From an uncultured SAR86 cluster bacterium (lineage in GTDB: Bacteria > Pseudomonadota > Gammaproteobacteria > Magnimaribacterales > D2472): 64,000 bases of DNA. Below are positions 1-64,000 of the stretch, piece by piece (position 1 is the first letter of the stretch; every line of letters begins with the position of its first letter). The notes below the pieces were generated by a model that was given only the letters and a program-made list of their open reading frames with translations, searched no databases and had not been told where the DNA came from. The DNA lies in the NCBI GenBank assembly GCA_902594515.1, contig CACJML010000003.1:1-64000 (forward strand). The letters run 5' to 3'. The translations under genes and the position numbers were made by a program.

Positions 1-3000
1 TTATTCCACAAGAATGATATAGATTTTTATTATAGTTCGATAAGTAAATTTCTTAATTCCCAAGACTTAGAAATTGCTGTCACAAGAAGTGTTCCAGTTA
101 ATAGTGAAGTCCTAGGAAGAATTGCAAGACAAAACTTACCTAATATTTCACAGATTTTTATAACTTCAAAAAATATAAACCTTAACAAAGAAAGGTTTGA
201 GGCATGCTTACTTCAGGCAAGGAAGTTCATCGAAGAGAAGTTCGATAATGATGAAGAGTTTTATGTTTGCAGCATGTCAACTCAGACGATTGTTTACAAA
301 GGTTTAATGCTTCCAAGTGCAATCGATGAATTTTATTTGGATTTGAAGGATAAAAAATTTGAAGCAAAGATATGCTTATTCCATCAACGATTTTCAACTA
401 ATACATTACCTAGATGGCATTTAGCTCAACCATTCAGATTGCTAGCTCACAATGGCGAAATCAATGCGATTAGAGGAAACAGAAACTGGGCTAAGGCAAG
501 AAAGTCTAAGTTTTCAACGGCATTGATACCCGAAATAACAACATTCAAAAATCTTGTTAATGAAAAAGGATCTGATTCATCTGCTCTCGATAATATGATC
601 GAAATATTAGTTAAAGGAGGCATCAATACTTTTCGTGCATTGAGAATGGTGCTACCGCCTGCCTGGCAAAATATCCATTTGATGGATCCAGAAATTAAAT
701 CTTTTCATGAGTATAACTCCATGCACATGGAGGCATGGGATGGCCCTGCTGGCATTGTGATGAGTGACGGAAGATGGGCAATATGCTTACTTGATAGAAA
801 TGGTTTGAGACCCGCAAGGTATCAAATTGACAACGAAGGATATGTCACAATAGCTTCAGAGATAGGTGTATTCCCCCAAGATGAATCAAACTTTATCATT
901 AAGGGAAGAATTGGGGCAGGGGGAATATTCGCCATTGATACTGAGACGGGTGAATTAATTGATCAATCAATAATTGATAACAAGCTCAAAGAAGCCAAAC
1001 CTTACAGATCCTGGTTACGATCTAAAGCAAAGTATCTTGAGTCTTCGCTTTACAACTATGCTGGAAGTGGAATAAAGCTGATTTCTTCTATAGATCTAAA
1101 CAAGGCATCAAAGTATTTCATGCTTTATACCGAAGAAAGACAAAGTGTTATCAAGCCCTTAGCCATGGATTCCAGTGAGGGAACAGGTTCGATGGGTGAT
1201 GATACGGCGTTAGCGGTTGTAAGCTCAATGCCGAGACAGATTTATGATTTTTTTAGGCAACAATTCGCGCAGGTAACAAACCCGCCTATTGATTCTCTTA
1301 GGGAGTCAGCAGTAATGTCCTTGGAAACTTGTTTTGGTCCAGAGCTTAATATTTTTGAGGAAACTCCTGAGCATGCAAATAGAATAGTTACAAGTTCACC
1401 TGTTCTGTCTCATAAAAAATTAAATACTCTTTTAAAAAGTAAGCGATTTAAATCTCAAGAATTTAAACTAGTTTTTTCAAAGAGTGAGGCACTTGAAAGC
1501 GCACTTACTAAGCTAGGCAATAAGATTAAAAGTGCTGTTAAAAAAGGAAATGTCCTTATTCATTTAATTGAAGAGATGCCTGGAGATAATATGCTTAGCA
1601 TCAATGCTTTGATTGCAACCGGCTATATTCATCAAGAACTAATTAATGAAGGGCTTAGAACTGATGCAAATATTATTGTTAGTACAGCTTCTGCTAGAGA
1701 TACTCACTCTATAGCTTGTTTGATAAGTTATGGGGCGACAGCTGTTTATCCATGGTTGGCATTCCAATCTATTTTAGATCTAACCAATAAAGGAGAGTTA
1801 AAAGGGAGCCCAACAGAAAATTGTGCTAAGTACAGAAAGGGAATAAATAAAGGACTGCTTAAAATCATCTCAAAAATTGGTATCTCAACCATATCAAGTT
1901 ATAGGGGTTCGCAGCTTCATGAAATAGTTGGCCTAGATGATGAGGTTGTAGATAAATGTTTCACCGGAACAGTTAGCAGGATTGGCGGCAAAAACTTTGG
2001 ATCAATAAAACTACAAGAGATGGATTTATTATCGTATGCAAACTCAAATTTAACTGATATTAATCCAGGCGGACTATTAAAATTTGTTCACGGTGGAGAG
2101 TATCACACCTATAACCCCTCAGTTGTTGAAGCACTCCAAAAAGCAGTCAAGTTATCCTCAAAAGAAGAATTCGATATTTACTCAGACCTTGTAAACAATC
2201 GACCAAAATCAATGCTTAGAGATTTTCTTGAGGTTAAATCAAGTAACAAACCCATCCCTCTTAAAAAGGTTGAGGATGAAACTAATATTTTAAAAAGATT
2301 TGATTCAGCTGGCATGAGTCTGGGTGCACTTTCACCTGAGGCGCATGAGACATTGGCTGAAGCAATGAATGAATTGGGTGCTCGCTCAAATTCTGGAGAA
2401 GGCGGTGAAGCTCTTGAGCGCTATGGAACTAATAAGATGTCAAAGATAAAACAAGTTGCATCAGGTAGGTTTGGTGTCACACCAGCATATTTAGTAAATG
2501 CTGAGGTCTTGCAGATTAAAATTGCACAAGGTGCTAAGCCGGGCGAAGGCGGTCAACTGCCTGGTGGTAAGGTTAATAGTCTTATTGCGAAACTAAGATA
2601 CTCTACTCCAGGGATTACATTAATCTCACCACCTCCTCACCATGATATTTACTCAATTGAGGATTTAGCTCAGTTAATTTTTGATTTAAAACAAGTGAAT
2701 CCAAAAGCACTGGTATCTGTAAAACTAGTTTCTGAACCAGGCGTGGGTACGATAGCGGTTGGTGTTGCTAAAGCCTATGCGGATCTCATCACAATTTCTG
2801 GTCATGATGGTGGCACTGGAGCAAGCCCTTTGTCTTCGATTAGACATGCAGGATCTCCATGGGAACTTGGTCTAGCTGAAACTCATCAAGCACTTAGAAA
2901 TGCAGGGCTCAGAGGCCAGGTCCGGATTCAAGCAGATGGTGGATTGAAAACGGGACTAGATGTCGTTAAGGCTGCAATCTTAGGTGCTGAGTCTTTTGGT

Positions 3001-4164
3001 TTTGGTACAGGCCCAATGATCTCAATGGGCTGCAAGTATTTAAGAATATGCCATTTAAATAATTGCGCGACCGGAGTTGCCACTCAAAGAAAGGACATTA
3101 TTAGCAATCATTTTGTTGGTGAAAAAGAGAGAGTAAAAAATTATTTTAGATTTATTGCGCAAGACGTTAGAGATATTTTGGCAGAAATTGGACACGAATC
3201 ACTTGAGAGTATTGTTGGAAAGACATCATTGTTAAAAGAAATTTCTGAGGCAAAAGACTTTGGCCTCTCATTAAACCCACTTCTTTACGAGGATAAAAAT
3301 TTAGATGAACCACATACCTGCATTGCTGATCTAAACGATCCATGGGATAAAGCTAATCTAAGTCGGAAAGCCTTAAATGATCTTAAAAAAACAATTAAAT
3401 CCCAGCAAAAAAATGAAGTAAGCTATCAAATCTCAAACAGAGATAGATCTTTCGGCGCAAAAATCTCAGGATTTATTGCCATGAAATATGGTGAAAAGGG
3501 ATGCTCAAAAACTCAGACCATCAACCTTAAAGGAAATGCAGGCCAAAGCCTTGGTGCATGGAATGCCAATGGATTGAATATTTCTCTTGAGGGCGACGCA
3601 AATGATTATGTGGGTAAGGGTATGAATGGCGGTAGAATTATAATTCATAACTCTGCAGATTATGCACAAAAGAAAGACCCATCAATATTAATTGGTAATA
3701 CTGCACTATACGGAGCAACAGGCGGTGAGTTATACGTTGCGGGTAAGGCGGGAGAAAGATTTGCTGTAAGAAATTCAGGTGCAAGCGCAGTCATAGAGGG
3801 TGCTGGCGATCATTGCTGTGAATACATGACTGGTGGGAATATTGTAGTTCTTGGGGATGTTGGAAATAATTTTGGAGCAGGAATGACAGGCGGCTTTGCT
3901 TATGTTTTGGATATGCAACAAACTTTCTTTGACAAGTGCAACCGATCACTAATTAACCTTGAGAGGATTGTCGAAGAAGAAATGGAACCTCATAGGCAAT
4001 TTCTTAAAACTCAAATCAAAAAACATATCAAATACACAAATAGCTATAGATCAAAAGAGATCTTAGAGGACTTTGATAAATTTGAATCTAGATTTTGGCT
4101 AATTTCACCAAAGGCGATTAGTGTAAAAGACTTGCTAAAAGCTACTACAGCTTCAGCTGCCTAA
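1..4164 (+). CDS. gltB: Glutamate synthase large subunit, 5' end outside window
   Basis: Large subunit of NADPH-dependent glutamate synthase, which makes two glutamates from glutamine and 2-oxoglutarate. The frame is open from base 1, so the first in-window ATG (274) is not the start; roughly the first 100 residues, including the N-terminal Cys nucleophile of the glutaminase domain, lie upstream. Seen in order: rest of the class-II amidotransferase domain (LFHQRFSTNT, LAHNGEINAIRGN), central domain, FMN-binding barrel (GHDGGTGASP), the 3Fe-4S cysteines in GCKYLRICHLNNC, and the C-terminal GXGXG beta-helix (GNAGQSLGAW). It ends convergently with aroB with overlapping stop codons. The usual downstream gltD is absent here. 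Confidence 0.97.
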   Translation, partial: LFHKNDIDFYYSSISKFLNSQDLEIAVTRSVPVNSEVLGRIARQNLPNISQIFITSKNINLNKERFEACLLQARKFIEEKFDNDEEFYVCSMSTQTIVYKGLMLPSAIDEFYLDLKDKKFEAKICLFHQRFSTNTLPRWHLAQPFRLLAHNGEINAIRGNRNWAKARKSKFSTALIPEITTFKNLVNEKGSDSSALDNMIEILVKGGINTFRALRMVLPPAWQNIHLMDPEIKSFHEYNSMHMEAWDGPAGIVMSDGRWAICLLDRNGLRPARYQIDNEGYVTIASEIGVFPQDESNFIIKGRIGAGGIFAIDTETGELIDQSIIDNKLKEAKPYRSWLRSKAKYLESSLYNYAGSGIKLISSIDLNKASKYFMLYTEERQSVIKPLAMDSSEGTGSMGDDTALAVVSSMPRQIYDFFRQQFAQVTNPPIDSLRESAVMSLETCFGPELNIFEETPEHANRIVTSSPVLSHKKLNTLLKSKRFKSQEFKLVFSKSEALESALTKLGNKIKSAVKKGNVLIHLIEEMPGDNMLSINALIATGYIHQELINEGLRTDANIIVSTASARDTHSIACLISYGATAVYPWLAFQSILDLTNKGELKGSPTENCAKYRKGINKGLLKIISKIGISTISSYRGSQLHEIVGLDDEVVDKCFTGTVSRIGGKNFGSIKLQEMDLLSYANSNLTDINPGGLLKFVHGGEYHTYNPSVVEALQKAVKLSSKEEFDIYSDLVNNRPKSMLRDFLEVKSSNKPIPLKKVEDETNILKRFDSAGMSLGALSPEAHETLAEAMNELGARSNSGEGGEALERYGTNKMSKIKQVASGRFGVTPAYLVNAEVLQIKIAQGAKPGEGGQLPGGKVNSLIAKLRYSTPGITLISPPPHHDIYSIEDLAQLIFDLKQVNPKALVSVKLVSEPGVGTIAVGVAKAYADLITISGHDGGTGASPLSSIRHAGSPWELGLAETHQALRNAGLRGQVRIQADGGLKTGLDVVKAAILGAESFGFGTGPMISMGCKYLRICHLNNCATGVATQRKDIISNHFVGEKERVKNYFRFIAQDVRDILAEIGHESLESIVGKTSLLKEISEAKDFGLSLNPLLYEDKNLDEPHTCIADLNDPWDKANLSRKALNDLKKTIKSQQKNEVSYQISNRDRSFGAKISGFIAMKYGEKGCSKTQTINLKGNAGQSLGAWNANGLNISLEGDANDYVGKGMNGGRIIIHNSADYAQKKDPSILIGNTALYGATGGELYVAGKAGERFAVRNSGASAVIEGAGDHCCEYMTGGNIVVLGDVGNNFGAGMTGGFAYVLDMQQTFFDKCNRSLINLERIVEEEMEPHRQFLKTQIKKHIKYTNSYRSKEILEDFDKFESRFWLISPKAISVKDLLKATTASAA

Positions 4165-5234
4165 TTAAAAATATTTCTTAAAACTTTCGAACTTACATTA
4201 TCTTCGATTTTTGCTTTAGAGATGCCATCTAGCAGCACAAACCTTATCTTGCCTTTGAGTATTTTTTTATCTCTTTTTAAGTAGGGCATTAAATCATTCA
4301 ATTTTAAATTTGGTAAATTACTTTTGATTTTAAGCTTATCGAATAATTCTAGAACTGCTTCAAATTCTTTCGTTGTAATTAATTTCAGTTCCAAGGAGAT
4401 TTTCAAAGCACATCTCATACCAATAGCAACTGCTTCTCCATGTAAATATTTTTTGTATTTGTACTTTGCTTCGAGCGCATGCCCAAAAGTATGACCAAAA
4501 TTTAAAATTGCTCTCAAGCCTTCCTCTCTTTCATCTTGTTGAACTATTTTAGCTTTAGATTTTATCGATTCTGAAATAATAAAGCTTAGAGCCTTGGTAT
4601 CTTTTTCTAAAATAGACTCATAGTTTTTTTTCAGATAATTAAATAACTTCCTGTTATCAATAAGCCCATACTTTATAACTTCAGCTAATCCAGCTTTATA
4701 TTCTCGTTCTGCTAATGAATTTAGATGAGAGGGGTCAATAATTACCAAAGAAGGATTATAAAAAGCCCCAAAAAGGTTTTTTCCGTTTTTTGAATTGATG
4801 GCTGTTTTTCCACCCACGGATGAATCAACTTGAGCTAAAAGTGTTGTTGGAATTTGAATGAAATCTATGCCTCTGAGATATGTGCTTGCCACAAAACCGC
4901 TTATGTCCCCAACAACACCACCTCCAAGAGCAATGATGAGATCATCACGCGCAAAATTTTTCTCTGCCAAATGTTCTAATATATACTGATAGTTATTAAA
5001 TGATTTTGATTGCTCTCCATTGGAGATAGTTAAAACCTTGGATCTTGCACCACATAACCTGATAGTCTTTTTTAATTCATTAATGTATTTTTCTGGAATG
5101 CCAGAATCGGAAATGATTAAGATATTGTTTCTATTGACAATGTAAGGTTTTAGGTTTGATTTATTTACACCTTTATCTTGGATAATCACTGAATAGGATT
5201 TGAACCTACTCTTTATAGATAAATTAATTTTCAT
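4161..5234 (-). CDS. aroB: 3-dehydroquinate synthase
   Basis: Second shikimate-pathway enzyme, converting DAHP to 3-dehydroquinate with NAD and a divalent metal. At 357 residues it has normal length. Diagnostic motifs are visible: ALGGGVVGD (NAD-binding glycine loop), STYLRGI and IPTTLLAQVDSSVGGKTAIN (active-site region), and the metal-binding ILNFGHTFGHALE. The start overlaps the end of aroK by 11 nt, so the two are probably translationally coupled. With aroG at 43.4-44.5 kb, the window holds the first two pathway steps plus shikimate kinase. Confidence 0.97.
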   Translation of the reverse strand: MKINLSIKSRFKSYSVIIQDKGVNKSNLKPYIVNRNNILIISDSGIPEKYINELKKTIRLCGARSKVLTISNGEQSKSFNNYQYILEHLAEKNFARDDLIIALGGGVVGDISGFVASTYLRGIDFIQIPTTLLAQVDSSVGGKTAINSKNGKNLFGAFYNPSLVIIDPSHLNSLAEREYKAGLAEVIKYGLIDNRKLFNYLKKNYESILEKDTKALSFIISESIKSKAKIVQQDEREEGLRAILNFGHTFGHALEAKYKYKKYLHGEAVAIGMRCALKISLELKLITTKEFEAVLELFDKLKIKSNLPNLKLNDLMPYLKRDKKILKGKIRFVLLDGISKAKIEDNVSSKVLRNIFN

Positions 5235-5733
5235 TCTTACTTTTTAGTGAGCTTAGTATTTGTTGGGTTACTTCATTCTTATTAAGATTAGAAGTATCAA
5301 TAACAATATCTGCTAAATCAAGAAAGAAGGGTTCTCTTGCCGCATTTGTCTTTTTGATTGATCCATCAGAGTTTTTGTTAACCAAGGGTCGATCATCTGA
5401 ATTAGACAGTCTTTTAAGTTGCTCCTCAAAATCGATTTTAAGATATATGCAAGTTCCATTTTTCATAATCACCCGATTTTCTTTCATAAGAACGATTCCG
5501 CCTCCTGTTGAAATTATAGATTTTGGTTTTATCGACAATTCCTCAAGCATTTGTGACTCAATAATCCTAAACCCACTCTCACCTTGCTTATTAAAAATTG
5601 ATGATATCGACATGCCTATTTTTTTCTTTATTTCCTCATCGGTATCAAAGAATTGATATTTAAGTCGGCTTGAAAGGATTTTACCTATTGTTGTTTTGCC
5701 AGATCCCATCGGGCCTATAAGATAAATCATCAT
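5224..5733 (-). CDS. aroK: Shikimate kinase
   Basis: Phosphorylates shikimate with ATP. At 169 residues it is a normal length. The P-loop GPMGSGKTTIG lies right at the N terminus, followed by the DTDEEI shikimate/Mg2+ site and the STGGGIV substrate loop; the lid carries DDRPLV. Two consecutive ATGs (5733 and 5730) could start it and neither has a clear ribosome-binding site. First gene of aroK-aroB, divergent from mrcA. In many gammaproteobacteria pilMNOPQ sits between mrcA and aroK; here only 75 bp remain. Confidence 0.96.
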   Translation of the reverse strand: MMIYLIGPMGSGKTTIGKILSSRLKYQFFDTDEEIKKKIGMSISSIFNKQGESGFRIIESQMLEELSIKPKSIISTGGGIVLMKENRVIMKNGTCIYLKIDFEEQLKRLSNSDDRPLVNKNSDGSIKKTNAAREPFFLDLADIVIDTSNLNKNEVTQQILSSLKSKNEN

Positions 5734-5808
5734 ACATACATAAATTTTGAGTGCATTCTATCATTTAAGTTATTTTTTTCTTATATTAACCAATAGACTA
5801 AGTTAGTA

Positions 5809-8223
5809 ATGCTTAATTTTATTTACAGGTTTTCCCATTTAATTCTTAACCTTTTAATAGCGGCTACTCTATTAGCAATTACCGTAATTCTTGCAGGATA
5901 TTTTTACTTTAAGCCTTCATTGCCTTCTATTGATTTGGTTGATGAAAATGTACTTCAGGTTCCCATGAAAATATTTTCTGCTGATGAAAAATTAATCGGT
6001 GAGTTTGGTGAGCAAAAAAGGAGGACTCTTTCATTTGAAGAGATACCTGAAAATGTTAAATATGCTTTTTTAGCTGCGGAGGATGACCAGTTCTTTTCTC
6101 ATACGGGATTCAGGCTGCTTTCATTCACAAGGGCTTTATTACAGATTGTTCGATATCGTGAGATTGTGAGTGGTGGAGGCACCATTACAATGCAGGTTGT
6201 TAGAGGTTATTTGTTAAGCAGGGATCAAAATGCAATTCGAAAACTTAAAGAAATCTATTTAGCTTTTGAGCTTGAAAGTAAGGCTACCAAGGAAGAAATA
6301 TTTTCTCTTTACGTAAATAGAATTTTTTTAGGAAATAGAGCATATGGTATTGAGTCAGCTGCTGAGGTATATTTTGGGAAGTCAGTTGAAGAACTCAGCC
6401 TTGATGAAGCTGCGTTGATTGCTGCTTCAGCACAACTCCCATCACGCATCAATCCTATTCGAAATCCTGAGAGATCAAAGATACGACGCAATTGGATTCT
6501 TCAGAGAATGCATAAGCTTGGATATATAGGTAAGGGACAATATTTATTTAATGCTCGAAAGCCAATCAATCTTTTCAATGAAACTAATAGCTTTGAATCA
6601 AATGCAGAATATTTTGCGGAGCTCGTCAGACAGACGATGATTGAAAGGTATGGCCTTGATGCATACAGCCTGGGATGGAATATATACACAACATTAGATA
6701 CAGAAATGCAAAATTATGCGGAAGACGCCATATTTAAGAATATTGAGGTTTACTCAGAGCGTTATGGCTGGATTGAAAAAAATAATTTTGCTGAAGAATT
6801 AGGAGATCAATTCTTTGATCAAATAATTCTTAATGGACCATCAATAATTTTTGATTCTGTCAATGAAGCTGATGATTCTGAATCAATCTTTAATAAGCTA
6901 GGTGAGATTTTTGATGGCCATAAAATTCCTGATCGATATTTACGAGGATTGATTGTTGATGTTCAAAAAAATCAAGTAACTGTTTTAACAGAGAATTATG
7001 ATAAAAAAATATTAATTTGGGATGATAAATATGGTTGGGCTAGAAAGCGATCAAATAATAAAAAAGGTCCAAAGCCAGATAATTTTTTTGATCTTGTAAG
7101 AAAAGGTGATCTAGTTTCATTATCAAACAGTGAATCCAATCAGCGAATTATTCAAATTCCTCCAGCTGAAGCGGCATTTGTTTCCATGAATCCTAAAAAT
7201 GGCCATATAAAAACCTATATAGGCGGCACAAACTTTTTGAAAACTAAGTTTGATCGAGTTAGACAATCTTTCCCACAAACCGGATCAAGCTTCAAACCCT
7301 TCATCTATGCGAGTGCTATTTCTAGGGGTTATGACGCATCATCTCTGATAAATGATGCACCGATCATATTTGAAGATGAGAACTTAGAGGATTATTGGAG
7401 GCCAGAAAATTACACAAAAAAATTCTATGGCTTAACAAGATTAAGAGAGGCGCTAGTCCAGTCTATCAATATTGTCTCAATCAAACTTCTCAGAAATATA
7501 GGTATTGAGAATGTTAGAGATGATCTTCAAGCATTTGGCTTTGAAAAAAAAAGATTGCCAAGTGATCTATCTTTGGCTTTAGGTTCGTCCAGTTTCTCAC
7601 CAATTGAAATGACCAGAGCATTTTCAATTTTAGTTAATGAGGGAGAGATTCAAGAGCCCATATTCATAACTAGGGTGGAAGATAGGAATGGTAACGTCAT
7701 CTATGAGCATCAAGCTTTTAATGATGATGAGACAGAGAATAATATTAATTTTCCGTGGATTAATAATGAAAGAAACATAAAGCCGATTCGATTGATAAAT
7801 AACGTTGTTTCTGTAGAGGGTTTTGATCCAAGGTCGACTTATGTAGTAAAAGATATTCTAAGAGAAGCAATGCAAAGAGGCTCAAACCGAAGAAGGACAG
7901 AGCCAATATCAAGAAAAGATTTTGGAGGAAAAACCGGAACAACAAATGATTCAATTAGTACATGGTTTTCAGGATTTCATGAAGATTTAGTTACAACCGT
8001 CTGGATTGGCAATGATGATTTTTCATCGCTTGGAGAGGATGAATTTGGATCTACAATTGCATTACCAATTTGGGTCAGTTTTATGGAGAATGTGATACCT
8101 CAACTTCCAGAATATAAGGCAAGCATTCCTCAAGGAATCTCATTTGTGAGGGTCAATAAAGAAACAGGTGAAAGATCAGATGACCTTGATGATGATGCCT
8201 ATTTTGAATTATTGTTAGATTAG
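5809..8223 (+). CDS. mrcA: Penicillin-binding protein 1A
   Basis: Bifunctional class-A PBP: glycan-strand polymerase and peptide cross-linking transpeptidase, anchored in the inner membrane and acting in the periplasm. Residues 10-32 form the membrane anchor. The GT51 domain has AAEDDQFFSH (catalytic Glu near residue 91) and GGGTITMQV. After an OB-like insert typical of gammaproteobacterial PBP1A comes the transpeptidase, with TGSSFKPF (active Ser about 493), SIN as the SxN motif and KTGTT. The length of 804 residues is normal. It ends 1 bp before the convergent slmA stop. Confidence 0.96.
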   Translation: MLNFIYRFSHLILNLLIAATLLAITVILAGYFYFKPSLPSIDLVDENVLQVPMKIFSADEKLIGEFGEQKRRTLSFEEIPENVKYAFLAAEDDQFFSHTGFRLLSFTRALLQIVRYREIVSGGGTITMQVVRGYLLSRDQNAIRKLKEIYLAFELESKATKEEIFSLYVNRIFLGNRAYGIESAAEVYFGKSVEELSLDEAALIAASAQLPSRINPIRNPERSKIRRNWILQRMHKLGYIGKGQYLFNARKPINLFNETNSFESNAEYFAELVRQTMIERYGLDAYSLGWNIYTTLDTEMQNYAEDAIFKNIEVYSERYGWIEKNNFAEELGDQFFDQIILNGPSIIFDSVNEADDSESIFNKLGEIFDGHKIPDRYLRGLIVDVQKNQVTVLTENYDKKILIWDDKYGWARKRSNNKKGPKPDNFFDLVRKGDLVSLSNSESNQRIIQIPPAEAAFVSMNPKNGHIKTYIGGTNFLKTKFDRVRQSFPQTGSSFKPFIYASAISRGYDASSLINDAPIIFEDENLEDYWRPENYTKKFYGLTRLREALVQSINIVSIKLLRNIGIENVRDDLQAFGFEKKRLPSDLSLALGSSSFSPIEMTRAFSILVNEGEIQEPIFITRVEDRNGNVIYEHQAFNDDETENNINFPWINNERNIKPIRLINNVVSVEGFDPRSTYVVKDILREAMQRGSNRRRTEPISRKDFGGKTGTTNDSISTWFSGFHEDLVTTVWIGNDDFSSLGEDEFGSTIALPIWVSFMENVIPQLPEYKASIPQGISFVRVNKETGERSDDLDDDAYFELLLD

Positions 8224-8224
8224 T

Positions 8225-8788
8225 CTACTTCAGAATAGATCTTTCAAGTATTTGCCAGTAATTATCTAAGTAGCTGCTTGGATTTTCTTTAAATTCATTG
8301 CGAATAAATCTTGCTACTATTCCTTCAAGGCCAGTGATTACTATTTGAGCACATAGGCCCACTGGAGCAATGAGTTTTTTTTCATCAGCAAGTATTTGTT
8401 TTACAGATAATTCAAGGCTGTTAAAGAATTGATTAACAGCATCAATTACATTTTTTTCAGCTGGCCCCAATGCTTCTCTTGAAAGAATTCTCGCAAAACC
8501 TTTATTTTTTTCAACGAACATCACCAAGAAGAAGAAAAGAATTTTGATTTGCTCTATCGAATTCTTATCTGTTTTTTTTAATTCAGATATTTTCTCTCGA
8601 ATTGAAACATCACAAAAATTAAATAATTCTAGATAGATTGTTCGCTTACTTGGAAAATGACGATAGAGTGCAGCCTCAGTAATTTTTGATTCTTTTGCTA
8701 AAAGTGCTGTGGTTATTTTGGAAGGATTTCTTTTTTCTAACAGTTGCGCTAAAGCCTGTAAAATTATTTGTTTCCTTTCATTCTTCAT
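8225..8788 (-). CDS. slmA: Nucleoid-occlusion factor SlmA (TetR family)
   Basis: TetR-type DNA-binding protein which, in its family, binds chromosomal sites and blocks FtsZ assembly over the nucleoid. At 187 residues it is close to E. coli SlmA. The N-terminal helix-turn-helix reads TEAALYRHFPSKRTIY, and the C-terminal region carries the family-like ILSREALGP and GLEGIVARFIRNEFK. Its start overlaps the algC stop by 4 nt. In other gammaproteobacteria argB lies between algC and slmA; it is missing here. A different TetR regulator is possible, but sequence and neighbourhood favour SlmA. Confidence 0.88.
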   Translation of the reverse strand: MKNERKQIILQALAQLLEKRNPSKITTALLAKESKITEAALYRHFPSKRTIYLELFNFCDVSIREKISELKKTDKNSIEQIKILFFFLVMFVEKNKGFARILSREALGPAEKNVIDAVNQFFNSLELSVKQILADEKKLIAPVGLCAQIVITGLEGIVARFIRNEFKENPSSYLDNYWQILERSILK

Positions 8789-10161
8789 ATTTGATCAATT
8801 ATCTTATCAAGATTAGGATGTACTTTTTGAAATTCCTCATCAAATTTTTGGATTATTCGATGTAAACTTTTTTGACTTGTTCCCTCAAACCTAAGAACTA
8901 TCTTAGGTGTAGTATTTGAAGCCCGCAAAAGACCCCATCCATCTTCATACTCAACTCTTAAACCATCCAACATACTTACTGATGCGTTTTCAAATGATGC
9001 GTTCTTTTTAAACTGATTTACGATTTGAAATTTCATTTCTTCATCGACATCAAGATTAATTTCAGGCGTGGTAAAGCCATCTGGAAATTCACCAAGCAAT
9101 TGAGAAAGTTCAGATTCATTTTCAATCAATATCTTCATTAGTCTAAAGCCAGAGTAGTGAGCATCATCAAAGCCATACCAATCATCATTAAAGAAAATAT
9201 GACCACTCATTTCACCAGCAAGATGAGCATTAGTTTTTCTCAACATCTTTTTAATGTGGAAATGACCTGTAGGAGACATAATTGGCTCACCTCCATAGCT
9301 TAAGATCACATCTTTTAATCTATTGGTGCATTTAACATCAAAAATAATCTTTGCTTGTGGCGAGTTTTTAAGAATATCTTTTGCAAGCAACATCAAAAAT
9401 TTGTCTTGAGGAATAATTTTACCTTCATTATCAACAACACCAAGCCTGTCTCCATCTCCATCAAAAGCCAAGCCAATATTGGCTTTTTCACTTAAAACCT
9501 TATCTGATAGGTCTTTTAAGTTTTCAGGATTGCCTGGATCAGGGTGATGGTTCGGAAAGCTGCCATCAACCTCACTGTAGATTTCAACTACACTAAATCC
9601 GAGTGCTGTAAAAAGTTTTGGAGCTATGACGCCTGCAGCGCCATTGCCACAATCAATAACAACTTTAATTTTGTTTTTCTTTGATTGGATGTTTTTTGAT
9701 TTTACTTCATCAATATAATTATCAATAACATCTTTGTTTACAGAGGCAGTGCCTTTGCTAGTTGCATTATTTGGTGCGCCTATTAGCTCAAATATCTCTT
9801 TACCTGATACTGGCTCATCATTAATAATCATTTTAATGCCGTTATATTCTTTTGGGTTATGGCTTCCGGTAACCATAATTCCGCTTTTGGAGCTATGTTT
9901 TTTCGCAGCATAGTAAAGCAACGGACTTGTCACAACACCTATATTTTCAACATTTATTCCATTATTTATTAATGAACTTTCGAGAGCATTCATTAATGAT
10001 TTTCCAGATAAGCGACCGTCTCTACCAAGCACAATGCTATCAATACTCAATTGATTACATTTAGAAGCTATCGCATTACCTATTTCAAAATACACATCTT
10101 CATTGAGGTCAACTGGATAAATACCTCTGATGTCATATTCTCTGAAAATATTTTTGTTCAT
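8785..10161 (-). CDS. algC: Phosphomannomutase/phosphoglucomutase
   Basis: Alpha-D-phosphohexomutase interconverting the 1- and 6-phosphates of mannose and glucose, which supplies sugar nucleotides for surface polysaccharide. At 458 residues it is full length. The phosphoserine loop TGSHNPKEYNG, the metal-binding FDGDGDRLGV, the sugar-specificity loop GEMSGH and the phosphate-binding RFEGTS are all visible. A short, soluble AlgC-type protein without the N-terminal membrane extension seen in some relatives. It is divergent from ilvE across 57 bp and is the first gene of the algC-slmA pair. Phosphoglucosamine mutase is less likely given the GEMSGH loop. Confidence 0.9.
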   Translation of the reverse strand: MNKNIFREYDIRGIYPVDLNEDVYFEIGNAIASKCNQLSIDSIVLGRDGRLSGKSLMNALESSLINNGINVENIGVVTSPLLYYAAKKHSSKSGIMVTGSHNPKEYNGIKMIINDEPVSGKEIFELIGAPNNATSKGTASVNKDVIDNYIDEVKSKNIQSKKNKIKVVIDCGNGAAGVIAPKLFTALGFSVVEIYSEVDGSFPNHHPDPGNPENLKDLSDKVLSEKANIGLAFDGDGDRLGVVDNEGKIIPQDKFLMLLAKDILKNSPQAKIIFDVKCTNRLKDVILSYGGEPIMSPTGHFHIKKMLRKTNAHLAGEMSGHIFFNDDWYGFDDAHYSGFRLMKILIENESELSQLLGEFPDGFTTPEINLDVDEEMKFQIVNQFKKNASFENASVSMLDGLRVEYEDGWGLLRASNTTPKIVLRFEGTSQKSLHRIIQKFDEEFQKVHPNLDKIIDQI

Positions 10162-10218
10162 CTAAAAGTCTTTTAGAATTTCATATTTTAACCTTGTTTG
10201 TCATAATACAGCGCTTAA

Positions 10219-11136
10219 ATGTTTATAAATACAGATTCAAAATTCATTTGGATGAACGGAGAGTTTCTTAAATGGGATGAAACTAAAGTTCATGCGCTTA
10301 CTCATACACTGCATTACGGTGTAGGTGTCTTTGAGGGCGTAAGAGCTTATAAAAATGATTTAGGCGGAGCAATATTTAGATTGGATGATCATACAAGAAG
10401 GCTATTTGATGCAGCTTCTAAGGTAAATATTGATATTCCCTACTCAATAGAAGACTTAAACCAAATTCAAAAAGATACTCTAAAACAAAACAAGTTAGAG
10501 GAGGCCTACATTAGACCGATTGTTTTTTATGGTTCTGAGGAATTGGGGCTGCGAGCGAGTGATCTCTCAGTAAATGTTGCTGTTGCTTGTTGGGAGTGGC
10601 CCTCATACATGGATCCAGAGAAGAAAAAAAATGGCATAAGTATTGTTACCTCTCCTTATAAACAATATGAAAACCCACTTTATTCAAATAATAAAATAGT
10701 TGGCACCTATGTAAATTCAATAATGGCACTTCAAGATGCCCTAGCAAGAGGGTCAGATGAAGCATTGTTGATGGATATTAAGGATAATATTTCAGAAGGC
10801 AGCGGTGAAAATTTGTTCATTGTAAAGAATGGAGACATTTTTACTCCAACTACCGAAAACTGTCTAAATGGTATAACTAGGCAAAGCATAATAAAAATAG
10901 CATCAGATCTTAATCTGAAAGTAAAAGAATTAAATCTTAAGTACGAAGACTTATTGCATGCTGATGAGGCTTTCTTTACTGGGACCGCTGTCGAGGTAAC
11001 ACCAATTTCTAGGGTGGATGATAGGATTATTGGTTCTGGGAAAATTGGTTCTATAACACAAAAACTTCAATCAATATTTGAAGACATAGTTTCTGCAAAG
11101 AATAATCAATATAAAGACTGGCTGTATCAGATTTAA
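10219..11136 (+). CDS. ilvE: Branched-chain amino acid aminotransferase
   Basis: PLP fold-type IV enzyme performing the last transamination in valine, leucine and isoleucine synthesis. At 305 residues it matches E. coli IlvE. Motifs seen: LHYGVGVFEGVRAY near the N terminus, the PLP-lysine neighbourhood NNKIVGTYVNS, the cofactor-binding ISEGSGENLF and FFTGTAVEVTPI near the C terminus. It is followed after 17 bp by the glycosyltransferase on the same strand, so the surface-glycan genes may be co-transcribed with it, although their functions are unrelated. Confidence 0.95.
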   Translation: MFINTDSKFIWMNGEFLKWDETKVHALTHTLHYGVGVFEGVRAYKNDLGGAIFRLDDHTRRLFDAASKVNIDIPYSIEDLNQIQKDTLKQNKLEEAYIRPIVFYGSEELGLRASDLSVNVAVACWEWPSYMDPEKKKNGISIVTSPYKQYENPLYSNNKIVGTYVNSIMALQDALARGSDEALLMDIKDNISEGSGENLFIVKNGDIFTPTTENCLNGITRQSIIKIASDLNLKVKELNLKYEDLLHADEAFFTGTAVEVTPISRVDDRIIGSGKIGSITQKLQSIFEDIVSAKNNQYKDWLYQI

Positions 11137-11153
11137 TATTTAAAAATCTTAGA

Positions 11154-12401
11154 GTGAGAAAATTTAAAATAGCTTTTTTAAGTTATCGAAGTGCACCCTT
11201 CAGTGGAGGACAAGGTATATATGTTTATGAGCTTAGCAGGGCTTTTAAAGATTTAGGCCATGAAGTAGATATTATCTCTGGCCCCCCTTATCCAAAGTTA
11301 GCTGATGGAATCAATCTAATAAAACTGCCTGGCTTAGATCTATTCAGTACATTTAATTTTCGTGACAGATTAAATTTATTTTTTAATAAGAAAAATAAAG
11401 ATTTTGATGACTATTATGAATTTTTTATAGCTTTGATTGGAGGATTTCCAGAAATGAGAACATTTGGAAATCGAGCGAAAAATTATTTATTAACTAGAAA
11501 AGAATATGATTTTGTTATTGACAATCAATCTCTCTCCTATTCAATGATTAAAATTCAAGAAGAATTTCCTCTTTTTCAGGTTATCCACCATCCTATCCCA
11601 AGGGATAAAGAGTATGAATTAAAGTACGCTAAAGGTATTGTAAAAAAAATCTTTATACGAAGCTGGTATTCATTTTTAAAGATGCAATCGAAAGTTGCTC
11701 CCAAAATGCATAATATTATTTCTCCATCCAAAAGCTCAAAGAATGACATTCAGAAGTACTTTCATATAGATGGAAGTAAAATCCATGTAATTCCAAATGG
11801 TATTGATACTGGAATATTTAAACCAAATCTTGCGATCTCAAAGAAACCATTCAAGTTAATTACAACGGCAAGTGCAGACGTGCCTTTAAAAGGATTAGAT
11901 TTTACTCTTAGGGCGATAGCTATTGCGAAAGATAAGTACCCATTAATAAATTTAGTAGTTATTGGAAAGCCTAGATCTGGTGGACATACTGAGAGATTGA
12001 TTTCTAAGCTAGGTATTGATGAATTCGTGTCGTTTAAAACTAATTTAACTAATCAAGAGGTTAGTGATGAATATGCTTCCAGCCAAATTGCGATTGTAAG
12101 TTCCTTGTATGAGGGGTTTGGCTTTCCAGTTGGAGAGGCTATGGCATGTGCTGTTCCTCTTATTGCTACAGATGTTGCTTCAATACCTGAAATTACTGGA
12201 CCTTACGCTGAGATGATTACCCCTGAAAGTCATGAGGATATTTTTAATTCATTGGATAACATTTTCCAGAACTATGATTACTACACGAAAAAAGCTAATT
12301 CAGGACGAGATCACATATTACAAAACTTTAGTTGGTCAGTTATTGCAAACAGTTATATAGATCATATCTCCTCAATTTTAACTTCGCATGCTGACATTTA
12401 A
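11154..12401 (+). CDS. Glycosyltransferase family 4 (GT-B), probable lipid/LPS glycosyltransferase
   Basis: Predicted cytoplasmic, membrane-associated sugar transferase. It starts with GTG; no better start was found. The GT-B fold is evident: an N-terminal SGGQGIYVYELSRAF donor/acceptor loop, the linker VIPNGIDTGIF, and the C-terminal nucleotide-sugar site EGFGFPVGEAMACAVPLIAT with the two Glu of the E-x7-E motif. The 3' end overlaps the next methyltransferase by 14 nt. Position between ilvE and waaA, with acyl- and methyltransferases nearby, suggests a role in an envelope glycolipid. Sugar donor and acceptor cannot be read from sequence. Confidence 0.85.
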   Translation: MRKFKIAFLSYRSAPFSGGQGIYVYELSRAFKDLGHEVDIISGPPYPKLADGINLIKLPGLDLFSTFNFRDRLNLFFNKKNKDFDDYYEFFIALIGGFPEMRTFGNRAKNYLLTRKEYDFVIDNQSLSYSMIKIQEEFPLFQVIHHPIPRDKEYELKYAKGIVKKIFIRSWYSFLKMQSKVAPKMHNIISPSKSSKNDIQKYFHIDGSKIHVIPNGIDTGIFKPNLAISKKPFKLITTASADVPLKGLDFTLRAIAIAKDKYPLINLVVIGKPRSGGHTERLISKLGIDEFVSFKTNLTNQEVSDEYASSQIAIVSSLYEGFGFPVGEAMACAVPLIATDVASIPEITGPYAEMITPESHEDIFNSLDNIFQNYDYYTKKANSGRDHILQNFSWSVIANSYIDHISSILTSHADI

Positions 12402-13092
12402 TTTCTCAAATATTTATTTATCACGAGGGAACAAAATACTGGATGTCGGATGCGGAGAGGGTAGACATATTTTTGGAGCAATGGATGCTCAGTCAGGCCT
12501 AAATCTTTTTGGGGTCGATATGGATATTCCATCATTAGAAAAGAGTAATGAAGGCTTGGATTTTTTTAGAGAGATGGATTTTAACTTAGTAAAATTTTTA
12601 CAAGGCTCAATCTATAATCTTCCTTTTCAAGATAATGAATTAGATGTTGTGATTTGCTCTGAAGTATTGGAGCACCTAGAGGACTACAATAAAGCAATTC
12701 TAGAAATTCATAGAGTCTTAAAGCCGGGAGGATATTTTCTTGCAAGTGTCCCATCATTTTTGCCAGAGAAAATATGTTGGATGCTATCAAAGGAATATCA
12801 AAATATGCCAGGCGGCCACGTTAGAATTTTTAAAAAATCAAATATCTTAAAGGTAATGCAGGACCATAATTTTTCTTTTATTCAATCTGAAAAATATCAT
12901 GCATTTCATTCTGCGTATTGGTGGCTAAGATGCATCTTTTGGAAAACACAAGAAAATAATTTTTTAGTCAAGGTTTATAAAAAAATACTTGAAAGGCATA
13001 TCTTAAAAAATACCCCTATCATGGATGTTATCGAAAAAATACTTAACCCCGTCCTTGGAAAGAGTATTAGTTTTTATTTTAAGAAAGATTAA
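12388..13092 (+). CDS. Class I SAM-dependent methyltransferase
   Basis: Rossmann-fold methyltransferase (Methyltransf_11 type) of 234 residues. Motif I is KILDVGCGEGRH, an acidic motif II ends in FGVDMD, and a post-motif reads VVICSEVLEHL followed by LKPGGYF. The C-terminal part is hydrophobic and rich in aromatic residues and may hold the acceptor. The start lies 14 nt inside the glycosyltransferase, which implies translational coupling and a shared pathway, probably modifying the glycan or lipid product. UbiE/UbiG-like quinone methylation is unlikely because ubiG is present separately at 48.7-49.4 kb. Confidence 0.82.
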   Translation: MLTFNFSNIYLSRGNKILDVGCGEGRHIFGAMDAQSGLNLFGVDMDIPSLEKSNEGLDFFREMDFNLVKFLQGSIYNLPFQDNELDVVICSEVLEHLEDYNKAILEIHRVLKPGGYFLASVPSFLPEKICWMLSKEYQNMPGGHVRIFKKSNILKVMQDHNFSFIQSEKYHAFHSAYWWLRCIFWKTQENNFLVKVYKKILERHILKNTPIMDVIEKILNPVLGKSISFYFKKD

Positions 13093-13095
13093 TTT

Positions 13096-14109
13096 ATGGC
13101 TATCCATTCTTCGGAAGATTTTATTCATCACTTAGGCAAGAAGCTTAAGGAATATCAAAATTCTGATGGCTCAATAATTTGTAAGGATGATCAAACTCAT
13201 GATCATTGGGATCATTTAGAAGCATGCATTGGTCTTGGTATTGCAGGATTTAAAGATGAATTTGAGAGAGGACTAGCATGGTCTCGACTTAATCAAAACT
13301 CGGATGGAAGTTGGTATGAAGAATACAAAAAATCTAATCCCACAAAGCTCAATAAACAATCAAATCATGCTGCTTATTTTGCAACAGCACTCGCATTCCA
13401 TTACATCCTTTTTCAAGATAAAGCGTTTATTAAAGAGAATTGGAGCTGCCTTCTTATGGCAAACGATTTCCTTTTGGAAATGCAGTCTAAATCGGGCGCA
13501 TTTATTTGGAACATTGATGAAGACGGTGAGTACGATATTGACTTTTTGCTTACCGGCAATAGTTCGATAGTTAAAAGCCTTGAATGCTCAATCTTTCTTG
13601 CTGATGAAATGGAGGAATTTTCTCATAAAGACAAATGGCATGAAATTTATCAAAGTGCAAAAAAATGTGTTCAAGCCCCAAAAAATAATTTTGATTTAAA
13701 AGCTGATAGAAGTAATTTCTCTATGGATGCATATTACCCAATTCTATCTGGAGCATTATCATTAGAACAAGAGGCCATGTATGTAGAAAAAACAATGCAG
13801 AGATTCTATGTAGATGGACTAGGTGTAAAGTGTGTTGTGGAAGAGCCATGGGTTACAGTAGCCGAGACATGCGAATTTTGTATTGCCCTAGTAAAAGCTG
13901 GACATAGAGAAAGGGCAATTAAGATCTTACAAGAAGTGAAAACTATTAGCGATGACGAACAGATTCCATATATGGGATGGCAATTCATTGAAAAAATATT
14001 TTGGCCCTTTGAGCAGCCAAGTTGGACCATTGCTGCATTAATTCTTGCAGAAGATGCCATTTACAACACATCAAAAGCATCACGAGTCTTTACTGCTAAT
14101 TTAGTTTAA
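13096..14109 (+). CDS. Alpha/alpha-toroid (prenyltransferase/squalene-cyclase-like) protein, function unknown
   Basis: 337-residue soluble protein with repeats resembling the QW motifs of terpene cyclases and prenyltransferases: YQNSDGSI near residue 22, NQNSDGSW near residue 68 and MQSKSGAF near residue 131. These point to an alpha/alpha-barrel fold. The DxDD protonation motif of squalene-hopene cyclase is not seen and no membrane segment is evident, so a cyclase assignment is not justified. It begins 3 bp after the methyltransferase stop and overlaps the convergent methyltransferase by 4 nt. Context suggests a role in glycolipid assembly. Confidence 0.7.
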   Translation: MAIHSSEDFIHHLGKKLKEYQNSDGSIICKDDQTHDHWDHLEACIGLGIAGFKDEFERGLAWSRLNQNSDGSWYEEYKKSNPTKLNKQSNHAAYFATALAFHYILFQDKAFIKENWSCLLMANDFLLEMQSKSGAFIWNIDEDGEYDIDFLLTGNSSIVKSLECSIFLADEMEEFSHKDKWHEIYQSAKKCVQAPKNNFDLKADRSNFSMDAYYPILSGALSLEQEAMYVEKTMQRFYVDGLGVKCVVEEPWVTVAETCEFCIALVKAGHRERAIKILQEVKTISDDEQIPYMGWQFIEKIFWPFEQPSWTIAALILAEDAIYNTSKASRVFTANLV

Positions 14110-14705
14110 TAAGTTAGACAAACCGCTGTATCAACTCTATCAAAAATCTTAAAACCATCATCGATGGCCTTTTGGAAGACTTTATAAGGTGCTTGGCCTC
14201 CTTTGCTAGGATCTTCATAGATATCATGAAAGGCCAAGGCTCCATGCTTCTCAATTAAATGTTTCCAGTTTTCATAGTCATTATTTGCGGACTCAAAACT
14301 ATGACTACCATCTATAAATAACATTCCCAATTTTGTTTGCCATGATTGTGAAATATTATTTGCATCACCAATTATTGGGATTATGTTTGTAATTTCTTTA
14401 ACTTCTTCTAGATTTTTTTGGAGTAACGGAACTGTATTTACCCTGTTAAGGGTCTCATCAAAATTTTCTTGATCAAAATACTCTTCTCCAAGCTGATGTT
14501 CTTCGGATCCTCGATGATGATCAATTGTATAAACTATCTGATTATTTTTTCTTGAGCCATAAGCTAAGAATGCAGCAGACTTCCCTCCAAATGTTCCAAT
14601 TTCTAAAATAGGGCCTATCTTTGAAAATTTTTCCGCCCATTTTGCTAAAGCTTCTCCCTCATGCAGTGGCATATATCCTTTTAATGAATTGATCTTATCT
14701 AGCAT
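14106..14705 (-). CDS. Class I SAM-dependent methyltransferase (Methyltransf_24-like)
   Basis: 199-residue protein with motif I as ILEIGTFGGKSAAFLA and an acidic strand-2 end YTIDHH. LFIDGSHSFE followed by GALAFHDIYED is the pattern seen in sugar- or O-methyltransferases of the Methyltransf_24/cephalosporin-hydroxylase-like group. It overlaps the upstream acyltransferase by 11 nt on the same strand, so the two are probably an operon. Together with the convergent glycosyltransferase cluster it forms one envelope-modification island. The acceptor is unknown. Confidence 0.78.
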   Translation of the reverse strand: MLDKINSLKGYMPLHEGEALAKWAEKFSKIGPILEIGTFGGKSAAFLAYGSRKNNQIVYTIDHHRGSEEHQLGEEYFDQENFDETLNRVNTVPLLQKNLEEVKEITNIIPIIGDANNISQSWQTKLGMLFIDGSHSFESANNDYENWKHLIEKHGALAFHDIYEDPSKGGQAPYKVFQKAIDDGFKIFDRVDTAVCLTY

Positions 14706-15537
14706 CTTTATAAAACTCTTTTCCTAGAGAACTTTTAAATCTTTTGTGATGCCAAAGGTACTCATCAGGATTTTTCCTAATTGATGATTCAATTCTTTGA
14801 CTAATCATTTCAGTTGAAGCAATGGCATTATTTTTAGAAATTTCTTCAAGGTTTATTCGAAGCACCCCATCTTCAAACCATGAGTCCAAAAAAACAACGT
14901 TACAATTCGTTATCTCTTGCAGTCTCTCAGCAGTTGTAATTGTGTAGGTTGGTATTCCAAAAAAATTTATTTTTTTTGAATGTTTTATTCCATAATCTTG
15001 ATCAATTGCATACAAAACATTTTTTCCCTTCTTTAACCATTTAATAAATCTTAAAGTTTCTTTTTTAGTTGCAGTATCTTTAACAGCTCTTTTTCTGCCC
15101 GAATCAATAATTTTATGCATATAGGGAGAGTTGTGTTCTCTACCTACACCATACAATTCTGCGTGCATCCCCAAAATCCTTGCATCCAGCTCTAAATGTA
15201 AAGAATGTTTAAAGATAATTAAATTTCCTTGAGAACTATTATTTATTAGCTCCAAGTTACTTATCTTGCTAGGAAGTTCTTTTTTAATTCTTGCATCGCT
15301 CCAAAACCATGCAATTCCCATATCAAAGATTGACAGGGAAGCAGACTCAAGGTTTTTCTTGAGGAGACCCTTAAGTTCTTGTTTATTCATTTCTTTAAAG
15401 CATAGCTTTATATTTTTCTTAGCAACTTTGATTCGATCAAATAAAAATATTTTTAACAAGAATGAAAATAGTTTTGCACCATGAAACCTTCGAGGGATCC
15501 GAATAATTAATTTCCATAAGAAAATAATGATGCTCAT
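14695..15537 (-). CDS. LpxL/HtrB-like lysophospholipid acyltransferase
   Basis: Inner-membrane acyltransferase of the late lipid A acyltransferase family (280 residues). The N terminus is hydrophobic and basic, as in LpxL/LpxM. The catalytic H-x4-E motif is HSLHLE in the context IIFKHSLHLELD, followed by YGVGREHNSPY and YAIDQDYG, which are family signatures. It lies back-to-back with waaA, 48 bp apart, and overlaps a methyltransferase by 11 nt. Closeness to Kdo transferase supports secondary acylation of lipid A; LpxL and LpxM roles cannot be separated by eye. Confidence 0.85.
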   Translation of the reverse strand: MSIIIFLWKLIIRIPRRFHGAKLFSFLLKIFLFDRIKVAKKNIKLCFKEMNKQELKGLLKKNLESASLSIFDMGIAWFWSDARIKKELPSKISNLELINNSSQGNLIIFKHSLHLELDARILGMHAELYGVGREHNSPYMHKIIDSGRKRAVKDTATKKETLRFIKWLKKGKNVLYAIDQDYGIKHSKKINFFGIPTYTITTAERLQEITNCNVVFLDSWFEDGVLRINLEEISKNNAIASTEMISQRIESSIRKNPDEYLWHHKRFKSSLGKEFYKDAR

Positions 15538-15585
15538 ATTTTTTAATAAAACCGTTATTATTACATTTAAAGTATTCTCACATTG

Positions 15586-17165
<1,580 letters not shown>

Positions 17166-17167
17166 AC

Positions 17168-18103
17168 TTGGGTAATCAATCCAAGCCCTCGGCTATATTT
17201 CTACTTGGACCCACTGCGTCAGGTAAAACCAGATGGGCAATTGAAATCATAGACAAATTTCCAAAAACATTTGAATTAATATCTGTTGACTCGGTTCAAG
17301 TCTATAAGGGCTGCAATGTTGGATCTGGTAAACCTGATCAAAATATCCTGAAAAAGTATCCTCATTATTTGATAGATCACTGTTCTTTAAGCGAAATCTA
17401 CAATGTAGCTCAATTCATAAATGATGCCTCAATTCTTGCTAAAAAAATTGTTGATGATGGAAAAGTTCCATTATTTGTTGGGGGCACAATGATGTATTTC
17501 AAAAGTCTTTTTGAAGGAATTCACTCATTGCCTAATGCTGATTCCGTATTAAGAAAAAAGTTAAATGCTGAACTGAAAGAGAATGGTCCAAACAAACTGT
17601 TTGATCAGTTGATTAAATTAAATCCAACAAGAGCTAGAGAAATTTCATCCAATGATAAGCAAAGACTAATTAGGGCAATAGAGATAGAGCTCGGCCGAAA
17701 TAATCAAGACAAAGACTTGGCTAAATCAGGCATCAGAAATGAATTCAATATTATTCAGATCGGAATTTTCCCAAATCAAAGGGCTGAATTACATGAAAGA
17801 ATTGAGAAAAGGCAACCGAGTCTTGTAAATGATAAATTGATTAATGAACTTGATAAATTGATTGTGAATAATAATTTGGAAAAAACTCATCCTATCTTGA
17901 AAGCAGTGAACTACAAACAAGCATTTATGGTATTAAATGGTACGCTAAAAAACTCAGAAATGTTAGAAAAGTCAATTTTTGGAACACGACAATTAGCAAA
18001 AAGACAAATCACATGGATGAGAAGTTGGCAGGATTTAAACTTTTTTGACTTACATGAGCAAGAAGCTGCAAGTGAATTGATTAAAAAGGACTTAAAGTTA
18101 TAA
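17168..18103 (+). CDS. miaA: tRNA dimethylallyltransferase
   Basis: Adds a dimethylallyl group to A37 of tRNAs reading UNN codons. At 311 residues it is full length. The P-loop GPTASGKT lies close to the N terminus, followed by ISVDSVQVYKG, GKPDQ and VGGTMMYFKSL. The only plausible start is TTG at 17168, 2 bp after glnB, with a GAGG about 10 nt upstream; there is no in-frame ATG or GTG before the P-loop. In most gammaproteobacteria hfq and hflX follow miaA; here hflK is the next gene. Confidence 0.95.
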   Translation: MGNQSKPSAIFLLGPTASGKTRWAIEIIDKFPKTFELISVDSVQVYKGCNVGSGKPDQNILKKYPHYLIDHCSLSEIYNVAQFINDASILAKKIVDDGKVPLFVGGTMMYFKSLFEGIHSLPNADSVLRKKLNAELKENGPNKLFDQLIKLNPTRAREISSNDKQRLIRAIEIELGRNNQDKDLAKSGIRNEFNIIQIGIFPNQRAELHERIEKRQPSLVNDKLINELDKLIVNNNLEKTHPILKAVNYKQAFMVLNGTLKNSEMLEKSIFGTRQLAKRQITWMRSWQDLNFFDLHEQEAASELIKKDLKL

Positions 18104-18143
18104 GTAATTCTTTAATTATTAACTTTCGCCCCTAAATACTAGA

Positions 18144-18149
18144 TATAAT
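18144..18149 (+). promoter_or_regulatory. Candidate -10 element for hflK
   Basis: A perfect TATAAT lies 22 bp upstream of the hflK GTG in the 67-bp gap after miaA. No good -35 is visible at 17 bp; TTAACT at 18119 would need a 19-bp spacer. This suggests hflK-hflC has its own promoter rather than depending only on miaA transcription. Confidence 0.4.
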
Positions 18150-18170
18150 CTTCATTTTAAAGGCAATAAT

Positions 18171-19217
18171 GTGAACTGGGATAACCAAAACAACCAAGAC
18201 CCTTGGGGTCGAAACAATAACAATAATGATGGTCCTAATTTTGATGATCTAATGAAACAATTTTCTCTACTATTTGGGGGAAATAAAAATTCTACTAATG
18301 GATCAGGGGGTTCTGGCAATAATTTTTCTTTCAAAAGAATCTTCACATATGGAATCTTCGGCCTTCTAATTATTTATGCATCAATGTGTGTTTATCAGCT
18401 TGAAGCACCCGAGAGAGCCGTTGTACTAAGATTAGGAACATATTATCAAGAAACTGATGAGGGTCTGAATTTTATGATCGCTGGTATTGATGAGCGATTT
18501 GTTGAGAATGTTGCCCTTACTAGACGTTTTTCTCAAACTGCAAATATGTTAACTCAAGACGAAAATTTAGTTGATGTTACGATTTCAATTCAATATCGAA
18601 TAAAAAACCTCAAGGATTTTGTATTAAACGTTAACGATCCAGAAGCAAGTCTCCGCCAGGCTACAGAAAGTTCTTTACGCCATGTTGTTGGAGATAACTC
18701 ACTTGAAGAAACACTTACTACAGGCAGGCAAACCCTTGCACTGAATGTGCAGGAACGTCTTCAAAGTTATTTAGATCTTTATGCAACTGGTTTAATTGTT
18801 CAACAAGTAAACATAGAAAAGACAGATCCTCCAACTGCTGTAAAAGAAGCCTTTGATGATGTTGTGGCTGCAAGAGAAGACAAGGTAAGACTTCAGAATG
18901 AGGCTGAAAGATATGCTTTATCCATTGTTCCTGAGGCTCGTGGTCAAGGGGTTGCTAGGGTACAAGCTGCAGAGGCATATCGAGAAGAAGTAATCGCAAA
19001 TGCAGAAGGTGAGGTTGTTAGATTTGAAAAGCTTTTAGCAGAATATCAAAAAGCTCCAAAAGTAACGCGTGATCGGCTATATCTTGATGCAATACAAAGC
19101 GTCCTATCTAACTCAACGAAAATTATGGTGGATGTAGAAGGAGGTAACAACCTGCTTTATCTTCCGCTTGATAAAATTATGGAGCAAAATAAAAAAGCGG
19201 AGGATGATGATGAATAG
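18171..19217 (+). CDS. hflK: FtsH protease modulator HflK
   Basis: Membrane SPFH/prohibitin-family protein that forms, with HflC, a cage around FtsH. The N terminus is Asn/Gly rich and cytoplasmic (DPWGRNNNNND), with one membrane helix around residues 57-75. The SPFH domain begins at APERAVVLRLG and a long charged coiled coil follows (AVKEAFDDVVAAREDK). The 348 residues are slightly short of E. coli HflK (419), mainly at the ends. The start is GTG with AAAGG 7 nt upstream. The 3' end overlaps hflC. Confidence 0.95.
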   Translation: MNWDNQNNQDPWGRNNNNNDGPNFDDLMKQFSLLFGGNKNSTNGSGGSGNNFSFKRIFTYGIFGLLIIYASMCVYQLEAPERAVVLRLGTYYQETDEGLNFMIAGIDERFVENVALTRRFSQTANMLTQDENLVDVTISIQYRIKNLKDFVLNVNDPEASLRQATESSLRHVVGDNSLEETLTTGRQTLALNVQERLQSYLDLYATGLIVQQVNIEKTDPPTAVKEAFDDVVAAREDKVRLQNEAERYALSIVPEARGQGVARVQAAEAYREEVIANAEGEVVRFEKLLAEYQKAPKVTRDRLYLDAIQSVLSNSTKIMVDVEGGNNLLYLPLDKIMEQNKKAEDDDE

Positions 19218-20085
19218 ATCAAATCTTATATTAATTCTTTCTGCCCTAATCATAGCTGTTATTGCTAACAGCATATATATAGTTGATGAAAAGGAAAAAG
19301 CATTGGTAACTCAGTTTGGTGAGGTTATAAAGCCTGATGTTGATGTTGGAATTCATTTAAAAGTTCCACTTATTCAGAGTGTTAGAAAATTTGATGCAAG
19401 ACTTCAAAGTCTCGATGAGGAGCCCAACAGAATACTTACAGTAGAGAGTAAATATCTCCTTGTTGATTCATTTGTAAAATATAAAATTGTTGATGTATTA
19501 ACTTTTTACAAAGCTACCACTGGAAGCTTCCTTACACTCAATAACCTGCTCGGTCAGAGAACAGAATTTGAACTTAAAAATCAGTTTGGCCAGAGAACCG
19601 TTACAGAACTTGTTTCCGGTGAGCGAGATGAAATGATGAGCTCTATGACAAGTAATCTTGGTTCATCCGTGGCTGATCTAGGTATTGAAATCATTGATTT
19701 TAGAGTTAAGAGAATTGATCTTCCATCGGAGCTAAGTAGCTCTGTATTTGAAAGAATGCGTACAGAAAGAAATAGACTCGCTGAAGAGTTAAGATCAGAG
19801 GGTAAAGAGCTTTCTAATGAAATACGTTCTAAAGCAGACAAACAGAAAGTTATTATTCTTGCAGAGGCCTATAAGCAAGCTGAGCAGATCCGCGGTGAAG
19901 GTGATGCAAAAGCTGCAGCCATTTATGCTAACGCTTTTTCAAAAGATCCTGAGTTTTATGAATTCACAAGAAGCATAAAGGGGTATACCAGTACTTTCCA
20001 AAATAAGGCAGATGTATTGTTAATAGATCCTAAGTCTGATTACTTTAAGTATTTAAACAAATCTGACGGTACACAAAAGCCCTAA
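19210..20085 (+). CDS. hflC: FtsH protease modulator HflC
   Basis: Partner of HflK in the FtsH-regulating membrane complex. Three consecutive ATGs occur (19204, 19207, 19210). The Shine-Dalgarno GCGGAGG at 19197-19203 is best spaced for 19210, giving a 291-residue protein that overlaps hflK by 8 nt. It has an N-terminal signal anchor (LILILSALIIAVIANSIYIV), the SPFH domain from DEKEKALVTQFGEV, and the family coiled coil (RSKADKQKVIILAEAYKQAE). It is 3 bp from purA; the hisZ usually found between hflC and purA is missing. Confidence 0.95.
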   Translation: MNRSNLILILSALIIAVIANSIYIVDEKEKALVTQFGEVIKPDVDVGIHLKVPLIQSVRKFDARLQSLDEEPNRILTVESKYLLVDSFVKYKIVDVLTFYKATTGSFLTLNNLLGQRTEFELKNQFGQRTVTELVSGERDEMMSSMTSNLGSSVADLGIEIIDFRVKRIDLPSELSSSVFERMRTERNRLAEELRSEGKELSNEIRSKADKQKVIILAEAYKQAEQIRGEGDAKAAAIYANAFSKDPEFYEFTRSIKGYTSTFQNKADVLLIDPKSDYFKYLNKSDGTQKP

Positions 20086-21303
<1,218 letters not shown>

Positions 21304-21326
21304 TTTAAAAAATCTTGGGGGTTTTT

Positions 21327-23558
21327 ATGAAGAATGTCTTAACCTCAATAGTACTTTTAGCAGTTTTTTCAGTTGTCATTTTTTTCGCTGGAGGCGTATT
21401 TAAACTTTACGGGACCTTAGAAGGTCCAGGGGAAATATTGGGCGATAAGGTTCCGGAATATGTTATTCAGGAAAGAGAGCAAAGAATATTTAAAATTGCT
21501 GATGGTCTGGGAGTGGAATCAGAGAAACAAATTCTCTTTGGTGACTTACATGTCCATACGACATATTCTACCGATGCTTTCATGTGGTCTCTACCTTATT
21601 TTAATGGTCCGGGAGCATCACCAATATCGGATGCATGTGACTTTGCTAGATTTTGTTCCGCACTAGATTTTTGGTCTATTAACGATCATGCTGAGGCGTC
21701 AACACCAAGAAAGTGGTTAGATACCAAAGAGAGCATTCGTCAATGCAACAATATCTCTGAGGGCACCAACGATTTAGTTAGTTTTCTTGGTTGGGAGTGG
21801 ACACAAGTCAGCGATGTTCCCGAAGACCATTTTGGCCATAAGAACGTCATTTTTTTAGATACTGAAGAAGATGCTGTACCGCCTAGAGCAATTGGTGCTG
21901 GAGGCATTGCTCCATTAGTCATGCGCCTTGGATTGCCATGGACTATGTCATTGGTTCCTGCAACCTTAGATCTAGATAACAGAGAAAGATATTTTGCATT
22001 TGACAAATTTTTTGAAGAAATTCAGAACACACCAATTTGTGAAAGAGGTGTTCCTTCAAAGAGCCTTCCATTAGATTGTTACGAGGAAGCTGAGGATCCA
22101 AACATCTTATTTTCTAAGCTAAAGGAGTGGGATACTCCATATATGGTTATTCCTCATGGAACAACATGGGGTTATTACACGCCAGCGACTTCAGATTGGA
22201 TGAAGCAACTTGTTGATTACCAAGACGATGAATCTCAATTTTTATTCGAGATTTACTCAGGGCACGGAAACAGCGAGGAGTATCGTCCTTGGAGTGATGC
22301 TCTTGAAAATGAATCTGGAGATCTATTTTGTCCTGAGGCAACCGAGGAATTTTTACCAACTTGCCAACAAGCAGGAAGAATCATGGCACAAAGGTGTGAA
22401 GATGCAGGCTTGGATGAAAAAACCTGCAACGATCTCTCTGAAAAAACAAAATCTTATGCAGCAAATATGGGATCAGCAGGATTTGGAGCAGTCAATGAGA
22501 CAAGAGGTGATGATTTTATTAATGCAGGACAATGCATGGATTGCTTCTTACCTGCATTTAATTATCGTCCGCTCGGATCTGCTCAATATGTTTTGGCTTT
22601 AAGAGATTTTACTGATCCAGAAAATCCAAAACGATTTAAATTTGGTTTTATGGGATCAAGCGATAATCACAATGCTCGACCAGGAACTGGATATAAAGAG
22701 TTATTAAGAAATAGAAATACTGAAGCTAGAGGGTGGGCAGATCCTATATCAGAGTTCTTAGCTGATACTAGAAGACCAAAAGGACAGCTTGAACCCACAT
22801 ACCTGAGGTTTGGAGGGGATAGAGAAATAACCAGCATTATCGATTTAAATATTGTGACTGATTCAGAGCGTCAAAGTGCTTATTTTATGAGCGGTGGATT
22901 GATCGCGGTTCACTCTAACTCCAGATCACGCGAAGATATTTGGGATGCAATGGAGAACAAAGAAACATACGCAACTTCTGGTCCAAGAATACTTTTGTGG
23001 TTTGATGCTTTTGAAAGCAACACACGACATCATATGGGATCTGAATTGTTTGCATCAGAATCACCCAAGTTCAAAGTTAAAGCTGCAGGGTCTCTGATCC
23101 AAAAACCTGGCTGTCCTGATTATAGTGATCAGGCCCTTAGTCAAGAAAGGCTTGAAAAAATTTGTAATCTTGAGTGCTATAACCCGAGTAATGAAAGAAG
23201 AAAAATTGATAGGATTGAGATCGTAAAAATCCTACCGCAACAATTTGCGGGTGAACCCATTCAGGATTTAATCACTGAATCATGGATGGTTTTTGATTGT
23301 GATGATACAAGCTGTGAAATTGAGTTCACTGATGAACAATTTAAATTTGGAAAAAGAGATGCAATTTATTATGTGAGAGCAATAGAAGAAGCATCGCAAG
23401 CGTTATCAGCAGATCCATTAAGATGTGAGTTTGACGAATTTGGAAATTGCATTCAAACAAAAATTTGCCAAGAAGGATATAGAAAGACAGAGGAGTGTAT
23501 AGGGCCAGTAGAACATAGGGCCTGGTCTAGTCCAATCTACTTAAACTTTAAGTCGTAA
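21327..23558 (+). CDS. DUF3604 protein, probable exported metal-dependent hydrolase of unknown substrate
   Basis: 743-residue protein with an N-terminal hydrophobic segment (VLTSIVLLAVFSVVIFFAGG), so membrane-anchored or periplasmic. The ATG at 21327 follows a G-rich Shine-Dalgarno and is preferred over an upstream TTG. The domain is recognised by LFGDLHVHTTYSTDAF and WSINDHAE, PHP-like metal-binding histidine motifs, plus later GSSDNHNARPGTGYK. It is rich in paired cysteines (CNDLSEK, CMDCFLPA, CDDTSC), fitting disulfides outside the cytoplasm. The family is common in marine gammaproteobacteria but has no assigned substrate that I can state. The last 22 bp overlap the convergent nusB. Confidence 0.8.
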   Translation: MKNVLTSIVLLAVFSVVIFFAGGVFKLYGTLEGPGEILGDKVPEYVIQEREQRIFKIADGLGVESEKQILFGDLHVHTTYSTDAFMWSLPYFNGPGASPISDACDFARFCSALDFWSINDHAEASTPRKWLDTKESIRQCNNISEGTNDLVSFLGWEWTQVSDVPEDHFGHKNVIFLDTEEDAVPPRAIGAGGIAPLVMRLGLPWTMSLVPATLDLDNRERYFAFDKFFEEIQNTPICERGVPSKSLPLDCYEEAEDPNILFSKLKEWDTPYMVIPHGTTWGYYTPATSDWMKQLVDYQDDESQFLFEIYSGHGNSEEYRPWSDALENESGDLFCPEATEEFLPTCQQAGRIMAQRCEDAGLDEKTCNDLSEKTKSYAANMGSAGFGAVNETRGDDFINAGQCMDCFLPAFNYRPLGSAQYVLALRDFTDPENPKRFKFGFMGSSDNHNARPGTGYKELLRNRNTEARGWADPISEFLADTRRPKGQLEPTYLRFGGDREITSIIDLNIVTDSERQSAYFMSGGLIAVHSNSRSREDIWDAMENKETYATSGPRILLWFDAFESNTRHHMGSELFASESPKFKVKAAGSLIQKPGCPDYSDQALSQERLEKICNLECYNPSNERRKIDRIEIVKILPQQFAGEPIQDLITESWMVFDCDDTSCEIEFTDEQFKFGKRDAIYYVRAIEEASQALSADPLRCEFDEFGNCIQTKICQEGYRKTEECIGPVEHRAWSSPIYLNFKS

Positions 23559-23953
23559 ATTTTCTCTAGTTTTGCATTGATAAATTTATAGGCGCTTTCA
23601 TTAGAGAATTTTCTAGCCAACCTAATACTCTCATCAAAAATGACCTCTTTTGGAAGCTCTTTAAGGCCTCTTTCAATTAACGCATAAACCATGATTGCTT
23701 TATCAATTACTTGATAATTATCACTCTTATTTTCGGTATCAAGTAATTCGATGATTTGTTCTTCATTAGCAAAAAAATATTGAAGCCTAGATTTCAATAA
23801 ATCAAAACTAATTTTTTTAGGATTATTTTCCTTTGTGAACTGTTGCATCAGCAGTTCAAAATTTGTTTGCTCCATTAAAGTTTGATAAAGGGCTTGAATA
23901 ATACACTCTCGTGTCTTAACAGAGACCTTATGCTTTGCGAGGTTTTTGATCAT
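23537..23953 (-). CDS. nusB: Transcription antitermination factor NusB
   Basis: All-alpha RNA-binding protein that acts with NusE at boxA of rRNA operons. 138 residues, a normal length. Signatures seen: RECIIQALYQ near the N terminus, the LLDTENK region, and the C-terminal VIDKAIMVYALIERG with VIFDESIRLARKFS. It is last in the glyA-nrdR-ribD-ribBX-ribH-nusB run, 1 nt from ribH (TAATG). The thiL-pgpA pair that often follows nusB is found instead at 33.5-35 kb. Confidence 0.93.
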   Translation of the reverse strand: MIKNLAKHKVSVKTRECIIQALYQTLMEQTNFELLMQQFTKENNPKKISFDLLKSRLQYFFANEEQIIELLDTENKSDNYQVIDKAIMVYALIERGLKELPKEVIFDESIRLARKFSNESAYKFINAKLEKIYDLKFK

Positions 23954-24411
23954 TAACTATTATGAAGAGCTAGGATTTCTAGGGCTGACTGAGCAAATTC
24001 TTTCCCCTTATTTAGCTGATCAGGATTTGCTCTTTTTAGTGCCTGCTCTTCATTCTCTGTAGCTAAAAGTCCCATGATCACCGGCTTATCATTTTTAATC
24101 ATAATATCCATCAATCCTTGGGTTACTGTTTCAGAGATCAATTCATAATGTGTCGTTTCTCCTCTGATAACTACGCCTAGAGGGATAATAAGATCACATT
24201 TGCCAATTAATTTTTGGGCACCAGCAATAAGCTCCCATGAGCCTGGAACTTCGCAAATCTCCATGAGCTTAATGCCAGAAGCTTCCAAATGGTTAACTAC
24301 TTCTGATGCAAGCATGTTGACAATCTCATGATTCCATTTGGATTTTACAATCCCGATTTTCCAAGCTGGATCAGCTGTTACTGCTTGAAAATTAAAACTT
24401 GAATCGCTCAT
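23953..24411 (-). CDS. ribH: 6,7-dimethyl-8-ribityllumazine synthase
   Basis: Condenses the ribityl pyrimidine with 3,4-dihydroxy-2-butanone 4-phosphate in the penultimate step of riboflavin synthesis. 152 residues. Motifs: VKSKWNHEIV, VPGSWELIAGAQ, the phosphate/catalytic loop PLGVVIRGETTHYE and PVIMGLLATENEEQAL. It overlaps ribBX by 4 nt (ATGA) and abuts nusB. Its substrates come from ribBX and ribD just upstream. Confidence 0.95.
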   Translation of the reverse strand: MSDSSFNFQAVTADPAWKIGIVKSKWNHEIVNMLASEVVNHLEASGIKLMEICEVPGSWELIAGAQKLIGKCDLIIPLGVVIRGETTHYELISETVTQGLMDIMIKNDKPVIMGLLATENEEQALKRANPDQLNKGKEFAQSALEILALHNS

Positions 24412-25484
24412 TTCTCAAAACCTATAACTTCAAGATCAAATCCTGATATGGACGGATACTTTACTGGTGTGGCCAGTAATTTAATTTTTGTAAGCCCCAA
24501 TTCTTTTAAAATTTGAGAGCCAATGCCAACCGTCTTAGTTTCCGGTTGCGGTACATTTTTTTTGCCTTCCAAGTCCATCATGATTGATTGATTCTTTTGC
24601 TCAGTTCCAATCATCAATAAGACGCCACATTGAGATTCATGAATCTTTTTTAAGGCCTTTTTAATATTCATACGTTTTCCAAAACCATCCATCCCGATCA
24701 TGTCATGAAGAACATTTGGTACATGAACTCTTACTAAAGGAGCATCTGATTTTTTAATATTTCCAACCTCAAAAGTTAAATGTAGGTTTTGAAAAATTGA
24801 GTCCTCCCAGGCTTTTAACTTAAAACTCATTCCGTCTATGTTTATTTTTTTTGAATAAAGTTTCTTAACAGTTTTTTCTTTCAGAGTTCTGTAATGAATT
24901 AAATCCGCAATAGTTCCAATTTTAAGCTTATGTGTCTTTGCGAATGCCATCAAATCATCGCGTCTAGCCATGGTTCCATCTTCGTTCATAATTTCACAAA
25001 TCACACCAGCCGCTCCTTTATTTGCAAACTTTGCCAAGTCACAAGCAGCTTCTGTGTGTCCAGCTCTGCTAAGTACGCCACCTTCAGAAGCTCTTAGTGG
25101 AAATATGTGACCAGGCTGAACTAAGTCAGATGGTTTGGCATTTTTCGCTGCAGCAGCCTTGATGGTAAGAGCTCTGTCTGATGCAGAAATTCCAGTTGAG
25201 ATACCACTTGCTGCTTCAATTGAAACTGTGAAAGCAGTTCCATGTTTGGTGCGATTATGATTTGTCATCATCGGTAGGTTGAGCTGATCACATTTTTCAG
25301 GTGACAAAGTAAGACACACCAAGCCTCTACCTTTCGATACCATGAAGTTTATTATCTCAGGCGTTACAGTATCTGCAGCACATACTAGATCGCCTTCATT
25401 CTCCCTATCTTCATCATCTAGGAGAATAACCATCTTTCCAGACTTAATATCCTTAATTAACTCTTCTGTTGAATTAAATTCCAT
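24408..25484 (-). CDS. ribB: 3,4-dihydroxy-2-butanone 4-phosphate synthase with degenerate GTP cyclohydrolase II domain (RibBX type)
   Basis: The N-terminal ~200 residues are an intact DHBP synthase: LLDDEDRENEGDLV, THNRTKHGTAFTVSI-like region at residues 74-88, GHIFPLRASEGG and RAGHTEAACDL. The C-terminal ~150 residues align with GTP cyclohydrolase II but lack its zinc cysteines: where the family has a Cys-rich TGD...CDCG segment this protein reads VRVHVPNVLHDMIGMDGFG. The second domain is therefore unlikely to open GTP, and a separate RibA should exist elsewhere. It overlaps ribD by 11 nt and ribH by 4 nt. Confidence 0.92.
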   Translation of the reverse strand: MEFNSTEELIKDIKSGKMVILLDDEDRENEGDLVCAADTVTPEIINFMVSKGRGLVCLTLSPEKCDQLNLPMMTNHNRTKHGTAFTVSIEAASGISTGISASDRALTIKAAAAKNAKPSDLVQPGHIFPLRASEGGVLSRAGHTEAACDLAKFANKGAAGVICEIMNEDGTMARRDDLMAFAKTHKLKIGTIADLIHYRTLKEKTVKKLYSKKINIDGMSFKLKAWEDSIFQNLHLTFEVGNIKKSDAPLVRVHVPNVLHDMIGMDGFGKRMNIKKALKKIHESQCGVLLMIGTEQKNQSIMMDLEGKKNVPQPETKTVGIGSQILKELGLTKIKLLATPVKYPSISGFDLEVIGFEK

Positions 25485-26577
25485 TAGCTTTCTTATTTAT
25501 ATAAGTAACCTTTATGTCTTCACCGAAATTTTCTATCGAATGAATCTTTGTAATGGTATCAATAATCTTATCAGCTTTACTGTCCATGGCCTTTAGACCC
25601 TTACTACCTAAAATTCTTGGGGCAGTATATACGATGAGCTCATCAAAATATCCTTTTTTGATAAATGAAGAAATTATGCTTTTTCCTCCCTCGACAAGAA
25701 TACTGGTATATCCTCTTAACATTAGTTCTTTAAAAAGTTTCTGTAATCCATTTCTTTTATTTGTTTGAATGCAGGTTATTTTTTTGGAATATTTCTCAGG
25801 CACCTTAACTTTTTTTGAAGTAACAAAAAAAATATGGGAGAAGTTTTTAAAAATATTTTTTTGAACAAGCCTTCCAAAATTATTACCAACGATTATTTTT
25901 GCTGGCTGGATCTTAATTTTTGATTCTGGTCTAGAAGTTAATCTAGGGTTATCTAATCTTAATGTATTGGCACCAACTAGAATTGAGCTGTGATCTTTAC
26001 GAATTTTTTGCACATCTTGCTTAGAAAGAGCATTGCTTATTTGAATGCCTCTTTTAGCTTGATAACCGATCATTTGATCTAGTGTTTGAGCATATTTAAT
26101 CGTAACAAAAGGACGTTTTAGTTTTTGATTTACAATAAAGACTTTATTCAATTCTTTTGCTTCATTCGAGCCAGACCCAACTTCGACTTTAATTCCCGCA
26201 GCTCTTAACTTATTAATACCTTTTCCATTTATTCTTGGATTTGGATCTTTTATTGAGCAAATAACCTTTGCGGCTTCAACACCAATGATTGAATCGGTAC
26301 AAGCAGGAGTATTATTTTTTATTGAGCAAGGCTCAAGGTTTACATAAAAACATGAGCCTTTGAGAAGATCTCTTGATTTATCTTTACCGAATTTTGCTTG
26401 GCAATCTTTAATTGCATTCACCTCAGCATGCTCTTTTCCATAGATTTTATGCCATCCCTCACCGATGATTTTGCCTTTTTTGGTAATGACACATCCAACC
26501 ATAGGATTTGGCGCAACTTTTCCTTTCCCTTTTTTTGCCAAAGCTAATGCTTGGGAAATGAAGTCTTTCGAACTCAT
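25474..26577 (-). CDS. ribD: Bifunctional diaminohydroxyphosphoribosylaminopyrimidine deaminase/reductase
   Basis: Performs the deamination and side-chain reduction steps of riboflavin synthesis. The N-terminal deaminase has NPMVGCVI, the zinc motif HAEVNAI and [16 protein letters not shown]. The reductase domain follows ([40 protein letters not shown]). 367 residues, full length. It overlaps nrdR by 4 nt and ribBX by 11 nt. Riboflavin synthase, which usually sits between ribD and ribB in this operon, is not here. Confidence 0.95.
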
Positions 26578-27053
26578 TTTTTAGAAGTTTTAGATCGCTT
26601 TTTTTCCTTTGAAAGGGTTGATATTTCCTGAGCAAACTCTTCAATATCCTGAAAATCTCTATATACAGAGGCAAATCTTACGTAAGCAACCTGATCAACA
26701 GACTTTAATGATTTCATCACAATTTCACCCAGCATTCTCGATGGAATTTCCCTTTCTCCGAGTTGGCGAATCTGTGTTAAGACATTCCCAAAAACTGCAT
26801 CTACCTCTTCAGAAGACAAGGGCCTTTTCTCAAGGGCTCTTAGCATTCCAGCTTTAAGTTTCGTGCCATTAAAAGGTTGTCTTTCGCCATCACTTTTTAT
26901 TATTCTTGGAAGTGCAAGGTCAGCTGTCTCAAAAGTTGTGAATCTAGCCTGACATAGCTCACATTCTCTTCGACGCCTAATCTGAGAACCATCACCAACT
27001 AGTCTTGAATCAATAACTTTTGTATCTTGTGCTTGGCAAAACGGACAATGCAT
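26574..27053 (-). CDS. nrdR: Transcriptional repressor NrdR
   Basis: Zinc-ribbon and ATP-cone repressor of ribonucleotide reductase genes. The N-terminal zinc finger uses CPFC (3-6) and CELC (31-34), then RFTTFE, and the ATP cone covers about residues 49-139 ([18 protein letters not shown]). 159 residues, near the family norm, with a Lys/Ser-rich tail. It starts 1 nt inside the glyA stop. No nrd gene lies in the window, but a consensus NrdR box occurs at 44611-44626, upstream of scpA. Confidence 0.96.
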
Positions 27054-28327
27054 TACTTATAAACAGGAAAGGCTGCACAGAGCTCTTCAACTTCTCCTTT
27101 AATCTTATTAATCAGCTCATGATTATCTAAATCAAGAACTACATCACATATCCAGTTAGACAATTGCTCTGTTTGCTCTTCTTTAAAGCCCCTTGTAGTG
27201 ATGGCTGCGGTCCCCAATCTAATACCTGAGGTAACGAATGGGGATTGAGGATCATTTGGAACAGTATTTTTATTCACAGTAATATTTGCTTTCCCAAGTG
27301 CTGCTTCAGAATCTTTACCAGTAACTTCATGCGATCTTAAGTCCATCAACACAATATGATTATCCGTGCTTCCTCTCACAACATTGATTCCTCTATCCAT
27401 AATAGTCTTACACATAACTTTTGCATTTTTTACTACTTGCTGCATGTAAATCTTAAATTCCGGCTCAAGTGCTTCTTTAAAGCACACTGCTTTTGCAGCA
27501 ACAACATGCATCAGCGGACCACCTTGGGACCCAGGAAACACTGCTGAATTCAACCTTTTTTCAAGATCAGGGTTGCTCTTAGCCAAAATTATCCCTGATC
27601 TTGGACCTCTGAGAGTTTTATGAGTTGTTGATGTTACTACATCTGCAAAAGGTATCGGAGAAGGGTAGACTCCAGCTGCGATTAGGCCAGAAACGTGTGC
27701 CATGTCTACCAAGAAATAAGCCCCAACTTCATTAGCGATTTCTGCAAACTTTTCCCAATCAACGAGTCCAGAAAATGCTGAAAAACCGGCGATAATAAGT
27801 TTCGGGTTATGTTTTTTTGCTAAATCTCTTACCTGATCATAATCAATGTCGTGCGTTTCTGGATGCAAACCGTATTGAAATGCGTTGTAGTTCCTTCCAG
27901 AAAAATTCACTTTTGCTCCATGAGTAAGGTGACCGCCATGATCAAGCGACATACCCAGAATGGTATCATTGGGCTCGAGCATTGCTAGAAATGCAGCTGC
28001 ATTAGCCGACGAGCCAGAGTGCGGTTGAACATTTGCATAGTCCGCTTGATAAAGCTCTTTAGCACGCTCAATCGCAAGATGTTCGGCTACATCAACGAAC
28101 TCGCAACCTCCATAATATCGTTTATCGGGATAACCCTCGGCATACTTATTTGTGAGCAATGATCCTTGAGCCTCAAGCACTCTTTTACTGGCATAATTCT
28201 CAGAGGCAATAAGTTCAATATGATCCTCCTGTCTTGTCGACTCGTCCTTCATTGCTTGCCATAGATCTGTATCATAGCCTGCTATATCTGTAGGATTAGA
28301 AAAAATTAAATCAGCATGAGATTTCAT
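27053..28327 (-). CDS. glyA: Serine hydroxymethyltransferase
   Basis: PLP enzyme that interconverts serine and glycine and feeds one-carbon units into folate. Motifs: [36 protein letters not shown] and the PLP-lysine loop [14 protein letters not shown]. Two adjacent ATGs exist; the Shine-Dalgarno GGAG sits 5 nt before the one at 28327 but only 2 nt before 28330, so 28327 is preferred. About 424 residues. First gene of a tightly packed operon into nrdR and the riboflavin genes. Confidence 0.96.
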
Positions 28328-28377
28328 CATAACTCCAAAAAATAGGTTTAATTGATTAAGTTATTATTCTAATTTAT

Positions 28378-29031
28378 CTAAGGTCTTTTGTGGGCAAATG
28401 GTCGAATTCTTTTGGGATTAATTGTCTTACAAATCTTGCATTCAAGAGCAAAGCATTGATGGGCTTGGCAAAATTCTCTCCCCCAGAAGATGATCTGTAA
28501 GTGAAGTTTGTTCCATGAATCTTTTGGGAAGACACGTTTAAGGTCTTTTTCAGTTTGCGTGACATTTTTACCGTTAGTAAGCTTCCATCTTTGTGCCAAA
28601 CGGTGGATATGTGTATCAACTGGAAAAGCAGGGTGACCAAACCCCTGACTCATTACTACAGAAGCGGTCTTATGCCCAACACCTGGTAATTTTTCTAACA
28701 ATTCAATATTTTCAGGTACCTCACCCTTGTATTCTTTAACTAATATTGTTGATAAAGCCTTTATGGCCTCAGATTTTTGCGGCCCTAAACCACAAGGCTT
28801 AATTATATTGTAGATTTGTTTTTGAGTTAGTTTTGACATTAATAATGGATTGTCTGCTTGTGCAAATAATTTCGGAGTAATTTGATTTACTCTTTCATCT
28901 TTGCATTGCGCAGACAATAAGACTGCTATCAGCAAAGTAAAATTATCAACATGATCAAGTGGAATTGGTGTCTGAGGATATTGCTTATCTAATATGTTAA
29001 GAATGAGCTTTGCCTTCTCTTTTTTTGTCAT
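28378..29031 (-). CDS. nth: Endonuclease III with atypical cysteine motif
   Basis: Base-excision-repair glycosylase/AP lyase for oxidised pyrimidines, 217 residues. The helix-hairpin-helix with catalytic Lys is LPGVGHKTASVV and the catalytic Asp is in FPVDTHIHRLAQRW. The C-terminal cysteine cluster differs from the canonical C-x6-C-x2-C-x5-C 4Fe-4S motif: four Cys lie in GREFCQAHQCFALECKIC (C-x4-C-x4-C-x2-C) and none follows. It could still hold a cluster or may have lost it. It lies 50 bp upstream of glyA on the same strand. Confidence 0.93.
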   Translation of the reverse strand: MTKKEKAKLILNILDKQYPQTPIPLDHVDNFTLLIAVLLSAQCKDERVNQITPKLFAQADNPLLMSKLTQKQIYNIIKPCGLGPQKSEAIKALSTILVKEYKGEVPENIELLEKLPGVGHKTASVVMSQGFGHPAFPVDTHIHRLAQRWKLTNGKNVTQTEKDLKRVFPKDSWNKLHLQIIFWGREFCQAHQCFALECKICKTINPKRIRPFAHKRP

Positions 29032-29086
29032 TTGATTTTTACTTTAAAACAATGCAAATACTTTAATAAATAAAAGTTGTAAAAAC

Positions 29087-29116
29087 TTGCTGAACCCTTT
29101 TAATAAGGTATATCAT
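29087..29116 (+). promoter_or_regulatory. Candidate sigma-70 promoter for the TonB-dependent receptor
   Basis: TTGCTG (29087-29092) and TATATC (29109-29114) are separated by 16 bp; the overlapping TATCAT would give an 18-bp spacer. A strong Shine-Dalgarno (AAGGGGG) lies just before the ATG at 29149. The 117-bp gap separates the divergently transcribed nth. Confidence 0.5.
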
Positions 29117-29148
29117 AGCCAAAGGAATCCATTTAAGGGGGAAATCTA

Positions 29149-31971
29149 ATGGAAAGATTATTATTAAGTTTAGTCTTTGTATGCTCTTTTGCTTTGCCAA
29201 TAGTTGCGCAAGAAAGAGTTATCGAAGAGATTATTGTTACTACTACTAAAAAGGAAGCTTCTACTCAGGACTTACCAATATCTGTTGAGGCCCTTACATC
29301 TGAAGCTCTTGAAGAAAGACAAATATTTGATGTGCAAAGCTTGTCACAACAAGTACCAGGTTTACTTCACTCTAAGGCGCTAGGTTCAGGTGTCAGCATT
29401 AATATTAGAGGATCTGGCCCTCCAGGAGTTGGAGCATCGGTTGTCGATTCAGTGGTTTCAGCGATTAATGGCCATAGTGTTACAAACTCCATCTTATCTG
29501 ATGCTGGATTTTTAGATTTAGACAGGGTTGAAGTTTTAAAAGGACCACAAGGTACTTTAAACGGTAGAAATGCTGTTGGAGGATTAATCAACTATATTCC
29601 AAAACGTCCTGGTAATGAGTTCGGAGGCTATGCCAAAGTAAGATTAGGAGATTTTGATCTTGCGCACCTCCAAGCTGCTATAGACATCCCTCTATCTGAT
29701 AGCGTTAGAACTAGGATTGCTGTGCAATCATATGATCGTGATGGCTGGGTTTATAACGTTCATACCAAAAATCAAGTTGATGACAGAAGTCAAATGGACG
29801 CCAGACTTTCAATTGACTGGGATATCAATGATACGACCCTACTTGAATTTACCTATCAGGTAAACGAAGGTGAAGATAAAAGATTCAATATTGGTCAAAT
29901 CTATTGTGATAAAGATCCACTCATGGGTTGTGACCCTTATACTCTTGGAAAAATGGGTCAAGGCTCTCACTCTGCAGGTGCTTTTGGAGGCGCGTTCTAT
30001 TTAATTGCCAACTTAATTCCAGCTGCTACTTATGATATGTATCAAGGTGCCTATCAAATAAAAGATATTGATGAAGTAAATCACAATATTGATCCTCGTC
30101 ATAATCAGAAGTTCCAATTTGGTCAAATTAAGCTTTCTAAAGAACTCGAATTAGGAACAATAGAAGCTAAAGTTTCTTATGATCAGAGAGATTACTATCA
30201 TCATCAAGACAATGAATACAATGTTGGGGTTGCTGGCTTACCTGGAACGCTAGGTGCACTCGGCTTACCGCCGATTGGTTTTGACGCAACTTTTGGATTT
30301 TCTCCAGGAAGCCATATGGGTCAAAGACAACTGCAGATGTATGTAACTCAACCTATGCAATTAGAATTTGCTAATGTTGATCAAAATGTTACGCAATCAG
30401 AGATTACTTATATTTCTGATCTAGATGGACCAGTTAATTTTGTTGTTGGCTGGTATGACTACGGTTCAGCATACAGAAACGACTATCTTGTTCAGAGTGC
30501 TGGTATTCAAATGATGGGATCTTTTGCTCAACATCCCTACAATACACTTGTAATACCTGGGTTTACAGGGGGTAATACTTTTACCGGTTACGGTGGTGTT
30601 CCGTTTTACACTGCGTTTACTTTAGACGCGCTACCTCTTGCTGCAGCTGGTGAAATGTTGGCTTTTGCCGGAGCATTACAGGGATTATATGCATTACCAA
30701 AATATGAGAATCCTATAACTATGAGAGGTTTTTTTAGTAATGATCATGGTCGCATTAGTAATACTGCGATTCTTGGAGAGGTTTACGTTGATATTTCTGA
30801 AGCTACTAAGCTTACTTTAGGTGTCAGACAAGATGAATTTACTGTCTCAAATAACCAATTCAGTGACCTAGGTGATCTTGGTGCGGGTACAGCGTTTTAT
30901 AAAGCTGCACGAGCAACGGGTGCTAATCATTTGGACTTCCGTCGCTATCCTAAAGTGATAAATGTTGTAGAAAGCGATGATACTTCTTACAAAATTGCGC
31001 TGCAGCAATATTTATCTGAAGACATAATGACTTTTATTTCTTTCACTACAGCTGTGAAAGCTGGGGGTACCAACCCTAATGAAAAAGGAATAATTGATGC
31101 TTATGAGAAAGAGGAAGTTGAATATCTTGAAGTTGGTATTAAAGGTTCGTTCTTAGATGACAGAATGCTTGCAAGCTTAATTTATTATGCAGGTGATCAT
31201 ACTAATCAAATCGTTTCCGCTATTACCGATGCTGGCTCAAGAAATACTAACCTTGATGCAACCAATGAGGGTTTAGAGGGTCAAATTACCTATTTGTTAA
31301 CTGATAACACAAGAGTTGATTTCAGTTTCACAAGTATTGAAAGTGAGGTAGGTTCTGGTCAATCACAGGTCGATCCACTAAATATTACAGGTGGAAGTAT
31401 GAGAGTCCCAATCCCAGCAGGAGTATTGCCTTGGGGTGATGCAGATGCTGGCAAGATGGCTTCAATAGTTCCAGGAAGTAATGGGTTAATGCAGGTAGGC
31501 TTTACTGATAAAGGTCCAGTTTATAAGTTTGCTGGATACGCATGTACAGTACCTACTTTTAATCCGCTTGGCCAACAATTTTGTCCTGATTCAGCAATAA
31601 CTCTTACAGACATTGGTGGTAACAGCCTTCCAGGTATTCCAGAATTAAGTTACAACTTAGGAATAACGCATGACTTTGTTGTCGATGGTGGTACTTATAC
31701 TTTGGGATATCAGTACAGCTGGATGGACTCAAGGTTTGCTGATATTTTCAATAATCCTGGACTTGTAATTGATGAAACTGAGTTTTCGGATCTAACACTT
31801 ACCTATACTCCGAATGATGAAAGTTACTACATTGGTTTTTGGGTGAAGAACATCGATGATGATCGATCAATTCAATCCATTTACAAAGCAAGTAACCTTC
31901 AAGGTGGAGCAAAATTTGGTAACCATAATGATCCAAGGACTATGGGTATAAGTTTTGGGGTTAATTTCTAA
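29149..31971 (+). CDS. TonB-dependent outer-membrane receptor, substrate unknown
   Basis: 940-residue outer-membrane transporter. The signal peptide is MERLLLSLVFVCSFALPIVAQ with cleavage likely after AQ, followed by a TonB-box-like EEIIVTTTKKEAS. The plug domain carries NIRGSG and LDRVEVLKGPQGTLNGRNAVGG. The long beta-barrel ends in a C-terminal aromatic residue (GISFGVNF). Large extracellular loops contain cysteine pairs (YCDKDPLMGC; YACTVPTFNPLGQQFC). It is flanked by its own promoter and a strong terminator, so it is monocistronic. No neighbouring enzyme hints at the ligand; siderophore, carbohydrate and lipid uptake are all possible. Confidence 0.9.
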   Translation: MERLLLSLVFVCSFALPIVAQERVIEEIIVTTTKKEASTQDLPISVEALTSEALEERQIFDVQSLSQQVPGLLHSKALGSGVSINIRGSGPPGVGASVVDSVVSAINGHSVTNSILSDAGFLDLDRVEVLKGPQGTLNGRNAVGGLINYIPKRPGNEFGGYAKVRLGDFDLAHLQAAIDIPLSDSVRTRIAVQSYDRDGWVYNVHTKNQVDDRSQMDARLSIDWDINDTTLLEFTYQVNEGEDKRFNIGQIYCDKDPLMGCDPYTLGKMGQGSHSAGAFGGAFYLIANLIPAATYDMYQGAYQIKDIDEVNHNIDPRHNQKFQFGQIKLSKELELGTIEAKVSYDQRDYYHHQDNEYNVGVAGLPGTLGALGLPPIGFDATFGFSPGSHMGQRQLQMYVTQPMQLEFANVDQNVTQSEITYISDLDGPVNFVVGWYDYGSAYRNDYLVQSAGIQMMGSFAQHPYNTLVIPGFTGGNTFTGYGGVPFYTAFTLDALPLAAAGEMLAFAGALQGLYALPKYENPITMRGFFSNDHGRISNTAILGEVYVDISEATKLTLGVRQDEFTVSNNQFSDLGDLGAGTAFYKAARATGANHLDFRRYPKVINVVESDDTSYKIALQQYLSEDIMTFISFTTAVKAGGTNPNEKGIIDAYEKEEVEYLEVGIKGSFLDDRMLASLIYYAGDHTNQIVSAITDAGSRNTNLDATNEGLEGQITYLLTDNTRVDFSFTSIESEVGSGQSQVDPLNITGGSMRVPIPAGVLPWGDADAGKMASIVPGSNGLMQVGFTDKGPVYKFAGYACTVPTFNPLGQQFCPDSAITLTDIGGNSLPGIPELSYNLGITHDFVVDGGTYTLGYQYSWMDSRFADIFNNPGLVIDETEFSDLTLTYTPNDESYYIGFWVKNIDDDRSIQSIYKASNLQGGAKFGNHNDPRTMGISFGVNF

Positions 31972-31988
31972 GTTAACCTAACCTAACT

Positions 31989-32013
31989 AAAGCCCGGTTT
32001 ACCGGGCTTTTTT
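31989..32013 (+). terminator. Rho-independent terminator of the TonB-dependent receptor
   Basis: AAAGCCCGG (31989-31997), loop TTTA, CCGGGCTTT (32002-32010), then more T. The 9-bp stem is perfect with a GC core and T tract, the clearest terminator in the window, and begins 18 bp after the receptor stop. Confidence 0.95.
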
Positions 32014-32019
32014 ATTTAA

Positions 32020-32319
32020 ATGAAAAAAATAGAACAATTCCTAGTAAAACTAAAAGAACTATTTTTAGCAGAAAATGCTGAGAATCAAAAAATGCTAGAT
32101 ACGTATATTAAGTTTGCAGAAGGCAGAGCCACTGAGGATGAGCTAGCTAGGGCAAATGATCAGTTGGCAGAGAATTTTAAAAATCTTGGTCTGGGTGTCT
32201 TGGTGGTACTGCCCTTTAGCCCAATTACCATTCCCTATATTTTTAAAAAAGCTCAAGAATATAAAATTGATATTGTTCCTAAATGGTATAAAGATCTAAC
32301 TATTGATAAGAAGAAATAA
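32020..32319 (+). CDS. Small LETM1-like protein of unknown function
   Basis: 99-residue protein. The N-terminal half is a charged helix (MKKIEQFLVKLKELF, then DELARANDQLAENFKNL). The second half, VVLPFSPITIPYIFKKAQEY followed by KIDIVPKWY, resembles the short motif of bacterial LETM1-domain proteins, where a hydrophobic turn precedes a nuclear-gene-like ILPS stretch. This is resemblance by eye only. The ATG lies 6 nt after the receptor terminator with no Shine-Dalgarno, so expression must rely on read-through or on a promoter inside the receptor gene. Coding seems real from the coherent amphipathic sequence. Confidence 0.6.
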   Translation: MKKIEQFLVKLKELFLAENAENQKMLDTYIKFAEGRATEDELARANDQLAENFKNLGLGVLVVLPFSPITIPYIFKKAQEYKIDIVPKWYKDLTIDKKK

Positions 32320-32336
32320 AATTAGCTGGTTTAAAT

Positions 32337-32366
32337 TTGCAGAGGCTAATTAATGACATATATAAT
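32337..32366 (+). promoter_or_regulatory. Candidate sigma-70 promoter for the thiolase operon
   Basis: TTGCAG (32337-32342), 18-bp spacer, perfect TATAAT (32361-32366). Just downstream, near the expected start of transcription, is a short inverted repeat CTAAG-GTA-CTTAG (32375-32387). A good AAGGAG ribosome-binding site precedes the ATG at 32413. Confidence 0.6.
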
Positions 32367-32412
32367 GCCAAAATCTAAGGTACTTAGTTAAAAGTTTTTT
32401 AAGGAGAAAATA

Positions 32413-33606
32413 ATGAAAACTGCTGTAATAGTTGATAGCGTAAGGACGGGTCTTGCTAAGTCACACAGAGGTGGATTTAACATCACAAGAGCTGATGACA
32501 TGCTTGCACATATCATCAATAACCTAATGGAGAGAAATCCAAATTTACCAGGTGAGGCGGTTGAAGACGTTATTATGGGTTGCGGTAATCCTGAGGGACC
32601 GATGGGTCACAATATAGGAAGAAATGCAGCTGTGCTCTCCAATCTACCGGTGACTGTTGGCGGTACGACCGTAAATAGGTATTGTTCTTCAGGACTTCAA
32701 ACTGTTTCTATGGCTGCAAGCCAAGTTATGGCTGGATGCTATGACACTGTTATTGCTGGTGGCGTAGAGCAAATTTCTATGTTGCAGGGTAAGCAAAACA
32801 TGGAAGGGTTTGTGAATGAAAAACTTGCGGAACAAAGTCCAGGTATTTATCACCCAATGGGTATCACAGCTGAAACGGTTGCTAAGAGGTATGACGTTTC
32901 AAGAGAATCTCAGGACGAATATGCTCTCGAGAGCCAAAAGAGAACTGCCAATGCTCAAGAGTTAGGTTTATATGATGATGAGATCGTACCTATGGAAACC
33001 AAAATGCTCCTTGTTAATAAAGAAACAGGCGATTCAAAAGAAGTTGACTACACAGTTGATAAAGATGAATGTAACAGACCTGATACCACGCTAGAGGGTT
33101 TATCATCCTTAAAACCTGTCTTTGATCCAGAAAATGGATCAGTCACTGCTGGGAACTCATCTCAATTATCTGATGGTGCTTCAGTTACCTTAGTGATGAG
33201 CGAAGAAAAAGCACTTGAATTAGGTTTAGAGCCTTTAGCTTATTTTAGAGGTTTCACTACCATGGGTTGCGAGCCAGATGAAATGGGTATCGGACCAGTT
33301 TTTTCAGTACCAAAATTACTCAAGAACTATAATTTAAACATTGATGACATTGATCTATGGGAATTAAATGAAGCTTTTGCGGTACAGGTTGTTTATTGCA
33401 GAGATAAGTTAGGTATTCCAATGGATAAGCTTAATGTTAATGGCGGCTCAATTTCTATTGGTCATCCATTTGGCATGACGGGTTCAAGACAAGTTGGCCA
33501 TATGGTGCGAGAGCTTAATCGTCAAGATAAGCAGTTTGGTGTAGTTACCATGTGTGTAGGCGGTGGTATGGGTGCCAGCGGTCTATTCGAAAGATACCCA
33601 AGTTAA
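32413..33606 (+). CDS. Thiolase (acetyl-CoA C-acyltransferase)
   Basis: Condensing or cleaving thiolase of 397 residues. The nucleophilic Cys is Cys91 in NRYCSSGLQT, the His is in SIGHPFGMTGSR, and the second catalytic Cys is in MCVGGGMGAS, so all catalytic residues are present. Sequence is closest in style to degradative FadA/AtoB thiolases. No fadB-like partner is adjacent, so whether it serves beta-oxidation or acetoacetyl-CoA chemistry is open. It heads a transcript into thiL and pgpA; the thiL frame opens inside its last 55 bp. Confidence 0.9.
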   Translation: MKTAVIVDSVRTGLAKSHRGGFNITRADDMLAHIINNLMERNPNLPGEAVEDVIMGCGNPEGPMGHNIGRNAAVLSNLPVTVGGTTVNRYCSSGLQTVSMAASQVMAGCYDTVIAGGVEQISMLQGKQNMEGFVNEKLAEQSPGIYHPMGITAETVAKRYDVSRESQDEYALESQKRTANAQELGLYDDEIVPMETKMLLVNKETGDSKEVDYTVDKDECNRPDTTLEGLSSLKPVFDPENGSVTAGNSSQLSDGASVTLVMSEEKALELGLEPLAYFRGFTTMGCEPDEMGIGPVFSVPKLLKNYNLNIDDIDLWELNEAFAVQVVYCRDKLGIPMDKLNVNGGSISIGHPFGMTGSRQVGHMVRELNRQDKQFGVVTMCVGGGMGASGLFERYPS

Positions 33607-34520
33607 AAGCCATTTCTGAATTTAAGATTATTGATAAGTACCTATCTAACATAGGTACTTCTTTTAATAAAAAAAATAAAGTTTTAAAGGGCGTTGGGGA
33701 TGATGCTTCTGTAATTTCTTTATCTAATAATCTTATTGTTTCAACTGATACATCCTTAGAAGATGTTCATTTTCCAAAAGGAATTAAGCCTGAGTATGCA
33801 GCCTACAGAGCATGTGCTACAGCATTAAGCGATCTAGCGGCGATGGGTTCTCATCCAATAGCTTTCCAGCTTTCACTTTCAACTAGAGAGAATGATCATA
33901 AATTTTTTTCTTCATTTAAAAAAGGACTTAATGATTTTTCAAATGATTACAAGGTTGGACTAACTGGTGGTGATCTTGTGAGAGGGCAATATCAGATATC
34001 CGTCACTATCATTGGAGAGCAGCATTCAAATATATTGCTTAGAAATAATTGTAGTGTTGGTGACATAGTTTTCTTATCAGGCCAACTAGGCAATGGTTTA
34101 TTAGGGATGCAGAACTTCAAAAAATTTAAAAGAAAAAATAATGTCTCATCTGCCTATTTAAAACCTAAAGCTTTAATTGATTATGGCAAAACCATTGCAG
34201 AGTTTGCATCGAGTGCAATTGATGTTTCCGACGGATTTCTTCAAGATCTTGGACATTTAAGCAAAGCTTCTAAGGTGGGATTTGAATTATCTTCTAGTTC
34301 GATACCTTTCAACTCAAATTTATCATTAAAACAATGCTTAAACTGTGGAGATGATTATCAATTAATTTTCACAGTACCTAAAAAAAATATTCAATCTCTT
34401 ACAAAAAAGATGAAAAAAAAGAAATTTAAAATGTTTGAGATTGGCACATCAATTCAAACAAAGAAGATAATTCTAGATGGTAAAATAACTTCAATAAATA
34501 GGGGCTATAAGCATTTTTAA
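33552..34520 (+). CDS. thiL: Thiamine-monophosphate kinase, start codon uncertain
   Basis: Phosphorylates thiamine monophosphate to the active diphosphate cofactor. Motifs: KGVGDDASVI, the metal-binding STDTSLEDVHF, SDLAAMGSHP, GGDLVRG and IDVSDGF, then NCGDDYQLIF. Family alignment expects the protein to begin near ISEFKIIDKYL, but no ATG, GTG or TTG occurs there. The options are GTG at 33552, giving a 55-nt overlap with the thiolase and a 20-residue non-conserved leader, or ATT at 33612. Neither has a convincing Shine-Dalgarno. thiL-pgpA is displaced here from its usual place after nusB. Confidence 0.9.
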   Translation: MCRRWYGCQRSIRKIPKLKAISEFKIIDKYLSNIGTSFNKKNKVLKGVGDDASVISLSNNLIVSTDTSLEDVHFPKGIKPEYAAYRACATALSDLAAMGSHPIAFQLSLSTRENDHKFFSSFKKGLNDFSNDYKVGLTGGDLVRGQYQISVTIIGEQHSNILLRNNCSVGDIVFLSGQLGNGLLGMQNFKKFKRKNNVSSAYLKPKALIDYGKTIAEFASSAIDVSDGFLQDLGHLSKASKVGFELSSSSIPFNSNLSLKQCLNCGDDYQLIFTVPKKNIQSLTKKMKKKKFKMFEIGTSIQTKKIILDGKITSINRGYKHF

Positions 34521-34526
34521 ATTTAT

Positions 34527-34988
34527 ATGAGATTCCCAAATTACAATAAAGTTTCTCATGTGATTGCGACCTGCTTTGGAGTTGGATCCATACCATTCGC
34601 TCCAGGGACTTGGGGCAGCTTATTTGCAGTCTTGCTGATCTCTAATTTAACTTTTTTGCAAGACTGGATCATTCTTGTAGCATTTTTAGTAGTGGCTTCG
34701 AGTTGGTGGGTTTGTATTGAAGTGTACAAAGACACCAAGTCAGATAGCTCAGAAATTGTTATTGATGAATTTGCGGGAATGTTTGTAGCTTGTATGTTCA
34801 TCAATCATGATCTTATTTCACTGACCTTTGCTTTTTTATTTTTCCGTTTTTTTGACATTGTTAAACCATGGCCAATTTCATGGATCGATAAAAATATTAA
34901 AAACGGACCAGGAATCTTGATTGATGATCTTCTTGCAGGTTTATTTGCAGGCATTCTAATGTTAGCTATATCTTATGTTATATCGTGA
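34527..34988 (+). CDS. pgpA: Phosphatidylglycerophosphatase A
   Basis: Membrane phosphatase of 153 residues that makes phosphatidylglycerol from its phosphate. Signatures: FGVGSIPFAPGTWGS near the N terminus, IVIDEFAGMFVA (acidic active-site motif) and FFRFFDIVKPWPISWID, with GILIDDLLAGLFAGI at the C terminus. About four membrane helices are apparent. It lies 6 bp after thiL, the usual pairing, and converges on dxs. Confidence 0.94.
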   Translation: MRFPNYNKVSHVIATCFGVGSIPFAPGTWGSLFAVLLISNLTFLQDWIILVAFLVVASSWWVCIEVYKDTKSDSSEIVIDEFAGMFVACMFINHDLISLTFAFLFFRFFDIVKPWPISWIDKNIKNGPGILIDDLLAGLFAGILMLAISYVIS

Positions 34989-34989
34989 A

Positions 34990-35004
34990 AAAGCTAAAAG
35001 CTTT
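34990..35004. terminator. Weak bidirectional hairpin between pgpA and dxs
   Basis: AAAGCT-AAA-AGCTTT gives a 6-bp stem. On the minus strand it is followed by a short T run, so it may end dxs transcripts; on the plus strand there is no T tract. It is AT-rich and weak. Confidence 0.35.
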
Positions 35005-35025
35005 ATGCAGAATTAAATCCTATAG

Positions 35026-36882
35026 TTAGATTAACTTTTTGATTTGATCCAATACAGCATCTTCATTTAGAGAGGCCATCATTATCATTTCATCTCTGCT
35101 GGCATGCTCAATAAATTCATCAGGGATGCCGAATGATTTGATAGAAACATTAAGATTATTGTCTGCATACCATTCTTGAACGGCTGATCCAGCTCCACCA
35201 TAGCGGCTGCCGTCTTCAACAGTAATAATTAGTTTTTTATCTTTTATTTTTTTAAGAAGGCTTGTATCTAGGGGCTTAACAAATCTCATATCAACCAAAG
35301 AACAACCTAATTTTTCACCAACGCTCTTACTTATATGCATCAGGGCACCGAAATTAAGGATTATTATTTCTGAATCTCTATCCATCACTAGATTCGATTT
35401 ACCTATTTCTATTGGCTCAAGATCCTTATCAATTTCAACATTTGGACCAGATCCTCTTGGATAGCGAACTGCTGCAGGACCCTCATACTTGTAACCAGTT
35501 GATAATAACTTTCTGGTTTCATTTTCATTGGACGGGGTCATGATTATCATGTTTGGAATACACCTAAGGTAGGCAAGATCATAGTTACCCGAGTGTGTTG
35601 GCCCATCTTCGCCAACAAGCCCAGCTCTATCGATTGCAAAGGTAACATCTAGATTTTGAAGCGCTACATCATGAATCAGTTGATCATACGCCCTTTGCAG
35701 GAATGTTGAATAAATCGCAACAACTGGTTTCTTGTTTTCCACAGCTAAACCGGCTGCAAATGTAACAGCATGTTGTTCAGCTATAGCAACATCAAAGTAT
35801 CTTTCAGGAAATTTTCTGCTAAATTCAACTAAGCCAGAACCTTCTCGCATAGCTGGAGTTATTGCGAATAAATCTTCATCCTCTGTTGCCATATCAACAA
35901 CCCATTCACTGAATATATCTTGATATTTAGGTCTTGAACTAGTTTGTTTTTTTGTAACCGGTTTAATTTTTCCAATGGCATGAAAGCCTATTCGATCAGC
36001 TTCAGCTGGATCAAGTCCTGCACCTTTTTTCGTAATGATATGCAGAAACTGTGGCCCTTCAAATTCTTTTAAGTTCTTAATTACACTTAGTAATTCATCA
36101 ATATCATGGCCATCCACAGGACCAATATAATTAAGTCCCAGTTCTTCAAAAATAGAGCCAGGTGAGACCATACTTTTAACTTGTGTTTCTACTTTTCGGG
36201 CCAGATGATGAGCTTGAGGGAGGTTCTCTAGAAAGCTCTTCCCGCCTTTTCTAATTCCCTTATAAAGTTTTGAGGCCCAAATTCTAGAAAAATAATTAGA
36301 TAAACCACCCACATTTTCCGAGATCGACATGTCATTATCGTTAAGAATGATAAGCATGTTTGGCTTTACGCTGCCTGCGTGACTCATTGCCTCAAATGCC
36401 ATTCCAGCTGTCATTGCTCCATCACCAATGACAGCTATTGTTTTTTTATTTTGATTCGCAACAGCCATCCCCAAGGCTGCACTTATTGATGTACTTGAAT
36501 GTCCGGTACCAAAAGCATCATATTTACTTTCATTTCTTGAAGGAAAGGGCGCTAGGCCTCCTTTTGCTCTAATAGTTTTAAGTCTATCTTTTCGGCCCGT
36601 AAGAATTTTATGAGGATAGGATTGGTGGCCAACATCCCATATTAAATTATCCTCAGGAGTGTTAAATAAATAGTGCAGAACAACTGTTAACTCAACAACA
36701 CCTAAACCACCACCCAAATGGCCGCCCGTTTGACCAACTTGATAGAGCAAAAATGCTCTTAACTCATCAGCTAAATTCTTTAGTTGCTCAAGGGTTAAAG
36801 GTTTTAAATCTTTGGGTGAATTAATTCCATCAAGCAAAGGTGTATTAGGGCGAGAGTCAGGTATTTCATTATAGAATTTCAT
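35026..36882 (-). CDS. dxs: 1-deoxy-D-xylulose-5-phosphate synthase
   Basis: Thiamine-diphosphate enzyme that starts the MEP isoprenoid pathway from pyruvate and glyceraldehyde 3-phosphate. 618 residues, full length. The ThDP motif GDGAMTAGMAFEAMSHAG is clear, as are GHQSYPHKILTGR, GPVDGHD and the transketolase pyrimidine domain (DVAIAEQHAVTFAAG, RAGLVGEDGPTHSG). It is 2 bp from ispA, in the standard xseB-ispA-dxs order. Confidence 0.97.
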   Translation of the reverse strand: MKFYNEIPDSRPNTPLLDGINSPKDLKPLTLEQLKNLADELRAFLLYQVGQTGGHLGGGLGVVELTVVLHYLFNTPEDNLIWDVGHQSYPHKILTGRKDRLKTIRAKGGLAPFPSRNESKYDAFGTGHSSTSISAALGMAVANQNKKTIAVIGDGAMTAGMAFEAMSHAGSVKPNMLIILNDNDMSISENVGGLSNYFSRIWASKLYKGIRKGGKSFLENLPQAHHLARKVETQVKSMVSPGSIFEELGLNYIGPVDGHDIDELLSVIKNLKEFEGPQFLHIITKKGAGLDPAEADRIGFHAIGKIKPVTKKQTSSRPKYQDIFSEWVVDMATEDEDLFAITPAMREGSGLVEFSRKFPERYFDVAIAEQHAVTFAAGLAVENKKPVVAIYSTFLQRAYDQLIHDVALQNLDVTFAIDRAGLVGEDGPTHSGNYDLAYLRCIPNMIIMTPSNENETRKLLSTGYKYEGPAAVRYPRGSGPNVEIDKDLEPIEIGKSNLVMDRDSEIIILNFGALMHISKSVGEKLGCSLVDMRFVKPLDTSLLKKIKDKKLIITVEDGSRYGGAGSAVQEWYADNNLNVSIKSFGIPDEFIEHASRDEMIMMASLNEDAVLDQIKKLI

Positions 36883-36884
36883 AG

Positions 36885-37742
36885 CTACTTATCTCTGCTA
36901 ATAATAAAATCACAAATCTCAATCAGCCTGTTTTTGTTAAAACTACCATCAAGACCAATAATTTTACTTTTTGATTGATCAATTAATTCTTCAGCAGTTT
37001 TTATTGCAGACTCCAGACCATAAACTGAGACATAAGTTAGTTTTTTGTTCTTAATATCAGACCCTGCATCTTTTCCAAGGGTAGCTGTTGAGAGAGAGCT
37101 TTCTAAAACATCATCCATGATTTGAAATGCTAAGCCGATATCCTCTCCTATAGTCTTTAGTTTCACTCTAAGTTTTGAATTTGCAATTGGTAGTGCAAGC
37201 GAAGCACTAATTAATCTACCAGTTTTTAAAGAATGGATTTTATTTATATCTCCAAAATCTGACCCTTCAGACTCTAAATCTAATTGCTGACCAAGAATCA
37301 TGCCATTAAAGCCACAAGCATCTGAAAGTGACTTAACAATGTTAACTTTATGCTCAACAGATAAGTAGGGATCGTTAACAACAATTTCATAAGCTAAGGA
37401 GTGCAAAGCATCTCCTGCAAGTATTGCAGTAGCTTCTCCGTAAACAATATGATTAGAATCTTGACCTCTTCTAATATTGTCATCATCCATAGCTGGTAAA
37501 TCATCATGAATCAGCGAATATGAATGCATCGCCTCAACTGCAGTCTCCAAATTATTAATAGATTCTTTATTAAGGATGCCTTCAAGTTCTGCAGCAGCTC
37601 TTACAATTCCTGCTCTAATACATTTGCTTGGAGCTAGCACGGTGTGAAGCATTGCTTTAGAAACTTGAGAATCGCTTTTAATGATATTTAAAAATTGTTG
37701 ATTAACACTTTCTCGCACATCAGCGAGGTATTCATCAATCAT
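36885..37742 (-). CDS. ispA: Farnesyl diphosphate synthase (polyprenyl synthetase)
   Basis: Chain-elongating prenyltransferase of 285 residues that makes C15 diphosphate for undecaprenol, quinones and tRNA modification. The first Asp-rich motif is DDLPAMDDDNIRRG and the second is FQIMDDVLE, with GQQLDLESEG between. The residues just before the first motif (HSYSLIHDDLP) fit a short-chain synthase. It sits 3 bp from xseB and 2 bp from dxs. Confidence 0.94.
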   Translation of the reverse strand: MIDEYLADVRESVNQQFLNIIKSDSQVSKAMLHTVLAPSKCIRAGIVRAAAELEGILNKESINNLETAVEAMHSYSLIHDDLPAMDDDNIRRGQDSNHIVYGEATAILAGDALHSLAYEIVVNDPYLSVEHKVNIVKSLSDACGFNGMILGQQLDLESEGSDFGDINKIHSLKTGRLISASLALPIANSKLRVKLKTIGEDIGLAFQIMDDVLESSLSTATLGKDAGSDIKNKKLTYVSVYGLESAIKTAEELIDQSKSKIIGLDGSFNKNRLIEICDFIISRDK

Positions 37743-37745
37743 GTC

Positions 37746-37961
37746 TTAATTCTCTTGATCTAAAATTTCACCATCACCCATAAGCTTATTAACTTTTAGT
37801 TCAGCCTCTTTGAGTTGTTTTTGACAGTCTTTTACAAGCTTAATACCTTCCTCAAATTTTTTAACACTCTCTTCAAGGCTAACATCATTATCTTCTAAGG
37901 CATCAACAATGCCTTCTAGCTTTGCTAAAGAATCTTCAAAGTTAAGGTTTTTTTTAGTCAT
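37746..37961 (-). CDS. xseB: Exodeoxyribonuclease VII small subunit
   Basis: 71-residue helical protein that binds the XseA large subunit. Family features: NFEDSLAKLEGIVDALEDN, then LEESVKKFEEGIKLVKDCQ and a charged helical tail. First gene of xseB-ispA-dxs. Only 32 bp separate it from the RND permease stop on the same strand, so read-through from the efflux genes is possible. Confidence 0.93.
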   Translation of the reverse strand: MTKKNLNFEDSLAKLEGIVDALEDNDVSLEESVKKFEEGIKLVKDCQKQLKEAELKVNKLMGDGEILDQEN

Positions 37962-37993
37962 ATAAATATTTTAACTGAGTTTTATATTAATTA

Positions 37994-40900
37994 TTAAGAA
38001 GTCTCGACTGTTGTATTTTTACTAAAATAATTTTTAATTGATTCAGGAACCATTAATGCAGCTGGAGTAAAAATAAGAGTTAGAATTGTACTGAAGCCTA
38101 ATCCGAAAACTATCGATTGAGCTAAAAGCTGCCACCAATCAACAACTCGACTCCCTAATTCAATTGATCTAGCAACAATATCTAAACTTACTCCCGCAGC
38201 AAGTGGAAGTAAACCAAAAATAGTCGTAAGGGTTGTTAACAAAATGGGCCTCAATCTTTGTTTGCAAGCCATAACAACAACATCATATCTAGCTAGATTT
38301 TGATTCTCGATTCTAAGCCTGTTGAATGTATCAATTAATACGATGTTGTTATTCACAACAATACCAGCTAAAGCAACAATACCAATTCCAGTCATAGTTG
38401 TCCCGAAGGGCTGTCCTGTGATTAGCAAGCCCAATAAAACACCAGTAGCTGACATAAATACTGCTGACAAAATCAAAATTGATTGATAAAAGCTATTAAA
38501 TTGAGTAAGTAGCAGTACAAGCATCAGAAATATAGCCGTAATGCCTGCAACACTTAAAAAACTATTTACTTCCTCTGTTTCTTCTTGCTGCCCCCTGAAT
38601 TGAATGAAAATCCCTTCAGGAAATTCTTGTTGGTTCACCCATGACCTCAATTCTTTTACTTTTTCATCAATTAAAATATCTTTATCTGATCCAGCAGCTC
38701 CAATTTCATGGAAAAATTTACCATTTCTTCTTACAACGGACTGTCTATTTTCTTTTGGAATAATTTTGATAAATGAACTGATGGGTATTTGTCCTCTTGA
38801 GGAAGGAACCTTTAGATCATCAATGCCAGTCAAAGATCTTTCATCACGTTTAAACCTAACCCTGATTTCAACTTCATCTCTTGAATCGTCAGGTCTATAT
38901 TCACCTGCTTTAAAACCGTTTGTAAGCATCTGAACTATAGCACCGACATCTGAGATATTGACTCCGAGTTGGGCAGCTTTTTGCTTGTCTACATCAATCT
39001 TCCATTCTATTTGAGGATGAGGAAGGGTTGAACTAACATTTGCTAGGCCAGTAACTCCATTTTTTGCATAATCTTCAACCATTCGGGTTACTCTGACAAC
39101 TTCATTTTCAGTGTTTCCAAAAATACCAATTTCAATAGGATTTTCAAATGCAGGTCCACCTTCTTGCTCACTTATTTCAACAATAATGCCTGGGATATTC
39201 GCTACAGCTTGTTTTGATTGATCAATTACTTGTTGACCGGTTAGCCCCTTTGAGTTAATTTCTTCAACCTCAAAGAAACCGCGTCCGACAATATCACCTC
39301 CTGAGTTAAACCACTCAGAGCCTGTTCGTAGATACAAGCTTTTGATTTCTTGTATTTGAAGCAACCTCTTTTCAACCTGCTCAACAATTTCTTTTGATTC
39401 ATTGGCTGAAAAATTGCCCCTAGCTCTTATTGATACTTCTGCAGCGACTGGATCAACATAAGGGAAGTAAACAGTACCTTTTCCAAAACGATCGTAAGAA
39501 ATAATTATGATTGATAGGAGAAAAAAGACGCTTAATATTGTTTCAAAGGGATTTTTTGCAAAAACTCTTACCCACTTGCTATAGAAAGATGAAATTCGGT
39601 CAAAAACAACTTCTCCAGTCTTTTCAGATTCTCCTGATTTTAATGAAGATCTTCTTTGACCAAATACAGCACCAAGAACTGGCACTACAATCATTGCATA
39701 GACTAGTGAGGCTGAAAGAACTATGAAAACAGCAATCGGTAAAAATCGCATAAATTGACCTGTGAATCCTGGCCAAAATATAAGAGGAGTAAAGGCAGCA
39801 ATAGTTGTTGCAGTTGAGGATAGTATAGGATAAAACATCCTCTTTGAAGCTAGTCTATAGGCTTCAATTCTTTGAATGCCCTCAGATATTTTTCTATCTG
39901 CATATTCAGTAACAACAATGGAACCATCTATAAGCATTCCGAGCCCTAATAGCAATCCCATCATTACAAGGAAATTAAATTCTATATTTGCAATATTTAA
40001 AACAATAAAAGTTAAAAGAAAACAAAATGGTATGGAGAGACCAACCAGCATGCCGACTCTAACACCCATACTCGCAACTACTAATATCATGACCAGGAAG
40101 ATTGCAGTAACAATGTTTCCTTGAAGCTCAGTAATCATTTTTTCAGCCCAAATGGTTTCATCATCAGTTTTAACAATTTCAATGTTTTCAGGTAGGTAAG
40201 GTTCAAACTCAGATATATTCGACATGATTGCACGCTTAGCATCTATTGCATTAGCGCCTTCTCTAAGTTTTACTTCAAGCGTAACCGCATCTTTGCCATT
40301 AACTTTTGAATATGATGAGTAGTCTTTAAAAGTTCTTCTTATTTCACCAAGATCTCCAAGGGTCACAACTGCTGAGGGCGTAACTTTGACTGGAATGCTG
40401 TAAACATCTTGAGCAGTCTCAAAAACCCCAGGAACTTCAATGTTAAAACGACCGTCACCGGTATCTTGTGCACCGCCAGGAATAATTACGTTATTGTTTG
40501 AAACAGCTAAATATAGGTCTCTTAATGTAATCCCATAAGTTTCCAGCTTTGACTTGTCAATAATTGCTTCAAGAACCTCATCTGGAGCACCACTTACATC
40601 AATACTCAGAACCTCATCTATGCCTTCAAGCTGATCTTGCAGTTCTTTTGCAAAAAATACTTTTTGCCTCAATGGCCCATTTCCTATCAAGCTGAGGTTC
40701 ATAACAGGGAATGTTGCAAATGAGTATTCTCTTATTTGTGGATCCTCTGCCTCTAGTGGAAGCTTGTATTTAACTTCTTCTACTGCCTGTTTGATATCAA
40801 CAAGTGCAGCATCAATGTCATGTCCTACTTCGAACTCAGCAACCAATCTTGCAAATCCTAGAGTGCTACTAGAGGATATTTCTTCAATCCCAGGGACACT

Positions 40901-41119
40901 TCTAAGTCTATTTTCTAGTGGCTTTGCTATTAATCTAGATGCGTCATTTGGAGAGGCTCCATCGAGAAAGACCGAAACACTTACCAGGGGAAGCTGGATA
41001 CTTGGATCTGCAGCAACGGGAATGATCGTGCGAGAGTAACTTCCAGCAATTAAAACTAGCAAGGCAATAGTTAATGTTGTCTTTCCTTTGGAAAGAGCAA
41101 AATCAACTATTTTATTCAT
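37994..41119 (-). CDS. RND-family efflux permease (AcrB/HAE-type superfamily)
   Basis: 1041-residue inner-membrane proton-driven transporter with the usual two repeats of six membrane helices and two large periplasmic loops. TM4 reads GMLIDGSIVVTEYADR, so only one of the two Asp of the AcrB pair is present. TM10 reads LAGIVVNNNIVLID, with Asn where AcrB has the relay Lys940. These differences occur in several RND clades, so the pump may still be active, but it is not a close AcrB relative. It overlaps the adaptor gene by 4 nt. No outer-membrane factor gene is nearby. Confidence 0.9.
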   Translation of the reverse strand: MNKIVDFALSKGKTTLTIALLVLIAGSYSRTIIPVAADPSIQLPLVSVSVFLDGASPNDASRLIAKPLENRLRSVPGIEEISSSSTLGFARLVAEFEVGHDIDAALVDIKQAVEEVKYKLPLEAEDPQIREYSFATFPVMNLSLIGNGPLRQKVFFAKELQDQLEGIDEVLSIDVSGAPDEVLEAIIDKSKLETYGITLRDLYLAVSNNNVIIPGGAQDTGDGRFNIEVPGVFETAQDVYSIPVKVTPSAVVTLGDLGEIRRTFKDYSSYSKVNGKDAVTLEVKLREGANAIDAKRAIMSNISEFEPYLPENIEIVKTDDETIWAEKMITELQGNIVTAIFLVMILVVASMGVRVGMLVGLSIPFCFLLTFIVLNIANIEFNFLVMMGLLLGLGMLIDGSIVVTEYADRKISEGIQRIEAYRLASKRMFYPILSSTATTIAAFTPLIFWPGFTGQFMRFLPIAVFIVLSASLVYAMIVVPVLGAVFGQRRSSLKSGESEKTGEVVFDRISSFYSKWVRVFAKNPFETILSVFFLLSIIIISYDRFGKGTVYFPYVDPVAAEVSIRARGNFSANESKEIVEQVEKRLLQIQEIKSLYLRTGSEWFNSGGDIVGRGFFEVEEINSKGLTGQQVIDQSKQAVANIPGIIVEISEQEGGPAFENPIEIGIFGNTENEVVRVTRMVEDYAKNGVTGLANVSSTLPHPQIEWKIDVDKQKAAQLGVNISDVGAIVQMLTNGFKAGEYRPDDSRDEVEIRVRFKRDERSLTGIDDLKVPSSRGQIPISSFIKIIPKENRQSVVRRNGKFFHEIGAAGSDKDILIDEKVKELRSWVNQQEFPEGIFIQFRGQQEETEEVNSFLSVAGITAIFLMLVLLLTQFNSFYQSILILSAVFMSATGVLLGLLITGQPFGTTMTGIGIVALAGIVVNNNIVLIDTFNRLRIENQNLARYDVVVMACKQRLRPILLTTLTTIFGLLPLAAGVSLDIVARSIELGSRVVDWWQLLAQSIVFGLGFSTILTLIFTPAALMVPESIKNYFSKNTTVETS

Positions 41120-41997
41120 AGACTAGCTAGATTTGTAACAGCTACGGTTTGGCCATTTTCAACAAATCCCTGTCCTTGAACTATAAGATTTGAAAATTGG
41201 GGTATTCCACTTACCCAAAGCCCGTCGGCTGTATCTTTAATAATTTTTATTGAATGAAACTCAACTTTGCTTTCAGAATTAACAGTCCTTACACCGATAT
41301 TGCCTTCATCGGTTAGCAATAAAACGGAAGCAGTAATTTTATGGGCTAAAATCGGTTGAGTACTAATATGCATTGTACCAGTAATACCATCTCTTACAGC
41401 GCCAGTTAAATTCTCAAACTCTGCTTCAACTCTGAAGGTTCTTGTAGCGGGAGATGCGCTTTTAGATACGAATGTAAGATTAGATGAAATAGTTTCATCA
41501 GTGATTAAATCAATTTTGACCTGAAGACCTTCAAAGATATCTTTGATTTTAGCTTCAGGAACCTCAGCAACAAATGTTATAGGACTTAGCTCAATTATGG
41601 TTGCGCAGATTTCACCTCTTTGAATAAAGTTACCTGGCTTAACAATATTTTCTACATAGCCATCGAATGGGGCTTTTACTTCTGTTCGATTCAGTTCAAC
41701 TATGCCGAGTCTACACAAAAGTTCATCTTTTTTGACCCATTCACCTTGCCGAACACCTGTTGCAACCACCTCACCTGAAGTTTTTGCCTTAACTGCAACT
41801 CTTTTTTCACTTATAGCAACAGAGTTTACGCTTATGGTTGGAGAAATCATTTCCGCAATACTTTCATTAATCACAACTGAGGATAATGTTTTCTGAGCCT
41901 TTGGTGGCTCTATTTTGTCTTCTTCAAGCACGCCAGTTGCGAACCAGAAAGATACTGGTAGCAAAATTAGTAGAGCCATCCTGACGTTTTTAGACAT
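41116..41997 (-). CDS. RND periplasmic adaptor lacking the alpha-hairpin
   Basis: Membrane-fusion protein of only 293 residues, anchored by an N-terminal hydrophobic segment (MALLILLPVSFWFATG). The two lipoyl half-motifs are AKTSGEVVATGVRQGEWV (about 71-88) and EVKAPFDGYVENIVKPG (106-122). Only about 17 residues separate them; in AcrA-type proteins a coiled-coil hairpin of many tens of residues lies here. The beta-barrel and membrane-proximal domains follow. Without a hairpin, contact with a TolC-type channel would have to differ. It is coupled to the permease by a 4-nt overlap. Confidence 0.85.
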   Translation of the reverse strand: MSKNVRMALLILLPVSFWFATGVLEEDKIEPPKAQKTLSSVVINESIAEMISPTISVNSVAISEKRVAVKAKTSGEVVATGVRQGEWVKKDELLCRLGIVELNRTEVKAPFDGYVENIVKPGNFIQRGEICATIIELSPITFVAEVPEAKIKDIFEGLQVKIDLITDETISSNLTFVSKSASPATRTFRVEAEFENLTGAVRDGITGTMHISTQPILAHKITASVLLLTDEGNIGVRTVNSESKVEFHSIKIIKDTADGLWVSGIPQFSNLIVQGQGFVENGQTVAVTNLASL

Positions 41998-42014
41998 AAT
42001 CTTTATATTTTAGA

Positions 42015-42034
42015 ACCTATACCCATATATAGGT
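42015..42034 (-). promoter_or_regulatory. Inverted repeat in the leader of the RND adaptor gene
   Basis: ACCTATA-N6-TATAGGT, a perfect 7-bp inverted repeat 18-37 nt upstream of the adaptor start. A minus-strand TATAAT (42067 down to 42062) lies further upstream, so the repeat would fall just after the start of transcription. It could be a repressor operator or a small leader hairpin. Confidence 0.4.
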
Positions 42035-42098
42035 CCAAATCTCTTGTTTAAAAGGGTGAGTATTATAGTGTAATCAGTCCAAATTGTATGTTTTTGCC

Positions 42099-42707
42099 TC
42101 AAAGATCATATTTTTTTCTGAGCTCTTTGAATAAACTGGAATCAAGCTTTTTTGATTCAAACTCTTCAGTCTCAGTATGATCAATTGATAAATCCAAGCC
42201 CTCTTCAAGTTTAGTCAATAATTCTGCATAATTTTTTCTAAATTGGTTGATTGCATTGTATTGATTGGAGTCATTCAGAGTACTCCATCCAGTTTTGCAT
42301 CCAGCGAAATAAACTATCGGATGTGACCAATTATATTTTTTTCTTGGAGAATAAGATTTTTGAGCTTCCAAAAATGCTTCATCAGCACTCGGAATGCTGT
42401 CTGAGTATGGCTGCTTTCTTACTGCTTTCACAAACTCATTTAGAGTGGGAATGAACTCATTATTGCTAATAATAAAAGCACTAGCTTGGTTTAGCTGATG
42501 AATTGAAAAGTTTTTTAATGTACTTGCCCAGAGTCGTTTCGCAGTAATTATTTTTTCATTGGATGAGTAAATTTTAAAGAACTGATAATGATAGGCCACT
42601 TCAAACTTATAAAATAAATCCTCAATGAATTGAATTATGAGTTTCTTTTTAGAGCTCGAGATCTTTTGACCACGATAGGTCTTTTGTCTGCTCTGAAGAT
42701 TCCCCAT
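42099..42707 (-). CDS. Phage lambda replication protein P-like, candidate helicase loader
   Basis: About 202 residues. Features resembling the replication protein P family: the helical core AKRLWASTLKNFSIHQLNQA, then EFIPTLNEFVKAVRK, a Pro/Ser-rich linker and YNWSHPIVYFAGCKTGW. The last is typical of chromosomal relatives in gammaproteobacteria. I prefer the ATG at 42707, preceded by AAGAAGG, over the one at 42746, which has no Shine-Dalgarno. Either start lies inside the 3' end of the DnaT-like gene (59 or 98 nt overlap), implying co-translation. By analogy with lambda P it may load DnaB. This is inference from family resemblance. Confidence 0.6.
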   Translation of the reverse strand: MGNLQSRQKTYRGQKISSSKKKLIIQFIEDLFYKFEVAYHYQFFKIYSSNEKIITAKRLWASTLKNFSIHQLNQASAFIISNNEFIPTLNEFVKAVRKQPYSDSIPSADEAFLEAQKSYSPRKKYNWSHPIVYFAGCKTGWSTLNDSNQYNAINQFRKNYAELLTKLEEGLDLSIDHTETEEFESKKLDSSLFKELRKKYDL

Positions 42708-43440
42708 GGCCTTCTTCTTTGTTATGAGATCTTTTATTTTCTTCATTATTAATTGTATTAACTATTTCTTTTCTTTTTACAAAGTCTACAAACTTTGAAT
42801 TCCATGATTTTAGCGCTACTCCATCTTCTTCCCAAAATAGTACAAATTCTAATATATATGATTGTGAAACTTTTTTTGGGATATTAGCTAACTCAAGAAC
42901 CTCATAGGCATCACTGCTTGGTTGCCAATTTCGATGCATTTGGGTTGGAGCGCCTTTATTTGGTGATTTTTCCTTTACCCATTCTCTTCTTACAAAGTCA
43001 ACAAAAATTGAGTTCCAATTATCTTTATGCAAGCCTTTTTCGCCCCAATAAATTTTAAATTCTCGTAGCTTGTTAGCACTAAACTTTTTTGATATTCCAC
43101 CCATTAATAATACTTCGTAAACTTCTTTATTGGGTTGCCAGTTAGAATTCATTTGCTTTTTTAATCCAGCTGGAGATTTCCCAGGAAGCTTCAATTTATA
43201 AACATTATCTTTTTTTCTGGTTGCAGAAACGCTAGATCCTATGAGTTTTAGTTTCAAGAGCTTTTGAGTTGCTTGGATGAGATTTTCCCTATTTTCAAAT
43301 TTTAGGTAATTCTCTAAAGTAGAGATCAGTTCATCGAAGTTTTCAGAGGAGATTTTATTCTGCTGAATTACAGCCAAAACTATTGCTGAAGTAGGACCAA
43401 GGGTATTAATTATATCGAGTGAAACTGAAACTTCCTTCAA
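42649..43440 (-). CDS. DnaT-like primosomal protein with tandem DnaT domains
   Basis: 263 residues. The N-terminal ~85 residues look like a small helical/winged-helix domain (IINTLGPTSAIVLAVIQ). Two copies of the DnaT ssDNA-binding domain follow, at about 100-155 (NWQPNKEVYEVLLMGGI ... EFKIYWGEKG ... NWNSIFVDFVRRE) and 171-225 (NWQPSSDAYEVLELANI ... EFVLFWEEDG ... SWNSKFVDFVKRK). The tail is polar and probably disordered. It starts with TTG at 43440, directly after the aroG stop, with AGAGG about 7 nt upstream. With the downstream P-like gene it looks like a replication-restart or helicase-loading pair. Confidence 0.75.
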   Translation of the reverse strand: MKEVSVSLDIINTLGPTSAIVLAVIQQNKISSENFDELISTLENYLKFENRENLIQATQKLLKLKLIGSSVSATRKKDNVYKLKLPGKSPAGLKKQMNSNWQPNKEVYEVLLMGGISKKFSANKLREFKIYWGEKGLHKDNWNSIFVDFVRREWVKEKSPNKGAPTQMHRNWQPSSDAYEVLELANIPKKVSQSYILEFVLFWEEDGVALKSWNSKFVDFVKRKEIVNTINNEENKRSHNKEEGHGESSEQTKDLSWSKDLEL

Positions 43441-44490
43441 TTAGTTTCCTCTTCTTTTCTCAACAGCTTCAAAGCAAGCCTTTAAACATATCATCGTATC
43501 TTCTGTATTCATGCATGCGTCAGTAATACTTTGACCATATGTAAGATTTTCTGAAATTGATTGATTACCCTCTACTAAATTACTCTCTAGCATGAGGCCT
43601 CTTATGAGCAAATTACCATCAGAAATTTGATCAGCGATTTTTTGCGTAACGGCGACTTGATTTTTATGTTGCTTCTGACTATTCCCATGGCTCGCATCGA
43701 TCATGATTGACTCATTAACTTCCGCCTCTCTTAAAGCTATTAGGGTTTTCTCTACTGCTTCATTGTCATAGTTGGGATTGCTGCCACCTCTTAAAATGAT
43801 GTGAGCATCTGAATTACCTGAAGTCTTGTAAATGGAGACCATACCTTCTTTTGTATTGGAAAAGAATACGTGTGAGTGGTTAGCTGCTTGGATTCCATCA
43901 ATTGCTGGCTTGAGTGCACCAGAAGTTCCATTTTTAATACCAATAGGACAAGACAAACCAGATGCTAGCTCTCTATGTATCTGACTTTCTGCAGTTCGAG
44001 CGCCAATAGCACCCCAAGATATTAGATCAGCAACGTATTGTGGTGAAATGGGATCCAGGAATTCTGTACCTATAGGAAGCCCAATTTCAGAAATTTCTTT
44101 AAGAATTGACCTAGCTAACATCAAGCCTTTATTGGCATCAAAAGTATTATTCAGATCTGGATCGTTAATGAGACCTTTCCAACCAACTGTGGTCCGGGGT
44201 TTTTCAAAGTATACTCTCATTACTATTAAAAGATTATCTGAGAATTGATCTCTAGCATCTTTTAAAAATTTAGCGTATTCAATGGCTGATTTTTTATCAT
44301 GAACAGAACATGGTCCACATATCACAAGCAATCTATCATCTTTACCATGGAGGATCTGACTTATTTCATTTCTAGTTCCATATACAAGCGCTGCAACCTC
44401 ATCTGTAAGAGGATATTTCTCTAAAACTTCATTAGGAGTTATTAGATCAAACTTCTCTACAATTCTTGTATTGTCGGTAAGATAATTCAT
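43441..44490 (-). CDS. aroG: 3-deoxy-7-phosphoheptulonate (DAHP) synthase, class I
   Basis: First shikimate-pathway enzyme, joining PEP and erythrose 4-phosphate. 349 residues, like E. coli AroG/F/H. Motifs: VICGPCSVHD, RVYFEKPRTTVGWKG, GIGARTAESQ-like AIGARTAESQIHRE, IGIKNGT and MIDASHGNSQKQH. Which aromatic amino acid inhibits it cannot be told safely by eye. It is transcribed away from scpA, and its stop abuts the TTG of the DnaT-like gene. Confidence 0.95.
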   Translation of the reverse strand: MNYLTDNTRIVEKFDLITPNEVLEKYPLTDEVAALVYGTRNEISQILHGKDDRLLVICGPCSVHDKKSAIEYAKFLKDARDQFSDNLLIVMRVYFEKPRTTVGWKGLINDPDLNNTFDANKGLMLARSILKEISEIGLPIGTEFLDPISPQYVADLISWGAIGARTAESQIHRELASGLSCPIGIKNGTSGALKPAIDGIQAANHSHVFFSNTKEGMVSIYKTSGNSDAHIILRGGSNPNYDNEAVEKTLIALREAEVNESIMIDASHGNSQKQHKNQVAVTQKIADQISDGNLLIRGLMLESNLVEGNQSISENLTYGQSITDACMNTEDTMICLKACFEAVEKRRGN

Positions 44491-44610
44491 GTGCAGTATG
44501 ATAATTCATAAAAAACTATAAAAAATATATTAATCAAAAATATATATGTTTTTACCTCAAATTAACTGATTGACTTAAATCCTTGGCATAAGCCTTAAAA
44601 AGCTTTAAAA

Positions 44611-44626
44611 ACACTATATATTGTGT
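44611..44626 (+). promoter_or_regulatory. NrdR box upstream of scpA
   Basis: ACACTATATATTGTGT matches the published NrdR-box consensus acaCwAtATaTwGtgt at all 16 positions. It contains a possible -10 (TATATT, 44617-44622) 33 bp before the scpA ATG, with a weak CTTAAA -35 at 44594. An NrdR protein is encoded in the same window (26574-27053). A second box at the usual phase is not evident; a half-match begins at 44645. Confidence 0.6.
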
Positions 44627-44658
44627 ATTATTCACTCAATGATTACACTATCTAGTAG

Positions 44659-45453
44659 ATGAGCTCTACAATTCAAAGAGAATTTCCGCTGCTTAAGGGC
44701 AAAAATATAGATGCTCTCCCAGAGGACTTATTTATTCCTCCAAATGCTCTAGAGTTAATCCTTGAGGAGTTCTCAGGTCCAATGGATCTCCTTTTATACC
44801 TAATTAATAAAAAAGATATTGATATATTGGAGCTAGATGTAGCTTCAATCACAGAACAATACCTCCAATATATAGAGATTATGGAAGAATTGAAGGTCGA
44901 GCTTGCATCAGATTACATGGTCATGGCGGCAACTTTAGCGCATATTAAATCTAGAATGTTGCTTCCTCAAGATGATGAGCTTGAAGATGAAGAAGATCCA
45001 AGATCAACTCTTATAAAGAGACTACAAGAATACAAACGCTTTAAATCTGTCTCGGAAAGAATCTCAAACCTTCCCAAAGTTGAACGGGACTATTTTGTTG
45101 CCAACGCTGGCTTGCCAAAGTTTAACGAGCCCAAGGAACAACTTCCTTTTAATTCAACCGATCTTCGGGATGTGTTTGCTGAAGTGATCTCAAGACCTAA
45201 ATTTGAAGGAATCCACTTTGTTGAATTTGAAGAACTATCAACTCAAGAGAGGATTGAGCATATTCTTGGTCTTTTAACCAAAAGAAATATCATTCAGTTC
45301 TTTAAGACCTTTAAAAAATCTGAGGGGAGACAAGGTGTTGCAGTTGCTTTATTGGCATCACTAGAGCTTGTTAAGGATGGCAATGTAGAAATCATTCAGA
45401 ATGAGGACTCAAATCAGTTGTATCTTAAATCAGTTAGTCAGGGAGTCCATTAA
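44659..45453 (+). CDS. scpA: Segregation and condensation protein A
   Basis: Kleisin subunit of the bacterial SMC condensin complex. 264 residues. The N-terminal SMC-binding part reads LELILEEFSGPMDLLLYLI, DIDILELDVASITEQYL and DYMVMAATLAHIKSRMLLP; an acidic linker (DDELEDEED) follows, then a C-terminal winged helix (GVAVALLASLELVKDG). It abuts scpB. A consensus NrdR box lies over its probable promoter. Confidence 0.94.
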   Translation: MSSTIQREFPLLKGKNIDALPEDLFIPPNALELILEEFSGPMDLLLYLINKKDIDILELDVASITEQYLQYIEIMEELKVELASDYMVMAATLAHIKSRMLLPQDDELEDEEDPRSTLIKRLQEYKRFKSVSERISNLPKVERDYFVANAGLPKFNEPKEQLPFNSTDLRDVFAEVISRPKFEGIHFVEFEELSTQERIEHILGLLTKRNIIQFFKTFKKSEGRQGVAVALLASLELVKDGNVEIIQNEDSNQLYLKSVSQGVH

Positions 45454-46019
45454 TGGAATTAAATGCAAATCATGTTGAAGCTATCTTGTTTGGCGCAGCT
45501 CGACCAGTAAAACTTTCAGAAATGAAATCTCTTTTATCAAATCAAGGCATCAAAGTTGAATTATCTGAAATTAAACAAGTCCTTAATGACTTGGAATTAA
45601 GATATCAAGATACTTCACTTTCAATATTAGAAGTTGCTAGTGGATACCGTCTTCAAATTAAATCTGAATTTTCTGAACTAATTTATCCAATGTGGAGTGA
45701 CACCCAAGCTAGAACATCCAAAGCCTTAATGGAAACTATTTCAATAATTGCCTACAAGCAACCAGTTACAAGAGGCGATATTGAGGATATTCGAGGCGTT
45801 AGTGTTAGCTCTCAAATTATAAGAACACTTCTTGATAAAAATTGGATACAAGCTGCAGGACATAGAGATGTTCCAGGAAGACCAACTCTTTACAAAACTA
45901 CAGCTAATTTTTTAGATGATTTACAAATTAAATCAATATCTGATCTCCCGCCATTACCCGAGATAGAAGATGCTTCCATTGATCTTGTTGATGATGATTT
46001 CAATCTCCAAACTGGATAA
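45453..46019 (+). CDS. scpB: Segregation and condensation protein B
   Basis: 188-residue KITE-type partner of ScpA in condensin, with two winged-helix domains. Signatures: VEAILFGAARPV, LEVASGYRLQIKSEF, ALMETISIIAYKQPVTRGDIE and IRGVSVSSQIIRTLLDKNWI, then GRPTLYKTT. Start and scpA stop share a base (TAATG). The usual order scpA-scpB-rluB is kept. Confidence 0.95.
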   Translation: MELNANHVEAILFGAARPVKLSEMKSLLSNQGIKVELSEIKQVLNDLELRYQDTSLSILEVASGYRLQIKSEFSELIYPMWSDTQARTSKALMETISIIAYKQPVTRGDIEDIRGVSVSSQIIRTLLDKNWIQAAGHRDVPGRPTLYKTTANFLDDLQIKSISDLPPLPEIEDASIDLVDDDFNLQTG

Positions 46020-46027
46020 TGCATTGA

Positions 46028-46744
46028 ATGCAAAGACTACAAAAGTTTCTAGCAAGTGCTGGGTTTGGATCTAGGCGCAAATCCGAAGAGATCATAAAAC
46101 AAGGAAGGGTGCGACTCAATGATTCTCAAGCAAAGCTAGGAGATAAAGTTGGCGAATTAGACAAAGTATATGTTGATGGAAATTTAATAGAATTTATTGT
46201 TCAACCTACTAGAATTATCATGTTAAATAAACAACGTGGTGTGATATGTTCCAAGAACCCTCAAAAATTTGGCGCAACAATATTTGATAATTTACCTGAT
46301 CCATCGACTAATTGGATTTCTATCGGCAGACTTGATGTAAACACAACTGGCCTCTTGTTAATAACAAATAATGGTGAGCTAGCACATAAACTCATGCATC
46401 CATCTTCAATAATTGATAGAGAATATCTTGTCAGAGCAAGAGGAAGCTTTAGTGAGGAAATCAAAGAATCCATGCTAAAAGGAATAAATATTGATGATAA
46501 AAAATTGCAGTTAACAGATATTGTCCCGGGGGTGAAGCAATCATCTAATCAATGGTTTACTGTCTGTTTACAGTCAGGGAAAAATAGAGAAGTAAGAAAT
46601 CTTTTTGATCATCATGGCTTACAGGTCAGCAGACTAAAGCGTGTTAGATTTGGTTCGATATTTTTGGATAAGGACTTAAAAGAAGGACAATTAAAAGAAC
46701 TTACCTCAAATGAAGTCGACCAAATCATTGAAAATGGAATATAA
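46028..46744 (+). CDS. rluB: 23S rRNA pseudouridine synthase (RsuA/RluB family)
   Basis: Pseudouridine synthase of 238 residues. The N-terminal S4 RNA-binding domain is RLQKFLASAGFGSRRKSEEI. The catalytic motif with Asp is GRLDVNTTGLLLITNNGEL, followed by RVRAR-like LVRARG and GKNREVRNLFDHHG. Position after scpB indicates RluB (U2605 of 23S rRNA in E. coli numbering) rather than RsuA, RluE or RluF, though the protein is shorter than E. coli RluB. Confidence 0.85.
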   Translation: MQRLQKFLASAGFGSRRKSEEIIKQGRVRLNDSQAKLGDKVGELDKVYVDGNLIEFIVQPTRIIMLNKQRGVICSKNPQKFGATIFDNLPDPSTNWISIGRLDVNTTGLLLITNNGELAHKLMHPSSIIDREYLVRARGSFSEEIKESMLKGINIDDKKLQLTDIVPGVKQSSNQWFTVCLQSGKNREVRNLFDHHGLQVSRLKRVRFGSIFLDKDLKEGQLKELTSNEVDQIIENGI

Positions 46745-47315
46745 GAAGATTCATTCGGATTTATTAAAAATTTCCAAAAAAAATAACCATTCTAGTTTTT
46801 TAAATTTTTTAGAAAGCAGCCCTCCAAAACAGCTCAAAGTATTTAATGGAGAATTGTCAGTCTATTTATCAAAGGCTATTGTAGGACAACAACTTTCTAC
46901 AAAAGCTGCAAAAACTATATGGGAGCGAGCAGAGAAATTTATCATTAATCACCCATTACAAAATATGAACTTAGAGAATGATCTTAGGGATAGTGGACTC
47001 TCTCAAAAAAAATGTGAATATGTAAAAAATATTTTAATTTCGAATAAATTACAAAAGAATAAAAATTATTACAAAACCATTGGATCAGAGGGATTCACTA
47101 ATTTATTAATTTCTTATAAAGGGATAGGGCCTTGGACAGTTGATATGGCAAAAATGTTTTTCTTAGGTGATGCCAATATATTGCCAAAAGGAGATTTAGG
47201 CATAAAAAGGGCATGCAATAATTTTTTTTCCAATGAGACCTTAGAAAGTATTGAGGAGGTTTACAAACCCTTTAATTCCTACCTGAGTTTGAACCTATGG
47301 GATAGTCTTGATTAA
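46734..47315 (+). CDS. AlkA-like 3-methyladenine DNA glycosylase (HhH-GPD family)
   Basis: Base-excision glycosylase for alkylated purines, about 193 residues, lacking the extra N-terminal domain of E. coli AlkA. The helix-hairpin-helix is ISYKGIGPWTVDMAKMF and the catalytic Asp is in LPKGDLGIKRA; KAIVGQQLSTKAAKTI is also typical. I chose the ATG at 46734 (MEYKKIHSD), 11 nt inside rluB; an ATG at 46710 would add 8 residues. Its last 21 bp overlap the convergent yciK. Confidence 0.88.
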   Translation: MEYKKIHSDLLKISKKNNHSSFLNFLESSPPKQLKVFNGELSVYLSKAIVGQQLSTKAAKTIWERAEKFIINHPLQNMNLENDLRDSGLSQKKCEYVKNILISNKLQKNKNYYKTIGSEGFTNLLISYKGIGPWTVDMAKMFFLGDANILPKGDLGIKRACNNFFSNETLESIEEVYKPFNSYLSLNLWDSLD

Positions 47316-48038
47316 TTCTGAATATCTAAAGTAATGTTCAGTTGCGGCGTCACTATCCTTTGAGAAAAACCAGTCATAACAAGGCATTAGATGATCGAGT
47401 GATTTAAGGTCATTTGGGTCTTCACCTGGATATGCAGTTGACCTCATATCCGTTGGAGATGCGCCTGGATCAAAATTAAATATCTTTAGATTATGAATAT
47501 TTTCGAGTTCATCTCGAAATATTTCAGCTAATCCCTTCACAGCAAACTTGCTTACTGAATATGCTCCCCAAAAAGCCTTACCATGATCAGCCACACCAGA
47601 AGACGTAAAAATAATTCTTGCTTTTTGAGAGTTAGTTAAAATTGGTAGCATGGTCTTTGCTAGCATAAACTGCGAAGTGAGGTTTACATTCATTACCTTG
47701 CTCCAAGTTTCTAAATCATAATCACTCAAGGCACTCATCTTGCCTAAAATTGCTGCATTCAGCACAAGGCCGTGAAGTTCATCATAGTTTTCGTCAATAT
47801 TTAATCTAATTTCATCGTAATGAGAAGCATCTAAGTTGCTTAAATCATAGCAAATAATAAGATGCTTACCTTTTGGGTTAATTGACACCAATCCATCATA
47901 GGTTTTGTTAAGACTCTCCTCATTGCTTGCTAGTAAAACTATGTTAGCTCCTTGAGAAGCAAAATGAGTTGCTAGCTTATTGCCTATCCCTCTAGTGGCA
48001 CCAGTGATCAGAATATTTTTATTTTCAAGCGTGTTCAT
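47295..48038 (-). CDS. yciK: YciK-family short-chain dehydrogenase
   Basis: SDR of 247 residues. The cofactor loop is LITGATRGIGNKLATHF, NAAILGK is the NAG-like motif, and the catalytic Ser/Tyr/Lys are in FTSSGVADHGKAFWGAYSVSKFA. Substrate unknown. It overlaps mupP by 14 nt in the ubiG-mupP-yciK order known from Pseudomonas and relatives, which supports the YciK name. Confidence 0.85.
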   Translation of the reverse strand: MNTLENKNILITGATRGIGNKLATHFASQGANIVLLASNEESLNKTYDGLVSINPKGKHLIICYDLSNLDASHYDEIRLNIDENYDELHGLVLNAAILGKMSALSDYDLETWSKVMNVNLTSQFMLAKTMLPILTNSQKARIIFTSSGVADHGKAFWGAYSVSKFAVKGLAEIFRDELENIHNLKIFNFDPGASPTDMRSTAYPGEDPNDLKSLDHLMPCYDWFFSKDSDAATEHYFRYSELIKTIP

Positions 48039-48690
48039 CGAGTGATTTAAAATTAGTTTTTGAAAACTCTAATAAATTTCTAACTTCAATATCATCATTC
48101 TCAAGGTCAGATGATTTTAATGCATACCCATAAGTGCATGCTGCGGTAAGAGTTCCTGCTGCTCTAGAAGCCATTAAATCCTTTTGGTGATCTCCAAAAT
48201 AAATCACTTCCTTCGGATTAAGGTTAAGTTGATTGCATGCTAACAATATTCCTTCAGGACTAGGTTTAGCTTTTTTTAGATGATCTGGACAAACCAAGGT
48301 CATACAGGATGATAGATCAGGGGTTTCTTCAATAATTTTAGAGGCATATACATATGGTTTGTTAGTTACGATTCCCCATTTCAAATTATTGAGCTTAATT
48401 TTTTCTATCAATTCTGAAGCACCAGAAAATAAATTTGAAAACTTGCCAAGGTTATTTTTATAAGAATCAAGAAATTCTTTTTTTAATTTTTCAAATTCAG
48501 GATGATCCTCCTCAATTTTAAATCCAAGCTTGACTAACATTGCGCTTCCATCAGAAACATAAGATCTTATTAAATCTGCATCTGTTGGAGGCTTTTGATA
48601 TTTTTCTAAAAGAGAATTTAAGCAATAAACAAAGTCTGGAGCAGAATCAAGTAAGGTGCCATCCAAATCAAAGAGCAATCCTTTAATCAA
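48025..48690 (-). CDS. mupP: HAD phosphatase, probably MurNAc-6-phosphate phosphatase MupP
   Basis: 221-residue haloacid dehalogenase-type phosphatase. Motif I is LLFDLDGTLLDSAPD, motif II is WGIVTNKP, and Lys plus motif IV are KAKPSPEG and IYFGDHQKDLMAS. It could be phosphoglycolate phosphatase (gph) by sequence, but the position between ubiG and yciK is that of mupP, which acts in the anabolic peptidoglycan-recycling route with AnmK, AmgK and MurU. The overlaps with both neighbours (8 and 14 nt) suggest an operon. Confidence 0.8.
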   Translation of the reverse strand: MIKGLLFDLDGTLLDSAPDFVYCLNSLLEKYQKPPTDADLIRSYVSDGSAMLVKLGFKIEEDHPEFEKLKKEFLDSYKNNLGKFSNLFSGASELIEKIKLNNLKWGIVTNKPYVYASKIIEETPDLSSCMTLVCPDHLKKAKPSPEGILLACNQLNLNPKEVIYFGDHQKDLMASRAAGTLTAACTYGYALKSSDLENDDIEVRNLLEFSKTNFKSLDEHA

Positions 48691-49384
48691 CTTTCACACC
48701 ATGCATCATATAGTTAACACCTAAATCATTATTTAGTGTTGCACTATGAAAGAGGGGGTTATAAAAAAGACCCTTGCTTTCCATAAGCCTTACATTTGCT
48801 GAAGTCATATATGACTCTAGTTCATAAGGTTTTATAAATTTTGCATATTCATGAGTGCCTTTAGGCAACAATTGAAAGAGGTATTCGGCTCCAAAAATTG
48901 CTGTTACAAAAGATCGTGGATTTTTATTGATTGTTGAAAGGAACAAGGACCCATCTCTTTTGAGCATAGAGGAACATTCGTTTATTAAAACTGATGGGTC
49001 AGGCACGTGCTCCAAAACCTCAAGACAGGTCACAATATCAAAGTAGTTTTTATAATTATTTGAAAAACTTTTCGCATCTGTGAGATGGTATGAAATATTT
49101 TTTTTGTGAGCATTAGCATGATGTTTTGCTACCTCAATATTTCTTTCTGTTACATCTATTGCTGAAACCTCAGCTCCTGCATCAAATAATGCTTCAGCAA
49201 GAAGACCGCCTCCACATCCAACATCCAAAACTTTTTTGCCCTTAAGATCAATTTTATTGGAGATATATTCTGCTCTGATTGGATTAATCACATGCAATGG
49301 TTTGAAATCACCAGTGGGATCCCACCATTGTTCCGCAATGGCTGCAAATTTTTGAACTTCATTTTGGTCGATATTATCAGTCAT
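48683..49384 (-). CDS. ubiG: Ubiquinone biosynthesis O-methyltransferase
   Basis: SAM-dependent enzyme performing both O-methylations in ubiquinone synthesis. 233 residues. Signatures: AAIAEQWWDPTGDFKPLHVINP, a UbiG hallmark (residues 14-35, abbreviated here as EQWWDPTGDFKPLH), motif I VLDVGCGGGLLAEALF, TCLEVLEHVPDP and HEYAKFIKPYEL. First gene of ubiG-mupP-yciK. A 226-bp gap separates it from divergent infC. Confidence 0.94.
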   Translation of the reverse strand: MTDNIDQNEVQKFAAIAEQWWDPTGDFKPLHVINPIRAEYISNKIDLKGKKVLDVGCGGGLLAEALFDAGAEVSAIDVTERNIEVAKHHANAHKKNISYHLTDAKSFSNNYKNYFDIVTCLEVLEHVPDPSVLINECSSMLKRDGSLFLSTINKNPRSFVTAIFGAEYLFQLLPKGTHEYAKFIKPYELESYMTSANVRLMESKGLFYNPLFHSATLNNDLGVNYMMHGVKVD

Positions 49385-49610
49385 AGCTTATTCATTATAA
49401 GTGAACAGGATTGTAAGTATTTTTGTTATAAAAATGTAATTTCGAAAAAAGTTTTTATATATAGTATTTAGGAATTATTGTTGTTTTATCAATAAATTTA
49501 TATAAAATTCACCATCTATGACGCAAATTCTTGTAAAACAAACATCCTAGTTTGACTATTTCTATTATTAATTTTGATTTTATTCTTTAGATTCTGTTGG
49601 AGATAGTACT
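49385..49610. other. Intergenic region between ubiG and infC
   Basis: AT-rich 226-bp gap holding the divergent promoters of ubiG and the infC operon. TTGACT at 49552 is a possible -35 but no well-spaced -10 was found. TTGGAGA at 49597-49603 serves as the infC ribosome-binding site. No terminator, tRNA or riboswitch was recognised. The thrS gene often found upstream of infC is absent. Confidence 0.6.
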
Positions 49611-50138
49611 ATAGCTTCGCAAAAGAAAAACTTCATGCCTATCAATGAAAAGATTAGGGCTGATGAAGTTATGTTAATTGATGATAGCGGTGAAAAGCTT
49701 GGGATCGTCATGATTGAAGAAGCGCTCGATAAAGCAAAAGCAAAAAACATTGATCTTGTTCAAGTATCACCATATGGCGCAAATCCAACCGTATGCAAAT
49801 TATTAGATTATGGTAAATTCCAATTTGAAAAGAAGAAAAATCAAGGGGGCGCGAAAAAACAGAGAAAACAGTCCTTAAAAGAGATTAAATTCAGGCCCTC
49901 TACAGATGTTGGTGATTACAACATTAAATTAAAAAAGATAAAAAACTTTATTATTGACGGAGATAAGACTAAAATTAGCGTCCGATTTAGGGGGCGTGAG
50001 ATTTTAAACTCTAATCTAGGTCTTGAGCTGCTTAATCGAATTAAAGATGACTTAAGTGATGTTGCTCAAGTTGACCAAGAGCCTTCACTGGAAGGTAGAC
50101 AACTGTTGATGGTGCTTTCTAAAGTCAAAAAGAAATAA
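49611..50138 (+). CDS. infC: Translation initiation factor IF-3, probable ATA start
   Basis: Binds the 30S subunit and policing of start-codon choice is its role. Domains: N-terminal [23 protein letters not shown], basic linker ([14 protein letters not shown]), C-terminal domain from [18 protein letters not shown]. The first ATG (49635) has no Shine-Dalgarno, whereas 8 codons upstream an ATA at 49611 sits 8 nt after GGAG and gives IASQKKNF before that Met, 175 residues in all. Non-AUG starts (AUU in E. coli) are a known autoregulatory feature of infC, so the ATA is the likely start. Confidence 0.9.
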
Positions 50139-50145
50139 AATTATT

Positions 50146-50340
50146 ATGGGTTATAAATTAAAATCACACTCTAGTGCTAAAAAGAGATTTAAAAAGACAG
50201 GTTCTGGTTTAAAGCGAAGAAGTGCCAACAGATCTCATATTTTAACCAAGCAAACCACTAAGAGAAAAAGACACAATAGAGGGCTTATTAAGATGCAAGA
50301 TGAAACTAAAAAAATTGCATCTAAGCTTTTAGTCAATTAA
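50146..50340 (+). CDS. rpmI: 50S ribosomal protein L35
   Basis: 64-residue, strongly basic ribosomal protein with the family pattern [18 protein letters not shown] near the N terminus and [18 protein letters not shown] in the middle. It lies 7 bp after infC and 9 bp before rplT, in the conserved infC-rpmI-rplT order, in which L20 can repress the operon in other bacteria. Confidence 0.97.
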
Positions 50341-50349
50341 GAGATAATC

Positions 50350-50697
50350 ATGCCAAGAACAACTAAAGCTGTAACAGCAAAAGCCAAACATAAAAAAGTT
50401 CTTTCCTCTACAAAAGGCCACTATGGTGCGAGAAGTAGGCTATATAAGACTGCAAAACAGTCAAATATTAAATCGCTTCAATACGCTTTTAGAGATAGAA
50501 AAAACAAGAAGAGAACCTTTAGATCTTTGTGGATTGCTAGAATATCAGCTGCACTAAATGATCATGAGATCTCATATAGCAGGTTTATAAACAACCTTTC
50601 AAAGTCTGATATAAAGCTTGATAGAAAAATTCTTTCTGGAATCGCTTATTCTGACCCAACAACATTTTCAAAGATTGTAGATAAAGTAAGGCTATAA
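50350..50697 (+). CDS. rplT: 50S ribosomal protein L20
   Basis: 115-residue basic rRNA-binding protein, needed early in 50S assembly and a translational repressor of this operon in E. coli. Seen: KAKHKKVLSSTKGHYGARSRLYKTAKQ, abbreviated KGHYGARSRLYKTA, then YAFRDRKNKKRTFRSLWIAR and SRFINNL. Seven bp separate it from pheS. No pheM-type leader peptide is recognisable between them. Confidence 0.97.
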   Translation: MPRTTKAVTAKAKHKKVLSSTKGHYGARSRLYKTAKQSNIKSLQYAFRDRKNKKRTFRSLWIARISAALNDHEISYSRFINNLSKSDIKLDRKILSGIAYSDPTTFSKIVDKVRL

Positions 50698-50704
50698 TGC
50701 TCTC

Positions 50705-51676
50705 ATGCAAATCCCAAAGGATTTAATTGAAGAGGCCTTACGAAGTTTATCTTCCGTAGCTAACGAATCAGATTTTTTCAAAGTCAGATCCCAATTCTTG
50801 GGTAAAAAATCTTTCATTCAGCTAAGTTTCAAGGAGTTAAAAAATCTAGATCCTGAAAAAAAAGTTCTTGCGGCAAAAGAACTTAATCTATTAAGAAATC
50901 AATTAAATAATATTTTTAGGGACTTCCAAGAGAATATTAATTTTAATAGCGCAGTTGATATCATTGATACCTCATTGCCAGTTCAAGATTCGGTATCTGG
51001 AGCTCACCCAATTTCTGAATGTACTAATAAAATATTAAGGTATTTTGAAAATCTTAATTTCAAAACTTTCTATGGCAATGAAATAGAAACTGATTTTTAT
51101 AATTTTGAAGCTTTAAATTTTCCAAAAAACCATCCCGCAAGACAAATGCATGATACTTTTTATGTAGATACACAATCAAAAGATAGTTACTTATTAAGGA
51201 CTCATACCTCTAATACTCAAATTCACTCAATGTTAGAGCATGCAGCTCCGATATATATGCTTTCTCCCGGGAGAGTTTATAGGTGCGATTCTGATACAAC
51301 TCATCTTCCAATGTTCACGCAGGTGGAAGGTTTGGCTGTTGATGTGGATATCAGCTTTGCTGATTTGAAAGGAATTTTGATCGACTTTCTTGAATTCTTT
51401 TTTAACAAAAAAATGGATGTCCGTTTTAGGCCATCTTATTTCCCATTTACTGAACCTTCTGCGGAGGTGGATATTAAGTTTGATTCAGATTGGCTAGAGG
51501 TTTTGGGTTGTGGAATGGTCCATCCAAATGTTCTTAAAAACTGCAATATCGATCATCATAAATTCCAAGGTTATGCTTTTGGAATGGGTGTAGAAAGGCT
51601 TGCGATGCTTTATTACGGCGTTAAGGATATTCGAGATTTCTACTCATCTAATTTAGAATTTTTAGAGCAAATTTAA
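50705..51676 (+). CDS. pheS: Phenylalanine-tRNA ligase alpha subunit
   Basis: Catalytic subunit of the (alpha-beta)2 synthetase. 323 residues. The N-terminal coiled-coil arm is visible (KKVLAAKELNLLRNQLNNIF), then class-II motif 1 (HPISECTNKILRYF), motif 2 (GRVYRCDSDTTHLPMFTQVEGL) in two parts, and motif 3 (GYAFGMGVERLAML). It is full length and is followed 1 bp later by pheT. Confidence 0.96.
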   Translation: MQIPKDLIEEALRSLSSVANESDFFKVRSQFLGKKSFIQLSFKELKNLDPEKKVLAAKELNLLRNQLNNIFRDFQENINFNSAVDIIDTSLPVQDSVSGAHPISECTNKILRYFENLNFKTFYGNEIETDFYNFEALNFPKNHPARQMHDTFYVDTQSKDSYLLRTHTSNTQIHSMLEHAAPIYMLSPGRVYRCDSDTTHLPMFTQVEGLAVDVDISFADLKGILIDFLEFFFNKKMDVRFRPSYFPFTEPSAEVDIKFDSDWLEVLGCGMVHPNVLKNCNIDHHKFQGYAFGMGVERLAMLYYGVKDIRDFYSSNLEFLEQI

Positions 51677-51677
51677 T

Positions 51678-53678
51678 ATGAGAATCGAATATTCATATTT
51701 AAAGAAATTTTTAGTCTCTAATGAAAGTCAAAAAAAACTTTCTACGATTTTTACTGATCTTGGATTTGAATGTGAGGTTGATGGTAATTGCATAGACTTT
51801 GATTTAACTCCAAATAGGGGTGATGCTTTTTCCTTAAAGGGGCTGGCAAGAGATTATTGGGCATTCAAAAATCAAGATCTCTGTAAAAAATCTTTTTCTT
51901 CAAAAAATAATCTTACTTTCAAGAGAGACTTAAAAGTAATTAAGGAGATAGAAACAACTGCATGTAAAAATTATCACCTACTTTTGTTGGATGATATTGT
52001 TCTAAAAAAATCTCTTCCAAAAAATATTAAATCATTACTTGAAAGTGCTGGCATTCCGCTTATCCATCCCCTAGTGGACTTAGGCAATTTTGTTATGCTT
52101 GAGCAGGGAACACCTCTTCATGTATTTGATAGGGAAACCCTAAGCTTGCCTATTTCAGTTGGTTTTTCTGTTAATAAAGAATCTCTTAAAGTAATAGGCA
52201 ATGAAGTTAAAGAGATCACCAAAGATACACTGACAATTCGTGATGAGTCTGGAGCAATTGCAATAGCCGGAATTATCGGAGGTGCTAACACCGCTGTTTC
52301 AGATTCTACAAAATCAATTGCAATTGAAGCTGCGTTCTTCTCACCTGAAAGCTTAATGAATAAGGCAAGACAATATGGCTTGAGTACCGATGCATCAACA
52401 AGATTTGAAAGGGGTGTTGATCCGTCAATTCAAGCATTTGCGCTTGAGAGATATTTAGATTTACTTGAAGAAATAGCTTCATTCAAATTAATAGGCTGCA
52501 ATAAGTTAGAAAAGAAAACAAACTTCGCAAAAAAGATAACCCTTGATTATTTAAATTTTGAATCTTTTGCGGGTGTGAAGATATCTAAAAAATTCATTAC
52601 AAGAACACTTAAATTGCTAGGGTTTATAGAAATCGATTCCTTTAAAACAGGATTAACTATTTCAACTCCAAGTCATAGATTTGACATGAGCCTTGCAGAG
52701 GATCTTTATGAGGAAATCCTGAGGCATTATGGCTATGACAATCTTCCAGTGAATAAACCTAAGGCTGCACCATATGCGAATATTATTAGCAATAATATAG
52801 TGAACACCTTAAGGTTATTTTTCATAAATCGAGGCTATCAAGAGGTAATGCATATACCTTTCACAGCTTCAAATCTAGATCTCAGCGACAACAAATCAGT
52901 TAAAGTTGCAAATCCATTAAATAGTGAAGAGTCTTTATTGAGAAGTAATCTCTTACAATCATTGATTAGCGCTGTTGAAGATAACCTAAAGAGGGGGTTT
53001 AAAACTATAAATCTCTTTGAGATAGGAAGATCCTATAAAAAAAGCGGGATATCCTTTTCTGAAGAAGAAATTGTCAGTGGAGTAATCTGCAGGTCAACTA
53101 AGGCTAAATTCTGGGATCAAAATTCATTGGCATACAATTTTTTTACTTTAAAAAAAGACATTCAAGATTTGCTAAAAACACTTGGCTTCAAAAATTATGA
53201 ATTCATTTTAAATACCGATAATACATTTTTTAATGAAAACTCATTAATGATTAAAAGCAATCATTCAAAACAAATTATCGGCAGTTTTGGTGAAATCAAT
53301 AATAATTTCTCATCCGAACAGTTGTACGGATTTAGTTTATTGGTTGATAAACTTCTTCAAACCAATCAAAGAGATAATTTAAATCCTGTTTCCAAATTTC
53401 CATTCTCTGAGAGAGATTTAAATATTGTGCTTGATAAGAAAATTGATTATTTAGTTATTGAGAGATTAATTTCAAAGCTTAAGATTAGCTATTTAAGAAA
53501 GTTTGAATTGATTGATATATTCTCCGGAAAAGATCTCCAGGAAGATCAAAAAAGTCTAACCATTAGGTTTAGTTTCCAGAGCCTAAGTCGGTCTTTAAAA
53601 GATGAAGAAGTAAACCAGTCAATGGATAAAATCTTGCGAAACTTAACTAGCAAACTATCTGCTAAACTTAGGAAGTGA
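51678..53678 (+). CDS. pheT: Phenylalanine-tRNA ligase beta subunit lacking the N-terminal tRNA-binding OB domain
   Basis: 666 residues versus about 795 in E. coli. The first ~33 residues (B1 start, IEYSYLKKFLVS ... FTDLGFECEV) join directly to IDFDLTPNRGDAFS (from residue 39), which in E. coli comes after about residue 150. The EMAPII-like OB-fold tRNA-binding domain is thus cleanly missing. The B3/B4 editing core (STDASTRFERGVDP), B5, B6/B7 and the C-terminal anticodon-binding FDX-ACB domain (FSERDLNIVLDKKI) are present, and the reading frame is uninterrupted. Its TGA overlaps the ihfA GTG. Confidence 0.95.
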   Translation: MRIEYSYLKKFLVSNESQKKLSTIFTDLGFECEVDGNCIDFDLTPNRGDAFSLKGLARDYWAFKNQDLCKKSFSSKNNLTFKRDLKVIKEIETTACKNYHLLLLDDIVLKKSLPKNIKSLLESAGIPLIHPLVDLGNFVMLEQGTPLHVFDRETLSLPISVGFSVNKESLKVIGNEVKEITKDTLTIRDESGAIAIAGIIGGANTAVSDSTKSIAIEAAFFSPESLMNKARQYGLSTDASTRFERGVDPSIQAFALERYLDLLEEIASFKLIGCNKLEKKTNFAKKITLDYLNFESFAGVKISKKFITRTLKLLGFIEIDSFKTGLTISTPSHRFDMSLAEDLYEEILRHYGYDNLPVNKPKAAPYANIISNNIVNTLRLFFINRGYQEVMHIPFTASNLDLSDNKSVKVANPLNSEESLLRSNLLQSLISAVEDNLKRGFKTINLFEIGRSYKKSGISFSEEEIVSGVICRSTKAKFWDQNSLAYNFFTLKKDIQDLLKTLGFKNYEFILNTDNTFFNENSLMIKSNHSKQIIGSFGEINNNFSSEQLYGFSLLVDKLLQTNQRDNLNPVSKFPFSERDLNIVLDKKIDYLVIERLISKLKISYLRKFELIDIFSGKDLQEDQKSLTIRFSFQSLSRSLKDEEVNQSMDKILRNLTSKLSAKLRK

Positions 53679-53953
53679 CTTTAACCAAAAAAGAACTTGC
53701 TCAAAACCTCAGTGATCAAACTGAATTATCTTTGGCTGATGCAAAAAAATTTGTTGATTTATTTTTTGATACCATCAAGGAACAACTAAACTCTGGAAAG
53801 ACCGTAAAACTTTCTGGTTTTGGGACATTTGATATTGTTCAAACAAAAGAGAGAATTGGAAGAAATCCAAAAACAATGGAAGAGTTCCCAATTCCATCAA
53901 AGAGAAAAGTTAAATTCACTGTATCTCCAAAAGTTAAAAAATCTATTAACTAG
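53675..53953 (+). CDS. ihfA: Integration host factor alpha subunit
   Basis: 92-residue DNA-bending protein of the HU/IHF family. Starts with GTG overlapping the pheT stop (GTGA). Seen: LTKKELAQNLSDQTELS, the beta-arm region KLSGFGTFDIVQTKERIGRNPKT with the Pro-containing tip following, and VKFTVSPKVKKSIN (shorter excerpts: SGFGTFDI, RIGRNPKT). Position after pheT, as in E. coli, identifies it as IHF alpha rather than HU. Confidence 0.94.
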   Translation: MTLTKKELAQNLSDQTELSLADAKKFVDLFFDTIKEQLNSGKTVKLSGFGTFDIVQTKERIGRNPKTMEEFPIPSKRKVKFTVSPKVKKSIN

Positions 53954-53954
53954 T

Positions 53955-54725
53955 TTAGAGATTTAGAGAAACCCCTCCATCAACTGTGATAAGTTGTCCT
54001 GTGACTAGCGAGCTCCCACTAGCAAGATAATAAATTATTTCACCAATAGATTCAGGCGTACAGGTCTTTCTTAATGGCGCAGTTGCTTCTATGTGTTTTT
54101 TAGTACCTTCGTAGACCTCTTCACCCATACCTTTTTTGAGCCATTCACCCTCAATGAATCCTGGACAGATAGCATTTACTCTAATGGGCCCAAGATTCCT
54201 AGCCATTGACAGTGTCATGGTATTTAAGGCTCCTTTAGAAGAGGCATATGCTATTGAACTACCAATGCCTTTGATACCGGCAATAGAGGAGATATTCACA
54301 ATACTAGGGTTTGAAGATTCAATGAGATGTTGTTTGCATGATTTAACCATTTGAAATGGGCCAATCAGATTTACCGAGTAGATTTTAATAAAATCTTCTG
54401 CGGATAAAGATGAAAGATCAGAATGGTCCCAAACAAATTTTGTTGTACCTGCGTTGTTTATAAGAGAATCTAAGCCTCCCCAAAGCGATACGCATCTTTC
54501 AATGGTTGCATCACAATCTTTTTGATTTGAAACATCCGCCTGAATTGCAACTATTTCACCAGAGAGCTCATCTGACTGATTAGCAATATTCTCCGCTTCA
54601 TCAATAGAGCTTGAGCATGTAATTAAAACATTCCATCCATGAGATGCTAATTTTTTTGCTGCAGCTGCTCCCACACCTCTGCTTCCTCCGGTAATAATTG
54701 CTGTATATTTTTTATCTTTTAACAT
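53955..54725 (-). CDS. Short-chain dehydrogenase/reductase (FabG-like)
   Basis: NAD(P)-dependent oxidoreductase of 256 residues. Cofactor loop GGSRGVGAAAAKKL, NNAGTT, catalytic SIAGIKGIGSSIAYASSKGAL with Ser, Tyr and Lys, RVNAICPGFIEG and the C-terminal LVTGQLITVDGG. The substrate is not readable. It ends 1 bp from ihfA convergently and is divergent from the pnt operon over a 169-bp region with several palindromes. A link to NADPH balance is possible but unproven. Confidence 0.87.
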   Translation of the reverse strand: MLKDKKYTAIITGGSRGVGAAAAKKLASHGWNVLITCSSSIDEAENIANQSDELSGEIVAIQADVSNQKDCDATIERCVSLWGGLDSLINNAGTTKFVWDHSDLSSLSAEDFIKIYSVNLIGPFQMVKSCKQHLIESSNPSIVNISSIAGIKGIGSSIAYASSKGALNTMTLSMARNLGPIRVNAICPGFIEGEWLKKGMGEEVYEGTKKHIEATAPLRKTCTPESIGEIIYYLASGSSLVTGQLITVDGGVSLNL

Positions 54726-54776
54726 AATAAAGTTAGTTTAATTCATCGTTAAAAATTAAGAAAAAATAAATTTTTT

Positions 54777-54806
54777 TGTAGTGATACTACATACATCTCA
54801 GATGTA
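54777..54806. promoter_or_regulatory. Two adjacent 15-bp palindromes between an SDR gene and pntAA
   Basis: TGTAGT-GAT-ACTACA (54777-54791) is followed without gap by TACATCT-C-AGATGTA (54792-54806). Both have perfect arms (6 and 7 bp). They lie 52-81 bp upstream of the SDR start and about 90 bp upstream of pntAA. The TGTAGT/ACTACA half-sites recur at the pntAA promoter. The cognate regulator is not recognised. Confidence 0.5.
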
Positions 54807-54838
54807 AATTATTGTTTTTAAGCTAATTTATGTAAAGA

Positions 54839-54878
54839 TTGACATATGTAGTTAAATAAATTCGAATGTACTACATAT
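54839..54878 (+). promoter_or_regulatory. pntAA promoter embedded in an inverted repeat
   Basis: TTGACA (54839-54844), 17-bp spacer, TCGAAT (54862-54867). A perfect 9-bp inverted repeat ATATGTAGT (54844-54852) / ACTACATAT (54870-54878) brackets the spacer and -10, so a bound dimer or tetramer would block polymerase. The arms share the TGTAGT half-site with the palindrome at 54777. Confidence 0.55.
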
Positions 54879-54894
54879 TAATTAAATATTTAAC

Positions 54895-56016
54895 ATGATT
54901 ATTGGCGCACTAAAAACTTCTAGCCCAACTGACAAAAGATCAGTTCTTCATCCAGAGACAATCTCTAGGTTAGTAAATTTAGAAGGCGTGAAAGTTATAT
55001 TTGAATCTGGTATCGGTCAAGGCATAAATGTATCTGACAGTGAATTTGAAAAAAATAATTTAATTTCAGTGTCTCGTCATAACTGTTTAAGTGAAGCAGA
55101 TATTTTAATTGTTCCATCGGCTCTATCGAGTGAGGAAGTTCAAGCACTAAAAAAGAATTCAATTATATTAGGCATGATTGATCCTTTTGGAAACAAAGAA
55201 CATCTAAAAATGCTTGAAACTTCTGGACAAACAGCTGTAAGCATGGAATTTATACCTCGAATAACCAGAGCACAAAAAATGGATGTTTTGAGCTCTCAAG
55301 CTAATCTCGCAGGTTATTCTGCAGTCATAGAAGCTTCAAGCTTACTATCTTCAGCTCTACCAATGATGATGACAGCTGCTGGAACTTTAAAACCTGCAAA
55401 AGTTTTTGTGATAGGCGTTGGTGTAGCAGGCCTTCAAGCTATTGCTACCGCAAAGAGACTAGGCGCTAGAGTAGAGGCTTTTGATACTCGTGATGTGGTT
55501 GAAGAGCAAGTGAAGTCATTGGGTGCTAAATTTGTAAAAATTGATCTAGGTGAGACAGGTGAAACTGACCAAGGCTATGCCAAGGAATTAACCGAAGAGC
55601 AGATAGCTAAGCAAAAAGAACTCCAATCCAAAGTATGCGAAAGGTCAGATATCGTAATCACTACTGCTCAGCTTTTTGGAAGACCTGCTCCCAAATTAAT
55701 TGATCAATCTACGATCAGTAAAATGAAACCAGGAAGTGTAATACTAGATATGGCAGTTGAAAGCGGCGGCAATGTAGAAGGATCCATAGTAGATCAAGTT
55801 GTTGAAAATAATGGCGTAAAAATTGTAGGTATATCCAATTTAGCTTCTAGGGTTGCCGGTCATGCTTCAGTAGCATTATCAAATAATATTATTAACTGGA
55901 TCACAGAGTTTTTTGATAAAGAATCTGACTCGATAAATCTTGATTTTGAAGATGAGATCATTAAAAGCAGTGTTCTAGTTCACCAAGGTAAAATTAGGGA
56001 CGAGAGGTTTAAATAA
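54895..56016 (+). CDS. pntAA: NAD(P) transhydrogenase alpha subunit, NAD(H)-binding part
   Basis: Domain I of proton-translocating transhydrogenase, which passes hydride between NADH and NADP+ using the proton gradient. 373 residues. Seen: alanine-dehydrogenase-like N terminus (GALKTSSPTDKRSVLHPETI in part), RITRAQKMDVLSSQANLAGY and the dinucleotide fold VIGVGVAGLQAIATAKRLGA with acidic FDTRD. The membrane part is encoded separately by pntAB, a split arrangement common outside enterobacteria. It abuts pntAB, sharing one base. Confidence 0.95.
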   Translation: MIIGALKTSSPTDKRSVLHPETISRLVNLEGVKVIFESGIGQGINVSDSEFEKNNLISVSRHNCLSEADILIVPSALSSEEVQALKKNSIILGMIDPFGNKEHLKMLETSGQTAVSMEFIPRITRAQKMDVLSSQANLAGYSAVIEASSLLSSALPMMMTAAGTLKPAKVFVIGVGVAGLQAIATAKRLGARVEAFDTRDVVEEQVKSLGAKFVKIDLGETGETDQGYAKELTEEQIAKQKELQSKVCERSDIVITTAQLFGRPAPKLIDQSTISKMKPGSVILDMAVESGGNVEGSIVDQVVENNGVKIVGISNLASRVAGHASVALSNNIINWITEFFDKESDSINLDFEDEIIKSSVLVHQGKIRDERFK

Positions 56017-56291
56017 TGGAAGTATATATTTTGCTTGGATTTGTTCTACTATTATCAATTTTTCTTGGTCTAGAGCTTATCTCCAAGGTCCCTAGTACTC
56101 TTCATACACCACTTATGTCAGGTGCAAATGCTATTTCAGGTATAGCACTGGTGGGAGCTTTAATGCTAAGTGCTGAAGGTCAAATACAAAATGTTTTAGC
56201 ATTTTTTGCAATATTATTTGCATCCATAAATGTTTTCGGGGGCTATTTAGTAACTAATAGAATGCTGAGCATGTTTAAAAAGAAATCTTAA
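56016..56291 (+). CDS. pntAB: NAD(P) transhydrogenase alpha subunit, membrane part
   Basis: 91 residues forming about three membrane helices of the proton channel (domain IIa): VYILLGFVLLLSIFLGLELI, then HTPLMSGANAISGIALVGA, a family signature, and VLAFFAILFASINVFGGYLV. C-terminal TNRMLSMFKKK. One-base overlaps with both pntAA and pntB show a tightly coupled operon. Confidence 0.95.
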   Translation: MEVYILLGFVLLLSIFLGLELISKVPSTLHTPLMSGANAISGIALVGALMLSAEGQIQNVLAFFAILFASINVFGGYLVTNRMLSMFKKKS

Positions 56292-57673
56292 TGTACACCT
56301 TGATAGACATTACCATTTTTCAGAACCTCGTTTATATAGTTTCTTCTGTTCTATTTATTTTAGGTATCAAGATGCTTGGTAAAGAGTCGACTGCAGTTCG
56401 AGGCAATTTACTTTCTTCAGTTGCCATGTTGTCAGCAGTCTCTGTAACACTTATCGACGTAGATATTGGTATTACTATTATCATTTCGGCAATAATCCTG
56501 GGTGCCTTAATAGGCTCTGTGATTGCACTGAAAGTGAAGATGACTGCAATCCCAGAAATGGTAGCTTTATTTAATGGGTTTGGGGGAATGGCTTCCTTTC
56601 TAATAGCCTGGTCACAGTTTACTGACACGCAACCAGCTTTATTACAGAATCTTCTAATTATGATAACCATTTACATTGGGGGGATAACCTTCTCTGGATC
56701 AATTGTGGCTTATGGAAAATTATCAGAAAAAATCAACCTCGAGAAAGGATCTTTAGTAACAAATATTTTAGTTACATTCTTTTATCTTAGTATTCCTGCC
56801 TTATTAATTATGATGTTTGCTCCAGCTTTGAGCATAGATTTAAATTTTATTTTTTTTGGATTTTTAGTATTAACAGTGTTGGCAGGACTTGGTTTCGTCA
56901 TGCCCATTGGCGGTGGTGACATGCCGGTAGTAATTTCGTTACTGAATTCCCTTTCTGGAATTGCTGCTGCATTTGCAGGTTTGCTATTACTAAATAATGT
57001 GTTGATAGTGGCAGGCTCCTTAGTTGGCGCCAGTGGTTTGATTTTGACCATTATCATGGCCAAGGCGATGAATAGAACAATTGGAAATATTTTATTTGTT
57101 GGTTATGCATCTGCTTCCTCGACTAAATCAGAGGGTGAGCAGGGAGAAGTCAAACCTATAACTGCAGAAGATGCCTATTTAATATTAGAAAATGCTTCTT
57201 CGGTACTAGTGGTTCCAGGATATGGAATGGCGGTTGCTCAAGCGCAACATGTTGTTAGAGAGTTAGGGGAGCTCTTGGAAGAAAATGGTACTGAAGTTAA
57301 ATATGGAATCCATCCTGTTGCAGGAAGGATGCCTGGTCATATGAATGTTCTCCTTGCAGAAGCAAACGTTTCTTATGATTTGCTTGTAGAGCCAGACGAT
57401 GTGAATCCAACTATGGATACTTTTGATGTAGCAGTGGTCATTGGTGCTAATGATGTTGTTAATCCATCAGCCACTGAAGAGCCTGGAAGCCCTATTTACG
57501 GAATGCCAATTATTGAAGTTCATAATGCTAAGACTGTTTTTGTACTTAAAAGATCAATGTCATCTGGCTTCGCTGGAGTTCAAAATCCACTGTTTTTTAA
57601 AGAAAATACTAGGATGCTCTTTGGCGACGCAAAAGAGTCAATTGGGACCGTAGTTTCCGAGTTTAAAGACTAA
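56291..57673 (+). CDS. pntB: NAD(P) transhydrogenase beta subunit
   Basis: 460 residues with about eight or nine membrane helices (domain IIb) and a C-terminal NADP(H)-binding domain III. Seen: GFGGMASFLIAWSQF, GGGDMPVVISLLNSLSGIAAA, then VVPGYGMAVAQAQHVVRELG and IHPVAGRMPGHMNVLLAEA, and near the C terminus VIGANDVVNPSA. Complete. Expected to supply NADPH. Confidence 0.96.
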   Translation: MYTLIDITIFQNLVYIVSSVLFILGIKMLGKESTAVRGNLLSSVAMLSAVSVTLIDVDIGITIIISAIILGALIGSVIALKVKMTAIPEMVALFNGFGGMASFLIAWSQFTDTQPALLQNLLIMITIYIGGITFSGSIVAYGKLSEKINLEKGSLVTNILVTFFYLSIPALLIMMFAPALSIDLNFIFFGFLVLTVLAGLGFVMPIGGGDMPVVISLLNSLSGIAAAFAGLLLLNNVLIVAGSLVGASGLILTIIMAKAMNRTIGNILFVGYASASSTKSEGEQGEVKPITAEDAYLILENASSVLVVPGYGMAVAQAQHVVRELGELLEENGTEVKYGIHPVAGRMPGHMNVLLAEANVSYDLLVEPDDVNPTMDTFDVAVVIGANDVVNPSATEEPGSPIYGMPIIEVHNAKTVFVLKRSMSSGFAGVQNPLFFKENTRMLFGDAKESIGTVVSEFKD

Positions 57674-57690
57674 TTTTATCCCCTAAAATA

Positions 57691-57720
57691 TGGTAAAATT
57701 TATACCTTAAATTAAGGTAT
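57691..57720 (+). promoter_or_regulatory. gyrA extended -10 promoter followed by a 19-bp palindrome
   Basis: TGG-TAAAAT (57691-57699) reads as an extended -10. A perfect palindrome, ATACCTTAA-A-TTAAGGTAT (57702-57720), begins 3 bp later and so covers the expected start of transcription. There is no T tract after it, so it is unlikely to terminate pntB. A partial GGTA...TACC palindrome overlaps its left side. Confidence 0.5.
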
Positions 57721-57759
57721 TTAATAGATATTTAATCTGTCAAAAACCCAGAGAAATTT

Positions 57760-60297
57760 ATGTCAGATTTTGCCAAAGAAATACTCCCAATAAGCATCGA
57801 AGATGAGCTGAAACAGTCTTATCTAAGCTACGCAATGAGCGTAATTCATGGTAGAGCCCTGCCTGATGTCAGGGATGGCTTGAAGCCTGTTCATCGTCGC
57901 ATACTCTTTGCCATGCACGACTTAAAAAACTATTACAACAGACCTTACAAAAAATCTGCTAGAGTCGTAGGTGATGTGATTGGTAAATATCATCCTCATG
58001 GTGATAGTGCAGTCTATGATGCCATGGTCAGAATGGCACAAGATTTTTCTATGAGATACATGTTGGTAGAAGGACAGGGGAATTTTGGCTCAATTGATGG
58101 AGATCCACCTGCTGCAATGAGATATACCGAAGTACGGATGTCAAAAATTACTGACCAACTTTTGGCAGATATAGAAAAAGATACTGTTAACTTTTCACCC
58201 AATTATGATGGGTCTGAGCAAATTCCCGATGTCCTTCCAACCAGAGTCCCAACTCTATTAGTAAATGGCTCATCTGGTATCGCAGTTGGAATGGCAACCA
58301 ATATACCCCCGCATAATCTTACTGAGGTCATTAATGGATCCCTTGCACTCCTAGAAAATCCCAAGACTAATATTGATCAGCTGACGCAATCAATTTCGGG
58401 ACCCGATTTTCCAACAGGAGGAATTATTGATGGAAAGATGGGAATCTATGAGGCTTATAACACTGGCAGGGGAATTATTTATGTCAGAGCCAAAACTTCA
58501 GTTGAAGAAGATAAATCAGGCAATCAATCATTGGTAATTAATGAAATACCATACATGGTTAACAAAGCTCGCATGCTAGAAAAGATTGCTGAACTTGTTA
58601 AGGATAAAAAGATTGATGGTATAAGAGAAATTAGAGATGAATCTGATAAAGATGGCCTCAGAGTTGTGATTGATGTTAAAAAAGGAGAATCAGTCGATGT
58701 CCTTGAGAACAATCTTTATGCTCAAACTCAATTAGAGCAATCATTTGGCATCAATTTTACTGTTCTTGTAAACGGACAACCAAAAGTTCTAAATTTAAAG
58801 GAAATCCTTCAGGAGTTTATTAAGCATAGAAAAGATGTCGTTACCAAAAGAACAAAATTTGAACTTAAGAAAGCTAAAGACAGAGGCCATATTGTCGAAG
58901 GCCTGATGGTAGCTATTGCTAATATTGATGCAATCATTACTATCATCAAAAAATCTAAGGACCCAAAGATTGCTGCAGCTGAGCTATGCAAAAAAACATG
59001 GAAAGCCGGTCCAATTGAAGCCATTCTTAAGAAAGTAGGCAAAGATGCATGCAAGCCAAAGGGACTTCCTACTGACTTAGGCCTTAAAGGTAAAAATTAC
59101 AAACTTTCACCCGACCAAGCTAAATCAATTCTTGAGCTGAGGCTCGGGCGGTTAACCGGACTTGAGCAAGACAATTTATCATCTGAATTTAATGAATTAA
59201 TTGAGAAGATTCAAAAATTACAAGAAATCCTAGATGATAAAGATGTGCTACAAGGGGTTGTTCGTGATGAGCTCAATGAAATCAAAGAAAATTTTGGCGA
59301 TGAAAGGAAAACAGATATTAATGACGCAAGACAAGATATTTCAAATGAAGATCTGATTCCTGAAGAGACTAGAGTATTAACTCTTTCAAGAAGTGGCTAT
59401 GCTAAAACCCAGCCTCTTACTGAGTACAGAGAACAGAGAAGAGGAGGTATGGGCAAGGCTGCAGCTTCTGTGAAAGAGGAAGACCTTATTCAAAATCTAT
59501 ATGTTCTTAGCTCGCACTCGCAGTTATTATGCTTCACAACTCTAGGAAAAGTTTACTGGTTAAAGGTTTATGAAATTCCTGTTGCCAGTAGAACCTCAAA
59601 AGGTAGACCGCTGGTAAATATGCTCAATCTCGACGATGATGAGACTGTTACTCAAATTTTACCGGTTGAAGATTTTGCTGAAGATAAGTATGTCTTTATG
59701 GCAACTAGAAACGGTACAGTGAAAAAAACTTCTCTTAAGTTTTTTGCAAAGAAGTATAAATCAGGAATCAAAGCAATAAAGCTCGATGAGGGCGATAAAC
59801 TAGTTGGGTCAGTAGTAACTGACGGCGATCAAGAAATTCTTCTAGCATCTCTCTCTGGGAAACTTATTCGATTTCATGAATCTAAAGTGAGGCCAATGGG
59901 CAGAACCGCAAGAGGTGTTAGAGGCATGAGATTGCAGAAAGATATGAAAATTATTTCTCTAATGGTGGGAGATACAACCAAGACAATTTTATGTCTTTCA
60001 GAAAACGGGTACGGCAAGAAATCTAAGCTTGAAGATTTCACAATGCATAATCGGGGCGGTCAAGGTGTTATTGCTCTAAAAACTTCAGATAGAAATGGCT
60101 TAATGGTATCTGCGTCTTCGGTCGATGAAGAAGATGGAATTATGCTTATTAGCGATAAAGGTACAATGATTCGTACAAGCGTTGGGCAAATACCTACGCT
60201 TGGAAGAAATACTCAAGGCGTCAAAGTTATTACCCCTAAAGAAGGTGAAAAACTCATCGAAGGGGTACGAATACCTCCTGATGAAGAAGAGGACTAG
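57760..60297 (+). CDS. gyrA: DNA gyrase subunit A
   Basis: Breakage-reunion subunit of gyrase, 845 residues. The quinolone-determining region is [10 protein letters not shown], with Ser83 and Asp87 in E. coli numbering, the sensitive-type residues. The catalytic Tyr122 is in [10 protein letters not shown]. The C-terminal wrapping domain contains the GyrA box QRRGGMGK. ParC is excluded by that box. Followed by serC after 3 bp, with GAGGA before the serC start. Preceded by an 86-bp gap with its own promoter and palindrome. Confidence 0.97.
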
Positions 60298-60300
60298 CCA

Positions 60301-61374
60301 ATGAGAAAATGGAATTTCTCGGCTGGACCTGCAACTATTCCTGAATCCGTTCTTAAGGAAACACAGGAAGAGCTTTTAGAGTTTAAATCCACTGGTATGT
60401 CTGTGATGGAGATGAGTCATAGATCCAAAGATTATGGTGAGATCGCCAATGCTGCTAGAGATGATTTAATTGAACTTTTAGAGGTTCCTGATTCTCATGA
60501 TGTTTTATTTCTTCAGGGTGGCGCTACTCTTCAATTTGGCTTAATCCCAATGAACTTTGCCCACCTAGGCATTCCTGAATATTTAGAGACTGGAACTTGG
60601 TCCACAAAGGCTATCAAAGAATGTTCTAAAGTATGTGATCTAAATATTTGTGCTTCCTCTGAGGAGTCTAATTTTACTAATGTGCCAGAACTTACAGACT
60701 GGAAATTTAGATCATCAAATGGCTATTTTCATTATGTAGCCAATGAAACGATCCAAGGCAATGCAATTCATGATGTTCCATCAGTTGAGAACCCCATCAT
60801 TGCTGATATGTCATCTGTTATTCTTGCGGAACCAATAGACGTCTCAAAGTTTTCAATGATTTATGCGGGTGCTCAAAAGAACATTGGCCCAGCAGGTTTA
60901 ACCATAGCAATTATTAGCAAAGATCTATTGTTATCATGCAATAAAGATCTTCCAAATATCATGAATTATGATAAACACGCTCAATCAGGTTCAATGCTGA
61001 ATACTCCGCCAACATTTGCATGGTACATGGCAGGTAAAGTTTTTAAATGGCTTAAGTCTTTAGGCGGTCTTGAGGCATTAAAAGAGCGTAATTATTTAAA
61101 AGCGTCAACATTGTATGACTACATTGATAGGAGTGACTTCTACAGTAATCCAGTTGCCAAAAATAATAGATCAATTATGAATATTCCTTTTATTTTAAAA
61201 AGCCCTGATCTAGATGGCACTTTTCTAAAGGAAGCTGAAAGTGAAAATCTTCTAAATTTAAAAGGGCATAGATCAGTTGGAGGAATGAGAGCTAGCATCT
61301 ATAATGCCATGCCTCAGGAGGCAATAGATGATTTAATAGCCTTTATGGAGGCTTTTGAATCAAAATATGGGTAA
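60301..61374 (+). CDS. serC: Phosphoserine aminotransferase
   Basis: PLP enzyme for serine synthesis (and pyridoxal synthesis through PdxB/SerC in gammaproteobacteria). 357 residues. Seen: NFSAGPATIPESVL, MEMSHRSKDY, FLQGGATLQFG, the PLP-lysine stretch YAGAQKNIGPAGLTI, and GHRSVGGMRASIYNAMP. Full length. Its last base is the first of pheA (TAATG-type join), part of gyrA-serC-pheA-hisC-tyrA. Confidence 0.96.
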   Translation: MRKWNFSAGPATIPESVLKETQEELLEFKSTGMSVMEMSHRSKDYGEIANAARDDLIELLEVPDSHDVLFLQGGATLQFGLIPMNFAHLGIPEYLETGTWSTKAIKECSKVCDLNICASSEESNFTNVPELTDWKFRSSNGYFHYVANETIQGNAIHDVPSVENPIIADMSSVILAEPIDVSKFSMIYAGAQKNIGPAGLTIAIISKDLLLSCNKDLPNIMNYDKHAQSGSMLNTPPTFAWYMAGKVFKWLKSLGGLEALKERNYLKASTLYDYIDRSDFYSNPVAKNNRSIMNIPFILKSPDLDGTFLKEAESENLLNLKGHRSVGGMRASIYNAMPQEAIDDLIAFMEAFESKYG

Positions 61375-62459
61375 TGGTGACAAAGACAAAAATTGAACAA
61401 GTCAGAAAAAAAATTGACAAAATAGATGACCAAATTCTTGAACTTATTCAAAAAAGAGGCGTTCATGCTAAAGACATTGGAAGTCTAAAGTCTCAACTTT
61501 CAGCAAAGTCTAGTTTTTATAAGCCTGAGAGAGAGGCTCAAATATTGAGAAGACTTATTGAAAAAAACTCTGGCTTGATATCAGATAAAAAAGTTAAGTC
61601 TATATTTAAAGAGCTTATTTCAGCTTGTCTTTCTTTAGAAGAGTCCTTAAAGATAGCTTTTTTGGGCCCTTTAGGCACTCACTCCGAAGCTGCAGTCAAG
61701 AAACACTTTGGATCATCCATAAATCTTGATCCGCGAGCAACGATTGATGATGTTTTCTATCAAGTAACTAACGGAGCTTCACAGTTTGGAATGGTGCCTT
61801 TCGAGAATTCATCTGAAGGGGTAGTAAATGCAACATTAAATTGCCTGGTTGATGAAAAGTTATTGATTTGTGGTGAAACATATTTGGATATTGAGCATAA
61901 CTTAGCTGGCAGGGCGACTTCAAAAATTAGTACCGCAAAAGTAATTGCTTCACACCCTCAAGCGCTTGGTCAATGCAGTAAGTGGTTAGAAAATAATTTA
62001 CCCAATATAAAAAGGAAGCTAACTTCCAGCACAGCAAAAGCTGCGGAATTAGCCAAATCAAATAAAGACACTTTGTGTATTGTTGGAAGTCTGGCTGTTG
62101 AGAAATATAAGCTCAAAACGCATGCACAAAAAATAGAAAATCATTCAGATAACAGAACCAGGTTTCTTATAGTTGGCAATCAAAAAATTTCTAAAACAGG
62201 AAAAGATAAAACATCTTTATTAATCCAAACCAATAATAAACCTGGAGCATTGGTTAAATTGCTTAAACCATTTGAAGAAAAGAAAATTAATCTTTTTAGG
62301 GTTGAAACTCGTCCATCGAGATCAACTCGAGACTCTCATAATTTTTTTATTGACTCTGCAGGACACCAATCCGACAGCAAACTTCAAAAAGTGATTTCAA
62401 CGATAAGAAGTGATGGAGCTTTTGTAAGGATCTTAGGCTCTTATCCAGATGAATCATGA
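61374..62459 (+). CDS. pheA: Chorismate mutase/prephenate dehydratase (P-protein)
   Basis: Bifunctional enzyme leading to phenylpyruvate, 361 residues. The start as drawn is ATG at 61374. The N-terminal AroQ chorismate mutase runs to about residue 90 (KIDKIDDQILELIQKRG). The dehydratase domain has FLGPLGTHSEAA, GMVPFENSSEG and the TRF motif NRTRFLIVG. A C-terminal ACT domain (LLIQTNNKPGALVKLL, then RVETRPSR) suggests Phe feedback inhibition. It overlaps hisC by 4 nt (ATGA). Confidence 0.95.
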   Translation: MVTKTKIEQVRKKIDKIDDQILELIQKRGVHAKDIGSLKSQLSAKSSFYKPEREAQILRRLIEKNSGLISDKKVKSIFKELISACLSLEESLKIAFLGPLGTHSEAAVKKHFGSSINLDPRATIDDVFYQVTNGASQFGMVPFENSSEGVVNATLNCLVDEKLLICGETYLDIEHNLAGRATSKISTAKVIASHPQALGQCSKWLENNLPNIKRKLTSSTAKAAELAKSNKDTLCIVGSLAVEKYKLKTHAQKIENHSDNRTRFLIVGNQKISKTGKDKTSLLIQTNNKPGALVKLLKPFEEKKINLFRVETRPSRSTRDSHNFFIDSAGHQSDSKLQKVISTIRSDGAFVRILGSYPDES

Positions 62460-63554
62460 GCAATGATATTTTTTCTAGACTGAATCCTGGAATCTCTGAT
62501 CTAGCTCCTTATGAACCAGGAAAACCTATCGATGATGTCGCTAAAGAATATGGGATTAGCAACATCATCAAGCTTGCATCCAATGAAAATCCTTTGGGTG
62601 CATCACCTAAAGCATTGAGAAGCATAGCTGACTTAGATGATAGCCTTCATTTATATCCAGATGGTAATTGCACCGAACTCAAGAATGCAATTGCTCATCA
62701 TGAAAAAGTTCCAGAAGAATCTGTAATCCTTGGGAATGGGTCCAACGAAGTATTGGAATTGATTGCAAGAGCTTGGCTTAACCCAAGCAGAAACGCTATT
62801 ACTTCAAAACATGCATTCGCAGTCTATAAGATAGTTACACAAGCTGCCGGAGCAAAGCTAATAGAGGTTGAAGCAAAAAAACTGGAAATTCAACCTTGAA
62901 GCTTTTCACAACTACTTTAATGAAGAAACCGCTGTAATATTCATAGCGAATCCAAATAATCCAACGGGTACATATAACACCCACAAAGAAATTGAAGATT
63001 TTCTTTTAAATGTGCCCTCAAATATATTGGTTGTATTAGATTGCGCATACTATGAATATGTTCAAGAAAATGACTATGTAGATGTTCATCAGTTATTAAA
63101 TAAGTACGAAAATTTAATTGTGACAAAATCATTTTCAAAAATTCAAGGTCTTGCAGCAATAAGGCTTGGCTATGGATTGGCTAATGCCTCATTAATTGAG
63201 AGTTTAAACAGAATCAGACAACCTTTTAATATTAATTCTTTTGCACAAAAGTTAGCCATTAATGCTATTGATGATAAGGAGCACATTCAAAAGAGCATAG
63301 ATGTAAATCAGGAAGGGCTTAAGTACCTTTCTGAAGAGCTTTCAAAATTAAACCTTACAACAATACCATCCGTTGGAAATTTTATATCTTTTAATGGACA
63401 GTTTAATGGGAAAGAGCTATTCGAGGCTCTTTTAAGAAAGGGAATAATTGTTAGACAAATTGATTTATACGACATGCCTGATTTCATTAGGGTGACTGTA
63501 GGCACTATGGAACAAAATCAAATATTTATAAGTGCACTCAAAGAATTATTATGA
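62456..63554 (+). CDS. hisC: Histidinol-phosphate aminotransferase, interrupted by a one-base frameshift
   Basis: PLP aminotransferase (HisC2 type in this operon, acting on histidinol phosphate and/or aromatic 2-oxo acids). The first frame (62456-62899) has LASNENPLG and LGNGSNEVLELIARAW. The second (from about 62868 to 63554) has FIANPNNPTGTY, the PLP-lysine stretch TKSFSKIQGLAAIRLGYG and IRVTVGT. The break is in a run of seven A at 62875-62881; six A would fuse the frames into ...EVEAKNWKF..., the expected family sequence. Everything else is intact, so this is a sequencing error, a recent mutation, or slippage-corrected expression. It overlaps tyrA by 4 nt. Confidence 0.9.
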
Positions 63555-64000
63555 ATAATATTGTCATTTGTGGGATTGGCTTAATTGGCGGCTCAATTGC
63601 GAAAGGTCTCTCTAAGAACAATTTCAATGTATATGTCATTGATTCAAATCTTGACTCCAAAAACAACGCTATTAGAAACAAGCATGCCCATGAGGCCATG
63701 CATTCAGTTGAAGAAGTAAAAAAACTAGAAGATGCTATTTTTATTTTTGCTACTCCACCCAAAACAACACTTGAAATTTTAAAAAAAAATGAATGGTTGC
63801 TTAGTTCAAAGTTCTCTGTCACTGATGTAACTAGTGTAAAAACCGAGCTTATAAAATATTTAAAAGGTTTCGATGCTGAGAATTTCATTCTCTCTCATCC
63901 AATTTCTGGATCTCATCTAAGTGGGTTTGAGAATTCAAGTGAAAATCTTTTTGCTGGTAAGACAACTATTATCTCTTCACTTGGCTCATCTAAATTTCAT
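63551..64000 (+). CDS. tyrA: Prephenate dehydrogenase, 3' end outside window
   Basis: The first 150 codons are open to the end of the window. N-terminal NAD-binding loop VICGIGLIGGSIAKGL, then IFIFATPPKTTLEIL, VTDVTSVKTELI and the substrate-binding HPISGSHLSGFENS, as in TyrA of the gyrA-serC-pheA-hisC-tyrA cluster. In Pseudomonas relatives this gene may be fused to aroA; the fusion state cannot be seen here. It starts within the hisC stop (ATGA). Confidence 0.93.
   Translation, partial: MNNIVICGIGLIGGSIAKGLSKNNFNVYVIDSNLDSKNNAIRNKHAHEAMHSVEEVKKLEDAIFIFATPPKTTLEILKKNEWLLSSKFSVTDVTSVKTELIKYLKGFDAENFILSHPISGSHLSGFENSSENLFAGKTTIISSLGSSKFH

Follow-up and report, generated by a model that had tools for sequence, protein, structure and literature searches.

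The O and P proteins of phage lambda load the DnaB helicase of E. coli and act at an origin, and E. coli itself employs DnaT, together with DnaC, in the restart primosome. A pair of chromosomal proteins derived from O and P was reportedly named DopC/DopE by Brezellec et al. in 2017 (Genome Biol Evol), who are said to have proposed it as a 'third type of helicase matchmaker'. The Cellvibrionales had been singled out before as an order without both dciA and dnaC/I (Brezellec et al. 2016, PMC5109545), and a 2026 paper speaks of 'DciA or DopE protein families' and cites the 2017 DopC/DopE work (PMC13326638). In the structure of DnaB with lambda P, five P protomers occupy the interfaces between the DnaB C-terminal domains (CTDs), and the P lasso ends in a helix that lies against the NTD-CTD linker helix of the neighbouring DnaB (PMC6391071). 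The end of the lasso is taken as the C-terminus from binding and crosslinking data, and the authors regard the sequence assignment of P as tentative; DnaB is bound by residues 103-233 of lambda P, the final segment of which lies at the linker helix (PMC6391071). The LH-DH site on DnaB is common to DnaC, lambda P and DciA (PMC9912922).

Here, we describe a locus of this type from a SAR86-cluster gammaproteobacterium, found in a stretch of 64,000 nucleotides that was analysed as a whole (the window), and its fate across the SAR86 order.

The dopC-dopE locus and its two proteins

The first-pass annotation had placed two overlapping genes between aroG and an RND system, one for a protein with two DnaT domains and one for a protein resembling lambda P, with no phage genes around them. 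Both reading frames are borne out and intact, and so is their setting:

43441..44490, minus strand: aroG (DAHP synthase), upstream neighbour, conserved in SAR86
42649..43440, minus strand: dopC-like gene, 263 aa, with a TTG start flush with the aroG stop codon
42099..42746, minus strand: dopE-like gene, 215 aa, lambda P family, overlapping dopC by 98 nt
41116..41997, minus strand: RND periplasmic adaptor, downstream neighbour, conserved

Met14 provides an alternative start for dopE. The order aroG-dopC-dopE-RND (adaptor and pump) is chromosomal and syntenic across the SAR86 order, and no phage genes adjoin the pair in the window. A profile search of the 1.36 Mb genome found no DnaT or P homologues besides this pair, and PriA is present in the genome. 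Rfam, promoter and terminator scans found nothing at the locus that exceeds chance.

DopC combines a winged-helix-like N-terminal domain with two DnaT domains and an O-type C-terminal tail:

43246..43440, minus strand: N-terminal helical (winged-helix-like) domain, residues ~1-65, with AlphaFold helices at 8-14, 16-27, 35-45 and 51-63
42958..43155, minus strand: DnaT ssDNA-binding domain 1, residues ~96-160 (PF17948)
42769..42942, minus strand: DnaT ssDNA-binding domain 2, residues ~167-224 (PF17948, 1.7e-18; fold match 4ou6/6aeq)
42652..42687, minus strand: C-terminal tail (...KDLSWSKDLEL), counterpart of the lambda O C-end LTNTDWIYGVDL

Taken over the whole protein, the match to the DnaT domain PF17948 has E 1.7e-37 (127 bits, cut-off 25), and the domain borders lie close to those first put at about residues 100-155 and 171-225. 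AlphaFold models of DopC and DopE were built on 41- and 45-sequence alignments (pLDDT ~77 for both). Comparison of these models by Foldseek recovers both the DnaT and the lambda P family; for DopC the match is to the DnaT ssDNA-binding domain (4ou6, DnaT84-153-ssDNA, and 6aeq; probability 0.94-0.98). It is important to point out that DopC is not a primosomal DnaT of the E. coli type, as it reaches only 19.1 of the 201 bits of the NCBIfam DnaT equivalog. What the two share is the fold of the ssDNA-binding domain; DopC differs in its tandem domains, its other N-terminus, its P-type partner and the lack of DnaC. The N-terminal domain carries a conserved motif of the TLG-x-E-x-A type, and Trp257 in the D-x-S-W of the tail, the putative DopE-binding peptide, is invariant in alignment A4.

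Like lambda O and P, the two genes are adjacent and overlap, DopE is homologous to P over the core and the C-terminal helix, and the C-end of DopC resembles that of O. DopC is also matched by phage replication initiator families. Unlike lambda O, DopC carries DnaT domains, and no alignment extends beyond the tail; an overall homology to lambda O was rejected (hhalign probability 0.2%), the agreement being confined to the C-terminal motif and gene position.

In DopE, three parts can be told apart:

42417..42656, minus strand: N-terminal helical domain, residues 31-110, retained by the shortened DopE proteins of genus g5 and genome G201
42189..42392, minus strand: P-core, residues ~119-186 (WSHPIVY..GW), deleted in genus g5 and G201
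42102..42143, minus strand: C-terminal helix, residues 202-215, DSSLFKELRKKYDL, modelled by AlphaFold as a helix at 203-212 after a low-confidence linker

The resemblance to lambda P noted at first sight is confirmed by membership in PF06992 Phage_lambda_P (E 2.4e-9, 37.6 bits, gathering cut-off 26) and by the match to phrog_109, 'P-like helicase loader' (E 5.9e-17); the family matches of both proteins exceed chance by far. The best PDB match in Foldseek is the lambda P chain of 9oa1, a complex with E. coli DnaB (probability 1.00, E 2.7e-3), and the model shows the lambda P fold with a C-terminal helix behind an extended linker. The Foldseek E-values are modest, which is not surprising for helical domains this short, and the top matches are the expected families. 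When the DopE profile is aligned to lambda P by hhalign, the match spans 180 columns, C-terminal helix included (E 7.6e-8). phmmer searches of the PDB with the single DopC and DopE proteins found nothing; fold comparison and profiles did work. The P-core is the counterpart of the part of lambda P that sits between the DnaB C-terminal domains (PMC6391071). The N-terminal helical domain is the candidate DopC-binding part, and the C-terminal helix, in which Leu209 is invariant in alignment A3, the candidate DnaB-gripping helix.

Relatives in the Cellvibrionales and the search for other loaders in the host group

A matching overlapping pair is found in Cellvibrionales (Pseudoteredinibacter, Haliea, Halioglobus and others) and in one genome titled Oceanospirillales. 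Models built from SAR86 sequences match the Cellvibrionales proteins with E-values of ~1e-40 to 1e-51 for DopE and ~1e-59 to 1e-70 for DopC, and order and overlap are identical. This pair is probably the published DopC/DopE, the Cellvibrionales being the order on record as lacking both loaders. The window pair agrees with it in being homologous to the Cellvibrionales pair, in consisting of adjacent chromosomal O-like and P-like genes outside a prophage, in its DopE of the lambda P family, and in its host, in which dciA and dnaC/dnaI were likewise not detected. Since the same overlapping pair occurs in Cellvibrionales, the window pair fits DopC/DopE and its kind is not new. The expectation that tandem DnaT and P proteins represent a different way to load the helicase is supported in part: it holds for a chromosomal, non-prophage module in a genome without detected DciA or DnaC, and fails for novelty as a kind, as this had already been proposed as DopC/DopE.

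The SAR86 copies also differ from the 2017 pair. They stand behind aroG and not between radA and dnaB; the window DopC has two DnaT domains, one Halieaceae DopC three; and in parts of SAR86, DopE is truncated or lost and DopC ends in a DopE-like helix. In Cellvibrionales, radA lies upstream of dopC in ~20 loci, and dopCE abuts dnaB in 13 loci, mostly titled Halieaceae, Haliea or Halioglobus. The latter adjacency is suggestive of an interaction with DnaB or its loading.

DopC is found in 170 of 199 SAR86-order genomes, in 39 of the 40 good ones and in all 22 genera. The dopC frame is broken or shortened in two SAR86 genomes (L100:4947-5790, L146:4119-4709), by assembly error or in reality. Five genomes of family f4 (G012, G024, G032, G060 and G068) yielded neither aroG nor dopC, the locus being lost or relocated; among them, G012 is a single contig with 93% completeness.

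The DciA model PF05258 detects DciA in 298 of the 369 genomes sampled from the class. It detects none in the 199 SAR86-order genomes, and none in the genome of the window. DnaC/DnaI-type AAA+ loaders were likewise not detected in SAR86 among the matches listed for the IstB/DnaC model; nearly all listed matches over the cut-off fall in ORFs of ~430-520 aa, and for the most part they are confined to model positions ~95-194. Judging by ORF size and by their position at the first contig bases in single-contig genomes, these are probably DnaA. As the genomes are mostly MAGs and SAGs, the absence of both loaders is a statistical one. The first-pass annotation had asked whether dciA or dnaC is missing from the genome, and this outcome favours its reading. 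DciA is unrelated in sequence to DopC/DopE; it shares with them, probably, the loading of DnaB, and its LH-DH target on DnaB is also used by lambda P (PMC9912922).

Reduction of DopE within SAR86

A survey of the pair's conservation, called for by the first-pass annotation, led to the Cellvibrionales on the one hand and, on the other, to a progressive dismantling of DopE within SAR86. DopE is full-length in most genomes of families f1 and f3. In genus g5 of f1, a DopE of 142-147 aa lacks the P core and still has its N-terminal half and a C-terminal LEKLRKKHxI end, and DopC retains the S-W tail. In families f2 and f4, no P homologues were found, and in the loci read, the RND adaptor follows directly 3' of dopC, in the place of the lost dopE. 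In all 25 f2/f4 loci read, a DopE-like helix forms the extreme C-terminus of DopC. On a matrix made from true DopE tails, with f2/f4 sequences left out, the 8 f2/f4 DopC ends tested all outrank every one of 391 other SAR86-locus protein C-ends; this test followed the discovery of the pattern, and it concerns a short, basic motif. DopC scores low on the same matrix where dopE is present (median -2.1). In most of the f2 DopC shown, the S-W motif lies ~32 residues from the C-terminus and the helix follows it; the motif is unrecognisable in f4 DopC, as expected if the DopE partner is gone.

In the AroG tree, f2 stands beside f3 and f4 beside f1. A single origin of the dopE-less state, in a clade of f2 and f4, was rejected on this tree (AU p 0.004). 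The DopC tree also separates the two families, with a weak placement of f2. Overall, the tree tests favour two independent losses of dopE in SAR86. We found no description of this dismantling in the literature consulted.

Outside SAR86, the class sample contains P-like matches in genomes without DciA (G201, G243, G358 and family f106). Such matches also occur in DciA-positive genomes, so that a P homologue alone is no proof of a loader. G201 (L151:3027-4494) encodes a 346-aa DopC and an overlapping 169-aa DopE without P core. G358 (L153:3371-4528) has one fused gene of 385 aa, with winged-helix-like parts, the N-half of lambda P and a DopE-like tail, and with neither a DnaT domain nor a P core. 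The aroG-dopC-dopE synteny recurs in G243 of family f49 (L152:3948-6623); its DopE keeps the core and seems to lack the C-terminal helix, which makes it a counterexample to the rule that the tail is kept. DciA was not detected in these three genomes, nor in family f106, where a P-family gene stands at a conserved chromosomal place (L154:2834-4586, L155, L156) and is preceded by a 325-aa gene for which Pfam gave no significant match; the two may be a further domesticated loader pair. In G238, which has DciA, an initiator-like gene is accompanied by a core-less P homologue of 156 aa (L163:3075-4293), possibly on a mobile element.

A model of DnaB loading and its alternatives

We consider it very probable that DopC/DopE, a domesticated phage module of the O/P type, takes the place of DciA or DnaC in SAR86 and loads DnaB on ssDNA. 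Family membership, folds, synteny, conservation, the lack of detected alternatives and the adjacency of dopCE and dnaB in Halieaceae support this reading, and from them we infer the binding steps and the loading itself. The DnaT repeats of DopC would hold ssDNA at the DnaA-opened origin, and perhaps also at PriA-marked forks, while its C-terminal D-x-S-W tail would recruit DopE via the DopE N-terminal half. The DopE core would then wedge between the DnaB C-terminal domains, and the C-terminal helix would dock on the linker/docking-helix site of DnaB, such that the ring is kept open until delivery. In its simplest form, the chain may run from DopC (ssDNA, origin) through DopE (bridge, ring opener) to DnaB, with the helix as the grip on the helicase.

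Phage ancestry of both proteins might suggest a decaying prophage remnant without chromosomal function, a view to which we give practically no credence, as the aroG-dopC-dopE-RND synteny is fixed across the order, the frames are intact and DopC is near-universal in genomes of 1-1.5 Mb. It is also quite improbable that the module serves mainly PriA-dependent replication restart, that is, the reloading of DnaB at broken forks, with something else loading at oriC. In E. coli, DnaT domains belong to the restart primosome, the genome contains PriA, and radA adjoins dopC in Cellvibrionales, all of which would suit a restart function; yet no other oriC loader was detected, DopC is near-universal in strongly reduced genomes, and the phage prototype, lambda O/P, works at an origin. 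A module that serves both restart and oriC loading is likely, and is compatible with its proposed role as the DnaB loader of SAR86.

Going by the distribution of DopE in SAR86, the helicase contact that cannot be spared would be the C-terminal helix, and the ring-wedging core would be dispensable. Because the C-terminal segment of lambda P lies against the DnaB linker helix, the helix is probably the minimal helicase grip. We see about an even chance that DopE has been whittled repeatedly to this DnaB-gripping helix, leaving a DnaT-domain protein with a short tail as the whole loader; hypothetically, the DopE-like helix on DopC could suffice alone to load DnaB. Alternatively, f2 and f4 may now use an unrelated loading factor that escaped recognition, or their DnaB may load itself, with the DopC helix as a regulatory or structural remnant. 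That two families have lost the P body speaks for such a replacement, which we regard as rather unlikely: the helix sits at the extreme C-terminus in every one of the f2/f4 loci read, which the AroG tree places in two separate lineages, and helix and N-half are just what the short g5 DopE keeps, a pattern that one would hardly expect of a remnant. That the conserved helix binds DnaA, SSB or primase instead of DnaB is a doubtful proposition, too. The link to DnaB does derive from homology to the lambda P C-end, in a motif that is short and basic; against a different partner stand the binding of DnaB by lambda P 103-233, with its last segment at the linker helix (PMC6391071), and the inclusion of the C-terminal helix in the hhalign match of DopE with lambda P. 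If the reduction to a DnaB-gripping helix is true, it would amount to a fourth, minimal solution to helicase loading, without AAA+, DciA or P body.

The locus extends the least-studied class of bacterial helicase loaders to SAR86, an abundant uncultured marine lineage. SAR86 supplies natural deletion variants of DopE. They suggest that one short helix is the essential contact with the helicase, and with them comes a testable claim of how little protein the loading of DnaB may need.
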